Shown: positions 1 through 64,000 of the stretch, piece by piece | Position numbering within the stretch: position 1 is the first letter of the stretch | How the letters are laid out: each line of letters opens with the position of its first letter | Assembly (NCBI RefSeq): GCF_947623445.1 | Contig: NC_135248.1 | Coordinates: forward strand, 15,571,820 to 15,635,819 | Length of the DNA stretch: 64,000 bases | Direction of reading: 5' to 3' | Source: Clavelina lepadiformis | Lineage: Eukaryota > Chordata > Ascidiacea > Aplousobranchia > Clavelinidae | The notes under the pieces: model-generated | The model's input: only the letters and a program-made list of their open reading frames with translations | Database searches by the model: none | Told to the model about the DNA's origin: nothing | Position numbers and translations under genes: made by a program

Positions 1-269
1 GCGTCCAAAGATTGTTCCTTACCCATCTTCATATGTTTTCTGTTGCTCACTTTACCACCCTTGGAAGACGCTGCATCAACACAATAAGACGTAGCGTATT
101 TCAACAGCTTGTCCTTGCTCTTCTTAATGTCTGAGACTGTTTGTTTTTTGACACCATACTGATCGCAAACACTCGCAACGCTGGCCCCTTTTTCAAGCTT
201 TTTGATCAGTTCTAGTTTCTGCATCACCGACAAGTTCACACGTTTACGTGTTTCATTTGGCTTAGACAT
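1..269 (-). CDS. Tigger-like transposase, N-terminal fragment
   Basis: This frame is open from a minus-strand ATG at 269 to the window edge (about 89 aa). The start reads MSKPNETRKRVNLSVMQKLE. Residues about 15-55 fit the CENP-B N-terminal (psq-type) helix-turn-helix: KLELIKKLEKGASVASVCDQ, then YGVKKQTVSDIKK. Proteins of this class (Tigger, JRK, CENP-B) bind their terminal repeats through this domain and cut DNA with a downstream DDE domain, which lies outside the window. No stop is visible in this part, so it could belong to an intact copy, but only the first part can be judged. Confidence 0.75.
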   Translation of the reverse strand, partial: MSKPNETRKRVNLSVMQKLELIKKLEKGASVASVCDQYGVKKQTVSDIKKSKDKLLKYATSYCVDAASSKGGKVSNRKHMKMGKEQSLD

Positions 270-569
270 AATGCACCATACTAAACACAGGCAGGTTCTA
301 ACTGATTCTAAGGTGCACCGAATGAAGGCTCTTGCTAACAGAGTACAGAGTACGCTGATAGATCACAATACGCTGGTATTGTGACGTACAGAGTACGCTG
401 GTATGGTGACGTTGTGAGAGACAGCTTTCTAATCGTTTCACGCATTCACGCAAGTAGCCTGGCGAATTCCAAAACAATAAAAACCGTTCTTTTGGTACAT
501 TCTTTTACTCATAGATCTGCGCATATTGAGTCCGTTAAATCCGAAGTCCGTTAAATCGAGAGTTGACTG
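1..569 (-). mobile_element. Tigger/pogo-type DNA transposon, 5' part
   Basis: The minus strand encodes the N-terminus of a Tigger-type transposase (1-269). Upstream of it, at 545-569, lies a terminal sequence that reads CAGTCAACTCTCGATTTAAC on the minus strand, a typical Tigger-like terminus. It is followed directly by TA at 570-571, the target dinucleotide used by the Tc1/mariner/pogo superfamily. A second near-copy of the 'gtccgttaaat' motif lies at 528-538. The rest of the element runs off the left edge. It sits in an intron of, or upstream of, the NUMA1 exons that begin at 777. Confidence 0.8.
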
Positions 570-776
570 TACTCATAAACTGTGTCTCTAAGCTGCCCAT
601 TGATTGTTTTACAGGAATCTTTCAAAAGTTCACTTCGAAAATATGACTCATTACTCAATGACTCTTTGGTTCGAAAATATACTTTATAGTAAATTTTTAT
701 CTACAAGTAATTGTATGAATCAGGTTTGTAAAACATTAAAATTGTCCTTTCACTTAGTCTATTGCTTTTGTTGAAG

Positions 777-3700
777 GATCTGGCCATTTCGAAACCTTCA
801 CCAACAAAGAAACATCAACCTCACACTTCGTTGGATGTTGGTAATAAATGCCGCTTCTTTAAGGACGTTAAAATAAGAAGTACAGTATGTTGTCATTTCT
901 CTGATCCACGTTTGATTTTTATTTCATGATTTTGTTCCAGCCTGCCCGATGCGACGCGACATTTATGACAACATTGGACTTGGCAGAAACTACCTGAGCA
1001 TGGAGACAAGTTTGTTGAACGACAACAAAGCACATAGTGAGTGCAAGGGCAGTTCCTTTGTTGTCATTACTGCTTGGGCAATATTTTGCTGATTTTTTTT
1101 TTAATTGCTGGTCGCCTTTGGTAGAACTTCCAGCTGTGTGACAATTATTTAAATGTTCTCAATTTGTTCTGTTGCCGTTTTCTGAAGATGCTGGCAACGT
1201 TGTGAGTGACTCGATCATTTTTGATGACTCGACATTTGTGGAGAGAAGATCGACGATCAGCTCGTATGACTCGAGAAAACAATCGACCGCTCGGCCCAGC
1301 TTGTTAGGTGACCACTTCGTTAATTCTTGGTTTTGAATTCTCACGTCGTAAAATGTAGATTCTTTGATAGATATTTCAGAGAAGTGAATGATTCATGACC
1401 CTGTCATGTGGTTCTAATTAATTTTATTCAATGGCTTGGTGGAATATTAGCAGTTGAACATAAATCATTATTTTTTTAAGATAGTTGTCATGATCTGGCT
1501 TTAAAATTTTTTAAAACGGCTGCTTATTGTGGTGTTGCCGCATTTCTGTTTTTTGTTATGAAAAGAAATATTTGTAATCATAAGTGAACTTGGAAAAATT
1601 TGTGGAAATAATTTATATTATGCCGACAACTTCAAAATGGTAACAAGCTTCAAACATAACATCCGCATTTTAACTATTACATTGAATGATTGTTATGTAA
1701 TAAAGCAGCTGAAGGACCTTATCTTGTTAGGATATTGCAGGCGTGCCTCATTTGAAAATGACAAAGTTTTGTGGCAAGAAATATCTCAAATTCAGTCGCA
1801 GCGATCTCAGAATAGTAGGATGCTCTTTATAAGCATGCCATTCTCTTATCATCTCTATCTACTTCTATACAACACACTCAGATGCATTCTTAAAAGTAGC
1901 GATTGTCTTGCTCACGTTTTAAAGAGAATCCTTGAAAGGTTTCCACTAAAACTACATTCGGAAAATATAAAAACTTTTCACTTCTCATCCAATAAACTTT
2001 AGCACTTAGATTTCACCGGCCGTGTTGCTTCAAACCTTCCTTTTTCATCCATGTGCACGTGCAAGATTGTCCATGATACTTACATCAGATCTTCTCTTAT
2101 TTTGTAAACTTGGTTAGAAAGTTTTTTAACCGACATCATTTTAACAATCTGCCTGCTTTCAATAAGTTAACGAGCATGCAGTGATGTTCAGCCGCTATTC
2201 TTGCTTCTCTGATTAAACATCTTAAAGTTTCACCTGTGCATCGGAATCATGGCAGTGACTAACCCTGAGCTCAACGTACTTTTAACCACTCGATTCTCTG
2301 CTGAATCCTTCAAATGATTTCTATGTTTAGGGCTGCCCTTGCTTGAAGAACCGGATTATCCGAACACAAGCTGCTCCTTGCATCGGATCGCAGAACTTCA
2401 GGGGAGAAACGCTAAACAACTTCCTCATTTGAAGTCGTCGTACCCAATCGAAACTCAGGTAGACGTCATCACTTGTAACAAGTTAATCGGAAAACGTGAT
2501 CTTCGAAATTTCACTGCATCTGCTTTGCAAGTGCCAGTAAATTTATTGTTTGGTTGTAACTTCTGATGACTAACTAAACTACTAGCAAATAAGTTTAAAT
2601 TCATCACAAACGACCAAGGTAGGGTTCCATGAGATTTTTAGTAAACATTGCTGCCGTACGTTCTGTTTGTTTAGTGCATAGGTGTCAAACTCCCGGCCCG
2701 CGGGCCACATTCGGCCCGCTTTACAATAAAACTTGGCCCGCAATGCTATTTTATACATTGAACTATTTCCGGCCCGCGAGATCATTGTGCAGTATAACTT
2801 ACTTTTTTCAAGCAAGAAACAAGATTATAACAAATCGCACAATACAGCAGCACTACAGTTGCCTCATCATGCGATAGAATAAATCGATTTATTCCCAGCC
2901 AAAACCGTCAAAAAAAACAAAAATTTGGTGCTGTTTCGCTGACTGTTCCAATTCATGTACTCGTGTCACGAAACGTTCAATCAAGTTTTATCCTTACGGC
3001 CCGCGGCGTTAAATAAGTTTTGAGTTTTGGCCCCTGGTGCGATTGAGTTTGACACCCTGGTTTAGTGGATAGAAAGTACCGTTCACAATGAAATAAGCGC
3101 AGTAAGTACTTGCTGTTGTTTTTCACACCGCTTGAAGCTGTTCTTTTGCAACTTGGGATTTATCTGAGCCATTTACTGACTGAAGTCAAAAGTTTTTGGA
3201 TAAAATATTCTTATCGACTAAAACTCTTTGCTGTCTCTACTGCCACATGACTCGTGTCGAGTCATTTTAGACATTTGTTTCGTGTTAAGTGACTCAAGTA
3301 GATACAACACTGCACACAGGTTCAATAATTGTAGTCTTGTTTTCTTGTTAATAATATTTCTTGTTTTCTGCACCATCTCGCCACATTCACAATTTTATGT
3401 TTAACGTGATCGTGATCGTGATCGTGATTTGAACTTTTCTAACTTTTTTGCAATTCGATGTTCACTTATAGTTCTCCCTTTAGGGAAAGACCCCTCGTCG
3501 TTGTGATGAAGCGATCAGGGTTGGGAACGCAGACTCCACTCTGCAGCGAATCAACCAACTTGACACATCGGCGCAGAGCACATCAGCTGAACCTTGTAAG
3601 AATTTTCATTCAAGGCGATATCTCTGCTTGAAGATGGTAAAAAGCATACCCATGTTGTGTATAATGAAGAAATTGCATTACAGCACACAACTTGCCTGGA

Positions 3701-4462
3701 TATCGACCATGTGGCAGGCAAGCACTTCCTACAGCAACATCGAAAAGAAAAATCGAAGCTTCTGAAAGTTTTCCCCAAGTCAAGGTTTGTTTATTGCAAC
3801 AAAACTATTATACCCAAAATAATTGCACAAAATATTTCTGTTGTTCATTAAATCTTTGCAGTCGACGTCAAACAATGCCGATTGTTGCGTTATGATTGCA
3901 TGTGAAAGTTGACCCAGTACATACCCAGATGGGTTGTCATGGAAACCTAGCATTGTCTTTGATTTTCTTTTTGCAAATTATCAACTATTTTAACTCCAGG
4001 TTACTCCGTTGCAAGTCAGTCAACGCAGTCTGGCTTTTGAGATACCAATCACACCACCAGCAAAAAAGATAAAGCAGGAAAACAAACTCCCTGAATCGAA
4101 CGGTGAGTTTCGTCTAAGATTAATCTTGTCAAAATTTGATTATTTTCATCTTTAGCATAATTCATTATTTCCATCCAGTACAATATTAGGCCATCTTTGC
4201 ATGTCGCTCTACAACTGCTTAATTACCTGCTAATACAAATATTCTGTAGTTACCACCCTATCTGGTCAGAAAATGGCATTTGAAAAAAGAACCACGAGCC
4301 TGGTAAGACCACATTCTACATTCTGTAGAACATTTTTGTTGTAATACTTACATCAACATCTGCTGTAAAAATCCCTGATAAATAATTTCTTTACTTCAGA
4401 TGGATCGTGTGAGGAAGCCGCTAGGGAAGTTGCATTTAAACAAACAAAACTCTCGCAGATGA
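777..4462 (+). CDS. NUMA1: NuMA (nuclear mitotic apparatus protein) C-terminal exons, 5'-partial
   Basis: NuMA anchors dynein and microtubules at spindle poles and at the cell cortex through LGN/Pins. I splice nine in-frame exons: 777-840, 941-1036, 1188-1307, 2331-2458, 3484-3595, 3684-3784, 4000-4102, 4250-4302 and 4400-4462 (stop TGA). They total 840 nt, about 279 aa of the C-terminal tail; the globular head and long coiled coil lie left of the window. The decisive match is in exon 2331-2458: [10 protein letters not shown] followed by [11 protein letters not shown]. It parallels the human LGN-binding segment (NRIAELQQRN, then PPHLKTCYPLE). The last exons give [12 protein letters not shown] and [11 protein letters not shown], like the human QSMAFSILNTPKKL stretch. 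The tail is rich in Ser, Lys and Arg and includes a possible nuclear localisation cluster (PPAKKIKQE). Introns carry a hAT element (2677-3059) and a short tandem repeat. The first exon (777-840) rests only on phase and splice sites. Confidence 0.85.
2677..3059. mobile_element. Non-autonomous hAT element in NUMA1 intron
   Basis: This 383-bp element has inverted ends carrying GGTGTCAAACTC (left) and GAGTTTGACACC (right). It is flanked by a perfect 8-bp target duplication, GTTTAGTG, at 2669-2676 and 3060-3067. The interior is rich in 'ggcccgc' and encodes nothing convincing. Eight-base duplications with CA...TG ends are the mark of hAT transposition. It lies in the intron between exons 2331-2458 and 3484-3595, and its intact duplication suggests a fairly recent insertion. 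Confidence 0.9.
3405..3428. repeat. Hexanucleotide microsatellite (CGTGAT)4
   Basis: Four perfect copies of CGTGAT lie in a NUMA1 intron, about 55 bp upstream of the exon that starts at 3484. Confidence 0.95.
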
Positions 4463-4494
4463 GCACTGCCTTTATCTTAATTTCATGTAACATT

Positions 4495-4500
4495 AATAAA
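4495..4500 (+). promoter_or_regulatory. Likely polyadenylation signal of NUMA1
   Basis: A canonical AATAAA lies 33 nt after the NUMA1 stop codon at 4460-4462. This would give a very short 3' UTR, usual in compact genomes. Confidence 0.55.
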
Positions 4501-4815
4501 TATATTAAATTTGGCACTGTAGTTGTTGTGACTCCCACAAATATTAATATAACAAAGAAAAAAAATATGATCGTTTTATTGGATTTCTATGTGGTCGTTC
4601 CCATAAACCTGCAACCCCGGCCCTCACCCGCTAGATTTGCTATTTCATACTTCGTCGAGACTCAATCCTGATCGCTTGACGTCCATTAACCGAGCTTGTA
4701 TTTGGGCAACTTACTAACGAGAGCCAAATATTTTATTGTATTGCCTGCTGGTAATCAGGACCAATAAATGTACCATCTGTTACTTGAACACACCACCTTC
4801 CGATCTACTTAATTT

Positions 4816-5513
4816 AGGGTTACCATATTTTCGTGGCCTAAAATCCGGACACTCTTTAGTGCCCACTAGCGGTTTTTAAAATGAGGTATAAACACATCGT
4901 CTGTCAAATGGACGTCACTATACCATGCTTTGCCTATCGACTGTACAGTGTACACCGGAGGGGATTTTTGAACATAGTATCGTGAATTCACTAGGCTATT
5001 TGGCCTTGCACTGCTTTATAATTTTCTTCAGCGAGTATACGCTCTTATCGTATCAGACATGTTCTATATTTTGCAATATTGACCAAGATATAAGGCCTTC
5101 AGCTACTAGCCCAGGGATGTCCAACCTTTTATTAAAGTGGGCCGCATTGTCACTTGAAATAATTCAATGGGCCGCAGAACCTATTAAATTTCAAGAAAAA
5201 TGGGTACATAAAGTACATACTTTTGGAGTGAAAATGACTAACGGGCCGCACAAAAATCTCAGGCGGGCCGCAGGTTGGACATCCCTGTACTAGCCCAATT
5301 CCACTCATCTATGTATTTAAATTACTGTATTGTATCCCAAATACAGCGCTCTATTGTCGTTTATGGCGTTACAATGCAATTATTACCCGTAACGCAACAA
5401 ACAATTTAAAAAATTTCCGGACTTTTAAGCATATTTTAGCATTCCCCCCCGGACGGAGTTTGAACGCTAAAATTCCGGACATGTTCGGGAAAATCCGGAC
5501 GTATTGCAACCCT
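4816..5513. mobile_element. Non-autonomous DNA element with AGGGTT ends, host of a nested insertion
   Basis: The left end reads AGGGTTACCATATTTTC. The right end, read from the other strand, is AGGGTTGCAATACGTCC. 'ATCCGGAC' recurs inside both ends. The element resembles the family at 34594-34943, whose ends are CAGGGTTGCC. No clear target duplication is visible, so the exact borders are uncertain. A second, complete element (5112-5287) sits inside it, so this one is older. I see no coding sequence. Confidence 0.6.
5112..5287. mobile_element. Short non-autonomous hAT element, nested
   Basis: This 176-bp element has inverted ends CAGGGATGTCCAACCT and (A)GGTTGGACATCCCTG. It is flanked by a perfect 8-bp duplication, TACTAGCC, at 5104-5111 and 5288-5295. 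The interior repeats 'gggccgca'. It inserted into the larger element at 4816-5513. Confidence 0.92.
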
Positions 5514-5514
5514 T

Positions 5515-5619
5515 TAGTAGTTGGCATACAAGCGAGGAACAAAACCTGGTAGTGGTTGACATACAAGTCAGGAACAAAAGCTGGTAGTAGTTGGCATACA
5601 AGCCAGGAACAAAACCTGG
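5515..5619. repeat. 35-bp tandem repeat, three copies
   Basis: Copies lie at 5515-5549, 5550-5584 and 5585-5619, each beginning TAGTAGTTGGCATACAAG or a close variant. The array sits between the right end of the 4816-5513 element and the left end of the hAT transposon at 5629. Confidence 0.9.
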
Positions 5620-5628
5620 TAGTAGCTG

Positions 5629-8037
5629 CAGTGGCGTAGCAGCCAACTGGCGATTCTGGCTCTGCGCCAGGGTCGGCAGGCTGCAAGGGGGCGGCAAAAT
5701 GAGGCTGCACAGTGGACACAGCACGAGAATTTTAAAAAAAATGGAGCGGTAAACAAACTATTTTGTTACAATTTGGTCCCGCTGACCAAGAAAACTGTGA
5801 AAAGTGAACCAGTCCTGGGCATTTAAACGTTTAATTGTAAACTTTTAAGTTGTTATTGATTGTAAACGTTTAAATGACAGGTTGTGGTTAAATTTATACA
5901 AGTGTTAATTTAGACTCGAAAATGAAACGTGTCAAAGAGAGTGGAGCTTTTTTTAAAAAGAAGAAGAAAGCAAGAGAAGCAGAATTACAAAAGCACAAGG
6001 GAGCTATGCTAAAATTTGTAACCTCTTCTGGTTCAAATGATTCTTTCATATTACCGGAGAACGATTCAAATGAAAACCCAGACAATAACGCTGAGCTCTA
6101 GAGAGATACTGAAAATATCAGCTTATCAGCAGAAACGCAAGAAACAGGATCTGAACAATGAAATCAATTATGCATTGCCAGTTATAGATGGAGACGAAGG
6201 TGAAAATAACGACGAAGCAGTTGCAGTAGTCAACAATTTGCCCAATGATGTGGCCTCTTGGCCTGAAGTTATAGATCACCATTTATATGGATGAAGAGCG
6301 AAAAAAGTGGAAAGCAATTTTAGAAAGCGTTGTGGATGTCATATTGTTTCTAAGTAAGCAAAACCTTCCTTTTCGAGGACATCGTGAAGCTTTTGAATTC
6401 AACAACCAAGGGAATTTTTTAGAGACCGTGAAGTTTCTGGAAAAATATAGTCCCGTAATCATCAAATACCTTTCTGATATTCGTATTTCTACGAAGATGA
6501 CAACTACTTATCTTTCTCCCACTAACTTATTCAAAATGAGCTTATTTTGCTTCTCAGTAAAAAAGTCAAAAACATCGTTCTTGAAGAGGTGCGCGAAGCT
6601 AAATATTTTGCGATTATGTGCGATAGTACTCCGGACGTATCACATACTGATCAAATGACTCTTATAGTCAGATATGTAACAATCAAAAACAGTATTGCCC
6701 AACTGAAGGAATCGTTTTTGAATTTCTTTCCGTTGAGCGGAAAAACGGCAGCTGAAATTTCTCAATCTATTCTAGATGAACTTGAACTAAACAACTTAGA
6801 TGTGATGATGTGTAGGGGAAAAGGCTACGACAACGCATCTACTATGTCGGGAGCTCATACTGGAGTTCAGCAAAAAATCAAAAACATAAATCCAAAAGCA
6901 CTACTCGTACCGTGTGGAAATCACACACTGAATCTTGCAGGTGTTCATGCCGTCGGATCGTTGCATTTAATCGACAGATTTTCGCTGTTTTACAAAGTAT
7001 GTTTTTTTTTTGCTGCCTCTACTCATAGATGGGATGTCCTTCTAAAGCATGCGCCAATCGCGCTGAAGCGAGTGATTGATACGCGATGGAGCGCACATCA
7101 CGGCCCTTCACGCAGGTTTTGACGAGTTTATGGATGCTCTAGAGTCTAGAGGAACTATGTAATCCAAACGAAAATCTTAATACACGAGGTGACGCTCATA
7201 GTATTCTAGAAGCGGTTCAGAATTTTTCTTTCTTTTTCTTCTTATGTTTTTGGAAAGTAATCCTGCGAGAGTCTCATCATACTTAAACTTACTTGCAGCA
7301 AAAGGATTGCTGTTAGCGCAATGCTCTAACAAGATGAAAGCGTTTGTCAACTTTTTAGTGGAAGAACGAGATAATCTGGTTAAAGGTTCTGTGGATGCAG
7401 CGATCAAAAAATGCACAGAGCTAGAGATTCCAGTTGAAGATCGGAGAGTTCGCAGAAAAAAGAGAATGCCTGGCGAACACGCAGAAGATGCTGGCCTTAG
7501 TGTTTTTGGAGAAGTAAGACGATGCATGTTTCAAGCATTGGACAGATTTAAACTTGAAGCTGAAACTAGGTTTACCGGCATACACCACTTGAAATATATG
7601 TTTGGATTTTTGAATCCTCACGCGCTGCTGCAAAGCGAAAGTCACAATGGATTCACCAACGCTTTTAGAAGCACTTATGACGACGAGGTGGACTTTTTGG
7701 AGCTAGCTGTGGAAATTGACAGATTTAAGAGGCTGGTGCGAAGCAGTGAAACCACGTTTGATCGTAATGCAACAGCGTTTGATGTTTTACAGTGGTTAGC
7801 TAAATCACACCTACTTGATTCAACAAGTACGTAGGCCTACCATATTTATGCTTGTGTCTGAAACTTTATCTTACCATTGGTGTTTCAATTGCGAGTTGTG
7901 AGAGGAGTTTCTCAAAGCTCAAAATGATAAAGTCCTATTTACGTTCTACCATGAATGATGATCGGCTATCAGCTCTATCGATTCTTTCTATAGAAAGACA
8001 TTATACGTTCAAAAACTTGATTTTGAAGATATTGTAA
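5629..8037 (+). mobile_element. Decayed autonomous hAT transposon (DUF4371 type)
   Basis: The left end begins CAGTGGCGTAGC, the classic terminus of Tip100/ZMYM-like hAT elements. The + strand then carries pieces of one transposase in several frames. An N-terminal lysine-rich start lies at 5922 (MKRVKESGAFFKKKKK). A DUF4371-type segment at 6547-7122 includes VREAKYFAIMCDSTPDVSHT and LVPCGNHTLNL. A middle piece lies at 7244-7834. The C-terminal hAT dimerisation segment lies at 7852-8037 (SIASCERSFSKLKMIKSYLR). Stops and frameshifts separate the pieces, for example stops in the 6100-6300 area, so it cannot make transposase. I found no matching right end (GCTACGCCACTG) downstream. Confidence 0.85.
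6547..7122 (+). pseudogene. hAT transposase fragment, DUF4371 region
   Basis: This is the longest open piece (about 190 aa) of the hAT transposase. It carries the acidic 'CDSTPDVSHTDQM' motif typical of the RNase-H-like catalytic core of this family, then 'GYDNASTMSG' and 'PCGNHTLNL'. It breaks near a poly-T run (7002-7010) and a diverged stretch, and the chain resumes in other frames at 7244 and 7852. It does not look like a domesticated gene, since its own flanks are decayed. Confidence 0.8.
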
Positions 8038-8059
8038 TGGAATGATTGGTTATTGTTGT

Positions 8060-8370
8060 TGAACTTGACTGTACCAGTCACTCCAATACAATCTTTGATT
8101 GTCTGAATGTATATTGTCCTCGATATAATAAGCCTCAAGGTCGTTGTTTGCTTAATCAATCCTAGACTCGTTTATTCAGCTAAAAGCTGATTGTCTTGTG
8201 AAGCCGACAAACAGAGTTGTCCGACCTGACCCTGAGTTTATCTTAAGTTGTAGGCCTACTGTTCAGTAGTTTGCACAAATTTGTTGATTGTATAAACTGG
8301 TTATATTGTTTCTTCGTTAAACGATTACAAGTTGATAGAACATTGGCACATCAACAGCACTTCATTCAAC
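8060..8370. repeat. Dispersed repeat, copy 1 (second copy at 42590-42850)
   Basis: Two distant stretches share blocks including 'tgtcctcgat', 'aaggtcgttgt' and 'tagaacattgg.aca.caac' in the same order. This copy has an extra middle segment of about 100 bp. It directly follows the decayed hAT transposase, but the other copy lies alone in an intron, so this is probably a separate repeat family. No coding sequence is visible. Confidence 0.6.
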
Positions 8371-8399
8371 AGTCAAAGTAGTAGCATTTTGGGTTAACT

Positions 8400-11300
8400 A
8401 TATTCAACTGCATTAAATTGCTGATTATTCCCAGACTTGTTACTTCGAACTCCTCTACGCTAACAAACTTATTTTCGACAAACTGAACGCATGCGAGAAA
8501 GGCAAAAATATTACGTCACAACAATGGTACAGGAAATGATTGTGGCTCGTGTTACTCTTTGCTAAAACGACACATAAATATTAGAATTGTAAATCCTACA
8601 TAATCTGTATATTTATTTTGGTTATTATCACAATATTATCGCTAATTTTGCTTCGGCGAAAGCTCGAAAAGTTCAATTTTGAGGCGGTTATTGATTTTTT
8701 ATTTGCCTAATACATTTGTTACCTATTTTCATCATTTTAAAATACAAAATAAAAAATAACAAAATTTTAAAAATAAAGAATTTAGTGAATACGCAAAGCA
8801 TGACATTTACTCTCAGACCTAACTTTATTTTTTTGCAATATTTTTTTTCGCCTAAAAACGTTTATTGGCACAATTCCTTAATAAAATAAAAGAAGGTAAA
8901 AAAGTATTCTGTAAAATCAACTAGGATTTTTATATAGATTTTCCGTTTGCAAAAGGTGCATAATTCTCTCTTGTCGTTTAGTGACATCAACATGTGATGG
9001 CAAAAATTTTGTGAAAAGGGCTGCAATGTATTGCCATAGGATAGTCCATTTCCCATTGTTAATTGTTGTTGTTTATCGCTGATTACATTATGTAATCACC
9101 CTGTGGTGCTCGAAAGTTTATGACTCCGTGAAACGAGAAAGGAAGGTTGCCGTTTCTTCCCAGTGACCACGAAAATGAAGATGTTCAAAATGACCGCAAA
9201 CTGGACGACTACCACTAGGATTGCACTTTGCCTGCGCAAGCACCTGTCAGGCTTGAGCCACAAATAGCACAGTGCGCACCAGCTGCTGCCTTGCACGCCC
9301 AAGATCTCGTTGGAAAGAGCGATGCTCTACAGACCGGTCGGCAGAAATCACGCAAACCCTTAAAAAGCATTTTAACTCGCAATCTATGCTGACCATCGAC
9401 ACTGCAGAGTTTGACATAGAGGCGCATTCTTTACAAATTTTCATGCTACAATGCTTGGATGTTTGGATGCACTTAGTAGTGTATATAGACTTACAAGTAG
9501 TGTAGGCCTACGCTGTTAGGTGCACAGTTACGTAGTAATGTATCATAGCCTAGTTTGACTTATTCAATTTACAAATTAATTGAAAATTGAGTGAGAAGAA
9601 ATTCTGTCCAAGTCATTTAATGCAAAATAACACACCACTATAGCTCACGGAAAACAGTGTTGTGTGGGCCTTTAGTGTAAAAAGCATTGAGCTTGCATTA
9701 AAGGTGCTATCTTGCCCTTGGACAAGACTTAAGGACATTTGCTCCTGTTTAGTGAACCTGGTGGGCAGTTCCGATATCGGGTAATTAGGCTATACCTAAA
9801 AATCAAAAACGTGAGATATTAGGAACTTGCAAGAAGGATATAGGCCTACACAGGAAAAAATAGTGACTGATAATAGTCCACAATTTTCATCATTGACTAA
9901 TAAAATGCCACTTTCGTCCAAAAAAACACTCCCCACGCCTTATTTTGGTCCAAGTACCATAAACCTGCCTACATACAGTTCGCAACGCTTTTTTATGGCT
10001 AACTACGCACCACCGATGCATTGGAAACAATTATGGCTAAATAAAACCCAGTGTACGATGTGATTGGCGTTTACTTCGTTACAAGTGCAAAACAAGTGGC
10101 TTAATGTCATTCGTGTCACGTAATATATTCAGCCACTTGACACAGTCGGAGTTACCGGCTTAATAGTTGCTGTTACCGCGATAAACACCACATTAATATT
10201 TAGATGGTGACATTTCGTCACTGTTTAAAACCTTTCTTATCCCTGCAATGCCATAATTTCATGAGTTTTTTACTAAATGCAAGGTTGTAAAAGGACGAAG
10301 GAACTTAAAAGTTTTCCCACGTAAGTACAGTAGGCCAAGATGTTTTTACAAATTTCATTACCCAAATTATTTTCCCCAAATGGTAAAAGCTTTTTTTAAA
10401 TAATCCGGAAATGTCAACGCACACAAGTGCTACGAATACTTCATTCACTTTTCACAAAAAAATACGACATCTAGGCTAACAATCACAACAAAAATGTTCA
10501 AGGTAGGTTTGCTTGTTTGTGTTTTGGTGTTGAGGTAAAGCAAGTTTGATGCCATTTTGAGTTTGGGGTAGGGTCAATTACATAAACATAATCTCTGGGT
10601 TGAGGTTGTTTGCACCCAGACTTACTTTCCTTGGACAATTTTTATTTTTTAGGTTGTGCCAGGGAATTGGAATTTTTATCTTTTCCTGTAATTTTCAATT
10701 TGACAAGCGTAACGAAAACTAGAGTCGCGAACATGTTTCCGCAAATGGTTGTGGTAAAGTCGAATGGAATTGCATGCATAATTTGCATTCTGATAGCTGG
10801 TACAGTTTCTACAAATAAAGAGCTTCATGATTTAGCACACAAAACCAAGTTTTTGGAGAACTATGCATAAAGTATTGCGGCTAACGATTACATGCAGGCA
10901 AACTAACTGGCCACGAAAAAGGAAGTTGAGAGAATTGGGTAGACCTGGAGTATATTTAGCCGGAAAGAAAAAAGTCTCAAAATAAGTTGGGAAGTATCCA
11001 ACAATCCAACCAATGAAAGACAACTTTGCGGATGATATCTTACACAAGTCTAGTAATACTTTCTTTTCAAACACCACACTGCAGAGATGGACCCTTGGTT
11101 ACGAAATTTCGCTTTCAAGAATGGTTTGCATGAAGCTTTCATTAAAGGGATTGAAGGTTTGTTGGCAATTCTGTTGTTTTTCCAGGCATTACATTTGTAG
11201 CCTATTGTTTTGCGGCAACCGATTATTCCATTTTTATTGTAAAACTTCATAACTTGTGGGAGCAAAGTTATTAAACTATTGCTTCTATTGCTTCTATTGC

Positions 11301-12240
11301 TGTTCAAAACAAGTTAGTTTCAAAAGCTTTCTGCTCCGTTTGCAAGACTTCCTTGTAACTAATTTCGCCTGCCGGTGGTGATTACTTCGCACGTGATCCC
11401 AGAGTGATTCCATGCGTAATCAATGATTCGTAGAAAAAGCAAAAACAGAGGACGACGACGAAATTACACATAACGCAGTAATGTTTCAATTGCGTGCGAT
11501 TGCTAATACAAAAGAAAGCTTTGTAATGTAGCCAAGACTGTTTTATTTTGCAACCATGAACCGTTGCGAACTATTTTCAAGCTTTGCGACATTGTTATGA
11601 AGGAAACCGGAGGGGCATATTTTTATGTAAAACACTGATCAGTAGCATTACCAAAGCTAGTTCAAAACGTTCAATATACTCCATTTGCACATATGTCTGG
11701 CTGTTGTCCGGCCAAAAATGAATCGATTTACATTCTGTTGTACGAACACGAGGAACGAGATTCGTGATATTAAATGATTAAACTTTTGGCTATAAATTGT
11801 CTATTGCATTGGTGATTGGTTACTTTATTATGTAAAAGTCGGTTTACGCAGCGTTAATTGGTGGTGTACACACTAAATTTTATTACAATAGATATAATAT
11901 GCATTGTATTTGAGTACTGTATTAGAGATTTAATGCTAACGTAAACTTAGTGAATTTTGCAACTTGTTCCAAAATTATAGCCCTTAGTTTTACGGTCAAA
12001 AATGTAAACCTGTCTTTATTTTTTAAAAGCAAAGTTTGTGATTACTGCACTGCTTTTGCGTTATTATATTTCATTACGTTGGTAACTGCCATGGCTACTG
12101 TAATACATACTATAATAAAAATACATACCTATTATATATGTATTGTGTACAAGTTTGTAATTTGTATAGTGCTATATTTTGCGCAATTGAAATAATTTAT
12201 CATAGTTTTAAAAAAATATAGAGGATTTATAAGCGTTACC
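8400..12240. other. Intergenic, no gene seen
   Basis: This stretch is AT-rich, with only short open frames that have no family resemblance and no exon-like splice context. It contains a few palindromic TAGGCCTA octamers (9503 and 9841) and low-complexity A/T runs around 8700-8860 and 12100-12200. I see no RNA gene. Confidence 0.5.
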
Positions 12241-12283
12241 ATTTTAACGAATAATTTACAATACAGTATGTGCACTTTGCAGT

Positions 12284-13127
12284 TGCCACAGTCACAGTAC
12301 ACGATCTGCCTTCATCTCTTCAAGAAGTTGGAACTATAATAAAATCAGTCCATTCAGTCTCAAAGACAGAAAACTTCTTGAAAGATTTTTTGGAACAGCG
12401 ATGGAGCAGTTTTTGGTGGAGGTGAACAGTGGTTTGTTGTGAGTTAGGATCTAACAAACAAGATTTTGTATTTTCATTGTGGCAGTGAAGCCCTGTTCAT
12501 TTGCCCATATCCGAAAGCGATTCAACAACCAAATGGCAGCCTTAAATAAATTCACAATGACGCCACTTCTGAAAAAGAAAAATCACGCAAACGAGGGGGA
12601 AGAAATATCATTAATAGCGATCAAGAGGAGGATGGAAGTTATCAAAAAATTTCCTGGTGACGAACGCACTGCAAAGACTTTAGAAAAGTACCCATCATGC
12701 AAGTTGAAGAAAAGGTAAGTGTGATTTTAACTGATATTTCATTAACTTAAGCATAAAATTGAAACAACAGGCTCTGCTTTTTGTCGTTAGTAAACATAAG
12801 ATACAAAATCGTGTCAACGTTATTGTTGTAACGTTTTCTCTATTTTTGCAGTGCATAACCGACATTGCTATATTCTTTGGATATTCCTCTAAAGAAAACA
12901 TGGTGAACAAGTGCCGGTTGCGATTTTGTAATTTCATCGAGGGAAGGTCATTGTGCTGTGAAACAGGGTGTGTATGCCTAATGGAATTTTCCAAAGTTAT
13001 GAACCAACTAGAAGCAGTTTCTTCTCCTAAAGAGCTATCTACTGTCATCAAGCTTATGAATGATGGAAGCGTAAAGCTCGTTAAAGATCGAAAACAGCCA
13101 CATAATTTGTGTGCAGGTACTAAATGA
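12284..13127 (+). pseudogene. Possible coding remnant, family unclear
   Basis: Three neighbouring stretches look protein-like. About 12284-12421 includes TVHDLPSSLQEVGTIIKSV. At 12487-12716 the text ISLIAIKRRMEVIKKFPGDE then TLEKYPSC is followed by a good donor (GTAAGTG). At 12852-13127 the stretch starts after a TTTTTGCAG acceptor. The middle piece vaguely recalls the 'arginine-rich helix, then KYP' segment of multi-copy SAMD3-like proteins of aquatic animals. The phases of the best splice sites do not join without a stop, so this is either a decayed copy or a wrong model. Confidence 0.25.
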
Positions 13128-13679
13128 GATCCGGGACCCGGATCAGTTGTTGTTGACCAATTGCACTTTGTTGATTTAGGAAAATCTGAAATTTTTTGTG
13201 TCTATTATCTCTGCTTTGTGTACATTTTATCCTGGATTCTTGTCCGAATGTCTTTACTTGTTGCATCATATGCAATATACGGTTTTATTACATTAACCAA
13301 AATAATAATTTTAAATAATAATAATTTCGCTTGAATGTTTACATTACAGTATTTCGAAACGAGGAATGTTTGTTTGCCTTCTTTAAGTTTATTGTAAAAA
13401 CTTTATTATTATTGCATTTGTAGCCTATAAGTTTATAGTTTTTAGTTGACTATATGCCATTTTCCTTAGTTTCGTTCTCGTAGCTTGTGGTAGACGGCAT
13501 CAAGCCGATTGTGAATTTTGAAAGTAATCGCTTTTTCTTTTCTTTGACTTTTTTGGAAGGATACATAATTAAAATTTTGTCAGACTGGTAATTATGCATT
13601 TTGGTCACGTGATGTTCAAGTGCGACATTTCAATTGGCATGGATTAAGCCAGGGAATCCCAGGCTGGTCTAGGTTCTAT

Positions 13680-13860
13680 ATGGGCGAGTATTTAGCCAGG
13701 TTTACATTAACTAGGACGCTCGCGGCTGAATATGGGGATATTCATAACCAAACACGATTGGAAAGGATTTAGTCCTTTCAGACTAGTATTTAGCCGCAAG
13801 AAGGACTGTATTTATCCAGCTGGTAGTGGCTAAATACCGGGATATTCATAACCATTTTTT
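13680..13860. repeat. Small repeated block with TATTTAGCC motifs
   Basis: The phrase 'GGGATATTCATAACCA' occurs twice about 110 bp apart (near 13735 and 13840). TATTTAGCC occurs directly twice and once inverted (GGCTAAATA). It may be a degraded short transposon, but no clear ends or target duplication are seen. Confidence 0.35.
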
Positions 13861-14088
13861 TGGAACGCATTCAGTCACTTTTTTTTCCTGTGTAGATCGA
13901 TATCCGATCTCGAGCAATAAGAAATCACCGCCAAGTTTAAGTTGTGCAAAGACATTCCTATATAGTATAAAGAGTTTAAAGATTAGCCTATCATACTATG
14001 TAGGTTAGGCTATGCTATAGGCTATATATTGTACCATGTTACAAATATTATAGCCTACCTGACACTGACAACCAAAAATTTGACTGAA

Positions 14089-14150
14089 TTAGCATCGGGT
14101 CATTGTGAGTTGAGAACTCCGACTGTCTGACCACTCGGCTACTAAGCCAA
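14089..14150 (-). repeat. tRNA-like sequence, probably SINE head
   Basis: The minus strand reads GTTGGCTTAGTAGCCGAGTG and continues GTCAGACAGTCGGAG. The first part matches an RNA polymerase III A box in a Leu/Ser-type tRNA context (TAGCCGAGTGG). A clean B box and cloverleaf are not visible, so a tRNA-derived SINE fragment is likelier than a working tRNA gene. Confidence 0.4.
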
Positions 14151-17100
14151 CGAAAACATCCAAGTTGCAAACAGCCTGACTTTTTTATAAGCTGTGATAT
14201 CGTATATTTTTCATTTGTTGTATGTATAGGTTAAACTGTGACGTCACAATAGAAAAGCTTAAAAAGTTTGACTTAGACAAATCGCAGTGACAGTGAGACT
14301 TGCTAGTTCACAGGCTTCTTACCCTGACAGACAATAATGCTGTTCACGCTAGGATGTGATCTGTCCTTCGCTCCTAGAGCAAGTATGAACATTTCTATAG
14401 AAATGCTCTGAAACATGTTCAAATTATTCAGACGTGCAAAGCCGACAGGTTTATATTATTGGTGTTTCTAATTATCTGTAGAACATGTAAGACTTTAGAT
14501 CATTTGTTCTATGCGCCGACATAGAAACAAGGCATTAACTAAATAATCGGTCATTTTAGATTTTCTATTCAGTCCATATGCAACTTTTCGCTTTCAACCA
14601 CTTGCAACATTTCCTGATTACCTTTGTGCAATATTAACAATGGTGTTGTTGTTGTGATTATAGAATGAAACTCAAAGTGGCTTTTTTGTTGTAGTTCGTT
14701 TTCAACCGAGCCTGCACAGATAAACACTTGTGCAAGCTAACCGTTGTATTTCCTGGATCATGATTTCGCGAGGTGGCTACAAACAGTATGACTTTTTGTG
14801 TGATTTGTTCGACTGCATGGATAAGTTTTTACTTAGTTGTGTGCAATGTCACTTCAGATAATTGTCGTATTGGTTGAAACTCACGTGTCTTGAACAGACA
14901 TTGTATCCCACTTTGACCATGACCTGTATGTAAGTTGCACTTGGAATTTCTGGAAGCGCCGCCAGAAAACTTTGTCACTTTTATGTAGAATAATTTTACT
15001 GCAACGCTGCTTTTTGAATTAATTTGAAGCAAATCAACATGTTGACTTTAGGCATGTACCCTGTGATATACCTTATACAGCCTTAGCCATGTGCATTACT
15101 GCACTTTATGCAACCCACTGTTAATGAAGTTCGAATATTCCTGATATATAGCATGTTGGGATCATTAGATCTGAAATAATTTGTGCCCAATGTCAAAACA
15201 TGGTACCAGATTATTTGAAGAAGTCTTTGATCAACTTAAAAGGCCTTGACAAGGAAAAGGTTAGGCTTCTACCAGATACATCATAGCTTTTTGTTAAAAA
15301 ATTCTTTGTTATATTTTCGCAAAAATGAAAGAAAGCACAGATTTTCTGAGTCATTTTAATAATTTTATGCTATCGTTTATTGTTAGTGCTTTTTGGTACT
15401 GTTCGTGTTTGGAGAATATTTTTGGCCAAACCCTAAGCTTGCTAATCCCGATCTTTTAAAAATATATAAGCATAGACATTTTATAAAGTTAAACAAAATA
15501 AAAAAAGTTGTGGGACATCATCATGATTGGATTGTTATCTGTAAATTCTGTCCAATATAGGTCGTCCACATTTTCAGTGAAAAGAACTCTTCTTGCAGAA
15601 ACCGTTTGTATGAGTATACCCGAAATTATAATTTCTGAGACATAAATGATTGTGAAGTTTTATACCGGCATTTTTAAAGTTAATGTTACACCATGATTTT
15701 TAAGGACTTTTGTAGCCAAATAATTTGTGTGTTAATTACAAACGCGATGTACATTCATTTGTCTGGAAGTTGTAAAACCTAAAATGTTTAAAAACAATAA
15801 AATGAGGCTTCCTGCTACTTAGCATCAAGCAACGATGTAATGTGTCAATGGAATTGGTGTCATGTTGGTGTGCATATTCCGTAAAATTCTTGGGTAAAAA
15901 TTCCACCTTTTTATTTCAATTGAATTGATCATGCAGTGAATTAATCGTCCCATATTTTCAAAGCAGTGATATCAACATAAAAAACACTTACTTTGATGTG
16001 AAAATCATGAAAAATGATGTGAAATGATGTGAAAGTCTAGTTCCTGATGCTCCCTCTTTTCTTTTGTTGTTGTCAAATGTGGTGTAGCTGTGAATTTAAG
16101 TCCATTTAAACTTGCTTTGACTGTTTTGGAATAATAATGAGTTTACTAGTTACGTTTAGATTGCAGAGTGACTGGGGCTCATAATGTAACCACGTTATAA
16201 AAAGTAGTTCTTAACATTTGCTGTTGGCTGTGAAATTATTCTTTGTACCTTAAGCTGCTCCATTTTAAATCACAAACGAACGTGTCTTGGCACGGTTTTC
16301 AGACTCTGTGTTCTGTGACTTATGTGCCACAAGTAGTTTCATTCTTGACCAGCTTAACGTCCAATAATATGTTCAACCATTTAATTTGAACCAATTACTC
16401 TTGTCTTTAGTCCGACGATTAAGATATTTGTTCATCGCCGTTGAGAATGATGTGGGCCGTGTCACCGGATAAGGCCGCTCTAGACTTGCTCAATATTCTG
16501 TTTACCACGATGTCTGCTCGCCTTGAGCGTTCTAACCAAACTTACATGTTTGCCTTTGTGACGTCACTGTAAGCATAGCATTTTTTCTTGTATTTTAACA
16601 AGCTTCGATGGCGACCGCGATTATACGCGCTGTGTTTTGTGATTCTGCGCGTGTGATTCTGTGTTTTGCCTTTTTATATGCTGAAGCACAGTTTAAATCA
16701 GCGTCTCCGTGCAGTTACAAGAGTTGAACCCTTCGTTTTGTCTTTGTGACCTTTCAGTGGTAAAACGTCACAATGGTTTCTATTTACCGTCTTCGCATCT
16801 GGTATTATAAATTATGACGGCTATCTGTGTTTAATTACCATGTCTTTAAACTCATTTTTAACAAATCGAACCGTTATGTTCTTGTTGTATTTACCTCGCC
16901 CCACCTCAACTTGTTTTTATCGAATTGTTTAGAAAATGACGAGTAATTTTACTAAAATTTAGTCATAATGGCCACAGGAAGGACGAAACAAACAATAAAA
17001 AGGGTGAATAAGCCGCAAAATACACAGATAATATTTCTAGATTTTCAATTACAAATTTCTTTGAAAACAAAAAAAAATTTTCCAACAGATGCGCGCAGGA

Positions 17101-20100
17101 AGTGACGTAATCGATGAGCTTTGAGCAATTGTTGACTCCCCGGGAATAATTCCTGGTGGCGGCATTTTCTCCGAAAGAGGAGTTGAAACAAGGAACAACT
17201 TCACGGGAGGTTTTTCTACGTCGCCTTGTTGGCTGCCATGGGAGTTCGTTCTTGAACTTGTCGGCGACGCCGCATTGCGAATTGCGAGTAAACTCACATC
17301 GCTGCAGATTTATTGTTGGCCGGAGTGCTTTTGCGTCGGTCAGGATAAAGCCAATAGCTGCGTTAGATCAGGCCAAGTGTAAAAAGCAATCGGCGGCTTC
17401 TTAGAATGTTTTTGCGTAAATAACTGCCAAGCAGTGCGCAGGTGGCTCTGCTTGGCACGCGCCTTGCACTGCCTTGATTCACAGTCGTAAATTTTTTTTT
17501 TTTTCATTTTTCATTTATTTTTCGTCAAAATCGCGGTGGGGACGAAAAATCAAGCCAGTTGTTACTAACACGCGCGAATGAACAGGAAAAAGTGACAAAG
17601 CCGAGAAGGCTTAAAACGTGCTCAAGAGAAATAACGTTGATATTTGCTGGTAACAACTAGCACGGCCACTAAACCTATAATTAGTTAAATCCATAAAAAT
17701 AAGTTGAAAAAGCGAATATTAAGCGGACGAGCAGGTGGTGTGTTCAAGCAACTGATGATTGAAAATTGCTTCAATGCTGTACATCAGTGGGTCTTGTTTG
17801 CTGGCGCCACCATCCGGTGTACCTTTAAAGTTTCGATCTTCGCTTGGTGTAGCACGCATTGCAGAATCCAGCTTCACCTCAAAGCACTTCCTGCTCCAGT
17901 CAAAACCCAGAAATTATCGTTGTTACATTTGCCTAATTATTAACGCAGTGACCTAATAATGTAAATTTTGTTTTAGATTTTATATGAACTTGAATTATGA
18001 TTGTGCTTAAAAGTTAAAGTATGTAGCGGTAAGTTATCCACAACGACGTCATCATAGCAGCTCCTTGAACATTGGAACCAGCAAGACAAGGTAGGTCGTT
18101 GCCTAACGAAGTTTTAGTCGACTTCTGAAGTCGTGTTGACTGCACCGTGACCAGCTTTTGCACAGAGATGTTCTAGAAATAAGCCGAGAATATTTTTCTG
18201 CGATAGAAACGTGCCGCGCACAGATGGGAAAAGTTCCTGCCATATCACAAAATTTTTTATTTCTATTTTAGAAACGTGCAGCTTGGCATGGTGCCAACTA
18301 AAAGCAGTGTTGTCTGCCATTTTGCGACAAACTCTACGTTGTAAAATCTGCTGATCTCAGAAACTTCACTGTTGCAATTCCAACCGCTTTTCTCGATAAT
18401 AGAGTCTTCTTATAAAGTTAAACTTTTCTGAATCTTTGGCGTTATAGCATCGTCATAATTGTCTTGTGTCGATGCGGTCGCGACAGTGCAGTTCTTTGGC
18501 GGCAGCTTTTTACTCCTATGACGTCATCCACCTCGAAACTTGCAGATGTCGGTCACGTTTTGGGAGAATTCCAAGTTTATGGAATCTTGAAAATATTGTT
18601 CTCTTATTTACCAATTAATTATCAATTCAAGTCCCAGACCTTTGATCTCATCTCGCTCAGATGCTGGAGAAAGAATCATTTGAAGCTGTTTCCATTAAAT
18701 TTTACTGCGGTATCAAAGTTATTTTTGACGTGATTCAGCAAAAGTCAGCTCAGTTTTATGCAAAGATGTACATTTCGAGGTGACTTAAGTAGGTCGCGCT
18801 GCCTGTTGTTAAAGATAGGCGGTTGGGTCAGGAATAGCTATATGCAAAAAGTTGCTTACTTAAGTTTTTATTGGAGTTAGATTTGCAATAGAAGGTAGAT
18901 TTAGGTTAGTTTTAGATCACTGCAGTATAACATTTAAGTTAAGTTCACAATAAACTGTGAAAACTGGCTTCGAACGTACGAATTTGTCCTGTGAAATAGT
19001 GGTGGCCTCTACATTTTGACCGACCACAACTTTAGAATTAAAGTGATCTTAGTTTTTGCCAATCCTGGTCTAATGTTATAGAAATAAGTTTGATGGTGGA
19101 GTCATCCTCTGTGTGAGACGTCATTAAGTACGCACGTCACGTGTGTCGTAAACAGCGCCTAAGATTGTGATTGATGGATGTTATTCATGTTTTCTTTCGC
19201 ATCACTCAGTCCGCTCGTAGTTTGATCATTTCGCGACCGACCAGAGCGACGTGCGCGTTGCTGTTGGCGACGGCGAATCTCACCCCGCTCTGTTGTGAAT
19301 TCAGCTTCGAGTAATGCGAGGAAGTTAGTCAGAAGAACTTAGGAAATTTTGTTCATAAAATTGTTGCGTTCACTTCGATTAAGACGCATTTAATGGCTCC
19401 TTGCACGTCATTAGGCTTGACCATAAATGCTGCGCTAAATTAAATAAAGAAACGTGGTGGAGTTTTTGTCGTGCAAAGCCGCCATGAGATGCTGAATGTA
19501 AATTGCTTCACTTTGTATTTTTAAAACTGTCGACGTGACCACGTTACGCTGCAGACTCCTGCCACGTTCTGTCCAATGACAAAGCGAAATATGAAAGACA
19601 GCATCTGCATGTTTATCAACTTTCCTAAATGCGGCCGCAGAGCTCAACAGTGGTCAGTACCACTTGATCGCAGTCAACTGATGTCTGTCCTTGTGTGGGC
19701 AAGTTGTGAGCCGACGCTTTAATTAACCTGCTACAACCCTGCTTGGGTTGTCGATGAAATTCGATGCTGACTTGCTAAGGATGTAATTTAACCTTCCAGC
19801 GCTTTCCTATTTGCCGTAAGTGCCGCGTTGTGGCGACATTAAATGATGAATTGTCTCGCTGGAGCTTGGACGCGAAGTAGGAACCGTTGTTCGGAGCAAA
19901 GAAAATTCCGACATTATTTCATCGACAAAATGCTTTGTTCAAAATATTAAGTGAAGGTGGAGAAAGAATGGCAGATAGTTCGGTCATAAAGCGATTTGGT
20001 TTAAGCTGAAGGTTAAACTCGGTTGGTGGAAGGATAGGGTTCGGCTTAGCAACTTTCGTCTTAACAAATGCGGCAAAGGCCATGACCACTTGTAGCCACA

Positions 20101-21535
20101 TTGAACTTGTTGGTGATGTGAAGGCAACAGACTTCGGTTCATGCCTGGCCGGGTTAACGCGATTTAATTTATCATAAAAGTATGTTGAGAGCTTTCGCGA
20201 TCAGGCCTACCTCGTGTTGATATGAGCACAACAACAGCTCGTGGACCGGCGTTCATGTTCCCGGCCAAAGCTTATCACACAATTATCGCTCACTTCGCCT
20301 CGCGCTGTGAGCACTTGTTTTGCGACTTTAATTAAACTTGGTCAAATTGTGTTGATAATATTTTAGTTGAATGTTTTTATTTCACGCTGAAATGTTCTTG
20401 CCTTAAGGCCCATACGCACCTGCTTGAACCGGAGCGACCGACGAGTCGATTAAAATTATCGCGCACATTTTCATCGCGTTCTTGTGGAAATCAGCGACGC
20501 AGATCTCAACCGAAACTCGATCATTCTCGTTCGATTTCCACAGGAATCCCGGTAGTCGCCCAAAGAATGGACTCAGCCCAGCCAGCGATTACCGTCGAAT
20601 GAGTTTGTTGAAAGCTTTACGGCGGCTGTTTATTAAGTTTTGTCGAGAATTAACGCTTGGTGCGGTTGGTAAGCGCGCGGTACTTTCTTCCAGACGCCAT
20701 CGCATCTGTGGTGAAGTGAGTGACCGTAACGCTCATATGATACAGCCAGGAATTCCACGCAAGGAACCTCGCCCTGATGAAAGGTGCTATGAGTTGGGAG
20801 GGATGTTTATGTAGAGCAGACAAGCAACCGCCCATACGTCATAATATGCCCAACAACGTGACTTGATATCGGAAATTTGTTACATTGATGACGTGTTCTG
20901 AACGCAAGCAGCTTGCGTGTTAAGTGTCTCACAGTTTTGTCGGGAATATTTTGCGGCACAGCATGTGACGCAGCCACATGAGCTTAATTTAGCATCATGG
21001 CAGTCAGCTGGAAGTGTGAGGTCCACTGCAAGCAGCATATTCAATACGTAGATTTCTATGCTGTGATGATTAACAACATATTGGCCAGCTCTCAGCTCAT
21101 GTCTCTCCGTTGAACAGATCACAGCGTTGCAGAAGTGGTATAGGGCAGATGTACTTGAACTTGTGTGTTATCAGGGTGATATACTGGGACTTGCCTGCTT
21201 GCTTCACATATCTGTACGATGCTTCAGTTTCACAGCCAAATACCATCTGGTGATATTGGTCATAACTACAACAATGTCAGCATTAAACAGGAGTTCCCCG
21301 ACACTGGCATAGGTCTCATAATCTCATGTTAATTTTTGCTTTTCTCCGCTCCGAGATTTTAATGTGACGTCTAATATTTTACCTTATACATACAGTGTGC
21401 AATATACCGTACATGCAGCATATATGTAAATGTGTTATATGTTTCCATGTATTTCATGCAGTGTCGACGTGCATAATGATATTTTTGTTTTTAGACCAAC
21501 TTCACGCCTCGTCTTTTACTGGCAGCCAGCAAGGG

Positions 21536-24500
21536 ATGTCTCTGTGGGCAAAAGTTCGAGAGCTTGAGGGTGATTCTTTGAGGCAAATCCAGAATTTGTA
21601 TGGACCGCACTTTCCTATTGAATTCCGACATTACTTTGCCGACATCATAGAAAGACAAAACTGGTGAGTGCTCTGTGTTTGAACTTCAGCTATATTATGT
21701 GCGCTTTCATATATTTGTCACAACCTTCAACCTTCCACAATTAAATTGTCATCAGTTTAAATCAATATCGATCATGTCCCATTTGTTTTATGAACTTATG
21801 CTTGCTTAGGGACCAGTTGGACCCCGATAATATCCCTAATGATGAGCCCCACGCTAAGTTCATCCTCGAAACATTCCTGGGTGAGATCCAGAGGCAATGT
21901 GACCAACTCACAGAAGGAAAAGATTTCCTGCAACGTCTCCACTTCAGTGAAATTGCCACGCACTTCAAAGTTAGAATTATTCATATACTTCATATTCCTG
22001 GTAATTAGTCATTAGTTCATATTCCTGGTAATTAGTCATTAGTTCATATTCCTGGTAATTAAGAGCAGTTGCATGGTTCTTGTCATTGCGAGAACAACAT
22101 GATTGTTTGTGTCACTTATAAATTTGAGAGACATTTCCCAACTGATATCGTCCACAGAACGTTTACGGGCCCGCACCTTTAGAGCTGGTCCGTACTGTGA
22201 AGAAAATCCTTTCTTTTGAAACCAGACTTGTTCAAAATGCAAACTCTGTGAGTCATTTTCTATTGTTGCATGCAAATCAATCGCAACGTATCAGTTTAAT
22301 GTGATGTCTATGCAGATGGTGGATGGAGGCATGCAAGTGAGGAACAACCAACAGTCGGAGAAGACGATGCACATTAACCGAGAGCTGGAGAGACTCGCCG
22401 CCATGACCAGGAACACTGAGAACGACCTGAGGAAGCTGCAGTCAAAGCAGGAATATTTCGTCATAAACTACCAGGACAGCCTGAAAATTTCATGTTTGTT
22501 CCACTTTTTGTCATTTTCAATAGTTCATTAACTGCATTTTATTTAACACTTTTCACCCGGGTTCGAAACTAAGACTGCTCCACAATTTGTGAAAACAAAA
22601 ATTTCAATTAACGTCGATGAAAACAATGAGAACTTGCTGTTTTGTCACCAGCTGACCTGCAACAGATCCAACAGTTGGCTCCGACAGACCAGACCAGGAT
22701 ACAGCTTGAACCTCAACTCACTCGAAAGCAGCAGGAAATCGACAAACTGCTCCGAGCCGAAGCCCAAAAACTCCAACAACTTCGTTCGGTTCGTATTCGT
22801 GATCGATCATGTGACCAGCATATAATGTGGGGCAAACACATAAGTGCAATCTCACATAATGTTGCATCACAATAAGCTTAGATATGATCTCAAGCTGGTG
22901 TGTCACAATTTGTTCATATAATGACAGAAGGGAATTGTGACTAGTTACGAAGGGTGCGGTGTTACAGGGTCTTGCAACGAGACATGAAGAAACATTTTCA
23001 CACATTACCCAGCTTCAAGGTCAGATATTAGACGAGGAATTACTCAAGTGGAAGAGGTCCCAAGCACTTGCTTACAACGGCGTTCAACATGAAAACAACC
23101 TTGACCAGTTGCAGCGGTGGTAGGTCGTCCAAGTGCTTGACGGAGCTTCATTGAGGTTTATTCGTCTTCTTTGAATCTATCGTTGTTGCAGGTGCGAGCA
23201 GTTGGCCGAGATAATTTGGCAGAATCGTCAGCAGATTAAGAGAGTGGAGATGCAACGTCAGCAACTTCCCATCAACAATTCAGGACATGACAAGCTCCCT
23301 GAGCTTAATTCCACCATCACCGCACTTCTATCCACGCTCGTCACCAAGTACAACCACTTCTAATATGCTGCTGCTATTTTAAGCTTCCACGACTCATGCA
23401 TTTTATATCTTTTCTTTCAGCACCTTCATTATAGAAAAGCAGCCTCCTCAGGTTCTCAAGACACAGACCCGATTCGGCGCAACGATCCGCTTGCTGGTCG
23501 GCGGGAAGCTCAACGTGCACATGAACCCACCAACCGTGAAAGCGAGCATCATCAGCGAGAACCAAGCTAAAGCTCTCCTGAAGAATGACTCCAGCAGAAG
23601 GTAGGACGTCTGCAGCTTGTGATAACCCACGTCGAATAACTTTATTACATGAAACATGTCCACCACTGACACAACGTTCTGTATTATACGAGTGATAGTA
23701 TGTTGGTCCGCAGTATCAGCGAGATGAGCGGAGAGATCTTGAACCCGGAGAGCGTGATGGAGTACCATCCTCAATCCGGCATCCTCAGCGTCAATTTCAG
23801 GAACATGGTGAGTGCTGCGTCGTCAATAGCAACCGACTCTATGTGACTCCGACCTGTGCTCTGCAGTCACTTCGTCGAATAAAAAGATCGGACAAGCGCG
23901 GGGCCGAGTCGGTGACTGAGGAGAAATTCACGATTCTATTCCAGTCCAGGTTCAGTGTTGGGGGCAACGAGTTGGTCTTCCAAGTTCGGGTGAGACGTCT
24001 GCTATCTACGACGTAGATCATCTGTTTATGCTGCGGTTTGCTCTTGTAATATCGTGTATTGAATCTTGTTTGTGTGAGAGCACTCCAACATGTAACCATA
24101 CTACGAGCAGTTGTAAGCAGCTCGCGTAAAAGCAGCCATAAGTAGGTCATCGAATCCCTGATAATTGTTTGTGGCTGTAGACCCTTTCACTGCCGGTCGT
24201 GGTCATAGTTCACGGGAACCAGGAAGCCAACGCAGCCGCCAGCATTTTGTGGGATAACGCATTTGCAGAGCAGGTACCTCTAACTTTGCCTTTGTAAACA
24301 CTTCTCTTATTTGCAGCCCCATGCTTGCTCACTACCAGTTGTGGTGATAGTTAACGTCAGCCAGGAATGTAACGCTAGAGGCACAGTGCTATGGGACAAT
24401 GCATTCTCACACCAGGTACCATGGTATGGGTCGTGCCGTGTTCCAATCAACCCCACAAAATCCTTTCACTTGTTTTAATTCTCAAGAATAATTTGACATT

Positions 24501-27079
24501 TCTAATCATCAATTTTGATTTCATCTGGGAGATGAAAGAAATTTAATTCAAGCTGTAAATGAAGCTTCAGCTTACTCGCTGAATTTTGTCAGTAGCAGCA
24601 TGTCTTCATTGAAATCTGATAATAATTAACGCTAGGCATAAGTGTACCACCAGTGTCATATTGATTTAAAATTAAGTATCCTGATCACGTTGAAGTTACA
24701 GCACCAGTTTGTAAGTTATCTTAGAACCGTTCCGCTTGAAGCATGACCAACCAAATATTTCTCAATTTGAAATTTCCAAATATACTGTTGTGGTTATGTA
24801 ATAATGCATGATAATTGCATTAATGACGTCACACTATTGACCACTAAACTTATGTAAGATTCAAAATCAACTTGTTTTAGTTTTGTGTTGTATAATTGTC
24901 TGTTATAAATGGCTTTATGATGTGACAATGCTAATAGCGAATGCTTGCTTAGATTTTGTCACTTGGCAAATAATGATTAGACCAGAATTTCGCATTTGTT
25001 GACGTTAAACCATTTCTTACGTCACAATAGCCAATTAATGTGGTCGCGAGTGACAATTAGTTTTTAATTTACGTGACAGCGTAGAAGTCATTGCGCTTAA
25101 TTGCATGTTTTGTAGCCACTGTGTCGACTCTATTGTTAATGTTTGATAATAATTATGTAAAACTATGTCTGCGTCATTTTGCAACCTTTGTCCTCAAATG
25201 ACCTGAGTGACGTAGTTGCTTTCAACTGTGGACAGGGGCGCATTCCGTTTCAAATCCCGGACAAGGTGCCGTGGTGCAAGCTGATTGAGACGTTGGATTA
25301 TAAATGGAAGCACGAGTGCCACAGCCCCCGTGGCTTGTCCCCGCAAGCCAAACAGTATCTCGCCTATAAAGTATTCCGTAAGTTTTCATCATATTTCTGC
25401 GCATGCGCTGATTCCTAACAAGGTAATTTGCAGGCCACAACGTACCAAGTAACTCTGACAAACACATATCGTGGGCCCAGTTCAACCGGGAGCCGCTGCC
25501 GAACCGCAACTTCACTTTCTGGCAGTGGTTCAACGGCGTCATGGAGCTCACCAAGAGCAAGCATCTGCAGCAGCATTGGAACGACGGGTAGTTGTCCTCT
25601 GTATGCTTGAAGTCATCAAGAAATGTTAACTCCAATAGATAATGATAGGTCAATAATTAAGCTTATTACGTCATAACCCTATTTAGAAAATGAAATTTGT
25701 CACAGAGCAATCATAGGCTTCATCGGGAAAGCTGAGTCTCAAGAGAAACTTCTCTCCAAGTCGCCGGCAACTTTCCTGCTCCGATACTCTGACTCTGAAA
25801 TTGCCGGACTCACCATCGCCTGGGTAGCTGAGTCCGACAAAGGTGATTAAGTGAATTGTTTAGTCCTTTGTTGTTGTACCAGACACTGCTCGCGGGTTCC
25901 AAGTCAATTATAGAATCGACTTGTCCACGTATGAGATTTGTCGCGCCTCAGATGCCAAAGCGCACCGACCATAGGAACCGTACTGGCGTGTTTTGAAATG
26001 CTGGCGCAACGCGAAATATGCCTTTTGTGTTTATCTGCTCAAACCGGAAATGTTTATTCCTGCAATATTTCAATCATATGACGTAATTTCCTCAATCTCA
26101 GCCTTAGTTGAGTTTATTTTTGTGACGCAGGGATCCTGAAAGTGTGGAATCTTCAGCCACAGACGCTGCGGGATTACGGGATAAGGTCTCTGGCAGACCG
26201 CATCAAGGACCTGGACCAGTTGATGTATATTTGCAAGGTGGATGACAGCACACAAGTCAAGGACGAGGTGTTCGGCCAGTACTACAACAAGCCCATGAGC
26301 GGATCACGTGAGTGCTATCTCCGTTCAATTGTCCAATGAGAGAACGCTGCTAAAATTTCTTCTTCCGCAGCTCAACCTGATGGATACGTCAGAGCTGAGA
26401 TCAAGCAGACCGTCAACATTCCCCACCCGTGAGTGCTTGTTCGTCATAATTATATTTGTCGTGCAATTATCCCCGAACACAACTTGTAGCCATTCTTTGA
26501 CCTGCCTCCCTTCAAATGACGTCATCGTTCTTGAAACACACATTTTACATAATTTCTTGCGCTTCTGAAAACAATTTATCTAAGTTGCAACGTTTTGGGG
26601 TTATTCAATGATAAATGTTTCGAAAATTCAATTCCCCACAAACAACTCAGGAATATTCCAAGAATCTTTACAAGTTGAAAGATTCAAACAAGTCGATGCT
26701 TAGTCCGTGTAAGCGCTTTAAATTTTTGCACTCACCTCAGGCACATGAGTCTTATGGGCGAGCACAGTGCACCTGGCACCCCCGCCAGCAGCTACGAGTC
26801 CCAACTTTCGATGCACAGCCCAACACCGGTCGGGCATCACGCTGGCTTGCAGTATGACATGTAAGTAGCCTGCTGTAGAGCACCCTTCTTGGTGTTTCTT
26901 CACTCGTCATAATCGACTTCTCCTTGTTCTTGCCGAACAGGCCTGACATGGGGTCAAGTGTCAACAACTACCACCCGCCACAAGATGTCGCTGGAGGCGG
27001 TATGGAGTACGACGAGAGCCTGGACTGCTTCGCTCCCTGCAACATCGACGTCAACGAATTGCTGAGCCGCCAGCTGTGA
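21536..27079 (+). CDS. STAT: STAT transcription factor, STAT5/6-like
   Basis: This is a cytokine/JAK-activated transcription factor; family members dimerise through SH2-phosphotyrosine contacts and enter the nucleus. Eighteen in-frame coding exons: 21536-21663, 21810-21969, 22158-22247, 22316-22493, 22652-22788, 22968-23119, 23192-23347, 23421-23600, 23714-23807, 23867-23989, 24181-24273, 25236-25377, 25434-25587, 25706-25842, 26131-26307, 26371-26428, 26741-26860, 26941-27079. They give 2418 nt, 805 aa, close to STAT5 (about 790). The N-terminal domain starts [20 protein letters not shown], like STAT5. A coiled coil follows (about 130-330), then the DNA-binding domain ([33 protein letters not shown]), the linker, and SH2 with FLLRYSDSE (Arg622 binds phosphotyrosine; vertebrate STAT5 has Phe where Tyr623 is). 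The activating tyrosine is Tyr706 in [11 protein letters not shown]. The tail is acidic ([10 protein letters not shown] then NELL), like the STAT5 activation helix. The first ATG follows an acceptor at 21493, so the 5' UTR is spliced. A duplicate of exon 11 is listed separately. Confidence 0.95.
21991..22062. repeat. 27-bp tandem repeat in a STAT intron
   Basis: About 2.7 copies of a unit starting CATATTCCTGGTAATTAGTC (21991-22017, 22018-22044, 22045-22062). It lies in the intron after the second coding exon. Confidence 0.9.
24317..24415 (+). CDS. STAT: Duplicate of STAT exon 11, likely alternative exon
   Basis: This 99-nt open segment lies between a TTATTTGCAG acceptor and a CAG|GTACC donor and encodes 33 aa in phase 0 at both ends. 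It parallels the preceding exon (24181-24273, 31 aa). That exon has [20 protein letters not shown] then LWDNAFAEQ. This one has [20 protein letters not shown] then LWDNAFSHQ. The first copy is closer to vertebrate STAT5 ([13 protein letters not shown]...LWDNAFAE), so the second is the derived one. The intron between them is 43 nt, very short, which could hinder joining of both copies. Swapping it in gives an 807-aa protein with an altered end of the DNA-binding domain. It has no stop and keeps all invariant family residues, so it looks functional. Confidence 0.8.
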
Positions 27080-29544
27080 GCCAACGATACCTGCACTGCG
27101 TTATCGCTTGTGCGGTTGAACGAGTCGCAGCCTCCATTTTACGTACTACGTGCTTGGATCTTTTAATTCTAGCAATCATGAACGAAAGGTTAATTGAGTT
27201 CACCTTGTTATCATCGTGTTTATTCGTATCTTGTGAATATTTTATTGTGACTTGGGGTCGTTGTATTTGCCTTGACTTATAATTTCACGAGTTGTCCGGC
27301 TATAACTAACATCGCAGCACTTCGCCCATGACGGTACCTTTGTTGCAGCGGTACAACAACTCACTATATGCAGTTTTCTATGCTTTATCGGTCGCAGTAT
27401 GTGCAAAGTGGTCCGCAACAACATAGTTCATGTTTTAGCATTTTAAAATTAGCATCTTTGCAATATCTTCTTGACGTACTAATCTTGTTGCCATTATCTT
27501 TTAAAGCCTTATTGCGGTTAAATGCAAAAATATGATCAATTTTCAATCACGTTTGATGTCTATGCAGCTGCCCAACCTTATCGACGATAGATGGTCAAGA
27601 AAATAAGGCTGGCAAGTCAATTGGCGTGGCTTGTTGAAGATTGCTGGCACGCGCATGCGCACTGTCTACCCGGGAACATGAATTGGCTCAATAGTATTCA
27701 TATCTCACTCCAGGACATCGTGTTTAAACGTAGTCCAGCGTATAACAGCGCGGCCAAATGCTTTGCAACTTTCTATTATATCGTTCATTTTTCCCCGATA
27801 ACTGCGCGGACGGGAAAGTATGGCGCTAACTTCGTTGTAGAATGGTCAAACAATGAACGGATGGGGCAAGCGGCAAAGTTGTCAGGGCTTAAACATGCAA
27901 TGTGTAACTTACAGTGGTGCTACAACATGGAAGGCTGCAGCATAAATCGAAGGAACGTCGAGGCCATGATTAGGAGATGTCATTATCCACGTTGCATGGT
28001 GAAAATAAAAACACGCCATCCCAGGGATAAAATCCCATTTTTGTGGCACGGGCATGACAAGAAAAGTTTTCCGCACAGCGGGGGCGCGGCGTGACAAGAA
28101 AAATTTCTAGAAATGTATCACTTGTGGAAATACTTAATTTACACTAAATTCACTTCCTTTAGTTTTACAATTATGATGTATACAGGAAACCAGATGTTTT
28201 TGCTACAAACCTGTCAAAATCCGATCAGTTTACGACGTATAGTTTTCGAGTAATTAACGATTGAAAATGTGTGTGCGGAGTCGGCCACACCTAGTGAAAA
28301 TGGCAAAGTCACGAGCCCGGTATGGATAGGGTTAAGAAGTTGAACTTCTCTTCATCAAACGATAGGATCCAGGCAGGCTATAGGACGACGATATACGAAT
28401 AGAGTTAATTAGACCTTCATCCTCCGCGTGGCACATTTACACCGGTGTGCAACTCACAAACCGCCTTTCCCATTTGTGACTTGCACAAAGACAGACTGAG
28501 TAAATCTCACATATATACATATAAATAGACAAATTGTACATTCTAACTTATAATTAAAAGATGCAGCACAATGCTACACGGACCAGTAGCAATAAATTAC
28601 CTTGGTGGCTCTCCTTCATTGCCATCGCAGATGAACAATGTCCAACTTTATCGCAAGTAGTGACAAAGAAATCAACTTAAGAATTTATAGCAATTAGCGT
28701 TCAGAAGTTAATACGCAGATATACTTATGTGAATTTTTGTGATGTAATAATATGTCGATTGTCCAAGCGCTTTTCGACTTTTGAGCGCGTGACTTGTACA
28801 TGTTGAACTCGTCATAGTGTAATACGCTTTTGTTTGTCAAACAATGAAGGCATCGTGCGATGTTGATATCAGATGACTGGGACAAGGTTGTACAAGAGCA
28901 AATTGAATTAATACGATTGCTTTGTAAGTAATCAGGCTTTATGACCCACAACAGTCCAATATTATAAACTTTGGCTGCTAAGAAATATTGGATCGGGCTT
29001 CATTATAACTTGGCATTATATGAAAGAAGATACGACATATTTGACATCAGCCTAACAGGTAAAACATTAAGTAGCAAATATCTTCAATTTCTCAGCGACG
29101 ATCTAACATCGATTCCAGTTATCTTTGGAATAGGAAAAAGTTATTTTGCTGTTGTTTTGTTCAGTTGAAGAAAGAAATTAATCGTTTAGCTCTTACAGCT
29201 GACAGACACGATATTTTTCCTGATGCTGCCGATATATTGAGGCACAAATAGAAACCGGTTCAAAGAAGTCAGCATTAAGTCGCAGTTGGTGTCGGTTTTT
29301 GTTTGTAAGGAAATACCAGAAAAAGTGCTCTTGCTGTCATCATGTTATATTTTACAAATAAGACTATTTTCGTTTAGGCCCTGAACCCTAAACTTTAGGG
29401 TCCCTGTTAGATTGATTATGAAAGTATACGAGTGAAGGTTACTGGTTAGCAAAACGGTCGCCAAATCCAACGGTCAGCACCACAACGAAGTTTTAAAGTG
29501 ATTCATTTTCTTCTCAGGACAACGACGAAAACCGAAATAGAGTC
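27080..29544. other. STAT 3' flank and intergenic DNA
   Basis: No canonical AATAAA close after the STAT stop was found. The only long open frame is the 167-codon one at 27591-28094 (listed separately). The remainder is AT-rich and without exon-like signals. Confidence 0.4.
27591..28094 (+). CDS. Unrecognised 167-codon open frame
   Basis: The frame is ATG-initiated (MVKKIRLASQLAWLVEDCWH at the start) and ends TGA, lying about 0.5 kb after the STAT stop. I recognise no domain. It is rich in Cys, His, Trp and Arg with no periodicity, hydrophobic helix or signal peptide. No splice context or poly(A) signal supports it, although its length is above what chance usually gives in AT-rich DNA. It could be chance, part of the STAT 3' UTR, or an orphan gene. 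Confidence 0.15.
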   Translation: MVKKIRLASQLAWLVEDCWHAHAHCLPGNMNWLNSIHISLQDIVFKRSPAYNSAAKCFATFYYIVHFSPITARTGKYGANFVVEWSNNERMGQAAKLSGLKHAMCNLQWCYNMEGCSINRRNVEAMIRRCHYPRCMVKIKTRHPRDKIPFLWHGHDKKSFPHSGGAA

Positions 29545-30443
29545 ATGGATCCTGTCAATAAACCACATGACACATCAGAACAAGATAAGAAATCGGCTGC
29601 AGCAAATGAAGACGTGAATGTTATTCTATGTATAAAATATACAACATTATAAACCTAAATACTAAAGAAGAGTTGACTTTTGTGCAGGAGGAATTCGATA
29701 TTTTAGGCGAAACGGTGATGAGGCGTTTGAGTCGCTACATCGGGTATGAGTGGGTACTGCTAGGACTTAACCTTGGTCTAACTAGGAAGGAGCTTGCGCC
29801 CGTCGAAAACACTAATGTTGACAGAAACAAGAAATCTTTCTTTGTAATTCCTTGTGCTTGTAATAGCAGAGCAGTTGTTTCACCGACAAGCTTTATAACG
29901 TAATCGTGACCTATAGAAGCACACCCGACACATAAACAACCGTTATTGCAGATTTTCTACATGTAATCGATTTACAGGTTCGTTTATAAATTAAAGAATT
30001 ATTACGTCACAGATACTTATGACGTGGTTAGAGAAACACGCAACCGACCGCTGGCGCCTGCGTCAGCTGATATCAGCTTTGGAATTATGCGGCCGAAAAG
30101 ATTTAAGCCAAGTAAGTGCCTGCATCGTTTATGCTGTTGGAATTGGTCAACCAGGCCTGGTATGATTTCCAGCGGGCACAAATAACCTATATAAGTTATC
30201 CACACGGGCAACATTAAGCGATCTTAGTTCATTTCATAAACTGCTTTTCAGAAAATCCATTGTGCACAATGGTCCGAGCAGAACGTTGGCGTAGAAATGC
30301 CCCTTGCGTTTCCCATGCTCATCAGGGTCAACAAGGTACGGCCGAAGTCAAGAAGAATTCTCCGAACCGTTATCAACGATTTGAACCCATCCACCTGCGT
30401 ACCGGTCCATTCCTTGCACCCAACGTACACTCAAGCGATGTAA
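29545..30443 (+). CDS. Small death-domain protein
   Basis: Four in-frame exons: 29545-29613, 29688-29843, 30013-30111 and 30252-30443 (stop TAA), 516 nt, 171 aa. Residues about 24-115 fit the six-helix death-domain fold: an LSRYIGYEWVLLGLNLGLTR helix 1-3 stretch with the core Trp, then MTWLEKHATDRWRLRQLISA, then LELCGRKDLSQ. The last phrase matches the 'LxxALxxxGRxDLA' end of the fold in FADD, ankyrin and UNC5-type domains. The 23-residue N-terminus is polar and the C-terminal tail (about 55 aa) is basic and unrecognised. There is no death-effector domain, CARD, kinase or membrane segment, so an adaptor role by homotypic binding is inferred. Extra 5' exons cannot be excluded. Confidence 0.7.
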
Positions 30444-32440
30444 ACAACTGGGATTTAAACCAGCATTTCTAAAAGAACTTCTACTTCAACCTCACGTTCT
30501 GTGTAGACGCATAAGCCTACATGGCTACCGTGCATACTGCCGCATTGGTTGCAAATTACAACTTTGTTCACGTAGATGCTGACAAATGGGCTATTAATAG
30601 CATCATCCACCTTTTTTGAAACTGATAGGTCTCCATATTGTCAAATGTCAAATGGCACAGCCTACTGTAGCATACAACGTAGATCGTTTTAAGCCGACAC
30701 TTTAAATTACTTTTGATGGTTCAATTTATATTTTCTGCCGTAAGTTACTTGAATTTTTGTAAACTACTTCGCGAACATTGCGTGAAATGATTGATTAATT
30801 ATTATCATAAAAAAGTGCAAGGTGCCACAGTCCAAACAAGATGTGAACTCGCCTGCGATAATCTTATCCTTGTATGTGTTAAAAAACAAGTTGCGCCTTA
30901 TATGTATTCATTCGGCCTACTTTGTCCAGCTTATAAGTTATTCTTATAAAAAATAAGATGTAAGTTGGCACTCTTAAGGTTAACTTTATTTTTGAATCTT
31001 CTACATGAGCTTTCGCAAACATAAGCTTGCTTCTTCTGGTGTAATAAAAATAATCTAACTTCCAAATCATAACCTTCTTTATAAATCCTCAAAATCTCCA
31101 TTTTCTTAGTGTCATGTTAGTTTTCTCGAGCATGTTTGCTGAAGTCACTCGCTCCCATCAAAGCTTTTGCTTAGTGGCATATTTTCACCAAAACATTCTC
31201 TTTCTAGAACAGATTTCCAAATAACACTTTGATTTGGGCAAAATAAAAGCTTACAGCTAAATGCTAGCTTCTGGGTAATGGTAACACGTGCGCATGACAC
31301 TGGTTAATCAAACCCAACGCATAAACACGGAAGGTCACGCAAAGGTGGGTTGAAGTTAAAAGTGAAAACATTTGTGATATTTGGGTGGCACCGACCACTG
31401 CATAGGCAAAGAAGTAGGCCGGTATATCTTCAGCCTACTACAACCTCTTGAAAAGTATGTTACTCTACCACACGGATGCGTGTCATAGTTTTACTGGACA
31501 GCTATGTAGCCTATAGCCAGAGAACACAACACGCGCATTTTTAAATGGCACATTTTCTTAGCCAGAGAACACACTATCGCTTATTAAAAAGCGTCAATTA
31601 TCAATTTTTTTGCAATCGCCATACAACTGTGCAGGTCAACGCTTTTCTTTGTGCATGTGCAACTTGTTTTTATTTGGAACAGGGTGAAGTTGATTAGGAA
31701 AAGAGCCTGTATATTGATTGTCACCACAATAGCCTACACATTATTTCACGTCCCTTCCAAAAAATTCAAAGCTGAGGAAAAGTTTTCCTGGGCTGAGAAA
31801 CTTGAAAGAATTATTCTCGAATGTCGAGTTGATAACACTGTGCTGCGTTTGAAAATTTTTTTTCATAGGTCAAAGATGTTTTAACTGTTTCTGAATCGAT
31901 TTTTTGCGCTGAACTCAAAAATGCAACCAGTTTTTTTCAATCAGGTCAAGTTTTTTTTCTATCACATATTTAATTATGCTAGCTTTGGTCGTTATTGTGC
32001 ACAAAGAAACTAATTTCTGGGGTAGCTTAATTGGTCATGCATGTTGTCAATTTTCGCAAGATGGTATTTTTATTTGAATGTAAGGTTTTTGCAATGACAG
32101 CCATTTTAAATACTACAAAAATATAATGACACAGTTGAAATAAAGGCACTTACAACTAACCAAGAAAGCTTCCTAACACATAATTTTGTTCAACGGCGCT
32201 CAACCTAAAAGTAGAAGTTAATATGTTACATTATAGACACGTAAACACTTAACATCACAAATGTGTTTTAAATGTGAAATACTTGCAAACATCAATGTGT
32301 GAAATAAAAACGAAGTGTTCAAAATAGCTTAACACAGAAAGCGTTGTGCGGCACATGATGATATTACGACATTAAATGCAATAACAATATAAATACAAAT
32401 GATTTATGCTGACAAAAAGTGTTGCTTCAAAGATTTTCTT
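30444..32440. other. Intergenic, no gene seen
   Basis: AT-rich DNA with short unrelated open frames. I see no RNA gene or transposon ends. Confidence 0.5.
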
Positions 32441-34025
32441 CTATGTGTGGTGTTGGGAAGATCTCAGAAAGTGCATTTTCACAGACATCCGAGCTCCAAG
32501 GGATTGAAAACTTTCAAGCAGCTCTTTAACCTGTGCTTCATAATCAGGGATTCTATGCTTTCCAAGGAAGTTTGAAATTACTGCTCGAAATCCTGTCCAT
32601 GCTCTTTTTTCTACTGCACTCATGTGTGCAGTAAAACCTTCGTCTTTCATCAGCTCACGGATCTATGGCCCATCAAAGACTCCTGCTCGTAGCTTCGCTT
32701 CAGAGATGCGGGGAAATTTCATTTGTAAGAACTTGAAGGTTGGGCCATCTTTATCAAGTGCTTTGGTATAGTTTTTCATGAGACCAAGTTTAATGTGGAG
32801 AGGTGGCAAAAGAATATTTTGTGGATCAACTAAGTAAGCAAATTTGACATTTTTAAAACCAGGTGTAAAACTTGTTCTGGGTAGCCAGCTAATTTGTGTG
32901 TAGTGGCGATCATCAGCCCTCGAGTCCCACAGACACAAAAAACATGGATGTTTAGTGTAACCGGCCTGTAACCCAAGAAGTATTGAAATCATTTTTAAGT
33001 CACCACATATTTTCCATTTGTGTTGGCTATACTGAAGAGATTTCAAAAGGTATTTCATGTCTTCATAGCATTCAGTGAGCTTCACTGAATGTCCAACAGG
33101 AACAGAACCAATCTTATTGCCATTGTGTAGTAATACTACCTTCAAACTCTTTACAGATGAGTCCAAAAACAATCGCCATTCTGCCGAACTGTATACTATG
33201 CCCAAAGCTGATATTAATCCTGAAACATCTTGACATCATCTAGGGAATGGTCTTCGTCATAATTGAAATATTTTCTAAACTATTTATCTTCATACCGATA
33301 CCAGAAATATGTGGTGCATGGAGCTAGCAAGTTGTTCTCACGTAGTCGTGATCCTAGGAGCTGAGCGGATTCTTTGGTGAGATTTAAATCTCGGCTTAGG
33401 TCATTCAGCTCAAGCTGTGTAAGAGGCTTCGGTTGGCTTGTACTTTGCTCTGCATCCCATGTGTCTTGTTCACTTGCTTTGCTCGCTGCAGATGAACAAC
33501 ACTCCATTTCACTTATTTCTCCAGGTGGTTCTGGAACAGGAATACCAGGGCCATGTGGTACTGGTTTCATGGCTGAAGGAACATCAGGGTACTTCACATG
33601 TTGTTTGTTCTTCCGGTTTATTCCTAAAATGAAAAAGAACACTTTTACTCTTAAATCAAGCAATTAATGAAAATGCCTCCATACAGTGCAAGTATCAGCA
33701 TACCTTGTAAGTTGGTCATGCAAAAATAACAATCAGTGACATGGTCTTTTCCTTCTCTCCATACCATAGGAATACCGAAAGGAAGGCTCTTTATTTTCTT
33801 TAGGCTCCATAATCTCAAGTTTTCAACGCATGCTCTACAACATATGTGCGGAGCAAATGCCTTGTCCTGATCGCCTAGTTTTACTCCAAAATACGCATAA
33901 TATGCTTTTTTAACAAACTGCGTAATTTTTGCTTGGCGACTGCGCAGGGTGACCTTGCCACATATGTAACAGAACCTGTCTGGATCATTTTTGCACTTTC
34001 TCGTTGTACTGTAAAAACAAATCAT
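32441..34025 (-). mobile_element. Broken copy of a multi-copy transposon-like gene family
   Basis: On the minus strand, pieces of one protein run in order from 34025 to 32441. First is a cysteine-rich zinc-finger-like head (FCYICGKVTLRSRQAK, CCRACVENL, CYFC). A proline-rich linker follows (VPHGPGIPVPEPP). Then comes a core with LLHNGNKIGSVPVGHS, ICGDLKMISILLGLQAGYTK, HPCFLCLWDSRAD and LLPPLHIKLGLMKNYTKALD, and last a C-terminal part ending in MSVKMHFLRSSQ. I recognise this head-plus-core as a protein repeated many times in the genomes of hydra, fish and arthropods, usually unnamed. Its spread suggests a mobile element, but I cannot name the superfamily. The copy is interrupted in a few places and I see no terminal repeats. 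Confidence 0.65.
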
Positions 34026-34593
34026 CTAAACTGCACACTAAACTAGCCTGTAAAAACAAGTTCAGATGTTTAACTTTTCAAGCACCAGGTGTATTCGTTA
34101 TGTTCTTCTCATTGTGATGTCACTGAAGTTTCATCAAAACTTAATTCAAAAACTAAATCATTTTTATGACACCACAAATCTCAATCGCAAACGCTGAAAG
34201 CTGAAGTTGTCAAAAATTTCAAACGCAATTTGCCAAAAAACTAGACCTGATTGAAGAAAACGGATAACAGTTTTGGATTCAGCATCAAAAAGTACACTAA
34301 GAACCGTCAATACTTTATTAACCTAAAAATTAACGCAGCACAGTGTAATGATATCAAAAAATTGTATAAAAAAGACTGTGTTCGAATATGTCAAATTCAT
34401 TTCAATGTCGTTTTAAAGCTTCCGACATTCTTCAAAGTAGGTTGATTTTCTTCTCAGACCTTAAGTCAATTCTTACTTTTAACAGCATGTTCATATGTCT
34501 GTAGATGATTCATATGAATGTAAGTAATGGTGCTGTAGCGCATATTTTCCCCACTTGGTACCTTACTTATATACACATGTATAGGCCTATAGG

Positions 34594-34943
34594 CAGGGTT
34601 GCCATCAGTCTCAACTCAAAAATAAGGACGACTAGAAAACGAACGAGGAATACCACCTTAAACAGTGTACAACAAGAGAAAGCAACCAATGTTCCTAAAA
34701 AAAAAAGAAAAAAAAAGACACTATCTGCATGTTCATAATTTTGGTATCTCTTTGGTACAAAATGGTATCGTAAAGGTGACAAAATGCCCAAAATAAGGAC
34801 AAAAGTGCCCACCTCCGCCCTAAAAATAAGGACAAAAGTGAAAATAAGGACATTTCTTAGAAATAAGGACAAACATATTTTCTAAGACACGGACCTTTAA
34901 AATAAGGACAAATCTTATAAATAAGGACGGTATGGCAACCCTG
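34594..34943. mobile_element. Non-autonomous hAT-like element with 'ataaggac' interior
   Basis: This 350-bp element has ends CAGGGTTGCCATC and, inverted, CAGGGTTGCCATACC. A perfect 8-bp duplication CCTATAGG flanks it (34586-34593 and 34944-34951). The interior repeats 'ataaggac' many times and holds an A-rich stretch near 34700. The related but older element at 4816-5513 has 'atccggac' in the same role. Confidence 0.92.
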
Positions 34944-35459
34944 CCTATAGGCTACACAGTATCATTGCTCGAACCACTCGGCTCAACAAAAATGTGGAGG
35001 CGACGTTTTTACGCGATAAAGCGTTAAAACATTTCTTTGTAATTTTTATGATAGCAAAAAGGTCAGTACATTTATAAGGTCTCAACGATGGCTTTTGCTA
35101 AAAATGTTTTTATGCACAACTTTCTGGTGAATAATAATAATAATTTCTGTTCCTCAGGGTACCACTACCGACCCGATGTAACGGATCACTTTGAAAATCA
35201 TTGTTGCGTGACACAGTTTGTTTATCTCCAGTTGATTGTTCGTAGCGGTTGTTTTGAAACTTCGAAAGTAGAATAAGAAATGCTATTAATTAAAATTATC
35301 GGGTGTGTAAAGTCAGCCCCAGCTTTTCTTCAGGTCCAACCAACCCTATGTTTGTCTTGTTTTGGTATGTTCCTACTTATGACGAATCTTGTGCTCATAT
35401 GACATTCTTGAGCTAAGCCTAGTTGCTGAATGTGGACCAGATTGGAAAGTTTTCTTGGC

Positions 35460-35599
35460 TACACTGTAAAAAATCTTTTCTAATTATAAGTCAGTGAGAC
35501 AATTGAGACTAATAGTTAGTCTTGCAACGAAAAGTATGGCTTATAGTTAGTCTCAATTGTCTCACTGACTTATAATTAGAAAAGATTTTTTACAGTGTA
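35460..35599. mobile_element. Palindromic MITE with 53-bp terminal inverted repeats
   Basis: Positions 35460-35512 and 35547-35599 are exact inverted repeats (TACACTGTAAAAAATCTTTT at each end), separated by only 34 bp. The core begins CACTG and ends CAGTG, with TA on both sides, so the target duplication is probably TA, as in Tc1/mariner-like elements. The transcript of either strand would fold into one long hairpin. It has no coding capacity, and the absence of mismatches between the arms implies a young copy. Confidence 0.92.
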
Positions 35600-35777
35600 A
35601 GTGCGTGGTTGATGAAAATTAATTGCGCAGTCTGAGTAGCTGGGGTTTAATATCCAAAATAATCATGGTTTAACCACCATAAGCTTTGTGAACTTGTAAT
35701 AGGCTATACCCAATACAGTATAGGAACCTAATTGTTTATTTTAAGTAGGTTTAGCCTTTAGGCCTAATAGCCTAGGT

Positions 35778-35815
35778 CAGGCCTGGCCAACCCGTGGCTC
35801 TTTCGTCCATATCGT
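35778..35815. repeat. Possible single end of another hAT-like element
   Basis: The phrase CAGGCCTGGCCAACCCGTGG resembles the left terminus of known short hAT elements ('CAGGGGTGGCCAACCCG'). I found no matching right end, so this is a fragment or a chance match. Confidence 0.3.
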
Positions 35816-36275
35816 ATTTGTGTTTTTTAGCTTGTACAGTATAAATGACTTGTAAATTTCTGTCATTTTTATGTTGGTTTGTAACATTTACAATAAACGT
35901 ATAGGCCTACCGATACAGCGATATCAGCCTAATGATTACCAAAGCAGTGCCGTAAGTGTAAGATGCAATGCATAACAAATCTGCAATTTTGTACAAAAAT
36001 GCGATTTTTAGGTTGCAGTATCGGAATAAATGTTGAAACATGTTTCGGTTTGGTTGTCATGCTGGCCTTCCATCGTTGCAGCGCCACTGTAATTACTTCC
36101 AGCATGTTTTAAGCCTCAGGCAGTGCTGCTTTTTCCTATCTGTTGATTGTTTGTGAGAGAATTTCTTGTTTGACCAGTCTATAGCGAGATTAGCACCACA
36201 TGCCACAAATGGTGAAAATAAACAAGACAGAATAAATATTTCGATACAGACATAGAAAACCTACAAACTAGGATT

Positions 36276-39200
36276 ATGCTGACTTCCGAGCTTGAAAAGC
36301 CCCCATTGGTTAATTTAAGTATAATAGGATCACGACCGGGGCCAGTTGTGAAAGATGGAGTTTGGATTGAAGTGGAATCGTCGCCGGCTTCCAATGGAGC
36401 CGTGGTGAGTTGAGTTCCACATTGTTTGGTTTAATTGAAGATAAAATAATCTTACATCGTTTTTATGGCTTGTTGTATGGCAGTGGAAAGTATGGCAGTT
36501 TTTGTTGACGCACTCATTTTAGTGTGCTCGGAAGCTTTAGTTGTTTTTTTATTTATGACTTGGTCTAAAGATGAAAAAATTTAGCAAGTGCAGTAATGAG
36601 TCTTGCACGATTGTGTGCAGCATTCTCAACTATGGCCTGTTGGTGGACTAGTCATCTGAGAGAATCTGACACTGTTATTTCACTGTTCATATTGTCCATA
36701 AAGTATTATTGATTTGTTTATTTCAAGAGGGGTGCTCAAACGGAAGAAAAGAGGTTACAGGCTTGCACGACTGCTAGAAGCAAGCAACTTAAAAAGTTTC
36801 GGCGGGAAGTTTGCAAACGGGTGAATCAAAACTTACAAATTCAAGGAAAAGTTTTTGCTGATGCTCAGAGTGCAAAGGTCAATCTTGTTTGTTGAAGTTG
36901 AAGTTGAAGTCATTGGAATGCGAGTTCTTTCAACCTATCTCTCAGTGCTTATTGTTTAGATGCAAAGGGAGCAGGAGATTCTGTGTCGGAGCGCATCAGC
37001 TGCTGAGAAATCAACTCCCAAGAAGAACAGATGCTTGTACAACATCAACTCAATCCTGATAGATCGGAGCGGCAACGTTGATGCTTTGTGTCGAAGTGGA
37101 AAAGAGAGCAGTTGTGATGTCAGAATGAAAGTTGCTGTGCTTCATAGAAGATTGTGACAAGTTGTAAAATTGCAACTTTCCACCTCAGGTTGACCCATTG
37201 TTGGACGTTCATGCCCAACAGTCAGTGGAAGTGAATCGGAACACAAGAAGAAGATTGGCCGAGAGATCAATTCTGCCTCTGCATGATGAGGATAAAGAAC
37301 TCCCTGGTGGAGTTTGGGGAGCGGGTGCATCCCGAGATGTAATTTTACTTATCATTGTTAGCTCGTGTTTTGATCTGTTAAAAGTCCATGATTGGTTGTC
37401 GCATTAATATGAGTCCTGTTGACACCATTTTTACTTGAAACAGAAATCACCGGCCCGATTTCACGAAAACTCTTCTCTCCAGGGCGACATGTCCGACAAT
37501 GATGAGTTTCTTGTAGAGACAGTTCCGGCTTTTAATTCACCTGATGACTTGGCGCTAACTTCAGTGCAAGAAACTATAAATTGTGGTGTGCTTAAATAAT
37601 TATGTTTAAACTGTTGTCAACTAATGAGTTGTTCATTCTTTCATTTGGGTTGAGTTATTTCAACAATTAACTGAATTTAAACAAAGAACTTCTATGTTGC
37701 ATTGTCCAAAGCATATCTCTACCTCAGGGTCTCTACATTCATTTGATGCTCCAAGATCCATTTCAAATCACAAGACCTCTAAAGAACTTCCCCAAACATT
37801 GCACTTTATCCACAACAAAGTGCATTTTGAAGGCCTTCCAAGGTAAATAAACACCTGCCTGACAATGTTTTGTCAACAACACATTCACAATCTTACACTC
37901 TTAAACATTAGCTTGATCTAGATTCTAGAATGTCGATTCCAACTACTTTCTATCACTGTCCTCATTTTGTTGATTTCAGACACTTGGTGACCTCTTTTCT
38001 GATAATTAAATAAATAAATAAAATGTTTTCTCCAATTTTTCAGATAATTTTTATCGGTAATTTGTTAAGAAAACCTTTTTATGATTCATGAGTTTAGACC
38101 ATTTAGAACAGAATTGTTTTGCCTCACAATTTAATTTAAGCCGAGTAATTCTTGGATGCTTTCCACGAAGCACATCCCAGTGGTTGCAAAATTTCTTTTC
38201 TCAACCTTTGCTCTGTTTTGCTCATGAAATAAATTTAACTTTGAAATAATAATTCTCGTAACTCATTATATCAGTCTATGAAATAACTGCAGGTTTAAAG
38301 GTGATTATCGCAGTATGCTTCGAATTGATGGCGCTTATGTTCTTTACTTCAGGCAGATCTGTGCAGCTGAGTGCAAGGAAGTGGTTCAATGTCCGAGAGA
38401 AACAATCTGTGAAGCTGGCGTGGAGTCTGCTGTTCCCATGAACAAAAACGTTGAAGTCCAGCATGATGCTCCGAAGATGACTTCAAAAATGTCACGTAGT
38501 GAGTCTTGTGCTCTCATTCAGGCGTTTGCTGAATTCATTCACTTGAAGCACATCATGTGCTTGGCAATGAAGGTTGCCCTAATGTGTTGTACCTCATGGA
38601 TAGTAGAGCATGAAGATTGTAGATATTGTCATTGGCTTCTTTCATGATCCCCCACAATTGATGCAGGATTCGCCACGATTCCAGCTCTGATCCACCCAGG
38701 AGTGGTGGAGGTTGATCGGAGGCGGGCAGACGAGCAGGCAAGGTGGATGTCAAGGAGGGTGTTCTCTGATGCGGAACGTGAGCGATCCCGAGAGCAGAAG
38801 AGGTTGAAGAAGCATCGAGCAAAATTGGAGAAGTACGATTCGATGACATCATAATATTTTTGCTCACAATAGACATCTCACTCATGTGCCAAAGATATCT
38901 TATCATTGCAGGCTTCGCGCAGAGAAGGAGCAAGCGAGGTCAGAGGTCGAGCAGATGTCACGAGATCAAATCGAAGCTGTACAATTAGCCAACGAACAAT
39001 TAAAAGTTGAAGCCTTGGAAGAAGANNNNNNNNNNNNNNNNNNNNNNNNNNNNNNNNNNNNNNNNNNNNNNNNNNNNNNNNNNNNNNNNNNNNNNNNNNN
39101 NNNNNNNNNNNNNNNNNNNNNNNNNNNNNNNNNNNNNNNNNNNNNNNNNNNNNNNNNNNNNNNNNNNNNNNNNNNNNNNNNNNNNNNNNNNNNNNNNNNN

Positions 39201-39700
39201 NNNNNNNNNNNNNNNNNNNNNNNNNACTGACCCCGATGCGTGCGCAAACAACTGTCTCTTCTATCGCAACAATGAAGGCAGGTTCATTCATGTATATGAT
39301 GTCGATTAAGCTGACAAGTACACGCATTAGCTATCATTACGTCATCACACCTGGCCCGTAACTAGTTTGTGGCGCCTGATATCTGGACACCAACTAGCAC
39401 AAATATCTGACTTGTGAACTGAACATATATTTTCAGGGGACTGTCCCCAACCAGGTACTTGCTGGGCATTCATCAGCGTGATCGACCAAAGTATAACGCA
39501 AATATGTTCATTGCACAGCTTATGCGAAAGCGCTCGACGCTGTCTTGAAGGCTCTCGAGAAGAACACGGCTCCATTTGAGAAGGACGCACTCCAGCGGAG
39601 CGCAATCTCACTTCCGTTGGTCGCTGATGATTATGACGTCACAGACACGTTTAGTAACGAACGGTTTTCTACCATGTCGATTCTTGACAACGATTCATGA
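36276..39700 (+). CDS. CCDC15: CCDC15 orthologue (centriole protein), interrupted by an assembly gap
   Basis: In vertebrates CCDC15 is a coiled-coil protein of the centriole inner scaffold. Exons: 36276-36404, 36728-36877, 36960-37118, 37189-37338, 37444-37585, 37728-37842, 38353-38495, 38667-38832, 38912-39025 (running into 200 N), then 39226-39277 and 39519-39700 (stop TGA). The N-terminal part has KDGVWIEVESSPAS and KQLKKFRREVCKRVNQNLQI, like the human VGAWVEPASP and LKHFQKQVKYRVNQQI. The C-terminal end has DPDACANNCLFYRNN, matching human HPDTCANNCIFYKNH, which settles the identity. A charged helical stretch (ERERSREQKRLKKHRAKLE) lies before the gap. The long middle repeats of mammalian CCDC15 are absent, so the protein is shorter. 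The last intron uses a GC donor (39278) if the human frame (RAYTRAL; here AYAKAL) is followed. Confidence 0.85.
39026..39225. other. Assembly gap (200 N)
   Basis: Exactly 200 undetermined bases, probably a gap of unknown size. It falls in the coiled-coil coding part of CCDC15, so some coding sequence and perhaps an intron are missing. Confidence 0.99.
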
Positions 39701-40951
39701 CTCTTCGTGGATACGCGTGAAGACAACGCATTTCAATTGTTGTTGGTTCTTTGTGACGTCATTGGACGGTCGAATAACCAGCCTCGCACTTTTATCAACA
39801 AAATAGTTTAGGAATTGTAAAGTTTTAAAATCTTTATTGAAATATTTTTGGGGATTTTCATAAAAAATCCAATCCGTGTTTTTATCCCATACTGGTTCAA
39901 ATCTTTCATTTTGGCGAACAATGCCGTTGATGCTTCATAATGCCTTAGATGTAGAACAACGTGCGCTTCGTAAATGTGAATTGTAACGCTAAACTATCAG
40001 ACAGGGTTCGGTTTAGGGGCGTTTAACAGCATTTTACGATGTGTTTAAAATGCTGCTTAAAATTTTTTCTTGGCTTAATTCATGTAACACCTGTGGTAGT
40101 CAATACAATATTTTCCATCTATTTAAAAATATGTAACTATTTCCTGAGTTGTTTTAAAATTGAAAATAACACTTTGCTTGATAGATTAATTTATTATTCG
40201 ATCAACTTTCAAAAAGTTACCATCCAAGCTGTGGACAGTACTTGATTCAATCGTCCAAAACGCATAGTTTATTCGATTTATTTTTCACGACAGTGCAAAA
40301 GTCCAATTACAAATGAAATATAACCGTTTACATTAACATTTACTCTATTATTTTTTCCATTATACTTCCAATACATGCAGGGAAGGTGCAAAATTACGCG
40401 TAATTCGGTAAAAATAACAATTAATGCAATAAAAGTGTATTATTATAACATGAATCGGCTAGTAATGGGATGTCTATGTGAGCCTACTCGCTGTTGCAGT
40501 GGTGTACATTTAACTGTCTGCTGCGTGGAATTACGACATTGTAAAACAATTGATGGACGAAATGAGACCACCAGTGGGTGACGTCAATAAAACTTCGTTG
40601 TATGGTCATAACGTTGAAGAAGCTGGTTTACAGATAGAGCAAATCTTACCGAAATATGGTTAATTATTAGCATGTTCCAACTGGTCATGTGCAGTAAGGA
40701 TTCCCTTTCTCGGTAATTTCCCCCAATTTGAACATTGATGACGTAACACTTAGTTCGTCAAGCCGTTTCCACTCCCCAGTTGGTAGGCAATGTGACCAAC
40801 CAGAGTGAAGTGAAATTGATTAATTGAACAAGTGCAAGTAAATTTGACGTCACTTCAAATTTATTGATTTTATGTGTGCTGGCTTACAGGCAAACTTTTT
40901 TCAATTCTCAAATCGAATTCTTGTTGAATTTGGTCTGAATTACTTGAAAGA
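39701..40951. other. Intergenic between CCDC15 and the YccV-domain gene
   Basis: No gene is visible. Three perfect TGACGTCA octamers occur at 39754, 40579 and 40845, the last about 100 bp upstream of the next start codon, so it could act as a CRE/ATF-type promoter site. Confidence 0.4.
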
Positions 40952-43191
40952 ATGCCAAACGTGCAGATGACGAGATACCAAATGTTGCAATTTCTTATGA
41001 TAATTCTTGCACTGCCCATGCAGTACATGCTTGTAAAGTGGGCAAACAACCAAACTGAAGACGCCAGACTGCTCTCTATGACAAGGTAACTTAAGGTCAT
41101 CTTGTTAATTTAAACTGAATTGAAATTTTTTTAAAATAACAATTACACCTGTTCAAGCAAGCTCAAGCAAGACTTACTGCCATACTCAGGTTAATACAGT
41201 TCATCCATCATGGACTTTAGTGTTATTTTACACTTACATGAACTACTGGTATAAATAAGGCAAGAAGTCAGACCTAATAATTTATATTACAGCGTATTTT
41301 CCAACATCCGATCTTTCATGAAAGATTATTTTACCATTTCATCTTGGAAGAATCGGATGGCAACGTACCTTGGGAGGCCAGTAAAAGTAATTGTTACGCA
41401 ATGATAGGAAATATATGTTTCTACTAAAATATTCCTTTTAACATATCAGTTGCCGTTACACATTCTGTGTAATAAATCCTAACACCCCATGCATGTCGTA
41501 TAAGCAGTGAAAATGCTCAAGCACTAAACTAATCTAGTGGCTTGTAAATATGATGTTCGGACCGATTTCTTCATTCAAAATCATTGATAATTAATTAATT
41601 TTGATTATTGGTTAACATTTCATTATTTATTGCAGTAAATATTTAAAGCACTTGGCAATTGATTAATTATTATATATGTAGTTTCCCACATGGTTGAATA
41701 TTTAAGAGTATAATTAAGAAAACAAATAATGCAATACGTTTATGTTTTAGTGAAACCAAACCCACATTTTTTTGCAATGAAAAACTTAATCTTGTAACGA
41801 GGGTTAGAATATGGCAAAGTCATCTGTGACTTAAACCAGCAAAGTTCTGTCATTTCGCAGGGTAAGTCAAGAAACTTGAACTTGGCTGCTGGCAGGCAAG
41901 GAAACATGGAAGGGGAATGTGTCGCTAAGGAAGTTTTCTTGTATAGAAACCAGCATGGTGATTTTGCAAGTAAAGACATCTTTTTATTTGTTGCGCGTAG
42001 TGTCAAGTTTTTCGAGTTTAAGTTTTTAAATTATCTGAACACAACCAATGCACATAGATGCAGCTTTAATTTGCAGAATACATGGCTATATAAGTGAGGC
42101 ACTGCATGCTCTGTTATTTGATAATTGTGCTTTGACTCTCGAGTTTTGTTGAAAGCATCAACGGGGGCGAGATCACCTCGAAAAAGCTTCGTGAAGTACA
42201 GAGTTGGACAGACTATCAGACACAAGAAGTATGGTTACAAAGGAGTCATAGTCGGGTGGGACGAGTCATGTCGGGCACCCGACTCTTGGATAAGAACAAA
42301 CCACAGAGGAGAAGAGGTAGTTTGCTGGTTGAACTGTTCTGAGTTGGTTGGTGCAGTATCTTAGTCTTGACAAATATCTGTTCCTACTTTACTATTTTGT
42401 CGTAGAAATATTCATTTTAAAAACACGGGATCTGGTGTTTTAATTACTATTCTATGTCTGATTCATGATGATAAACTGATGATGTTTCACTGCTGTAGTC
42501 GTTCGGAGACTTTTAAGTACGTTTTTGGCTTTTCTAAAAGCTTGGTGAAATTTATACTTAATGGACTTGTAATGAAATGGTTGTATGTCGTACCTTATCC
42601 TGTAAGGGCGACCACTTCAATTACAATGTTTGTCCGTTGAATTGTTTAATGTCCTCGATGTAAATGAGTCTTCGAAGGTCGTTGTATGCTTTTCTTAATC
42701 TTAGAATTAATTGTTCACCTTGACAACTTTATATTCTGATTATATTGAAGCTTCTTACAACGAATACATTTAGATAGAACATTGGTACAGCAACAGCATA
42801 AACACGAACATGTTGCGGCGTCGATCATAAAAACAAGAAAGAATGAATAACTCACGTAATATAGGCATGCACAATTGTTATGTCACGTTTCATGAAAGCG
42901 GTTTCCGTAAACAAGTATTCTATGCGGCATTCGATTTGCAAGCTATTTTATAATATAATCACAGACTCTATTTTTTATTCTCAGCATTATCGAGATTCTC
43001 CGCACTACGCTGTCCTCGTTGACATGAGGGACCGCCGTGGTGTGCAGGACACATACGTGGCGGAGGAGAACATGGAAATCATAACAAACACAAAAGTTAG
43101 GCATCCTCACTTGAACGATTACTTTGACTTCTACGATGGGGCGCAATATCACATGAGACCAGCAATGAAAGTTCTCTATCCTCACGACTGA
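40952..43191 (+). CDS. Membrane-anchored YccV/HspQ-domain protein
   Basis: Five in-frame exons: 40952-41085, 41293-41380, 41861-41969, 42156-42316 and 42985-43191 (stop TGA), 699 nt, 232 aa. Residues about 125-232 form a YccV-like (HspQ, 'hemimethylated DNA-binding') domain: KYRVGQTIRHKKYGYKGV, VGWDESCRAPDSWI, SPHYAVLVDMRD, YVAEENMEI, and the terminal HPHLNDYFDFYDG...LYPHD. In animals this domain is best known at the C-terminus of FBXO21, where the same order of motifs is seen. Here there is no F-box or transglutaminase-like part. Instead a short hydrophobic segment (MLQFLMIILALPMQYMLV, about residues 11-28) suggests a signal anchor or cleaved signal. Bacterial HspQ modulates Lon proteolysis, so a protein-quality role is a guess. 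The exon joint 41969/42156 uses an acceptor AAAG and is the weakest. Confidence 0.8.
42590..42850. repeat. Dispersed repeat, copy 2 (see 8060-8370)
   Basis: This lies in the last intron of the YccV-domain gene and shares ordered blocks with 8060-8370, ending with 'tagaacattggtacagcaac'. It lacks the middle segment of the other copy. Confidence 0.6.
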
Positions 43192-43377
43192 TGATCGATG
43201 CCATCTCCTACATTTTACCTGTTAGCTTGTCACTGATGTCTTTGAAAGGCCGTGTGCAATCCTCTTATTTACCATGAGCGTGGAATTCTTTTATATATAA
43301 TACCGTAACTATTTTTTCTTATTGTTTACCTTGCTATCTTATAACACACAAGTTACTGATGTTAACTCATTCCTAGT

Positions 43378-43490
43378 GTTGGTCAAGGTAACCACATAAT
43401 TTACTTAAGTAGAAATAGTGCGGAAGAAAACTGCTTAAGTATCCAAAATAGAACAACTTCACTTACGTAAAAGTGCTTCGTTACTGACCA
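43378..43490. repeat. 'Acttaagta' dispersed repeat fragment (second at 57700-57900)
   Basis: GTGTTGGTCAAGGTAACCAC followed by several 'acttaagta' and 'acgtaaaagtgctt' phrases resembles a common animal short interspersed DNA repeat built of AAGTAC/ACTTAAGTA units. A similar run lies at 57700-57900 in a CCDC96 intron. Borders are unclear. Confidence 0.4.
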
Positions 43491-46400
43491 TTGCTGCTCT
43501 ATCCTTTGATAGAAGGTTGGTGAGAAATGTGTTCCTCTTTCCTCTTATCTCCTTAATAATCCCGGATTACTCGTCTTTATTGCGTCATGATCCGTCATCA
43601 TCTACTGATGTTCGAATGAAGTTTTAGCTAAACAGGGAGTGATTTGCATTTGATGCCACGAAACATGGTTGTATTACGTCACATATCCTTGGCACTTAAC
43701 AGGTGGTTGGATAAATACAAAATCTGTTCCCTGTAATGATATCGCGGATCTGGGACAGAAATCACATAGATTTTGTAAAATTAGAGATTTTACCAGGCAG
43801 TTTTGACGATTTCGTCGCAGAAACATCATATTTAGGTGTACCACGTGACCTTCAACTGAGGTGTTGAGGTAAACTAGGAAGCTGTCACTGACTTAAGAGT
43901 GTGACTGTACTGGTATCCACGTCATAAAATCCATTGTCCATGCCGGTGGACGTATCCGTAAGGCAGCCGGTTTTGTCTGAGCAATTTGAAGGGAACGAAA
44001 AATCCGAATTTTAACTGTGACGTGTTCGTGCAAATTAAGCACATAACGTGGCATGTTGTTGGGCGCAAAATCATATCTTTTGCTGATAATTAATATGACG
44101 TAATTTAGCTTGAGTTGAAACTAATGACGTAATAGCCTACTTATTCTCAACTTATAAATGACGTAAGCTGGAAAAGGCATTCCTTTTGTCTTAGGCATTC
44201 CGCATGAGAAAATCCCAGGTTTTAATGCGGAAAGTTTATTCCCAACTCAAGTATCTTTCGATTTAATAAAATCAACAAGCGATGTGTCACTGAAGATAAA
44301 TAACTAAGCGCCGCACTGCCCACTGGCGGGATCTGGTTTATCAATTAAAACGTTCAGCAAAGTCTTCTTTTCTGTGCAATTAAGTATTATTGTGATCTGC
44401 AGTTAGGAAAATTAAAACTGTTTGAACTTTGCTGGTAGCAAATAACTCGGCCTCAAACTCAAAATTAGAAAAATTAAGGTAATATTTTTTAAGTTGCTAA
44501 CACCAAATTATTCGACTTTAGAACACGACAGATGACATGTAGTGTAGCGGCCGTTGGAAAAAATCGCTCTTGTCGCCAATTGACGCTTTTCTTTTAGGTG
44601 AAAAAAGAAAAAGGAATGTTGTGGCCTTAGTACCTGGATTAGTTTGCCACTCTTTATCCTAATTTACAGATATCTGTTCGTCTCGTCAAGGATTAACGCA
44701 CAGGAAAGGTAAAAACTGACGCCCATATTAACCATTCGTAAGGGGTTACGTTACGGTAATATTTTAATCAATTTTGTCGCTATTGCTGGCCAGTTTCGAC
44801 GCCAGTAAATCATCTATTCCACATACGATTAGTCTTAATTCAATTACCACAAATGATTGAAAGGTAGCATGTTCTATTACGAATGGCCATATCTTTCCAT
44901 TTCTTTTAGCTTCTCGACTGTGGGCTTATCTTAGATGCTTATCTTACAACGCAACGAAAGACATAGCGTTATATGGATACATTGTTGAGCTGTTCCTGAT
45001 CCACGACTGCGGCTAACTTGGTATCATTTTATTGGCAAATAACATTTGCTAAAGCACAGGCGTAACTTGACGTGGAGATACATCTCAAACGAGAGTCTGT
45101 ATGCCTCCTTGTCTAAAAGGTGACTGAATCGAAACGCGAACAGGGAATAAAGAAATAAACTGATTATTTCTTTGGGCAAATAAACGTAGTGTCCTGCCGC
45201 TACCTAGCGGACAGAGTAGTGAACGTTACAGTATGTTTGAGTGTTGTAATAAAGTTTGGTAATCGGCTCGGTAGTAGAGTGATTTTATGAGTGCTGTGCT
45301 CGCGTTTATTTGGCTCGTGTTCAATACCTCAAGTGGCTCTAATGTTTGTAATGCCCTTTTGGCAAAACATATACGACATTTGCTCCTGTTCAACGTTACT
45401 GGTGAACTCGCGAACAATTTCAAACTCATGCAATGCAATATAAAAAATAAAGAAAAACAAATAAAAATGTCTACGTGTCACGGTGTCAGTTGGAACTTGC
45501 ACAAAGGGTATTTTGGTAACTTTGTATCGTTTGAATTTACTGAACAGTGCATTGCAACTTTCGATTTTAGACTGAATTGTTTTGGGTTCAGAAAAAAGCG
45601 GAGTGAGTAACTGAGTATGCCCACTGCCCAGAATTTTGAAAAGAAAAAGACTATGTTTAGGCGTGACTACGTAATTTATTTTGAAAGTTCTTAGAAGATT
45701 GACTTGACAGTAGGTCTATGTCTAAGTTTGAAATAGTCATAGGAATTAAATAAAAATATCCTCTAATTTCATTGTACTGTACCTTTTCCACGAATTTCTT
45801 AAGTTTTATGCAATTTCGTCTTTAAGACTTTAACCGATTTTACGGAAACCGTTAGCTCCGTCTCGTACCTGCTTCCTAGGTCAGTTGTTTTGGAGCAGGT
45901 CTACATTCGGTTCAAGGGTGTATAGGCCAGTGCGTGATCGACAAAGAAGTGTGAGGAAGTCAGTAAAGCTTACTTGGTGTTTGTACTAACAGAGAAAAAG
46001 GTTGCGTCATATAGACCTTTATACTTTCGTTATTCCCGTACCGTCCATGCTCTGAATAAAACCTGGGCTTCTCAATCTTTGTAGCCTATAGTGTTGCATT
46101 CCTACATAAAAGCCTGAATTGGAAGGAGTTATGAGGTAAAAGAAAAGATATTATGTCATAATAATTGCCGGTAATCAAAACTCGATCCCGATTAAGGGAA
46201 TGCAACAGTAAAGACGGCCACAATACCGACACGGGATCAGCTCATAGTCTGTATTTCATCGCAGGATTGGCCGCGGTCACAGATGTGCAGACCCGCTAAC
46301 TCAGTTATACAAGTGTCCAACGGCTAGCCTAGCCAAGTGTTCACTTATTCAATATCTGTCTAGTTCATATCTTGGCTTACACTTGTAACTAACCTATGAT

Positions 46401-46499
46401 GGATTTATCTAACTCCCTGGCATATCACAAAATCCTGTAGGCCAGTTAAATTGCATGATTGTGTACTATTTCATGTTCTGTACAAATCAGTGTTTAGCG

Positions 46500-46760
46500 T
46501 CTTGCTTGCCGTTACACTTTAAAAGGTTTGAAAATATATGCAGCTTAAAAGCCATTGTGGAATCTGCAGCACTTGCACGCACAAGGTTCACGGCGAACTT
46601 TTTTTATCTTCACGCCAATTATAATAAATAAAAATGATGGTTGTTTGAATGCCAACTCATATATATAAGCAGAGAATTTTCTGTGCACACCATCAGGTGC
46701 CAAAGTTTATGTCTTTGCACGCACGATTTATTGTCATAAACTGCTGTATTTCCTGTCAAA
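46500..46760. repeat. Dispersed repeat sharing 'tctttgcacgcacgattt' motif
   Basis: Ordered blocks ('cttcacgccaattataataaa', 'gcacaccatca' and 'tctttgcacgcacgattt') recur, in rearranged order, at 55970-56175. No coding sequence or terminal repeats were seen. Confidence 0.6.
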
Positions 46761-47496
46761 GTTTAGAAGTGTAACACTGGAACCAAATTGGAAAGTTTGC
46801 TAAGTGTGCGAGGAATTAAAGCTAATTGGTCGTAAAACATTATGGCTATTGTTATAATTTGTTGCATGGGAGTTTTCGCAAAACAGCAAACTTTCCTATC
46901 CGACACTAAACCAGTTCATTACAGTATCTAGTCGGGTATTTTGCTATTTCTCTTTGGATATTATCCGAGAGCAGGCAAGCTCGGTTGCTACAGATAGTGA
47001 CCTCGAATGAACTCAACATGCAATTTCTCTCTCAGGTGCTCATTTCTCTCGATGCAACTAGCCAGCACTCCTTGCAGTCAAATGCCAGTGACCACGCTCT
47101 TTGAAAGAGAGAAATCTTTCCAGAAAGAGCGTCTTGCTTGCCCCTACCGTTCTAATAGGTACCACAAACGTAAAATCGACTCGCGGCGAAAATCCACAGA
47201 TATAAGACCCGAATGAGGGGTAAATTTAGACTATTAAACATCTGTTTCATTGGCGAACAAATGCTTATGTATATATTGTTAATCAAAATGTTTATTTGAA
47301 ATTTGTCTGGGAGGTGGAACTGACACATCAAGACATTGCAAAAACTGACTAGAGTTAGGAATGGTGCATTGAGTTTGATGGGCATCCTTCATCAAGATAT
47401 TACATTGACTCGAACTACTTCTGACATTGGCTAAAACTCGATAAAGGTTATATGCTTGGCCTGTTCAAAGATATGGCTGCAGGGGCAGATAGAATG

Positions 47497-47504
47497 TATA
47501 TATA
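47497..47504 (+). promoter_or_regulatory. Possible TATA box of CEP85
   Basis: TATATATA lies about 150 bp upstream of the CEP85 start codon in otherwise mixed sequence. A start site near 47530 would leave a 5' UTR of roughly 120 nt. Confidence 0.3.
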
Positions 47505-47651
47505 GGCACCATATTCAGACATTAGGATGTACTAGGATCTGTAAGGTTTTTTATAGATTCTGTGTTTTTTAGAGTTATAATTGTGTTGGATTAGAGTGTT
47601 TTTAATGATTTTAAATTTTCAAGAAGTGACGTCCTTGTTATAAGCTTTGTT

Positions 47652-50600
47652 ATGTCACAAAGAAGCCAAAAGTATAAAAGAAAATCTGATAAATTCATTT
47701 CACAGCAGAGCAATGTCCCAGCATACATGAAATTTTCCAAGGAAGTTTCTTCAGCAACAGGAAAGTCCAAGTCCAACTTTACAACAAGTGGAATACATCA
47801 CGGAAGAAAGGGTCAGGTAGACTGGGAAGTCAATAATCTGCTAAACAGTGTTGCTGCAGATGACGAAAAAGCACAAAATCCCGAAGTTTTATCAGTGGAC
47901 AGTGATTTTGGAAGCTTAAACGGCGTTATGGACAGCCCGGAAGTGGAAAGCAATGTTTCATCACAAGATAAAGAGGTGGCGAAGAAATATAACGCAGATG
48001 TCACCACAGGCAAATCGACATTTTATGGGAGAAACACTTTCGGTAATATTTCTGCAAATTACTCCTATTGCACACCACCAGCCAACTCTGCTATATCAAG
48101 GTGTGAGAAAAAAGAACCGGAAAGAAAAAAGGGAAGCCAATTGTTGTCCCTTTATAACGAAGAGCGCGGTGTTGATTCAGCTCCAGTTACAGCAGGCCAC
48201 AATCAAGCCAGAAAAGAGCTTCATGGTCAATCGGCAGTGAATGGAGAAACCGGCCGACCAACTAGAATTTCCTCCAACACAAAGCCAGTGGTTGGGAATG
48301 GTAGAGAGGGGTTGCTGGGCAATGTTAAAGGACCAGCAGCATTGAGAAGTGGCGCAATCAGAGGACAGATTCATGTCGAAGATACAGACATGAAGTTCAC
48401 GGATTTGACACATAACAGGTTAAAACAATCCCTAGACCAGATTCATGGTCAGGCAAGTTCAAGGTCGCTTAGTGCCCCACTTACCCTCCCCCTGTCACTT
48501 TGTAACGGTGTCAGCCACAGCAGGATGAACTCAGCGCGGGATTTCAATGGCAATGGGTTCCTCTCATCGACATCGCCAACATTTAATGGCTGTCCATCGA
48601 ACCAGCTGTGCACTGCCCCATCGAATGAGCCTTCCATGCAAGCTGGCAGCAAGTACGATGCAGTGCTGCATGTCAAGGACGACATGTTGCAGGAAAAGGA
48701 ATCAGTAATATTAAAATTGCGCCTTCAGGTGGCCGCATTACAACATGAGGTGCAAGAAAGCAACGCTTCGTTGCGACAGGTTGTGTCAGTTTTATTGAAT
48801 TATCAAATAGTTAGTAGTAGTTAGTAATAGTTAGTAACACTTTAATAGTAACTCATTCATGCAAAGTAGTAGTAAATAGCATTTGCATGAAAAAACTTGT
48901 ATTTTGCTTGAAAGCTGTTATTAATTTCAAAGAATGTTTGTCAACTTTCAGCTGATGCAATCGCGAACGACTCCACCCAATAAGATGTTTACTGCTACGA
49001 CGATGCCAGAAAGTGCCGGTGGCAGAAATATTAATCTCCAGGTTTTCTTCAATTTTGAATAACTTGAAATTTAATTGCCAGAAAATCTTTGTAAATGTGA
49101 TCTGAGCAAGGGATTTTTTCCTTCAGGCTCAAAAGAAAATCCACGATCTTGAGCAAATGCTGGGAAAAGCAGAATCGAAAATGATTGACCTGAGCTCACA
49201 GCTTGAGCGTCTGAAGACAGAGCATGACGACGAGATGAAGAGAATTGAAATGGAGTTGAAAAAGAAAGACGAACTTTTAGCGGATTTCAAGAAAAAGCAG
49301 AAAAGCTCAACAGAGCGGCTGGAAAAGTATAAGAAGCGGGTGGAGAGTCTGGAACGATACCTCGGAGATTTGCCGACCATTGAGGAAAGCAACAAACTGA
49401 AGACTGAGGCAGACATGCTCGGAATTGAACAAGAAAACATGAGGATGGAGATAAGGACGTTAAAAGAAAAGTTGAGCGAGAAATCAAAATCTCTGAAGGA
49501 ATTTGAGTTTGAGCTGAATGAGAAGAAAGTTACGGAAATGAAACAATTAAACCAAATCGAAACCTTGGAAGAAGATCTTGCGAAATCAGAAAAATCAAAG
49601 CAAGAACTGGGTCGAAATGAACGGGACGATTTGGAGGTAAGTCACGCTGATCGCATCTTTGTGAATTCCTGATTAATCGCTCAATCTTAATTGGTTGCAG
49701 GAGCTCAGATTTCAAGTGGAACACCTCCTTAGAGAGAAAGAAGATGCCACTCGCCTGCTTTCTGGGAATGAGCGTAGAGTGAAAGCGCAGCATGAGAAGC
49801 AGCAAGAAAATGTCTCCAAACTTGAAATCCAGTTGGAAGAAGCAAAGGAAGTCTCAGAAAAACTTCGTCGGGAATTATTCTTAAAAAATCAGGCTGCCAG
49901 CAAGGTTATATGTTGTGCTAAGTAGAGTAGTGTTCGATGACTCATCATTAGAATGAAGTTCCGACTCTTGTTGTCTTCAAACCTCAGTCAGTGCTTTGTG
50001 AATTAACTTAGAGCCAGTTGATGAATATTTTGTGCGATTTGAAGGTGCAAGCGGCAATGATGAAGTTTTCCTCTCAAAACCAACAACTGGCAGAGGAGAA
50101 AACCTCCCTACTGGAGCGGGTACGTGACGATTGTGTCAATATCTATCTTTTTTATAGACATCACATAATTTTTGCTTCACTGCCAACACAATTTTAATTT
50201 AAACGAAAACTTTAATAAATTTGTTGTAAATTTATCACCCATGCAAGAAACTTCACTTTTTCAGATTAAATCACTGGAACACGTTCAAGTTAACTTGGAG
50301 GAAGAGACAAAAGCGAGTCTGAGACTCCACCGTGAGACCGACAACGCTGTCCACGACCTACAAGCAGTAGCGCAGGTGGTCGATGATAAAAGTTTAATGA
50401 ATAGAAATATCTCCGAAAGTTTGTGCACCGGGACCTTTTAATCATCTCAAACACCAGAATTATTCAATTTATTTGAAAGAATTCTAATCATGTAATTTTG
50501 ATAATTATTTAAGTTTGTTTGCTAAACACTGATTCCTAGACTCTAGTTATAGTGCACTGGGCTATTGTGTCTAGTATGGGCTGGTCCACACCCTTTTGTG

Positions 50601-50954
50601 TCTGGTGCTCATTTTATGCTCGTGCTTATTATATGGGACCATTTATGATATAAATGGTCACTCAGATTGCTGATATTTTCGTTAATGCTCCGATAAAATG
50701 ACCAGGTGCTGATGCAGACAGCGCAAGGGTCTGATCCGAACATCTCGGCCCTGCTCGGAGTGAGAAGTGACCCGTGTGTGGGGGTCATGGACCACCACAG
50801 CGATGATAGAAGCAGGGGCGGTCATCTTTCTGTGGAAGAAACAAACAAGAAGTTGATCGAGGTTCGCCAATTGAGGAGAGACATCGACCAACTTCGAACG
50901 ATGCTTTCAAATAAATACGCGGAGACAATCGGCGACAATTGCATCTCGCAGTGA
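47652..50954 (+). CDS. CEP85: CEP85/CEP85L orthologue (centrosomal coiled-coil protein)
   Basis: Vertebrate CEP85 acts at centrosomes with STIL/PLK4 in centriole duplication and restrains NEK2; CEP85L is its paralogue. Seven in-frame exons: 47652-48779, 48952-49041, 49127-49636, 49701-49904, 50045-50119, 50265-50375 and 50706-50954 (stop TGA), 2367 nt, 788 aa (human CEP85 about 760). The first exon codes a low-complexity Ser/Asn-rich N-terminal half (residues 1-376), and coiled coil runs from about 330 onward. Diagnostic matches: VESLERYLGDLPTIEE (human IETLERYLADLPTLED) near residue 480; MQTAQGSDPNISALLGV (human VTQRAQGHDPNLSLLLGI); and the C-terminal QLRRDIDQLRTMLSNKYAET then GDNCISQ (human QLRRDIEDLRTTMSDRYAQD then GENCVTQ). 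Tunicates split before the vertebrate CEP85/CEP85L duplication, so this may represent both. Confidence 0.92.
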
Positions 50955-52437
50955 TCGCACCCACTACAGCATTTCTTTAACAATTTATATTATTTCGTTG
51001 TGAGCCGTCGACAATGTGCACAGATATTGCTGCTACCGCGTGCTTGGTTGTCCTGGAATTTCTCAACACGCCAATAGTGCTACCCACCTAATGACACTCT
51101 TTTCCGTTTATTTATTTCCTATAGACGCGCTGCATTTACGAAGCCTTATATTTGCGTTGTTCTACTATTTTTCTGAAGCTTGTCATAGCAAGAGCGCCGG
51201 CGATATATTGTTTGCGCGTTCAACTTTCGTCAAAACTTTTTAAAAAATATTTTCAATGTCTTGTAGGTTTTTAAATGTGCAAGTTTGAATGTTTCCATTT
51301 CTAAATTTATTGTTTTCAATCGACAATATCATGGTCTGTGCGCAGGGTTCAATCCATGCTGTCGACCGCCCGAATATTTATGGCCGCCGCCTTCTTAGCA
51401 TTCCTATGACACCGCATTACCTCTATGACGTGTTACAAGCAAGAGCTGACCTTCCATTGCAGGTCACGTGACCATTAAACATTGCTCTGAACTGTGAGTT
51501 CGTTCTCGTCGTAAGTTGAACAAAATAAATATATTCAAATGCGCTTAATAATGTAAAGCCAGGCAAGCCGAGTCCGATAAATCTCTGGGTTGTTAATCTG
51601 CCACCTGCCAAATCCCGTTGTTATTATTTCCCCGTGGTCTCAATGATTTTTGTTATTTTTATTGCTAAGTTGCGGATTAACGGCTGACTTCCTGTCAATC
51701 AACGACAGGCAGAATTTTCACCGTGAATCGGGGCTTAATACAACAGAGTGGTGTCTTGTACGCCGTCGCCTCTGCACGAAGTCGTTTCATGCCGTCCGTC
51801 CGTCAGCAACTACGACGATACAGTTTGCGATTCGAGAGAATTTTCCTGTCAGGTTTCATTTATTACGAGTTTAATTTAATTTATAAACAATCGACCCATC
51901 AACATCATGCGCAAGATAAAGGCGCAAAGTAACATTCGTAAACAGAATAATTACCAATAAAAGGCGGTCCAGCGCCCAACCAATATTATCTTACAACGAA
52001 AACCAGTTTCCAACAACAGCCTTGAATGGGTGGGGGCGTGTTCTTATTGTGCCCGACTTGTCAAACAATCTCTCCACTGTTTCCTACACAAGCGACCATC
52101 TGTGACATGGAAAACATTATGTCGTAAACAAAGACGCTTTGTTTTAATTTGAGGGGGAACTCGATTATAATGACGACGTCCTTAGTGAGGTCGTGAACAA
52201 CAATGGAAAACTCGAATGACGAAATATTTTTGCTATTTTGTACCCAAAGGAACAAAACGCACAACTGTCGTGAGCTATGATACCGCCACATACGAAGATG
52301 GCGGTAGCGGCATAAAACATTGAAGTAACAAAATTTGTTTTCAAGAAAAGAATTTGTAAAATAACGTGAATCTGCTCACACCAAGACCTTGATTTGCTGC
52401 AAAAATCCAGCAAGTCTATACTACGTGACGTCATCGC
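50955..52437. other. Intergenic between CEP85 and the convergent GDI gene
   Basis: This holds the 3' ends of two convergent genes. An AATAAA at 51524-51529 could serve CEP85, though it is 570 nt from the stop. I see no further gene. Confidence 0.4.
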
Positions 52438-53691
52438 TTACGTAGGAAATTTCTTTTCGGTTATTTTTTCGTAAAGTGACGTAACATCGTCCATGGCTGT
52501 CTCCCAGGTCATTGTGGCGTCATAAGATTTGGAAATAAATATCCTGCTTTTCTTGTCACCCTCTAGCGGAACGCAGTAATCATGAACCTTTGTCATTTTG
52601 GCGGTGATTTGACCCAGAAGGTCAAGCCCCGGCTTTAAAGCTTCGTCCGGGTTTGAACTTTGAACTATGGCGGACACGATGGCCACATACATCCCCGCAG
52701 GCGATACTTTATGCTTCGAACCAACCACGCTGACGTAGATATCGTCACGTTGTTCTGACGTAGCTGGCGGTACAACAACGTAATGGGAGTGTGAGGTCGT
52801 GGCCCCGGGGGTAGGGTGGTTTAGAACGCAGAAAGCGCGAGCAATCTTAGCGGTTGATTTCACCATATCAGGAAAGTAACTGGGTTCGGCGATGATCGTA
52901 GGTGCGCCTGCAGTGACGCCAGAGGCGGAGACATAAACGAGACCATCTCGTTTCTTGACCCAGTCGAGAGGCCGATTGAGCATAGAGCGCCCCCCTGCGC
53001 TCTTAATTACCTTCTGCAAGCTCTGAATCAGCTCTCCGAGTCCGAAAAGCGGGAAATGGAGCGCTGTAGAGCGGTGGGGAGTCGGCACATCACAGAATCT
53101 CCGAACTTGGTCCAGCATCGCTTCGCTACTTTTGTAGCCGCCGGTGAACACGTGGTCAATCATGAGTTTGCAACTCGAACCCAGCTTGTAGAGCTCAAAC
53201 ACGCCATCAGGCGATGGTAGATGACGTTGTTTGTTCTCACTAAAGCGGCGATTTCGCGCAAATTCCAAAAATTGATGAAAACTTTCCTTTTCTGAGGTTG
53301 GTATGAAGTTGCACGCCATTACCTGTTGTGCAGAAATCGGAACTTTAATAAGACTGCCGCTAAATGTCAGAAAAACATCGTGCAAGGGTTCTGTGTCAAT
53401 TTTCACCCCGATGTATTCCAAGAGTGACACCATGCGGTCTTTTCCGACAAAGAATTTGGTCACCAGGTCAACATTCCAAAATCCTTTGTGCTTAGCATTG
53501 AGTTTTGTTTGAAAAGCGGCTTCAAGTTCCTCCAAACAACTGATGCAGCCATTTGCTCCTCCGCTGAATCGTTCACGATCAAGCTGTAAAACCTTTTTTC
53601 CTTCTTTGGCCAAAATCCCCCCCAAAATACATTCCGTGAAACCTGTTCCCAAAATAATGACGTCATACTTCTCAGCCGTGTCCATTTTCAA
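52438..53691 (-). CDS. Intronless divergent Rab GDP-dissociation inhibitor
   Basis: Rab GDI extracts prenylated, GDP-bound Rab GTPases from membranes and keeps them soluble for recycling. This single open frame of 417 codons has two in-frame ATGs at the start (MKMDTAEKYD); the second aligns with the usual GDI start. Residues 8-25 give the dinucleotide-fold motif YDVIILGTGFTECILGG (human YDVIVLGTGLTECILSG). Later matches are FWNVDLVTKFFVGKDRMVSL, LFGLGELIQ, SMLNRPLDWV, AEPSYFPDMV, IARAFCVLNHP and SYDATMTWE. It is about 30 residues shorter than vertebrate GDI at the C-terminus. Some Rab-binding-platform residues differ: YGGESSSITPLEEL is here SGGANGCISCLEEL. All neighbouring genes are rich in introns and this one has none, which suggests a retrocopy that has stayed open under selection. 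REP/CHM is excluded by length. No minus-strand poly(A) signal was settled. Confidence 0.88.
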   Translation of the reverse strand: MKMDTAEKYDVIILGTGFTECILGGILAKEGKKVLQLDRERFSGGANGCISCLEELEAAFQTKLNAKHKGFWNVDLVTKFFVGKDRMVSLLEYIGVKIDTEPLHDVFLTFSGSLIKVPISAQQVMACNFIPTSEKESFHQFLEFARNRRFSENKQRHLPSPDGVFELYKLGSSCKLMIDHVFTGGYKSSEAMLDQVRRFCDVPTPHRSTALHFPLFGLGELIQSLQKVIKSAGGRSMLNRPLDWVKKRDGLVYVSASGVTAGAPTIIAEPSYFPDMVKSTAKIARAFCVLNHPTPGATTSHSHYVVVPPATSEQRDDIYVSVVGSKHKVSPAGMYVAIVSAIVQSSNPDEALKPGLDLLGQITAKMTKVHDYCVPLEGDKKSRIFISKSYDATMTWETAMDDVTSLYEKITEKKFPT

Positions 53692-56444
53692 TATTTTACA
53701 AGCAGCAGTATAATAAGTGAAAGCCTAAGTACCTGCCTAATACCAGATTTTCACCTTTCAAATTTTTAAACTTTAAACGTTCTTTGTAACCTATATCTTT
53801 GCCTTTCTCTGATAAAAAGGTTTTAGCCATGGCACCTTCTAAGCTGAACTAATGTAACCTGACCAAGAAATGGCCGTTTCCTCTCACAAAGTAGACATCT
53901 AAGTTTTCAACCCTGGTGTTGTGGACAGTGTGAATCTATTTGATAAACTTAACCACTTCTGCTATTGGAATTTATAACGAAGCGAGGCAATTACAAAATC
54001 AACCAGAATAGAAGCCGACAGATTTCATTGTGATCGACAAACAATGGGATGTGCGCCTTCTTGCTCTTGACATCCCGTCGGCCACGTTATTGCGCGGCAG
54101 ACCCAATGAACAATTTATGCAGCGTTGGTTGAATCGTCAACTGCCATGCACTTCCGCGACCTCCACCAATACAGCACGTCTGCTTAACACCCAGCTCCTG
54201 AAACGTAGGCTTTGCACTGGATTGGTTTTACGGCTCAAGCAGCTTTACTGGGTTGATTCGAGTCTGTCTGATGTCACATGATTTCAAATATGACGTCATA
54301 CCTGAGAGCATTACAGGAAATGGACAATTTGGCACAAAATGTCAAAATTATCTTGCTTCACGTTGTTTAAACCTTAGGTAGCTCGCAAATTATAAAACGA
54401 TAAAGGTTTCGATCTTGCACTTACCAGCTGCAGCAAGATGATTCTGGTTAAATCCTCTTTGCTATTGTAATGGATTTACTTATATGCAATTAACTATTCT
54501 TTAAAGTTTGATTTCCGCTTAATGCTTGTTATGTTTTCTTATATTCTTGTTTTGTGCATTTACAAGTAATGAAAGACCAAAATATATGTTCAAATAAAAA
54601 AAACTGTTGTTTCAAATTTGCTCAATTATAAGATGTTTATGTTAATGGCACTGTTGTGTCCATGGCGACCACACACACTGCAAAGTTGGTGGTTTGAATT
54701 GTAATTGTTTCACAAAATTTAGGTTTTTAACCAAAAGAGTTTTTTAAAAGTGTAGGCCTAGTATAGTTTGAGGCAACCAAGAAATTTTGCCTAAACCGAG
54801 AATGGCTGATCAGGTAATATTTACATAGCTGCAATACTAAACTATATAAGCCTAGGAAATGTTGAAAAATGAGAATTACAGAATGTTTGAAATTTTGATT
54901 TGTAGCTAGGCTAGTTTATGTCCATGATAACCGAGCTTAGACCTAGGCTATATTCGTGTTGGGAATTCTTGTTTTCTATCAAGTCGGTATACGTTTTATT
55001 TTGATCTATCGACAGTCGCCAACATACAGGCAGAGCTGTCACGGCGCTATCGGACTGCAAAGTAGGCTATAGGTACTCGTACTGCAGTTTTCGACGCAAA
55101 ATCGTGCCCCTACTGCAGCGCTGGGAAGTTTGTTTTCTGTGCACTGGATAAATGCACCAATAACAATATTGCTATTCGTTGGCACATTTATCTTGCGCAG
55201 TTAAAGCAAACTTTCCAGCTGGGTGTAAACGCCTAGAAAGGAATTTTCATATTTAGACGTTTGGTTAATTTCAAAAAGCTGCTTTTCCCTTTGAACGTAC
55301 AGTATAGTGTGATTCTGTGCTAGAACTTGGTGTGCTGATTTGCCATGGTGGGCACTCTATGCCATTACATAATCCAAAAAAAGTGGGAGAACATCGCTTT
55401 GTTAAGTCACGATGATGATGACCTGACCCGAGTTAAAAGATGATTTAATGAAATCTTTCTTAAAGTAACATAATAAACCAAGTGACGCATTACCATGATT
55501 ACATTTCTTGGTCCTACATTATCTGATCCTACATTACCACGTTTCAAACAATTGGATAAATGTAATCAAACCATAACCTGCTCACTTTTGTTAAACAAGC
55601 CAGGAAAAAAAGTTTCCAGTTTTTGGAATAAAATTTTGAAACGTCGTATACAACAACTTTGCTATATTACTTGCTTATCATGTGATTTGCAAGGATCAAT
55701 CAAGCTTTTCTGATAAAAAAGGACAATTTAGCATTGTTGATTTTACCCTTGAGTTGGTACATTGGGCCCCCTTTTGTAGCAGGGCCCAATTTCAAAAAAT
55801 CGGCCTAAAGCCTGTCCACAAGTTTGATAATTATAGCAAGGTGGCACGGCCACAAAGCAGCCAACCTTGACACTGACATACCATTGGACAAATGTGGAAC
55901 TCGCACCAGATTCATTAACCTTTTTTATATTCACACTGATTTATGGTAAATAAACAAACAATTGAGTCTTTATTGCACACCATCACTACAAAAGATGTGT
56001 CTTTGCATGCACGATTTCAAGTCGAAAACTGTCGTACTATCCAGTGAACGTGCTGAACTTCTTCATCTTAACGCCCTTTTATAATAAACAAACCAGGCTG
56101 CTTGAACACAGAATTATGGCTTTAACGCAAAAATTTGTGTCTTTGCACGCCTGATTTCTTGTCGAAACGTAAAAAACGTTCTGTTCTCTTTTGTTCTGTT
56201 AGAATCAATTGAACTCAGTTAACCTCAACTTTTTAACGTTAAGAACCTCATTTGATATTTGGACCAATCACGCGCAAGAATAACATAATGGAAGTTTAGT
56301 GCAAACTAAAGTAATTGTGAAGATAAAGTTATTTGTTTATTTATCGGCCGTTAAACCTCTGACGATTGATTTATTTCATGATTTGTCAACCTCGCCTGGA
56401 GCGGTGGTTGTCATGATATTTACGTTTTGCTCCAATTGTTTCAG
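53692..56444. other. Intergenic and upstream part of CCDC96
   Basis: No supported gene. A perfect TGACGTCA lies at 54291, 600 bp upstream of the GDI start, and another at 53658 inside the GDI coding sequence. The region contains a dispersed repeat at 55970-56175. The first coding exon of CCDC96 should lie here or just before 56445 but was not identified. Confidence 0.4.
55970..56175. repeat. Dispersed repeat, relative of 46500-46760
   Basis: It contains two copies of the 'gtgtctttgca.gc' phrase (near 55997 and 56139), separated by a block with 'cttcatcttaacgcccttttataataaa'. The same words occur at 46500-46760. Confidence 0.6.
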
Positions 56445-59400
56445 GAGGAAAACAATCTTTCGGAGGCAGAGCAACCTGAAGTGGAAGCAGGTACGGCCAG
56501 GGTCAAACAGGATAAGACGTTCACAGTTAATGGAAGATGAAAAAAATAACAATTTTCTTCACCGCCAGCTCACAATCATTCTACGCCATGCTGTTAAAAG
56601 TGATTTTTCCTTAAGAAAGCAAATTACCAACCAACTTGTGTGTTTAGAGGTAATTCCCCCAAATGAGGAGAAGGAGATTCAAGGGGAAGTGCTTGAGGAG
56701 CAAGCAGGGTCGGGCACAGAAGTAGAAGGAACAGGAGGGGCAGGAACAGAGGAGCCTGGGAAAGAAGACATGCCCCAAGAACCACCAGGTGATGTTGAAG
56801 AGCAGCAAGATGGACTAGAGTGAGCGAGAATATATTTGGTGACAAAATAATTTCATAAAATGACGAACTTTTTACAAAATGTCTTCACAGACTAAGTGTT
56901 GATTCTTCTAAATTAAAGGAAATTCTGATTCGTAATGTTTAAAATAGTTTTGCTTGTCCATACAGAATTTTGAGTTCATTCACCCGTGTTTTCAGATTAT
57001 GTTTGACTTTTTAATATTTACGGATGGAATTTTAAAAAACACATATATATAAAGATGCCATAGAAATATCAAATTTTTGCAATCTAATTTTCTATTTCCA
57101 TTGATACGTCTTCATTAAACATTTGAAGCAAACATTAGAACATGACTGAGCAAGTTGTATTTTAAGAGTAGAATGACCTTCTTGGAAACTTTGACTTAAT
57201 TTTTTCTCAGAACAAAGGAAGAAGTCGTTGCCGAAAATGCAACAGAAGAGCTCGTACTTCCTACGCAAGGTGATGGATTAAATTATCTATCTTTTGCCAT
57301 TAACTGTTTCACTGAGAGTAAGATGGTAACTATCACTTTACAATTAACACATAAAACTGCAAACAATCAATGGATTTAAAAGGTTGCGAGGTCACAGAGA
57401 CTTTTAATTTGCTGCAAGTGTGCTACAAAATTTAGATGATGATAACTTGTTAGAGTGCTATGGTGGTTATTATTAAATAATTAATAAAACAATTACTGGT
57501 CGCTGTTGTATTAGCTGAGGAGTCTGCAGCACCCACTAATGTTGAGGCTATGGTAGAGGAAGCCACTGAGAGCCCTCAAGTGGCGGTTGAGCCGATTTCA
57601 AGAGATCAAACTCCTCCGTTAGTTGTAGATGAACCAGCGAAAGATGATGGGGAGTTACCCGACGACCTTCCACAACCCGGAACCCCAGAAAGACAAGGTA
57701 CATCCTGACCAGTAGTGACCAGTAATGAAATAGTTTTACTTTACAGATCTACTTAAGTAGGTTTCTTCTACTTTGGCTGCTTACTTAAGTAGTTTTGTTC
57801 ACGGGGACTTATACTTTTAGTGTTTATTTACTTTAAGTATCATAGTTTTCAAGCTAAAAGTAACATACTTCAATGGGTTTACCAAATGCTGAAGTAGAAA
57901 GTAGTCTATGTTTTAGTTTGAAGATAATTTGTAGTAATTTTCATTTGAAAATACGTTTGCACAAAGCATTTATATACAACTGGTCTACAGTTTGACTTGC
58001 GCTCATTTTACGTAACAATGCTCTGACGAAGGACAAAAGTATGTCGGAAACTATTTCGCTACATATGCCTTTGTAACGTTTGTAACTGATCTTGACACTG
58101 TGTGATATTTAGCGGTAGGTTTGCTACATGTATGCTCGTAAATATTGTTATTTTTGTGATCATAGAACAATGAATAATATTTATTAACACTGTAATTGTT
58201 GCTAAAGAATGAGCATTGTTTCAACGAAATTATGCAATAGACAGTGTGACGGACATGGAGGAGTTGTTGATGGATGAAGAGGAGGAGGAAAGTCTGCCTC
58301 AGTACAACCGTGAGGAATTGTTGCAGAAGTACCAGGTGTTGGAGTCATGCATGTAGCGCAGGGGTGGGCAAACTTTTTGTACTGAGGGCCACATTTGAAA
58401 AAATGTTGCAGCCGGGGGGGCCGCACACTCTCATTACAAAGTAGGAAAATTTACCCGGTGTGTAAATAAACGCATATTCATATTAAACACAATTTTTGTA
58501 TTTCACACTCAGTTACGTTTAAAGCTATGCAATCATGATCACCGTATTTGTATTTTATGATCAAACAATTGAATCAAACAATGCGTGAGAAGTGTACGGC
58601 TAGTTGCTGAGAGCATGTTGCAATACATGCGCGACTGACGTGTGTGTGTTTACGCACTGAAAGTGAAGAGAAAAACACACTCGTAAAGGGAATAATATTT
58701 TGTCATGTAACCTGTTTAATTAAAACAATAAGTGATGAGTAGGAGTTTCTGCAAGTGCCGGCGGGCCGTAGTTTGCCCACCCCTGATGTAGCGCATTCCA
58801 TCGACATTTCAAGCTGGTTTGTGGTTTGTTAACGTCATTGTTTCACTTTGCAGGCGGCTTTGCATGAACGGGAGCAGTTAAATCAACAAAATCGTGCTCT
58901 TCAACACAAACTTGCCGAGTACTTCCGCAAAAAGAAAACTGAAGAAGTGAGACAGGAAGTGGATAAGAACGTCACAGACCAAGAACAAAGGTCATTGTTC
59001 GCTGCTTCAGTCTTCAAATCGAGGGTTTCCATTTAAAATTGAGTGATTGTCAGGTATTTGAAATACGTGGGCAACCTGGACGAACTACGGCAGCAGCAGG
59101 CAGGGGAGCAGGAGGCGTACAACGAGCAGCTTGACGAGATGAAAGCGAGGAAGGCGGAGAAGCAGAGCCGGGTGGAGGAGGAATGGAGCAAGGCGGTAGA
59201 GTTTAAGCGCGCCGCCGCAACCGCCGCCATAAACAGCCGCTCAGGAAGACCGATAGCTCCGAAGGTTTTCACCATTGAACACTTTCACTGCAGTTGTTCT
59301 TGTTCCAGCGTTAAATGGGTGGCGGCATTGTTGCTTGTTTTCTTGCAGGATATCGAGTTGTATGAAGCGAATGAACGCAAGAAAGAGGCCGAAGTATCCC

Positions 59401-60605
59401 AAGTTCGTCTCGAAAATATTAAGCTAAAGAACCGATTAAAAAAACAAGAAATGCAGCTGAAGCAAAAGGTAAATTTGTCTCTTTATGACGATGACGTTGA
59501 CGCTGTGATGACGCTGTTTGCCCGTCATAGGAGGAACTTGCAGAAGGCCTTCACTTGATTGACTTCGAGCAACTGAAGATCGAAAACCAGACATACAACG
59601 AGAAGATTGAGGAAAGGAACGAGGTACTGGCTCAAGTTAAGATTTTAAGGCGGCCACTTTCATCATCTCTTGTCGATCGCAGTTCTGTCAACATAAGTTC
59701 GCTTTCGTACAAGCAATATCCATTAATGACCACACAATATTCTAAAGCAATCTATACATTGCTTATGATTATGACTGAGGGTATACGTATGCGGTCGAGA
59801 TTTTTTCATCGGGAAAGGTTTGCTTCGTGAAAGGGGCAGGACCCTGTGTGGTCCTAATCAGATGTCGCGAAATTCCATCTGATGTCCTTTCCGAGTAGTT
59901 GTGAGGCAGTCGTAAAAGTGTGCAGTTCATCTCTCGCCGTTTGCAGCGATCATCTGCGTACACTATGACCTAATAATTGAGTGTTTGCTTCGTAGGAACT
60001 GCTCAAGCTTAAGAAGAAAATCACGAGCACGGTCCAAGTCCTGACTCATTTAAAAGAAAAACTTCAGTTCGTTCAAGCCGAGAACCACGTGAAGAAGGAG
60101 CAACTGGCGGACGTTGAACTCGAAGTGGCGCAGGTCAGTAACCTTGGAGCTCGTTTTATTGAGTTCATTCAACTTCATGAGTTTTTTCAACTCTCAGAAG
60201 CGCGACGTTCTTTCACGGACAAAGCAATCACGTGATGCGTTACGCCATGAAAATAACAAATTACAGCAGAGGTCAGGGTTGTTGGGGAACGCGGATCTGC
60301 TGAGAGATTTCGAGGTTTGCTGGTTCAAAGTATATCTCCTAATATGGCACCTCCTAGGCAGCCATTCCTTTCAAGTTGAAATGATTGTTATAGCTTAGGT
60401 CATGTGATATGGTCTGTAGTTTATTTCAGTCCTAGCTCCTTGCTTAAACATGTGATGTCTGTGTCGCTCTACTTAGGCTGGAACAGACGAAGCTGACGAG
60501 CTCGAGCATCGTCTGGATCGACTCAAGCGCACTCACGCCGAACTCACCCTCAATATAAGCGGCTTAAAGAAGAAAATAGAACTGGCGAAGGAGAACCAGA
60601 GCTGA
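56445..60605 (+). CDS. CCDC96: CCDC96 (CFAP184) orthologue, ciliary coiled-coil protein
   Basis: CCDC96 pairs with CCDC113 in motile cilia, near the base of radial spoke 3 and the dynein regulatory complex. Twelve in-frame exons: 56445-56490, 56648-56819, 57211-57269, 57515-57697, 58241-58335, 58854-58990, 59054-59264, 59349-59468, 59531-59623, 59996-60133, 60198-60314 and 60477-60605 (stop TGA). They total 1500 nt, about 499 aa (human about 555). The initiating exon upstream is not identified. The N-terminal 200 residues are acidic (Glu/Pro/Gly-rich), as in the human protein. The C-terminal CCDC96/113 domain (DUF4201) is very conserved: EGLHLIDFEQLKIENQTYNE then KIEERNE is nearly identical to human, followed by STVQVLTHLKEKLQFVQAEN, KRDVLSRTKQSRDALRHENN and GLLGNADLLRDFE. 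A hAT element sits in the intron before 58854, and an AATAAA lies at 60652. Confidence 0.93.
57700..57900. repeat. 'Acttaagta' repeat fragment in CCDC96 intron
   Basis: Several 'cttaagtag' and 'taaaagtaacatactt' phrases, similar to the run at 43378-43490. The borders are not resolvable by eye. Confidence 0.4.
58359..58785. mobile_element. Non-autonomous hAT element in CCDC96 intron
   Basis: This 427-bp element has inverted ends CAGGGGTGGGCAAACT and AGTTTGCCCACCCCTG. A perfect 8-bp duplication ATGTAGCG lies at 58351-58358 and 58786-58793. The left end begins only 23 nt after the donor at 58336. There is no coding sequence, and the perfect ends indicate a recent insertion. Confidence 0.95.
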
Positions 60606-60651
60606 TTGCGCGTGTTACTTTTTGCGATTTTTTGTCTCTATATCATTGTTC

Positions 60652-60657
60652 AATAAA
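60652..60657 (+). promoter_or_regulatory. Polyadenylation signal of CCDC96
   Basis: AATAAA lies 47 nt after the CCDC96 stop codon, in T-rich sequence. Confidence 0.7.
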
Positions 60658-60978
60658 ATATGGTTGATATTTGAGTTCCGCGCTCCTCCTCGCTCCTGCG
60701 AGTCCTAACTTATGACGTAAGTTGAACGTTGAAAGGTTTCGAGGTGAAAGGCCGGAAAGCAGCTTTCACAGCTCGATCAGTGGAAAGCATTGAAACAAGC
60801 CATGGCGCGCATAAAGCGCTTCCTGCAACGTTAGTTGACCGCATTATGCGCTCACAAATCTGGTGAGAGGTTGCTTCTTACACCGGTTACCACAGACAAA
60901 TATTCCAAGGATTTTATAGAATTTTTATGACTCTGAGTTAACAAAATAGTTGGATAAGTTTCAATATTGAGAGAAAGT

Positions 60979-62693
60979 ATGCGTGTTGTTGTGACGTCAG
61001 TTTTAGTTCTGATGACGATTTTGGCGGTGGTGAATTCAACTGACGTAAGACAGACTATAAACGCTACTTCGAAGGAGACAATAAGGTAAATTCAACCAAT
61101 TACGCCGGCTACTACGTCATATTTTAAAATTTTTGTAGCAATAATGGACTCGCTTGAGTGGTGATGACACTTTTGTCGATAGTTTGATGGAAATTGCTTG
61201 GAAACGTATCAAAGCATTCCGAACAATGCTCTAGGAGGCTTCCAGCTCCAAGCAAAGTTCTCTTTGATGGGGTTGTAGCCAGTTTTAAAATTAAACTCTT
61301 CAACCTCAAATTACTTCGAAGTGTTTTATTTTTTGCTTCAATTTATTTGGTAAATCGGGCACGATCGTGTTCTTACTTTTTCACTTAAATCAAAACAATG
61401 AAATTTTAATCCCAGATAATTCGAAAAAACAACTTCTCCATGAAAGCTTCTACAACGAAGATTACGAAATCAATCACGTCATAACAAATGAAGATTTTTC
61501 TTTTCATACAGGGATTACGTCACTCGTCCATGGCCTGCTACTTACGACCCAGAATACGCAGTGGACGAGGAATTGCTTCGCTTCATCGATGACAACATCA
61601 TGTACTACGGCGACGAATTCTCGCAAAGTTGCCTCGACGAAGCAGGAGTGAAAGATCTCATGGACGGAGAAACAGAGGTAAATTTCCAAGCAGGGTCGGA
61701 AGCGTTTTCCATTTCTATGCGCGATTGACCTTTAACTTCGTCCGGGCCACAGGATCACCGGAGGGGCAACCAGGTTCAAGTGAGCGCTCTAGATCGGTTA
61801 AATGGCGAGTTCAATTGCGGACAAGCTGACCTAAACTATACGTCTTAACTTGGAATAACCGGGGTTTCAAAAGTTAACAGTAAAATACTTCAGACTTCGT
61901 TCACAGCGTACGGTAAGGTATGATAATACCTCTGATGCCTGATAATACTGATATGTGTTTATCCTCGGACTGGGAAATGCTCGACTTAAACCCGGCGATG
62001 AATTCCACATCACTCGAGCGCCGGTTACCGAGCTAGCCGTTGTGCAAGTTCCAATTATAAATTTAATGGTAGTTTATAAAATGATTCAGGAACGTAAATT
62101 CTCGTTTGCGTCAAACGGTGGTGGTGCTCTTGAGTCTTGAACGACGCTTTCTCTTGTTCAATAGACTTGATGGACAGCTTCAAGTTCCGGCATTAACTTA
62201 AGCTATAACAAAAAATAAAGCAAGCTAACTTAATAAAGTGCTTGCCGAATTGACACAAAGATAAGTGCCCGGGACCCGAGCGATGAGGTCTTTCTTCGAC
62301 CGGTTCTACTTTCCAATCTAAAATATCGTTTGCTGCCAAAAACACGTTTCTACGGTGATTACGTCGCAAGCTAATTGACATTTTTGACCAACATAAGGCT
62401 TGTTTCCACAGCGCCTCAAGCGACAGTTCAACCGTCTATTTGTGGTCACCGTGTCGCTGTTCTCCCTCAATTTCGTGATGTGCGTCATCGCTGTAACGTT
62501 GGCTTGTCGACGCAGGAGAGAGCGACGCCAGAAAAGAGACGTCATAAAATATAACAAACCTTTCATAGACGACTCCAGCGACAACACTGGGGTATTCCCC
62601 GAAGCCAGCAACGCGGCCTTTGACCAAGTCTCGGAGCAGTGTAGTCCTCAGTACGGAGGCAAGGCAACGCGTGTGTATTCTGTGGAAGTCTGA
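60979..62693 (+). CDS. Small type I membrane protein, unknown family
   Basis: Three in-frame exons: 60979-61085, 61512-61677 and 62412-62693 (stop TGA), 555 nt, 184 aa. A signal peptide is clear (MRVVVTSVLVLMTILAVVNS, cleavage likely after about residue 20). The outside part, about 75 aa, has one N-glycosylation motif (NATS), an acidic stretch (DPEYAVDEELLRFIDDNI), a YYGDEF phrase and a lone Cys. A transmembrane helix follows (LFVVTVSLFSLNFVMCVIAV then TLAC), then a strongly basic stop-transfer stretch (RRRRERRQKR) and an acidic/polar tail of about 50 aa with three or four tyrosines (KYNKPF, SPQYGG, RVYSVEV). The last four residues, SVEV, resemble a class of PDZ-binding ends. I recognise no family. 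More exons could hide in the two introns of 426 and 734 nt. AATAAA at 62885. Confidence 0.65.
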
Positions 62694-63077
62694 GCAGCTG
62701 ATGGCGCCCCGCAGAACAATTTAAAACACTTCGGTCATGGAAGGCTGGTTCAGGCTTTTAAAGGGAGAATTGCTCTACAATGTGTCCATCAGTCGTAATT
62801 AATTTTTCTAAAATCTTTCACAACTTCATGCAGAGTTCTTGAGCATTATCTTAATCGCTTGTCGTTTATATTTGTATCGATCGTAATAAACTGTCATGAA
62901 TCACAATTTTGTAATCATTTACGTAACAAAACGCTGTTGAACGCGTGTAGTTGCCCGATGAAATACGCTGCAAGAGCTATATGCGACTCGGCCACACAGA
63001 ATGGCGTATATAGGATCGGGTTCAGGAGGTGCCATAAGTTTTTCAAAACTGTTTTTTAAAATGGCCATAGCCCAGCG

Positions 63078-63096
63078 CCCCCCCCCCCCCCCCCCC
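63078..63096. repeat. Poly-C run, 19 bases
   Basis: An uninterrupted C homopolymer, rare in AT-rich DNA; its length may be unreliable because of sequencing error. Confidence 0.9.
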
Positions 63097-63555
63097 ATAG
63101 TAGTTTGGCAGCGCACCTGAAGTGAAGCATATCAGTCGGTTTCGATGAGCCTTGAAAGGGAATCTGCGGATTGCTAAACACCAATGGATGGTGTAGGGCA
63201 ATATTAACATTATCAACATTAACTTTGCTTTTTTGCCTCAATCATACAGGATTATAGGGGAAAGTGGGGCAGTATTTAATCAGTATTTATTTCATTATTT
63301 ATTATTTATTCATTACGGACATTATTGACGAGATTAAATATTGATTTAATAATACGTCGCTTATTTTTTGGTATTGACTGAGCATAAGGAGAATTGCAAT
63401 ACCAACTTTTACATAGCACAACAAAAACTAACGATATAAAAGACACATATATCATGGAAAGAAAAAAGAAAATGTTTTCAGAGGTTTTCGTTTTATTGCA
63501 AAACATGGGCAAAGCTTCACAAGTTATAAATATATGATGTCTATATAACCAAAAT

Positions 63556-63664
63556 TGGGTCTGGTATGCAAGTGCACAACCAGATGACGTCTCAATAGTC
63601 AATTCGAGTAGCTGGGGTCTGGTACACACGGGCATTATGTGGTTATGCACTGTATACTAGACCC
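63556..63664. repeat. Imperfect inverted repeat
   Basis: TGGGTCTGGTATGCAAGTGC at 63556 pairs imperfectly with 63638-63664 (ending TATACTAGACCCC), with a partial third copy of GGGGTCTGGTA at 63614. It could be the end of a degraded foldback element. Confidence 0.5.
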
Positions 63665-63777
63665 CGAAAATGAACCAATCAGAAATACAGCTCCAAAAAG
63701 TGTGAAATTCGTTGTTTTGCATTTTAACAGTGGTGCAAAAATTGTCAGTCAAACATTCGGTACCACCAAAAAAGCTA

Positions 63778-63903
63778 GACCTATTGTTTGAAATGTTAGA
63801 CCTATTGTTTGAAATGTTAGGCCTATTGTTTGAAATGTTAGGCCTATTGTTTGAAATGTTAGACCTATTGTTTGAAATGTTAGGCCTATTGTTTGAAATG
63901 TTA
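63778..63903. repeat. 21-bp tandem repeat, six copies
   Basis: Six head-to-tail units of GACCTATTGTTTGAAATGTT(A), with G/A variation at the second base, over 126 bp. Being a multiple of three, it reads through as a 7-residue repeat (LLFEML and one more), but no gene context supports translation. Confidence 0.95.
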
Positions 63904-64000
63904 GGCTACGGTATCCTTTTAAATTATGTTATAAGCTAGAGAATAAAATTACGCTTTTAGTCATGTAAAAATCTTTGTTGTTCGCCCAGTAAAACTTCGT

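What the first reader, a model, noticed from the sequence alone, without database searches (positions are those of the whole stretch)
24181..24415. Tandem-duplicated STAT exon with a 43-nt spacer: probable mutually exclusive exons
Both copies (24181-24273, 31 aa; 24317-24415, 33 aa) are open, phase 0-0, keep LPVVVIV and LWDNAF, and have good acceptor and donor sites. The first is like vertebrate STAT5. The second changes [11 protein letters not shown] to [11 protein letters not shown] and the end AEQ to SHQ. The 43-nt intron is short enough to hinder splicing of both copies together. The exon encodes the end of the DNA-binding domain, so the two isoforms could differ in DNA or partner preference. 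I know of no described STAT with such an exon pair.
Basis: partly seen in the sequence, partly recalled or inferred. Interest (0 to 1): 0.85.

Follow-up and report, generated by a model that had tools for sequence, protein, structure and literature searches.

The report
Sea-squirt STAT with swappable DNA-contact exon
A sea-squirt gene for a STAT transcription factor carries two versions of one small exon, and choosing between them would swap the very amino acid that touches DNA bases, so one gene could make two STATs that read different DNA sites.

Summary
The window carries a complete STAT5/6-type gene (21536-27080, +, 18 coding exons) of an ascidian; its nine large contigs match Clavelina lepadiformis chromosomes in length. 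Exon 11 is tandemly duplicated: 11A 24181-24273, 43-nt spacer, 11B 24317-24415. Either exon gives an open protein, 805 or 807 aa. The copies share 19 of 29 aligned residues, dS 1.7, dN 0.25; a simulation with neutral 11B fits at P about 0.004, so 11B is probably a selected exon.

New here: the swap includes the DNA-base-contact residue. 11A has His (HGNQ, as in STAT6 H415); 11B has Asn (NVSQ, as in STAT1 N460). Published mutations at this site, H415N and N460H, shift N4/N3 preference (PMC5359187). The three other STAT loci found have one copy each, all with His.

Joining both exons is probably blocked sterically: the only branch-site match in the spacer is at +10, and the shortest other intron of the gene is 56 nt. 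No RNA data or sister species could be reached, so exclusivity and changed DNA preference remain inferences. RNA-seq ERR10908613 would decide the splicing.

The parts
21536..23989 (+). Coding exons 1-10 of the STAT5/6-type (statb-like) gene: 21536-21663, 21810-21969, 22158-22247, 22316-22493, 22652-22788, 22968-23119, 23192-23347, 23421-23600, 23714-23807, 23867-23989; the start codon is assumed
   Evidence: hand model with GT-AG junctions and one open frame; the DNA-binding/linker stretch matches STAT5B, STAT5A and STAT6 chains at 2.2e-51 to 1.4e-36
24181..24273 (+). Exon 11A, 31 aa, [31 protein letters not shown] (His type)
   Evidence: 93 nt, as read by eye in the three paralogs
24211..24213 (+). 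CAC codon: His at the STAT6 H415 / STAT5 H471 position
   Evidence: ungapped alignment to STAT5 and STAT6 chains; residue role from PMC5359187
24274..24316 (+). 43-nt spacer (GT-AG); its only yUNAY branch-site match (CTAAC) has the A at 24283, +10 from the 11A donor and 33 nt from the 11B acceptor
24317..24415 (+). Exon 11B, 33 aa, [33 protein letters not shown] (Asn type)
24353..24355 (+). AAC codon: Asn at the same position; NVSQ as in STAT1 from N460
24416..25235 (+). 820-nt intron after 11B; no convincing regulatory element found (two TGCATG, P 0.127)
25236..27080 (+). Coding exons 12-18 (linker, SH2, tail with [10 protein letters not shown], stop): 25236-25377, 25434-25587, 25706-25842, 26131-26307, 26371-26428, 26741-26860, 26941-27080
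   Evidence: linker exons also found by Pfam STAT_linker

Best explanation
Exons 11A and 11B are an old tandem duplication kept as mutually exclusive alternatives in a statb-like STAT gene, the one gene of clear STAT5/6 identity that I found in this ascidian. A transcript uses 11A or 11B, not both, because the 11A donor and the 11B branch site lie too close (43-nt spacer, best branch A at +10) for U1 and U2 snRNPs to engage together. Each choice completes the DNA-binding domain. 11A supplies the STAT5/6-type turn with His at the base-contacting position; 11B supplies a STAT1/3-type turn with Asn. The two proteins share SH2 domain, tyrosine tail and the rest, so they should answer the same receptors but read GAS sites differently; by analogy with published mutants, the Asn form should lean to TTC-N3-GAA and the His form should tolerate N4 better. 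Shown here: gene, frames, splice signals, selection on 11B (moderate), residue identity. Inferred: use of 11B in RNA, exclusivity, change of DNA preference.
For: Complete open model with either exon. dS 1.70, dN 0.25; 9 of the 19 identical residues use different codons. With neutral 11B, as few replacements as seen occur in 0.66% of 7130 accepted runs (of 30000), 0.35% with no stop as well; omega 0.1 and 0.2 fit well (P 0.70 and 0.24), omega 0.5 does not (P 0.011). The spacer is shorter than the 17 other introns listed (shortest 56) and has a single yUNAY at +10; in OGDH, exclusivity is enforced by branch points 25-41 nt from the 5' splice site, under a steric threshold of about 50 nt (PMC7969005, passages). 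The His/Asn position is STAT6 H415 = STAT5 H471 = STAT1 N460; H415N and N460H shift N4/N3 preference in opposite directions (PMC5359187), and H415 hydrogen-bonds a guanine (PMC11339341, passage). The three other STAT loci found carry one copy of the exon, all His.
Against: No transcript evidence. Donors are middling (A) and weak (B). All four splice combinations stay in frame, so double inclusion would not be removed by decay and the frame does not demand exclusivity. A human 43-nt intron is spliced (PMC4463651, passages). 4 of 18 introns have no yUNAY in the stretch examined, so the motif predicts branch sites poorly. Vertebrate STAT5 has His yet does not use N4 sites (PMC5359187), so His/Asn may not map simply onto N4/N3 here. 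11B has two extra residues (PHAC for TL) of unknown effect. Outside NVSQ, 11B is no more STAT1-like than 11A (each 14 of 29). His-to-Asn is one single-base change among ten replaced residues, so a chance hit at that position is not negligible. That no other Asn-type STAT exists is weakly tested: the STAT1-type query missed even the four known STAT loci.
Confidence: 0.62

Rival explanations
1. 11A and 11B are mutually exclusive, but the swap does not alter site spacing; it tunes affinity, stability, cofactor contact or dominant-negative action (for instance, 11B weakens DNA binding).
For: 10 of 29 aligned residues plus the 5' end change, not only the contact residue; STAT5 has His and still does not use N4 (PMC5359187).
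Against: The contact turn HGN to NVS is replaced as a block by the STAT1 residues, while SLPVVVIV and LWDNAF are kept.
Confidence: 0.2
2. 11B is a regulated cassette exon that can be joined after 11A, giving a protein with a duplicated strand, or it is used only in rare transcripts; there is no strict exclusivity.
For: Double inclusion stays in frame; 43-nt introns can be spliced in human cells (PMC4463651, passages); donors are middling to weak.
Against: Both exons together would repeat a strand and contact turn inside a compact domain (inference). The spacer is below the other introns of the gene, with its only yUNAY at +10. 12 of the 15 human ultra-short introns with splicing evidence were G-rich (PMC4463651, abstract); this spacer has 29 pyrimidines and 5 G in 43 (counted by eye).
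Confidence: 0.1
3. 11B is a dead or nearly dead duplicate that is still open by luck.
For: No RNA evidence; only 29 aligned codons; a neutral copy has no stop in 33% of accepted runs.
Against: Too few replacements for the synonymous divergence (P 0.0066; 0.0035 with no stop), usable acceptor and donor, phase kept and no frame-breaking indel.
Confidence: 0.08

Closest known systems
Mutually exclusive exons with steric control (OGDH 4a/4b, PMC7969005, passages; alpha-tropomyosin and alpha-actinin, cited there)
   Same: adjacent exons, a short intervening intron, and a branch site under about 50 nt from the upstream donor
   Different: those are shown in transcripts; here the branch site is predicted, the spacer is only 43 nt, and the gene is a STAT
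Vertebrate STAT5A/STAT5B and STAT6 (His type) against STAT1/STAT3 (Asn type)
   Same: the residue that separates 11A from 11B is the one that separates these paralogs
   Different: vertebrates place the two residue types in separate genes; here they would come from one gene by splicing
FOXP1 exon 18/18b (recalled; seen only as a search listing)
   Same: alternative exons that alter the DNA-contact part of a transcription factor (recalled)
   Different: forkhead domain, not STAT
Ciona statb (PMC3296744, passages)
   Same: urochordate member of the STAT5/6 sub-family
   Different: whether it has a second exon copy could not be checked; neither its sequence nor that paper's File S3 (splice-site structure including sea squirt) was seen

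Membership tests
STAT5/6-class STAT gene | DNA-binding and linker sequence closest to STAT5/STAT6 | tested here: met
   11A form: STAT5B 2.2e-51, STAT5A 5.6e-50, STAT6 1.4e-36, STAT1 about 1e-6, STAT3 about 1e-4; 11B form: same order, STAT5B 4.7e-45, STAT6 1.3e-31
STAT5/6-class STAT gene | complete coding frame with SH2 and C-terminal tyrosine motif | tested here: met
   805 aa open with FLLRYSDSE and [10 protein letters not shown]; naming of these motifs is recalled, and no SH2 profile was run on this protein
Mutually exclusive exon pair | adjacent homologous exons of equal phase and similar length | tested here: met
   93 and 99 nt, phase 0-0, 19 of 29 aa identical
Mutually exclusive exon pair | both copies with GT-AG sites and under coding constraint | tested here: met
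   donors middling (A) and weak (B)
Mutually exclusive exon pair | either-or use in transcripts | not testable with these tools
   no RNA data held
Steric type of exclusivity | branch site under about 50 nt from the upstream donor | tested here: met
   forced by a 43-nt spacer; single yUNAY at +10; true branch site not mapped
Asn-type (STAT1/3-like) DNA contact | Asn at the STAT1 N460 position | tested here: met
   11B NVSQ, ungapped alignment
Asn-type (STAT1/3-like) DNA contact | N3 site preference | not testable with these tools
   needs a binding assay

The most novel reading that the evidence does not exclude
One STAT gene switches by splicing between the two base-contact residues that vertebrates divide between STAT5/6 and the other STATs, thereby changing GAS spacing preference without changing the upstream signal. 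The Asn exon may be the only Asn-type STAT exon in this genome, so an exon duplication would stand in for a lost or altered gene. (Odds lowered from 0.42 to 0.38 on checking, because the STAT1-type search proved insensitive.)
Probability: 0.38. Interest if true: 0.85.

Novelty: new variant of a known kind. Interest (0 to 1): 0.72.

Why it matters
How STAT paralogs came to read different spacings of nearly the same site is known from point mutants (PMC5359187). A natural gene that toggles the same residue by splicing, with the rest of the protein held constant, would be an internal control for that question and would show DNA specificity of a cytokine-pathway factor set by RNA processing. It also gives a sharp, cheap test: public RNA-seq for splicing and an EMSA with N3 and N4 probes for function.

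Tried and rejected
Ab initio intron-size profile of the 314 kb held (strong donors to strong acceptors): no signal above the reversed control, so it neither supports nor opposes 43 nt as too short. Long-range RNA pairing: one 13-nt near-complement (24241-24253 with 24452-24464) that I judge to be of chance level in 1.2 kb (no control run); the fold of 24160-24480 is ordinary (z -0.87; 19 of 100 shuffles at least as stable). Splicing-factor motifs: two TGCATG in the 820-nt intron, P 0.127, with six other motif sets looked at; not used. A first neutral simulation that put all change on 11B gave P 0.00035; it is too lenient, and the two-branch version is relied on. That version starts from 11A as ancestor, lets 11A change only silently when 11B is neutral, and caps mutations per branch at 160. 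Relatives in viral and prokaryote contigs: 2 and 28 pattern matches, none confirmed, as expected for an animal gene. Assembly artefact or second haplotype: rejected, because the copies differ at 28 of 87 aligned nt and the 361-bp stretch was found once.

Papers: no STAT exon pair was seen in the listings of searches (20 of 173 papers shown; 5; 3); open-access library only, titles and abstract starts. One search (Clavelina with STAT or JAK) returned 71,775 papers and was uninformative. [quoted passage not shown] I take this to mean exon layout, but it could bear on the finding. The primary STAT6 paper is not held; I rely on the commentary PMC5359187.

Full report
What is there. The window lies on contig 9 of a 209-Mb assembly. 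The lengths of its nine large contigs (28.78, 26.53, 25.73, 25.07, 24.62, 20.77, 20.45, 19.51, 15.73 Mb) match the nine chromosomes of Clavelina lepadiformis in PMC10884593 (passages) to about 0.01 Mb, so I take the species as settled, although total size and scaffold number differ slightly (209.06 Mb and 95 against 210.1 Mb and 102). The finding sits in a complete STAT gene. A hand model of 18 coding exons, 21536-27080, with GT-AG junctions, gives one open frame of 805 residues; the start codon is assumed. Its DNA-binding and linker stretch is closest to STAT5B, STAT5A and STAT6 (2.2e-51 to 1.4e-36), with STAT1 near 1e-6 and STAT3 near 1e-4. Ciona has two STATs, stata and statb, the latter in the STAT5/6 sub-family (PMC3296744, passages); this gene is of the statb type.

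The exon pair. Exon 11A (24181-24273) and exon 11B (24317-24415) are both phase 0-0 and separated by 43 nt. Using A, B, both or neither leaves the frame open. Over 29 aligned codons (2 of 31 codons of A and 4 of 33 of B left out) 19 residues and 59 of 87 bases agree; 9 of the 19 identical residues use different codons; Nei-Gojobori dS is 1.70 and dN 0.25. I asked whether 11B could be neutral. With equal mutation on both branches, 11A allowed only silent change, and runs kept if they matched the observed silent differences (7130 of 30000), a neutral 11B had as few replacements as seen in 0.66%, and in 0.35% also had no stop. With the same omega on both branches, 0.5 is disfavoured (P 0.011), 0.3 borderline (0.086), and 0.2 and 0.1 fit (0.24, 0.70). 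So 11B has probably been under coding selection for most of its life. The sample is small and the model simple (mutations per branch capped at 160); the result is moderate, not overwhelming.

Splice signals. Against a matrix from the 16 other junctions of the gene, the acceptors score 7.9 (A) and 6.9 (B), above 14 and 11 of the 16; the donors score 5.3 and 3.8, above 6 and 3 of the 16. The spacer is the shortest of 18 introns; the others run from 56 to 820 nt. The only yUNAY in the spacer is CTAAC with its A at +10, 33 nt before the 11B acceptor. Among the other introns of 80 nt or less, five have a candidate at +34 or further and two (59 and 63 nt) have none in the stretch examined; in all, 4 of 18 introns have none, so the motif is a weak predictor. 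But any branch site in a 43-nt spacer must lie under the steric limit of about 50 nt that enforces exclusivity in OGDH (PMC7969005, passages). Against this, human ESRP2 has a 43-nt intron that is spliced (PMC4463651, passages), so length alone does not prove exclusivity.

The residue that is swapped. The alignment is ungapped from SLPVVVIV to the end of the exon. At its contact turn 11A reads HGNQ, as STAT6 does, and 11B reads NVSQ, as STAT1 does from N460. [quoted passage not shown] The review PMC11339341 (one passage) says that H415 hydrogen-bonds a guanine and adds charge contacts by other residues to the phosphates. Hence the two exons differ at exactly the position known to tune half-site spacing. 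The caveat is in the same commentary: STAT5 has His and does not use N4, so the effect in this protein needs a binding assay. Outside the turn 11B is not STAT1-like: 11A and 11B each match STAT1 at 14 of 29 positions.

Elsewhere in the genome. Protein searches found STAT exons at four loci: this gene, one on contig 6 and two about 10 kb apart on contig 1. Those three have one copy of the exon, 93 nt as I read its borders, all with His (HGKQ, HGKQ, HVKQ). A tblastn of the 11A form over the 30 and 20 kb held around them found no second copy, nor did the whole-genome search with the 11B form (which also gave one unexamined match on contig 7, E 1.55). A STAT1-type query found no STAT, only an unexamined match on contig 2 at E 1.55; but it also missed the four known loci, so it was insensitive. 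The profile searches saw only parts of the set: STAT_alpha this gene alone, STAT_linker this gene and contig 6, STAT_bind this gene, contig 6 and one contig 1 locus. Thus 11B is the only Asn-type exon detected, but a diverged STAT1-like gene could have been missed. 11A has the length of the paralog exons; 11B is 6 nt longer at its 5' end. 11B is nearly as close to vertebrate STAT5B (20 of 29) as 11A is (22 of 29), which suggests an old duplication, perhaps shared by other ascidians. This is a prediction, since no other tunicate is held here.

Verdict. The exon pair is real and 11B is very probably functional. The most likely working is mutually exclusive splicing that gives a His-type and an Asn-type STAT from one gene. 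Exclusivity and altered DNA preference remain inferences. No such STAT was seen in the listings of the three literature searches made for it, which cover open-access papers only and were shown in part (20 of 173).

Noticed in passing
52441-53724 (-): A 428-aa uninterrupted frame that matches Pfam GDI (Rab GDP dissociation inhibitor) at 5.2e-80; being in one piece it may be a retrocopy that stayed open.
   Followed up: no
6275-7831 (+): Neighbouring frames, one (6526-7119) with Pfam DUF4371 (2.5e-8), resembling a hAT-type transposon (recalled).
   Followed up: no
3-362 (-): Frame with a helix-turn-helix start like that of Tigger/CENP-B-type transposases (recalled from the translation; not searched).
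   Followed up: no
L014-L016 (contig 1, about 24.240-24.254 Mb) and L017-L018 (contig 6, about 8.711 Mb): Three diverged STAT genes, two of them in tandem; Pfam profiles find them only in part.
   Followed up: partly
24241-24253 and 24452-24464: A stretch of exon 11A is complementary over 12 of 13 bases to the intron after 11B; about chance level by rough estimate.
   Followed up: partly
24805 and 25102: Two TGCATG (Rbfox-type, recalled) motifs in the intron after 11B; P 0.127 by shuffling.
   Followed up: yes
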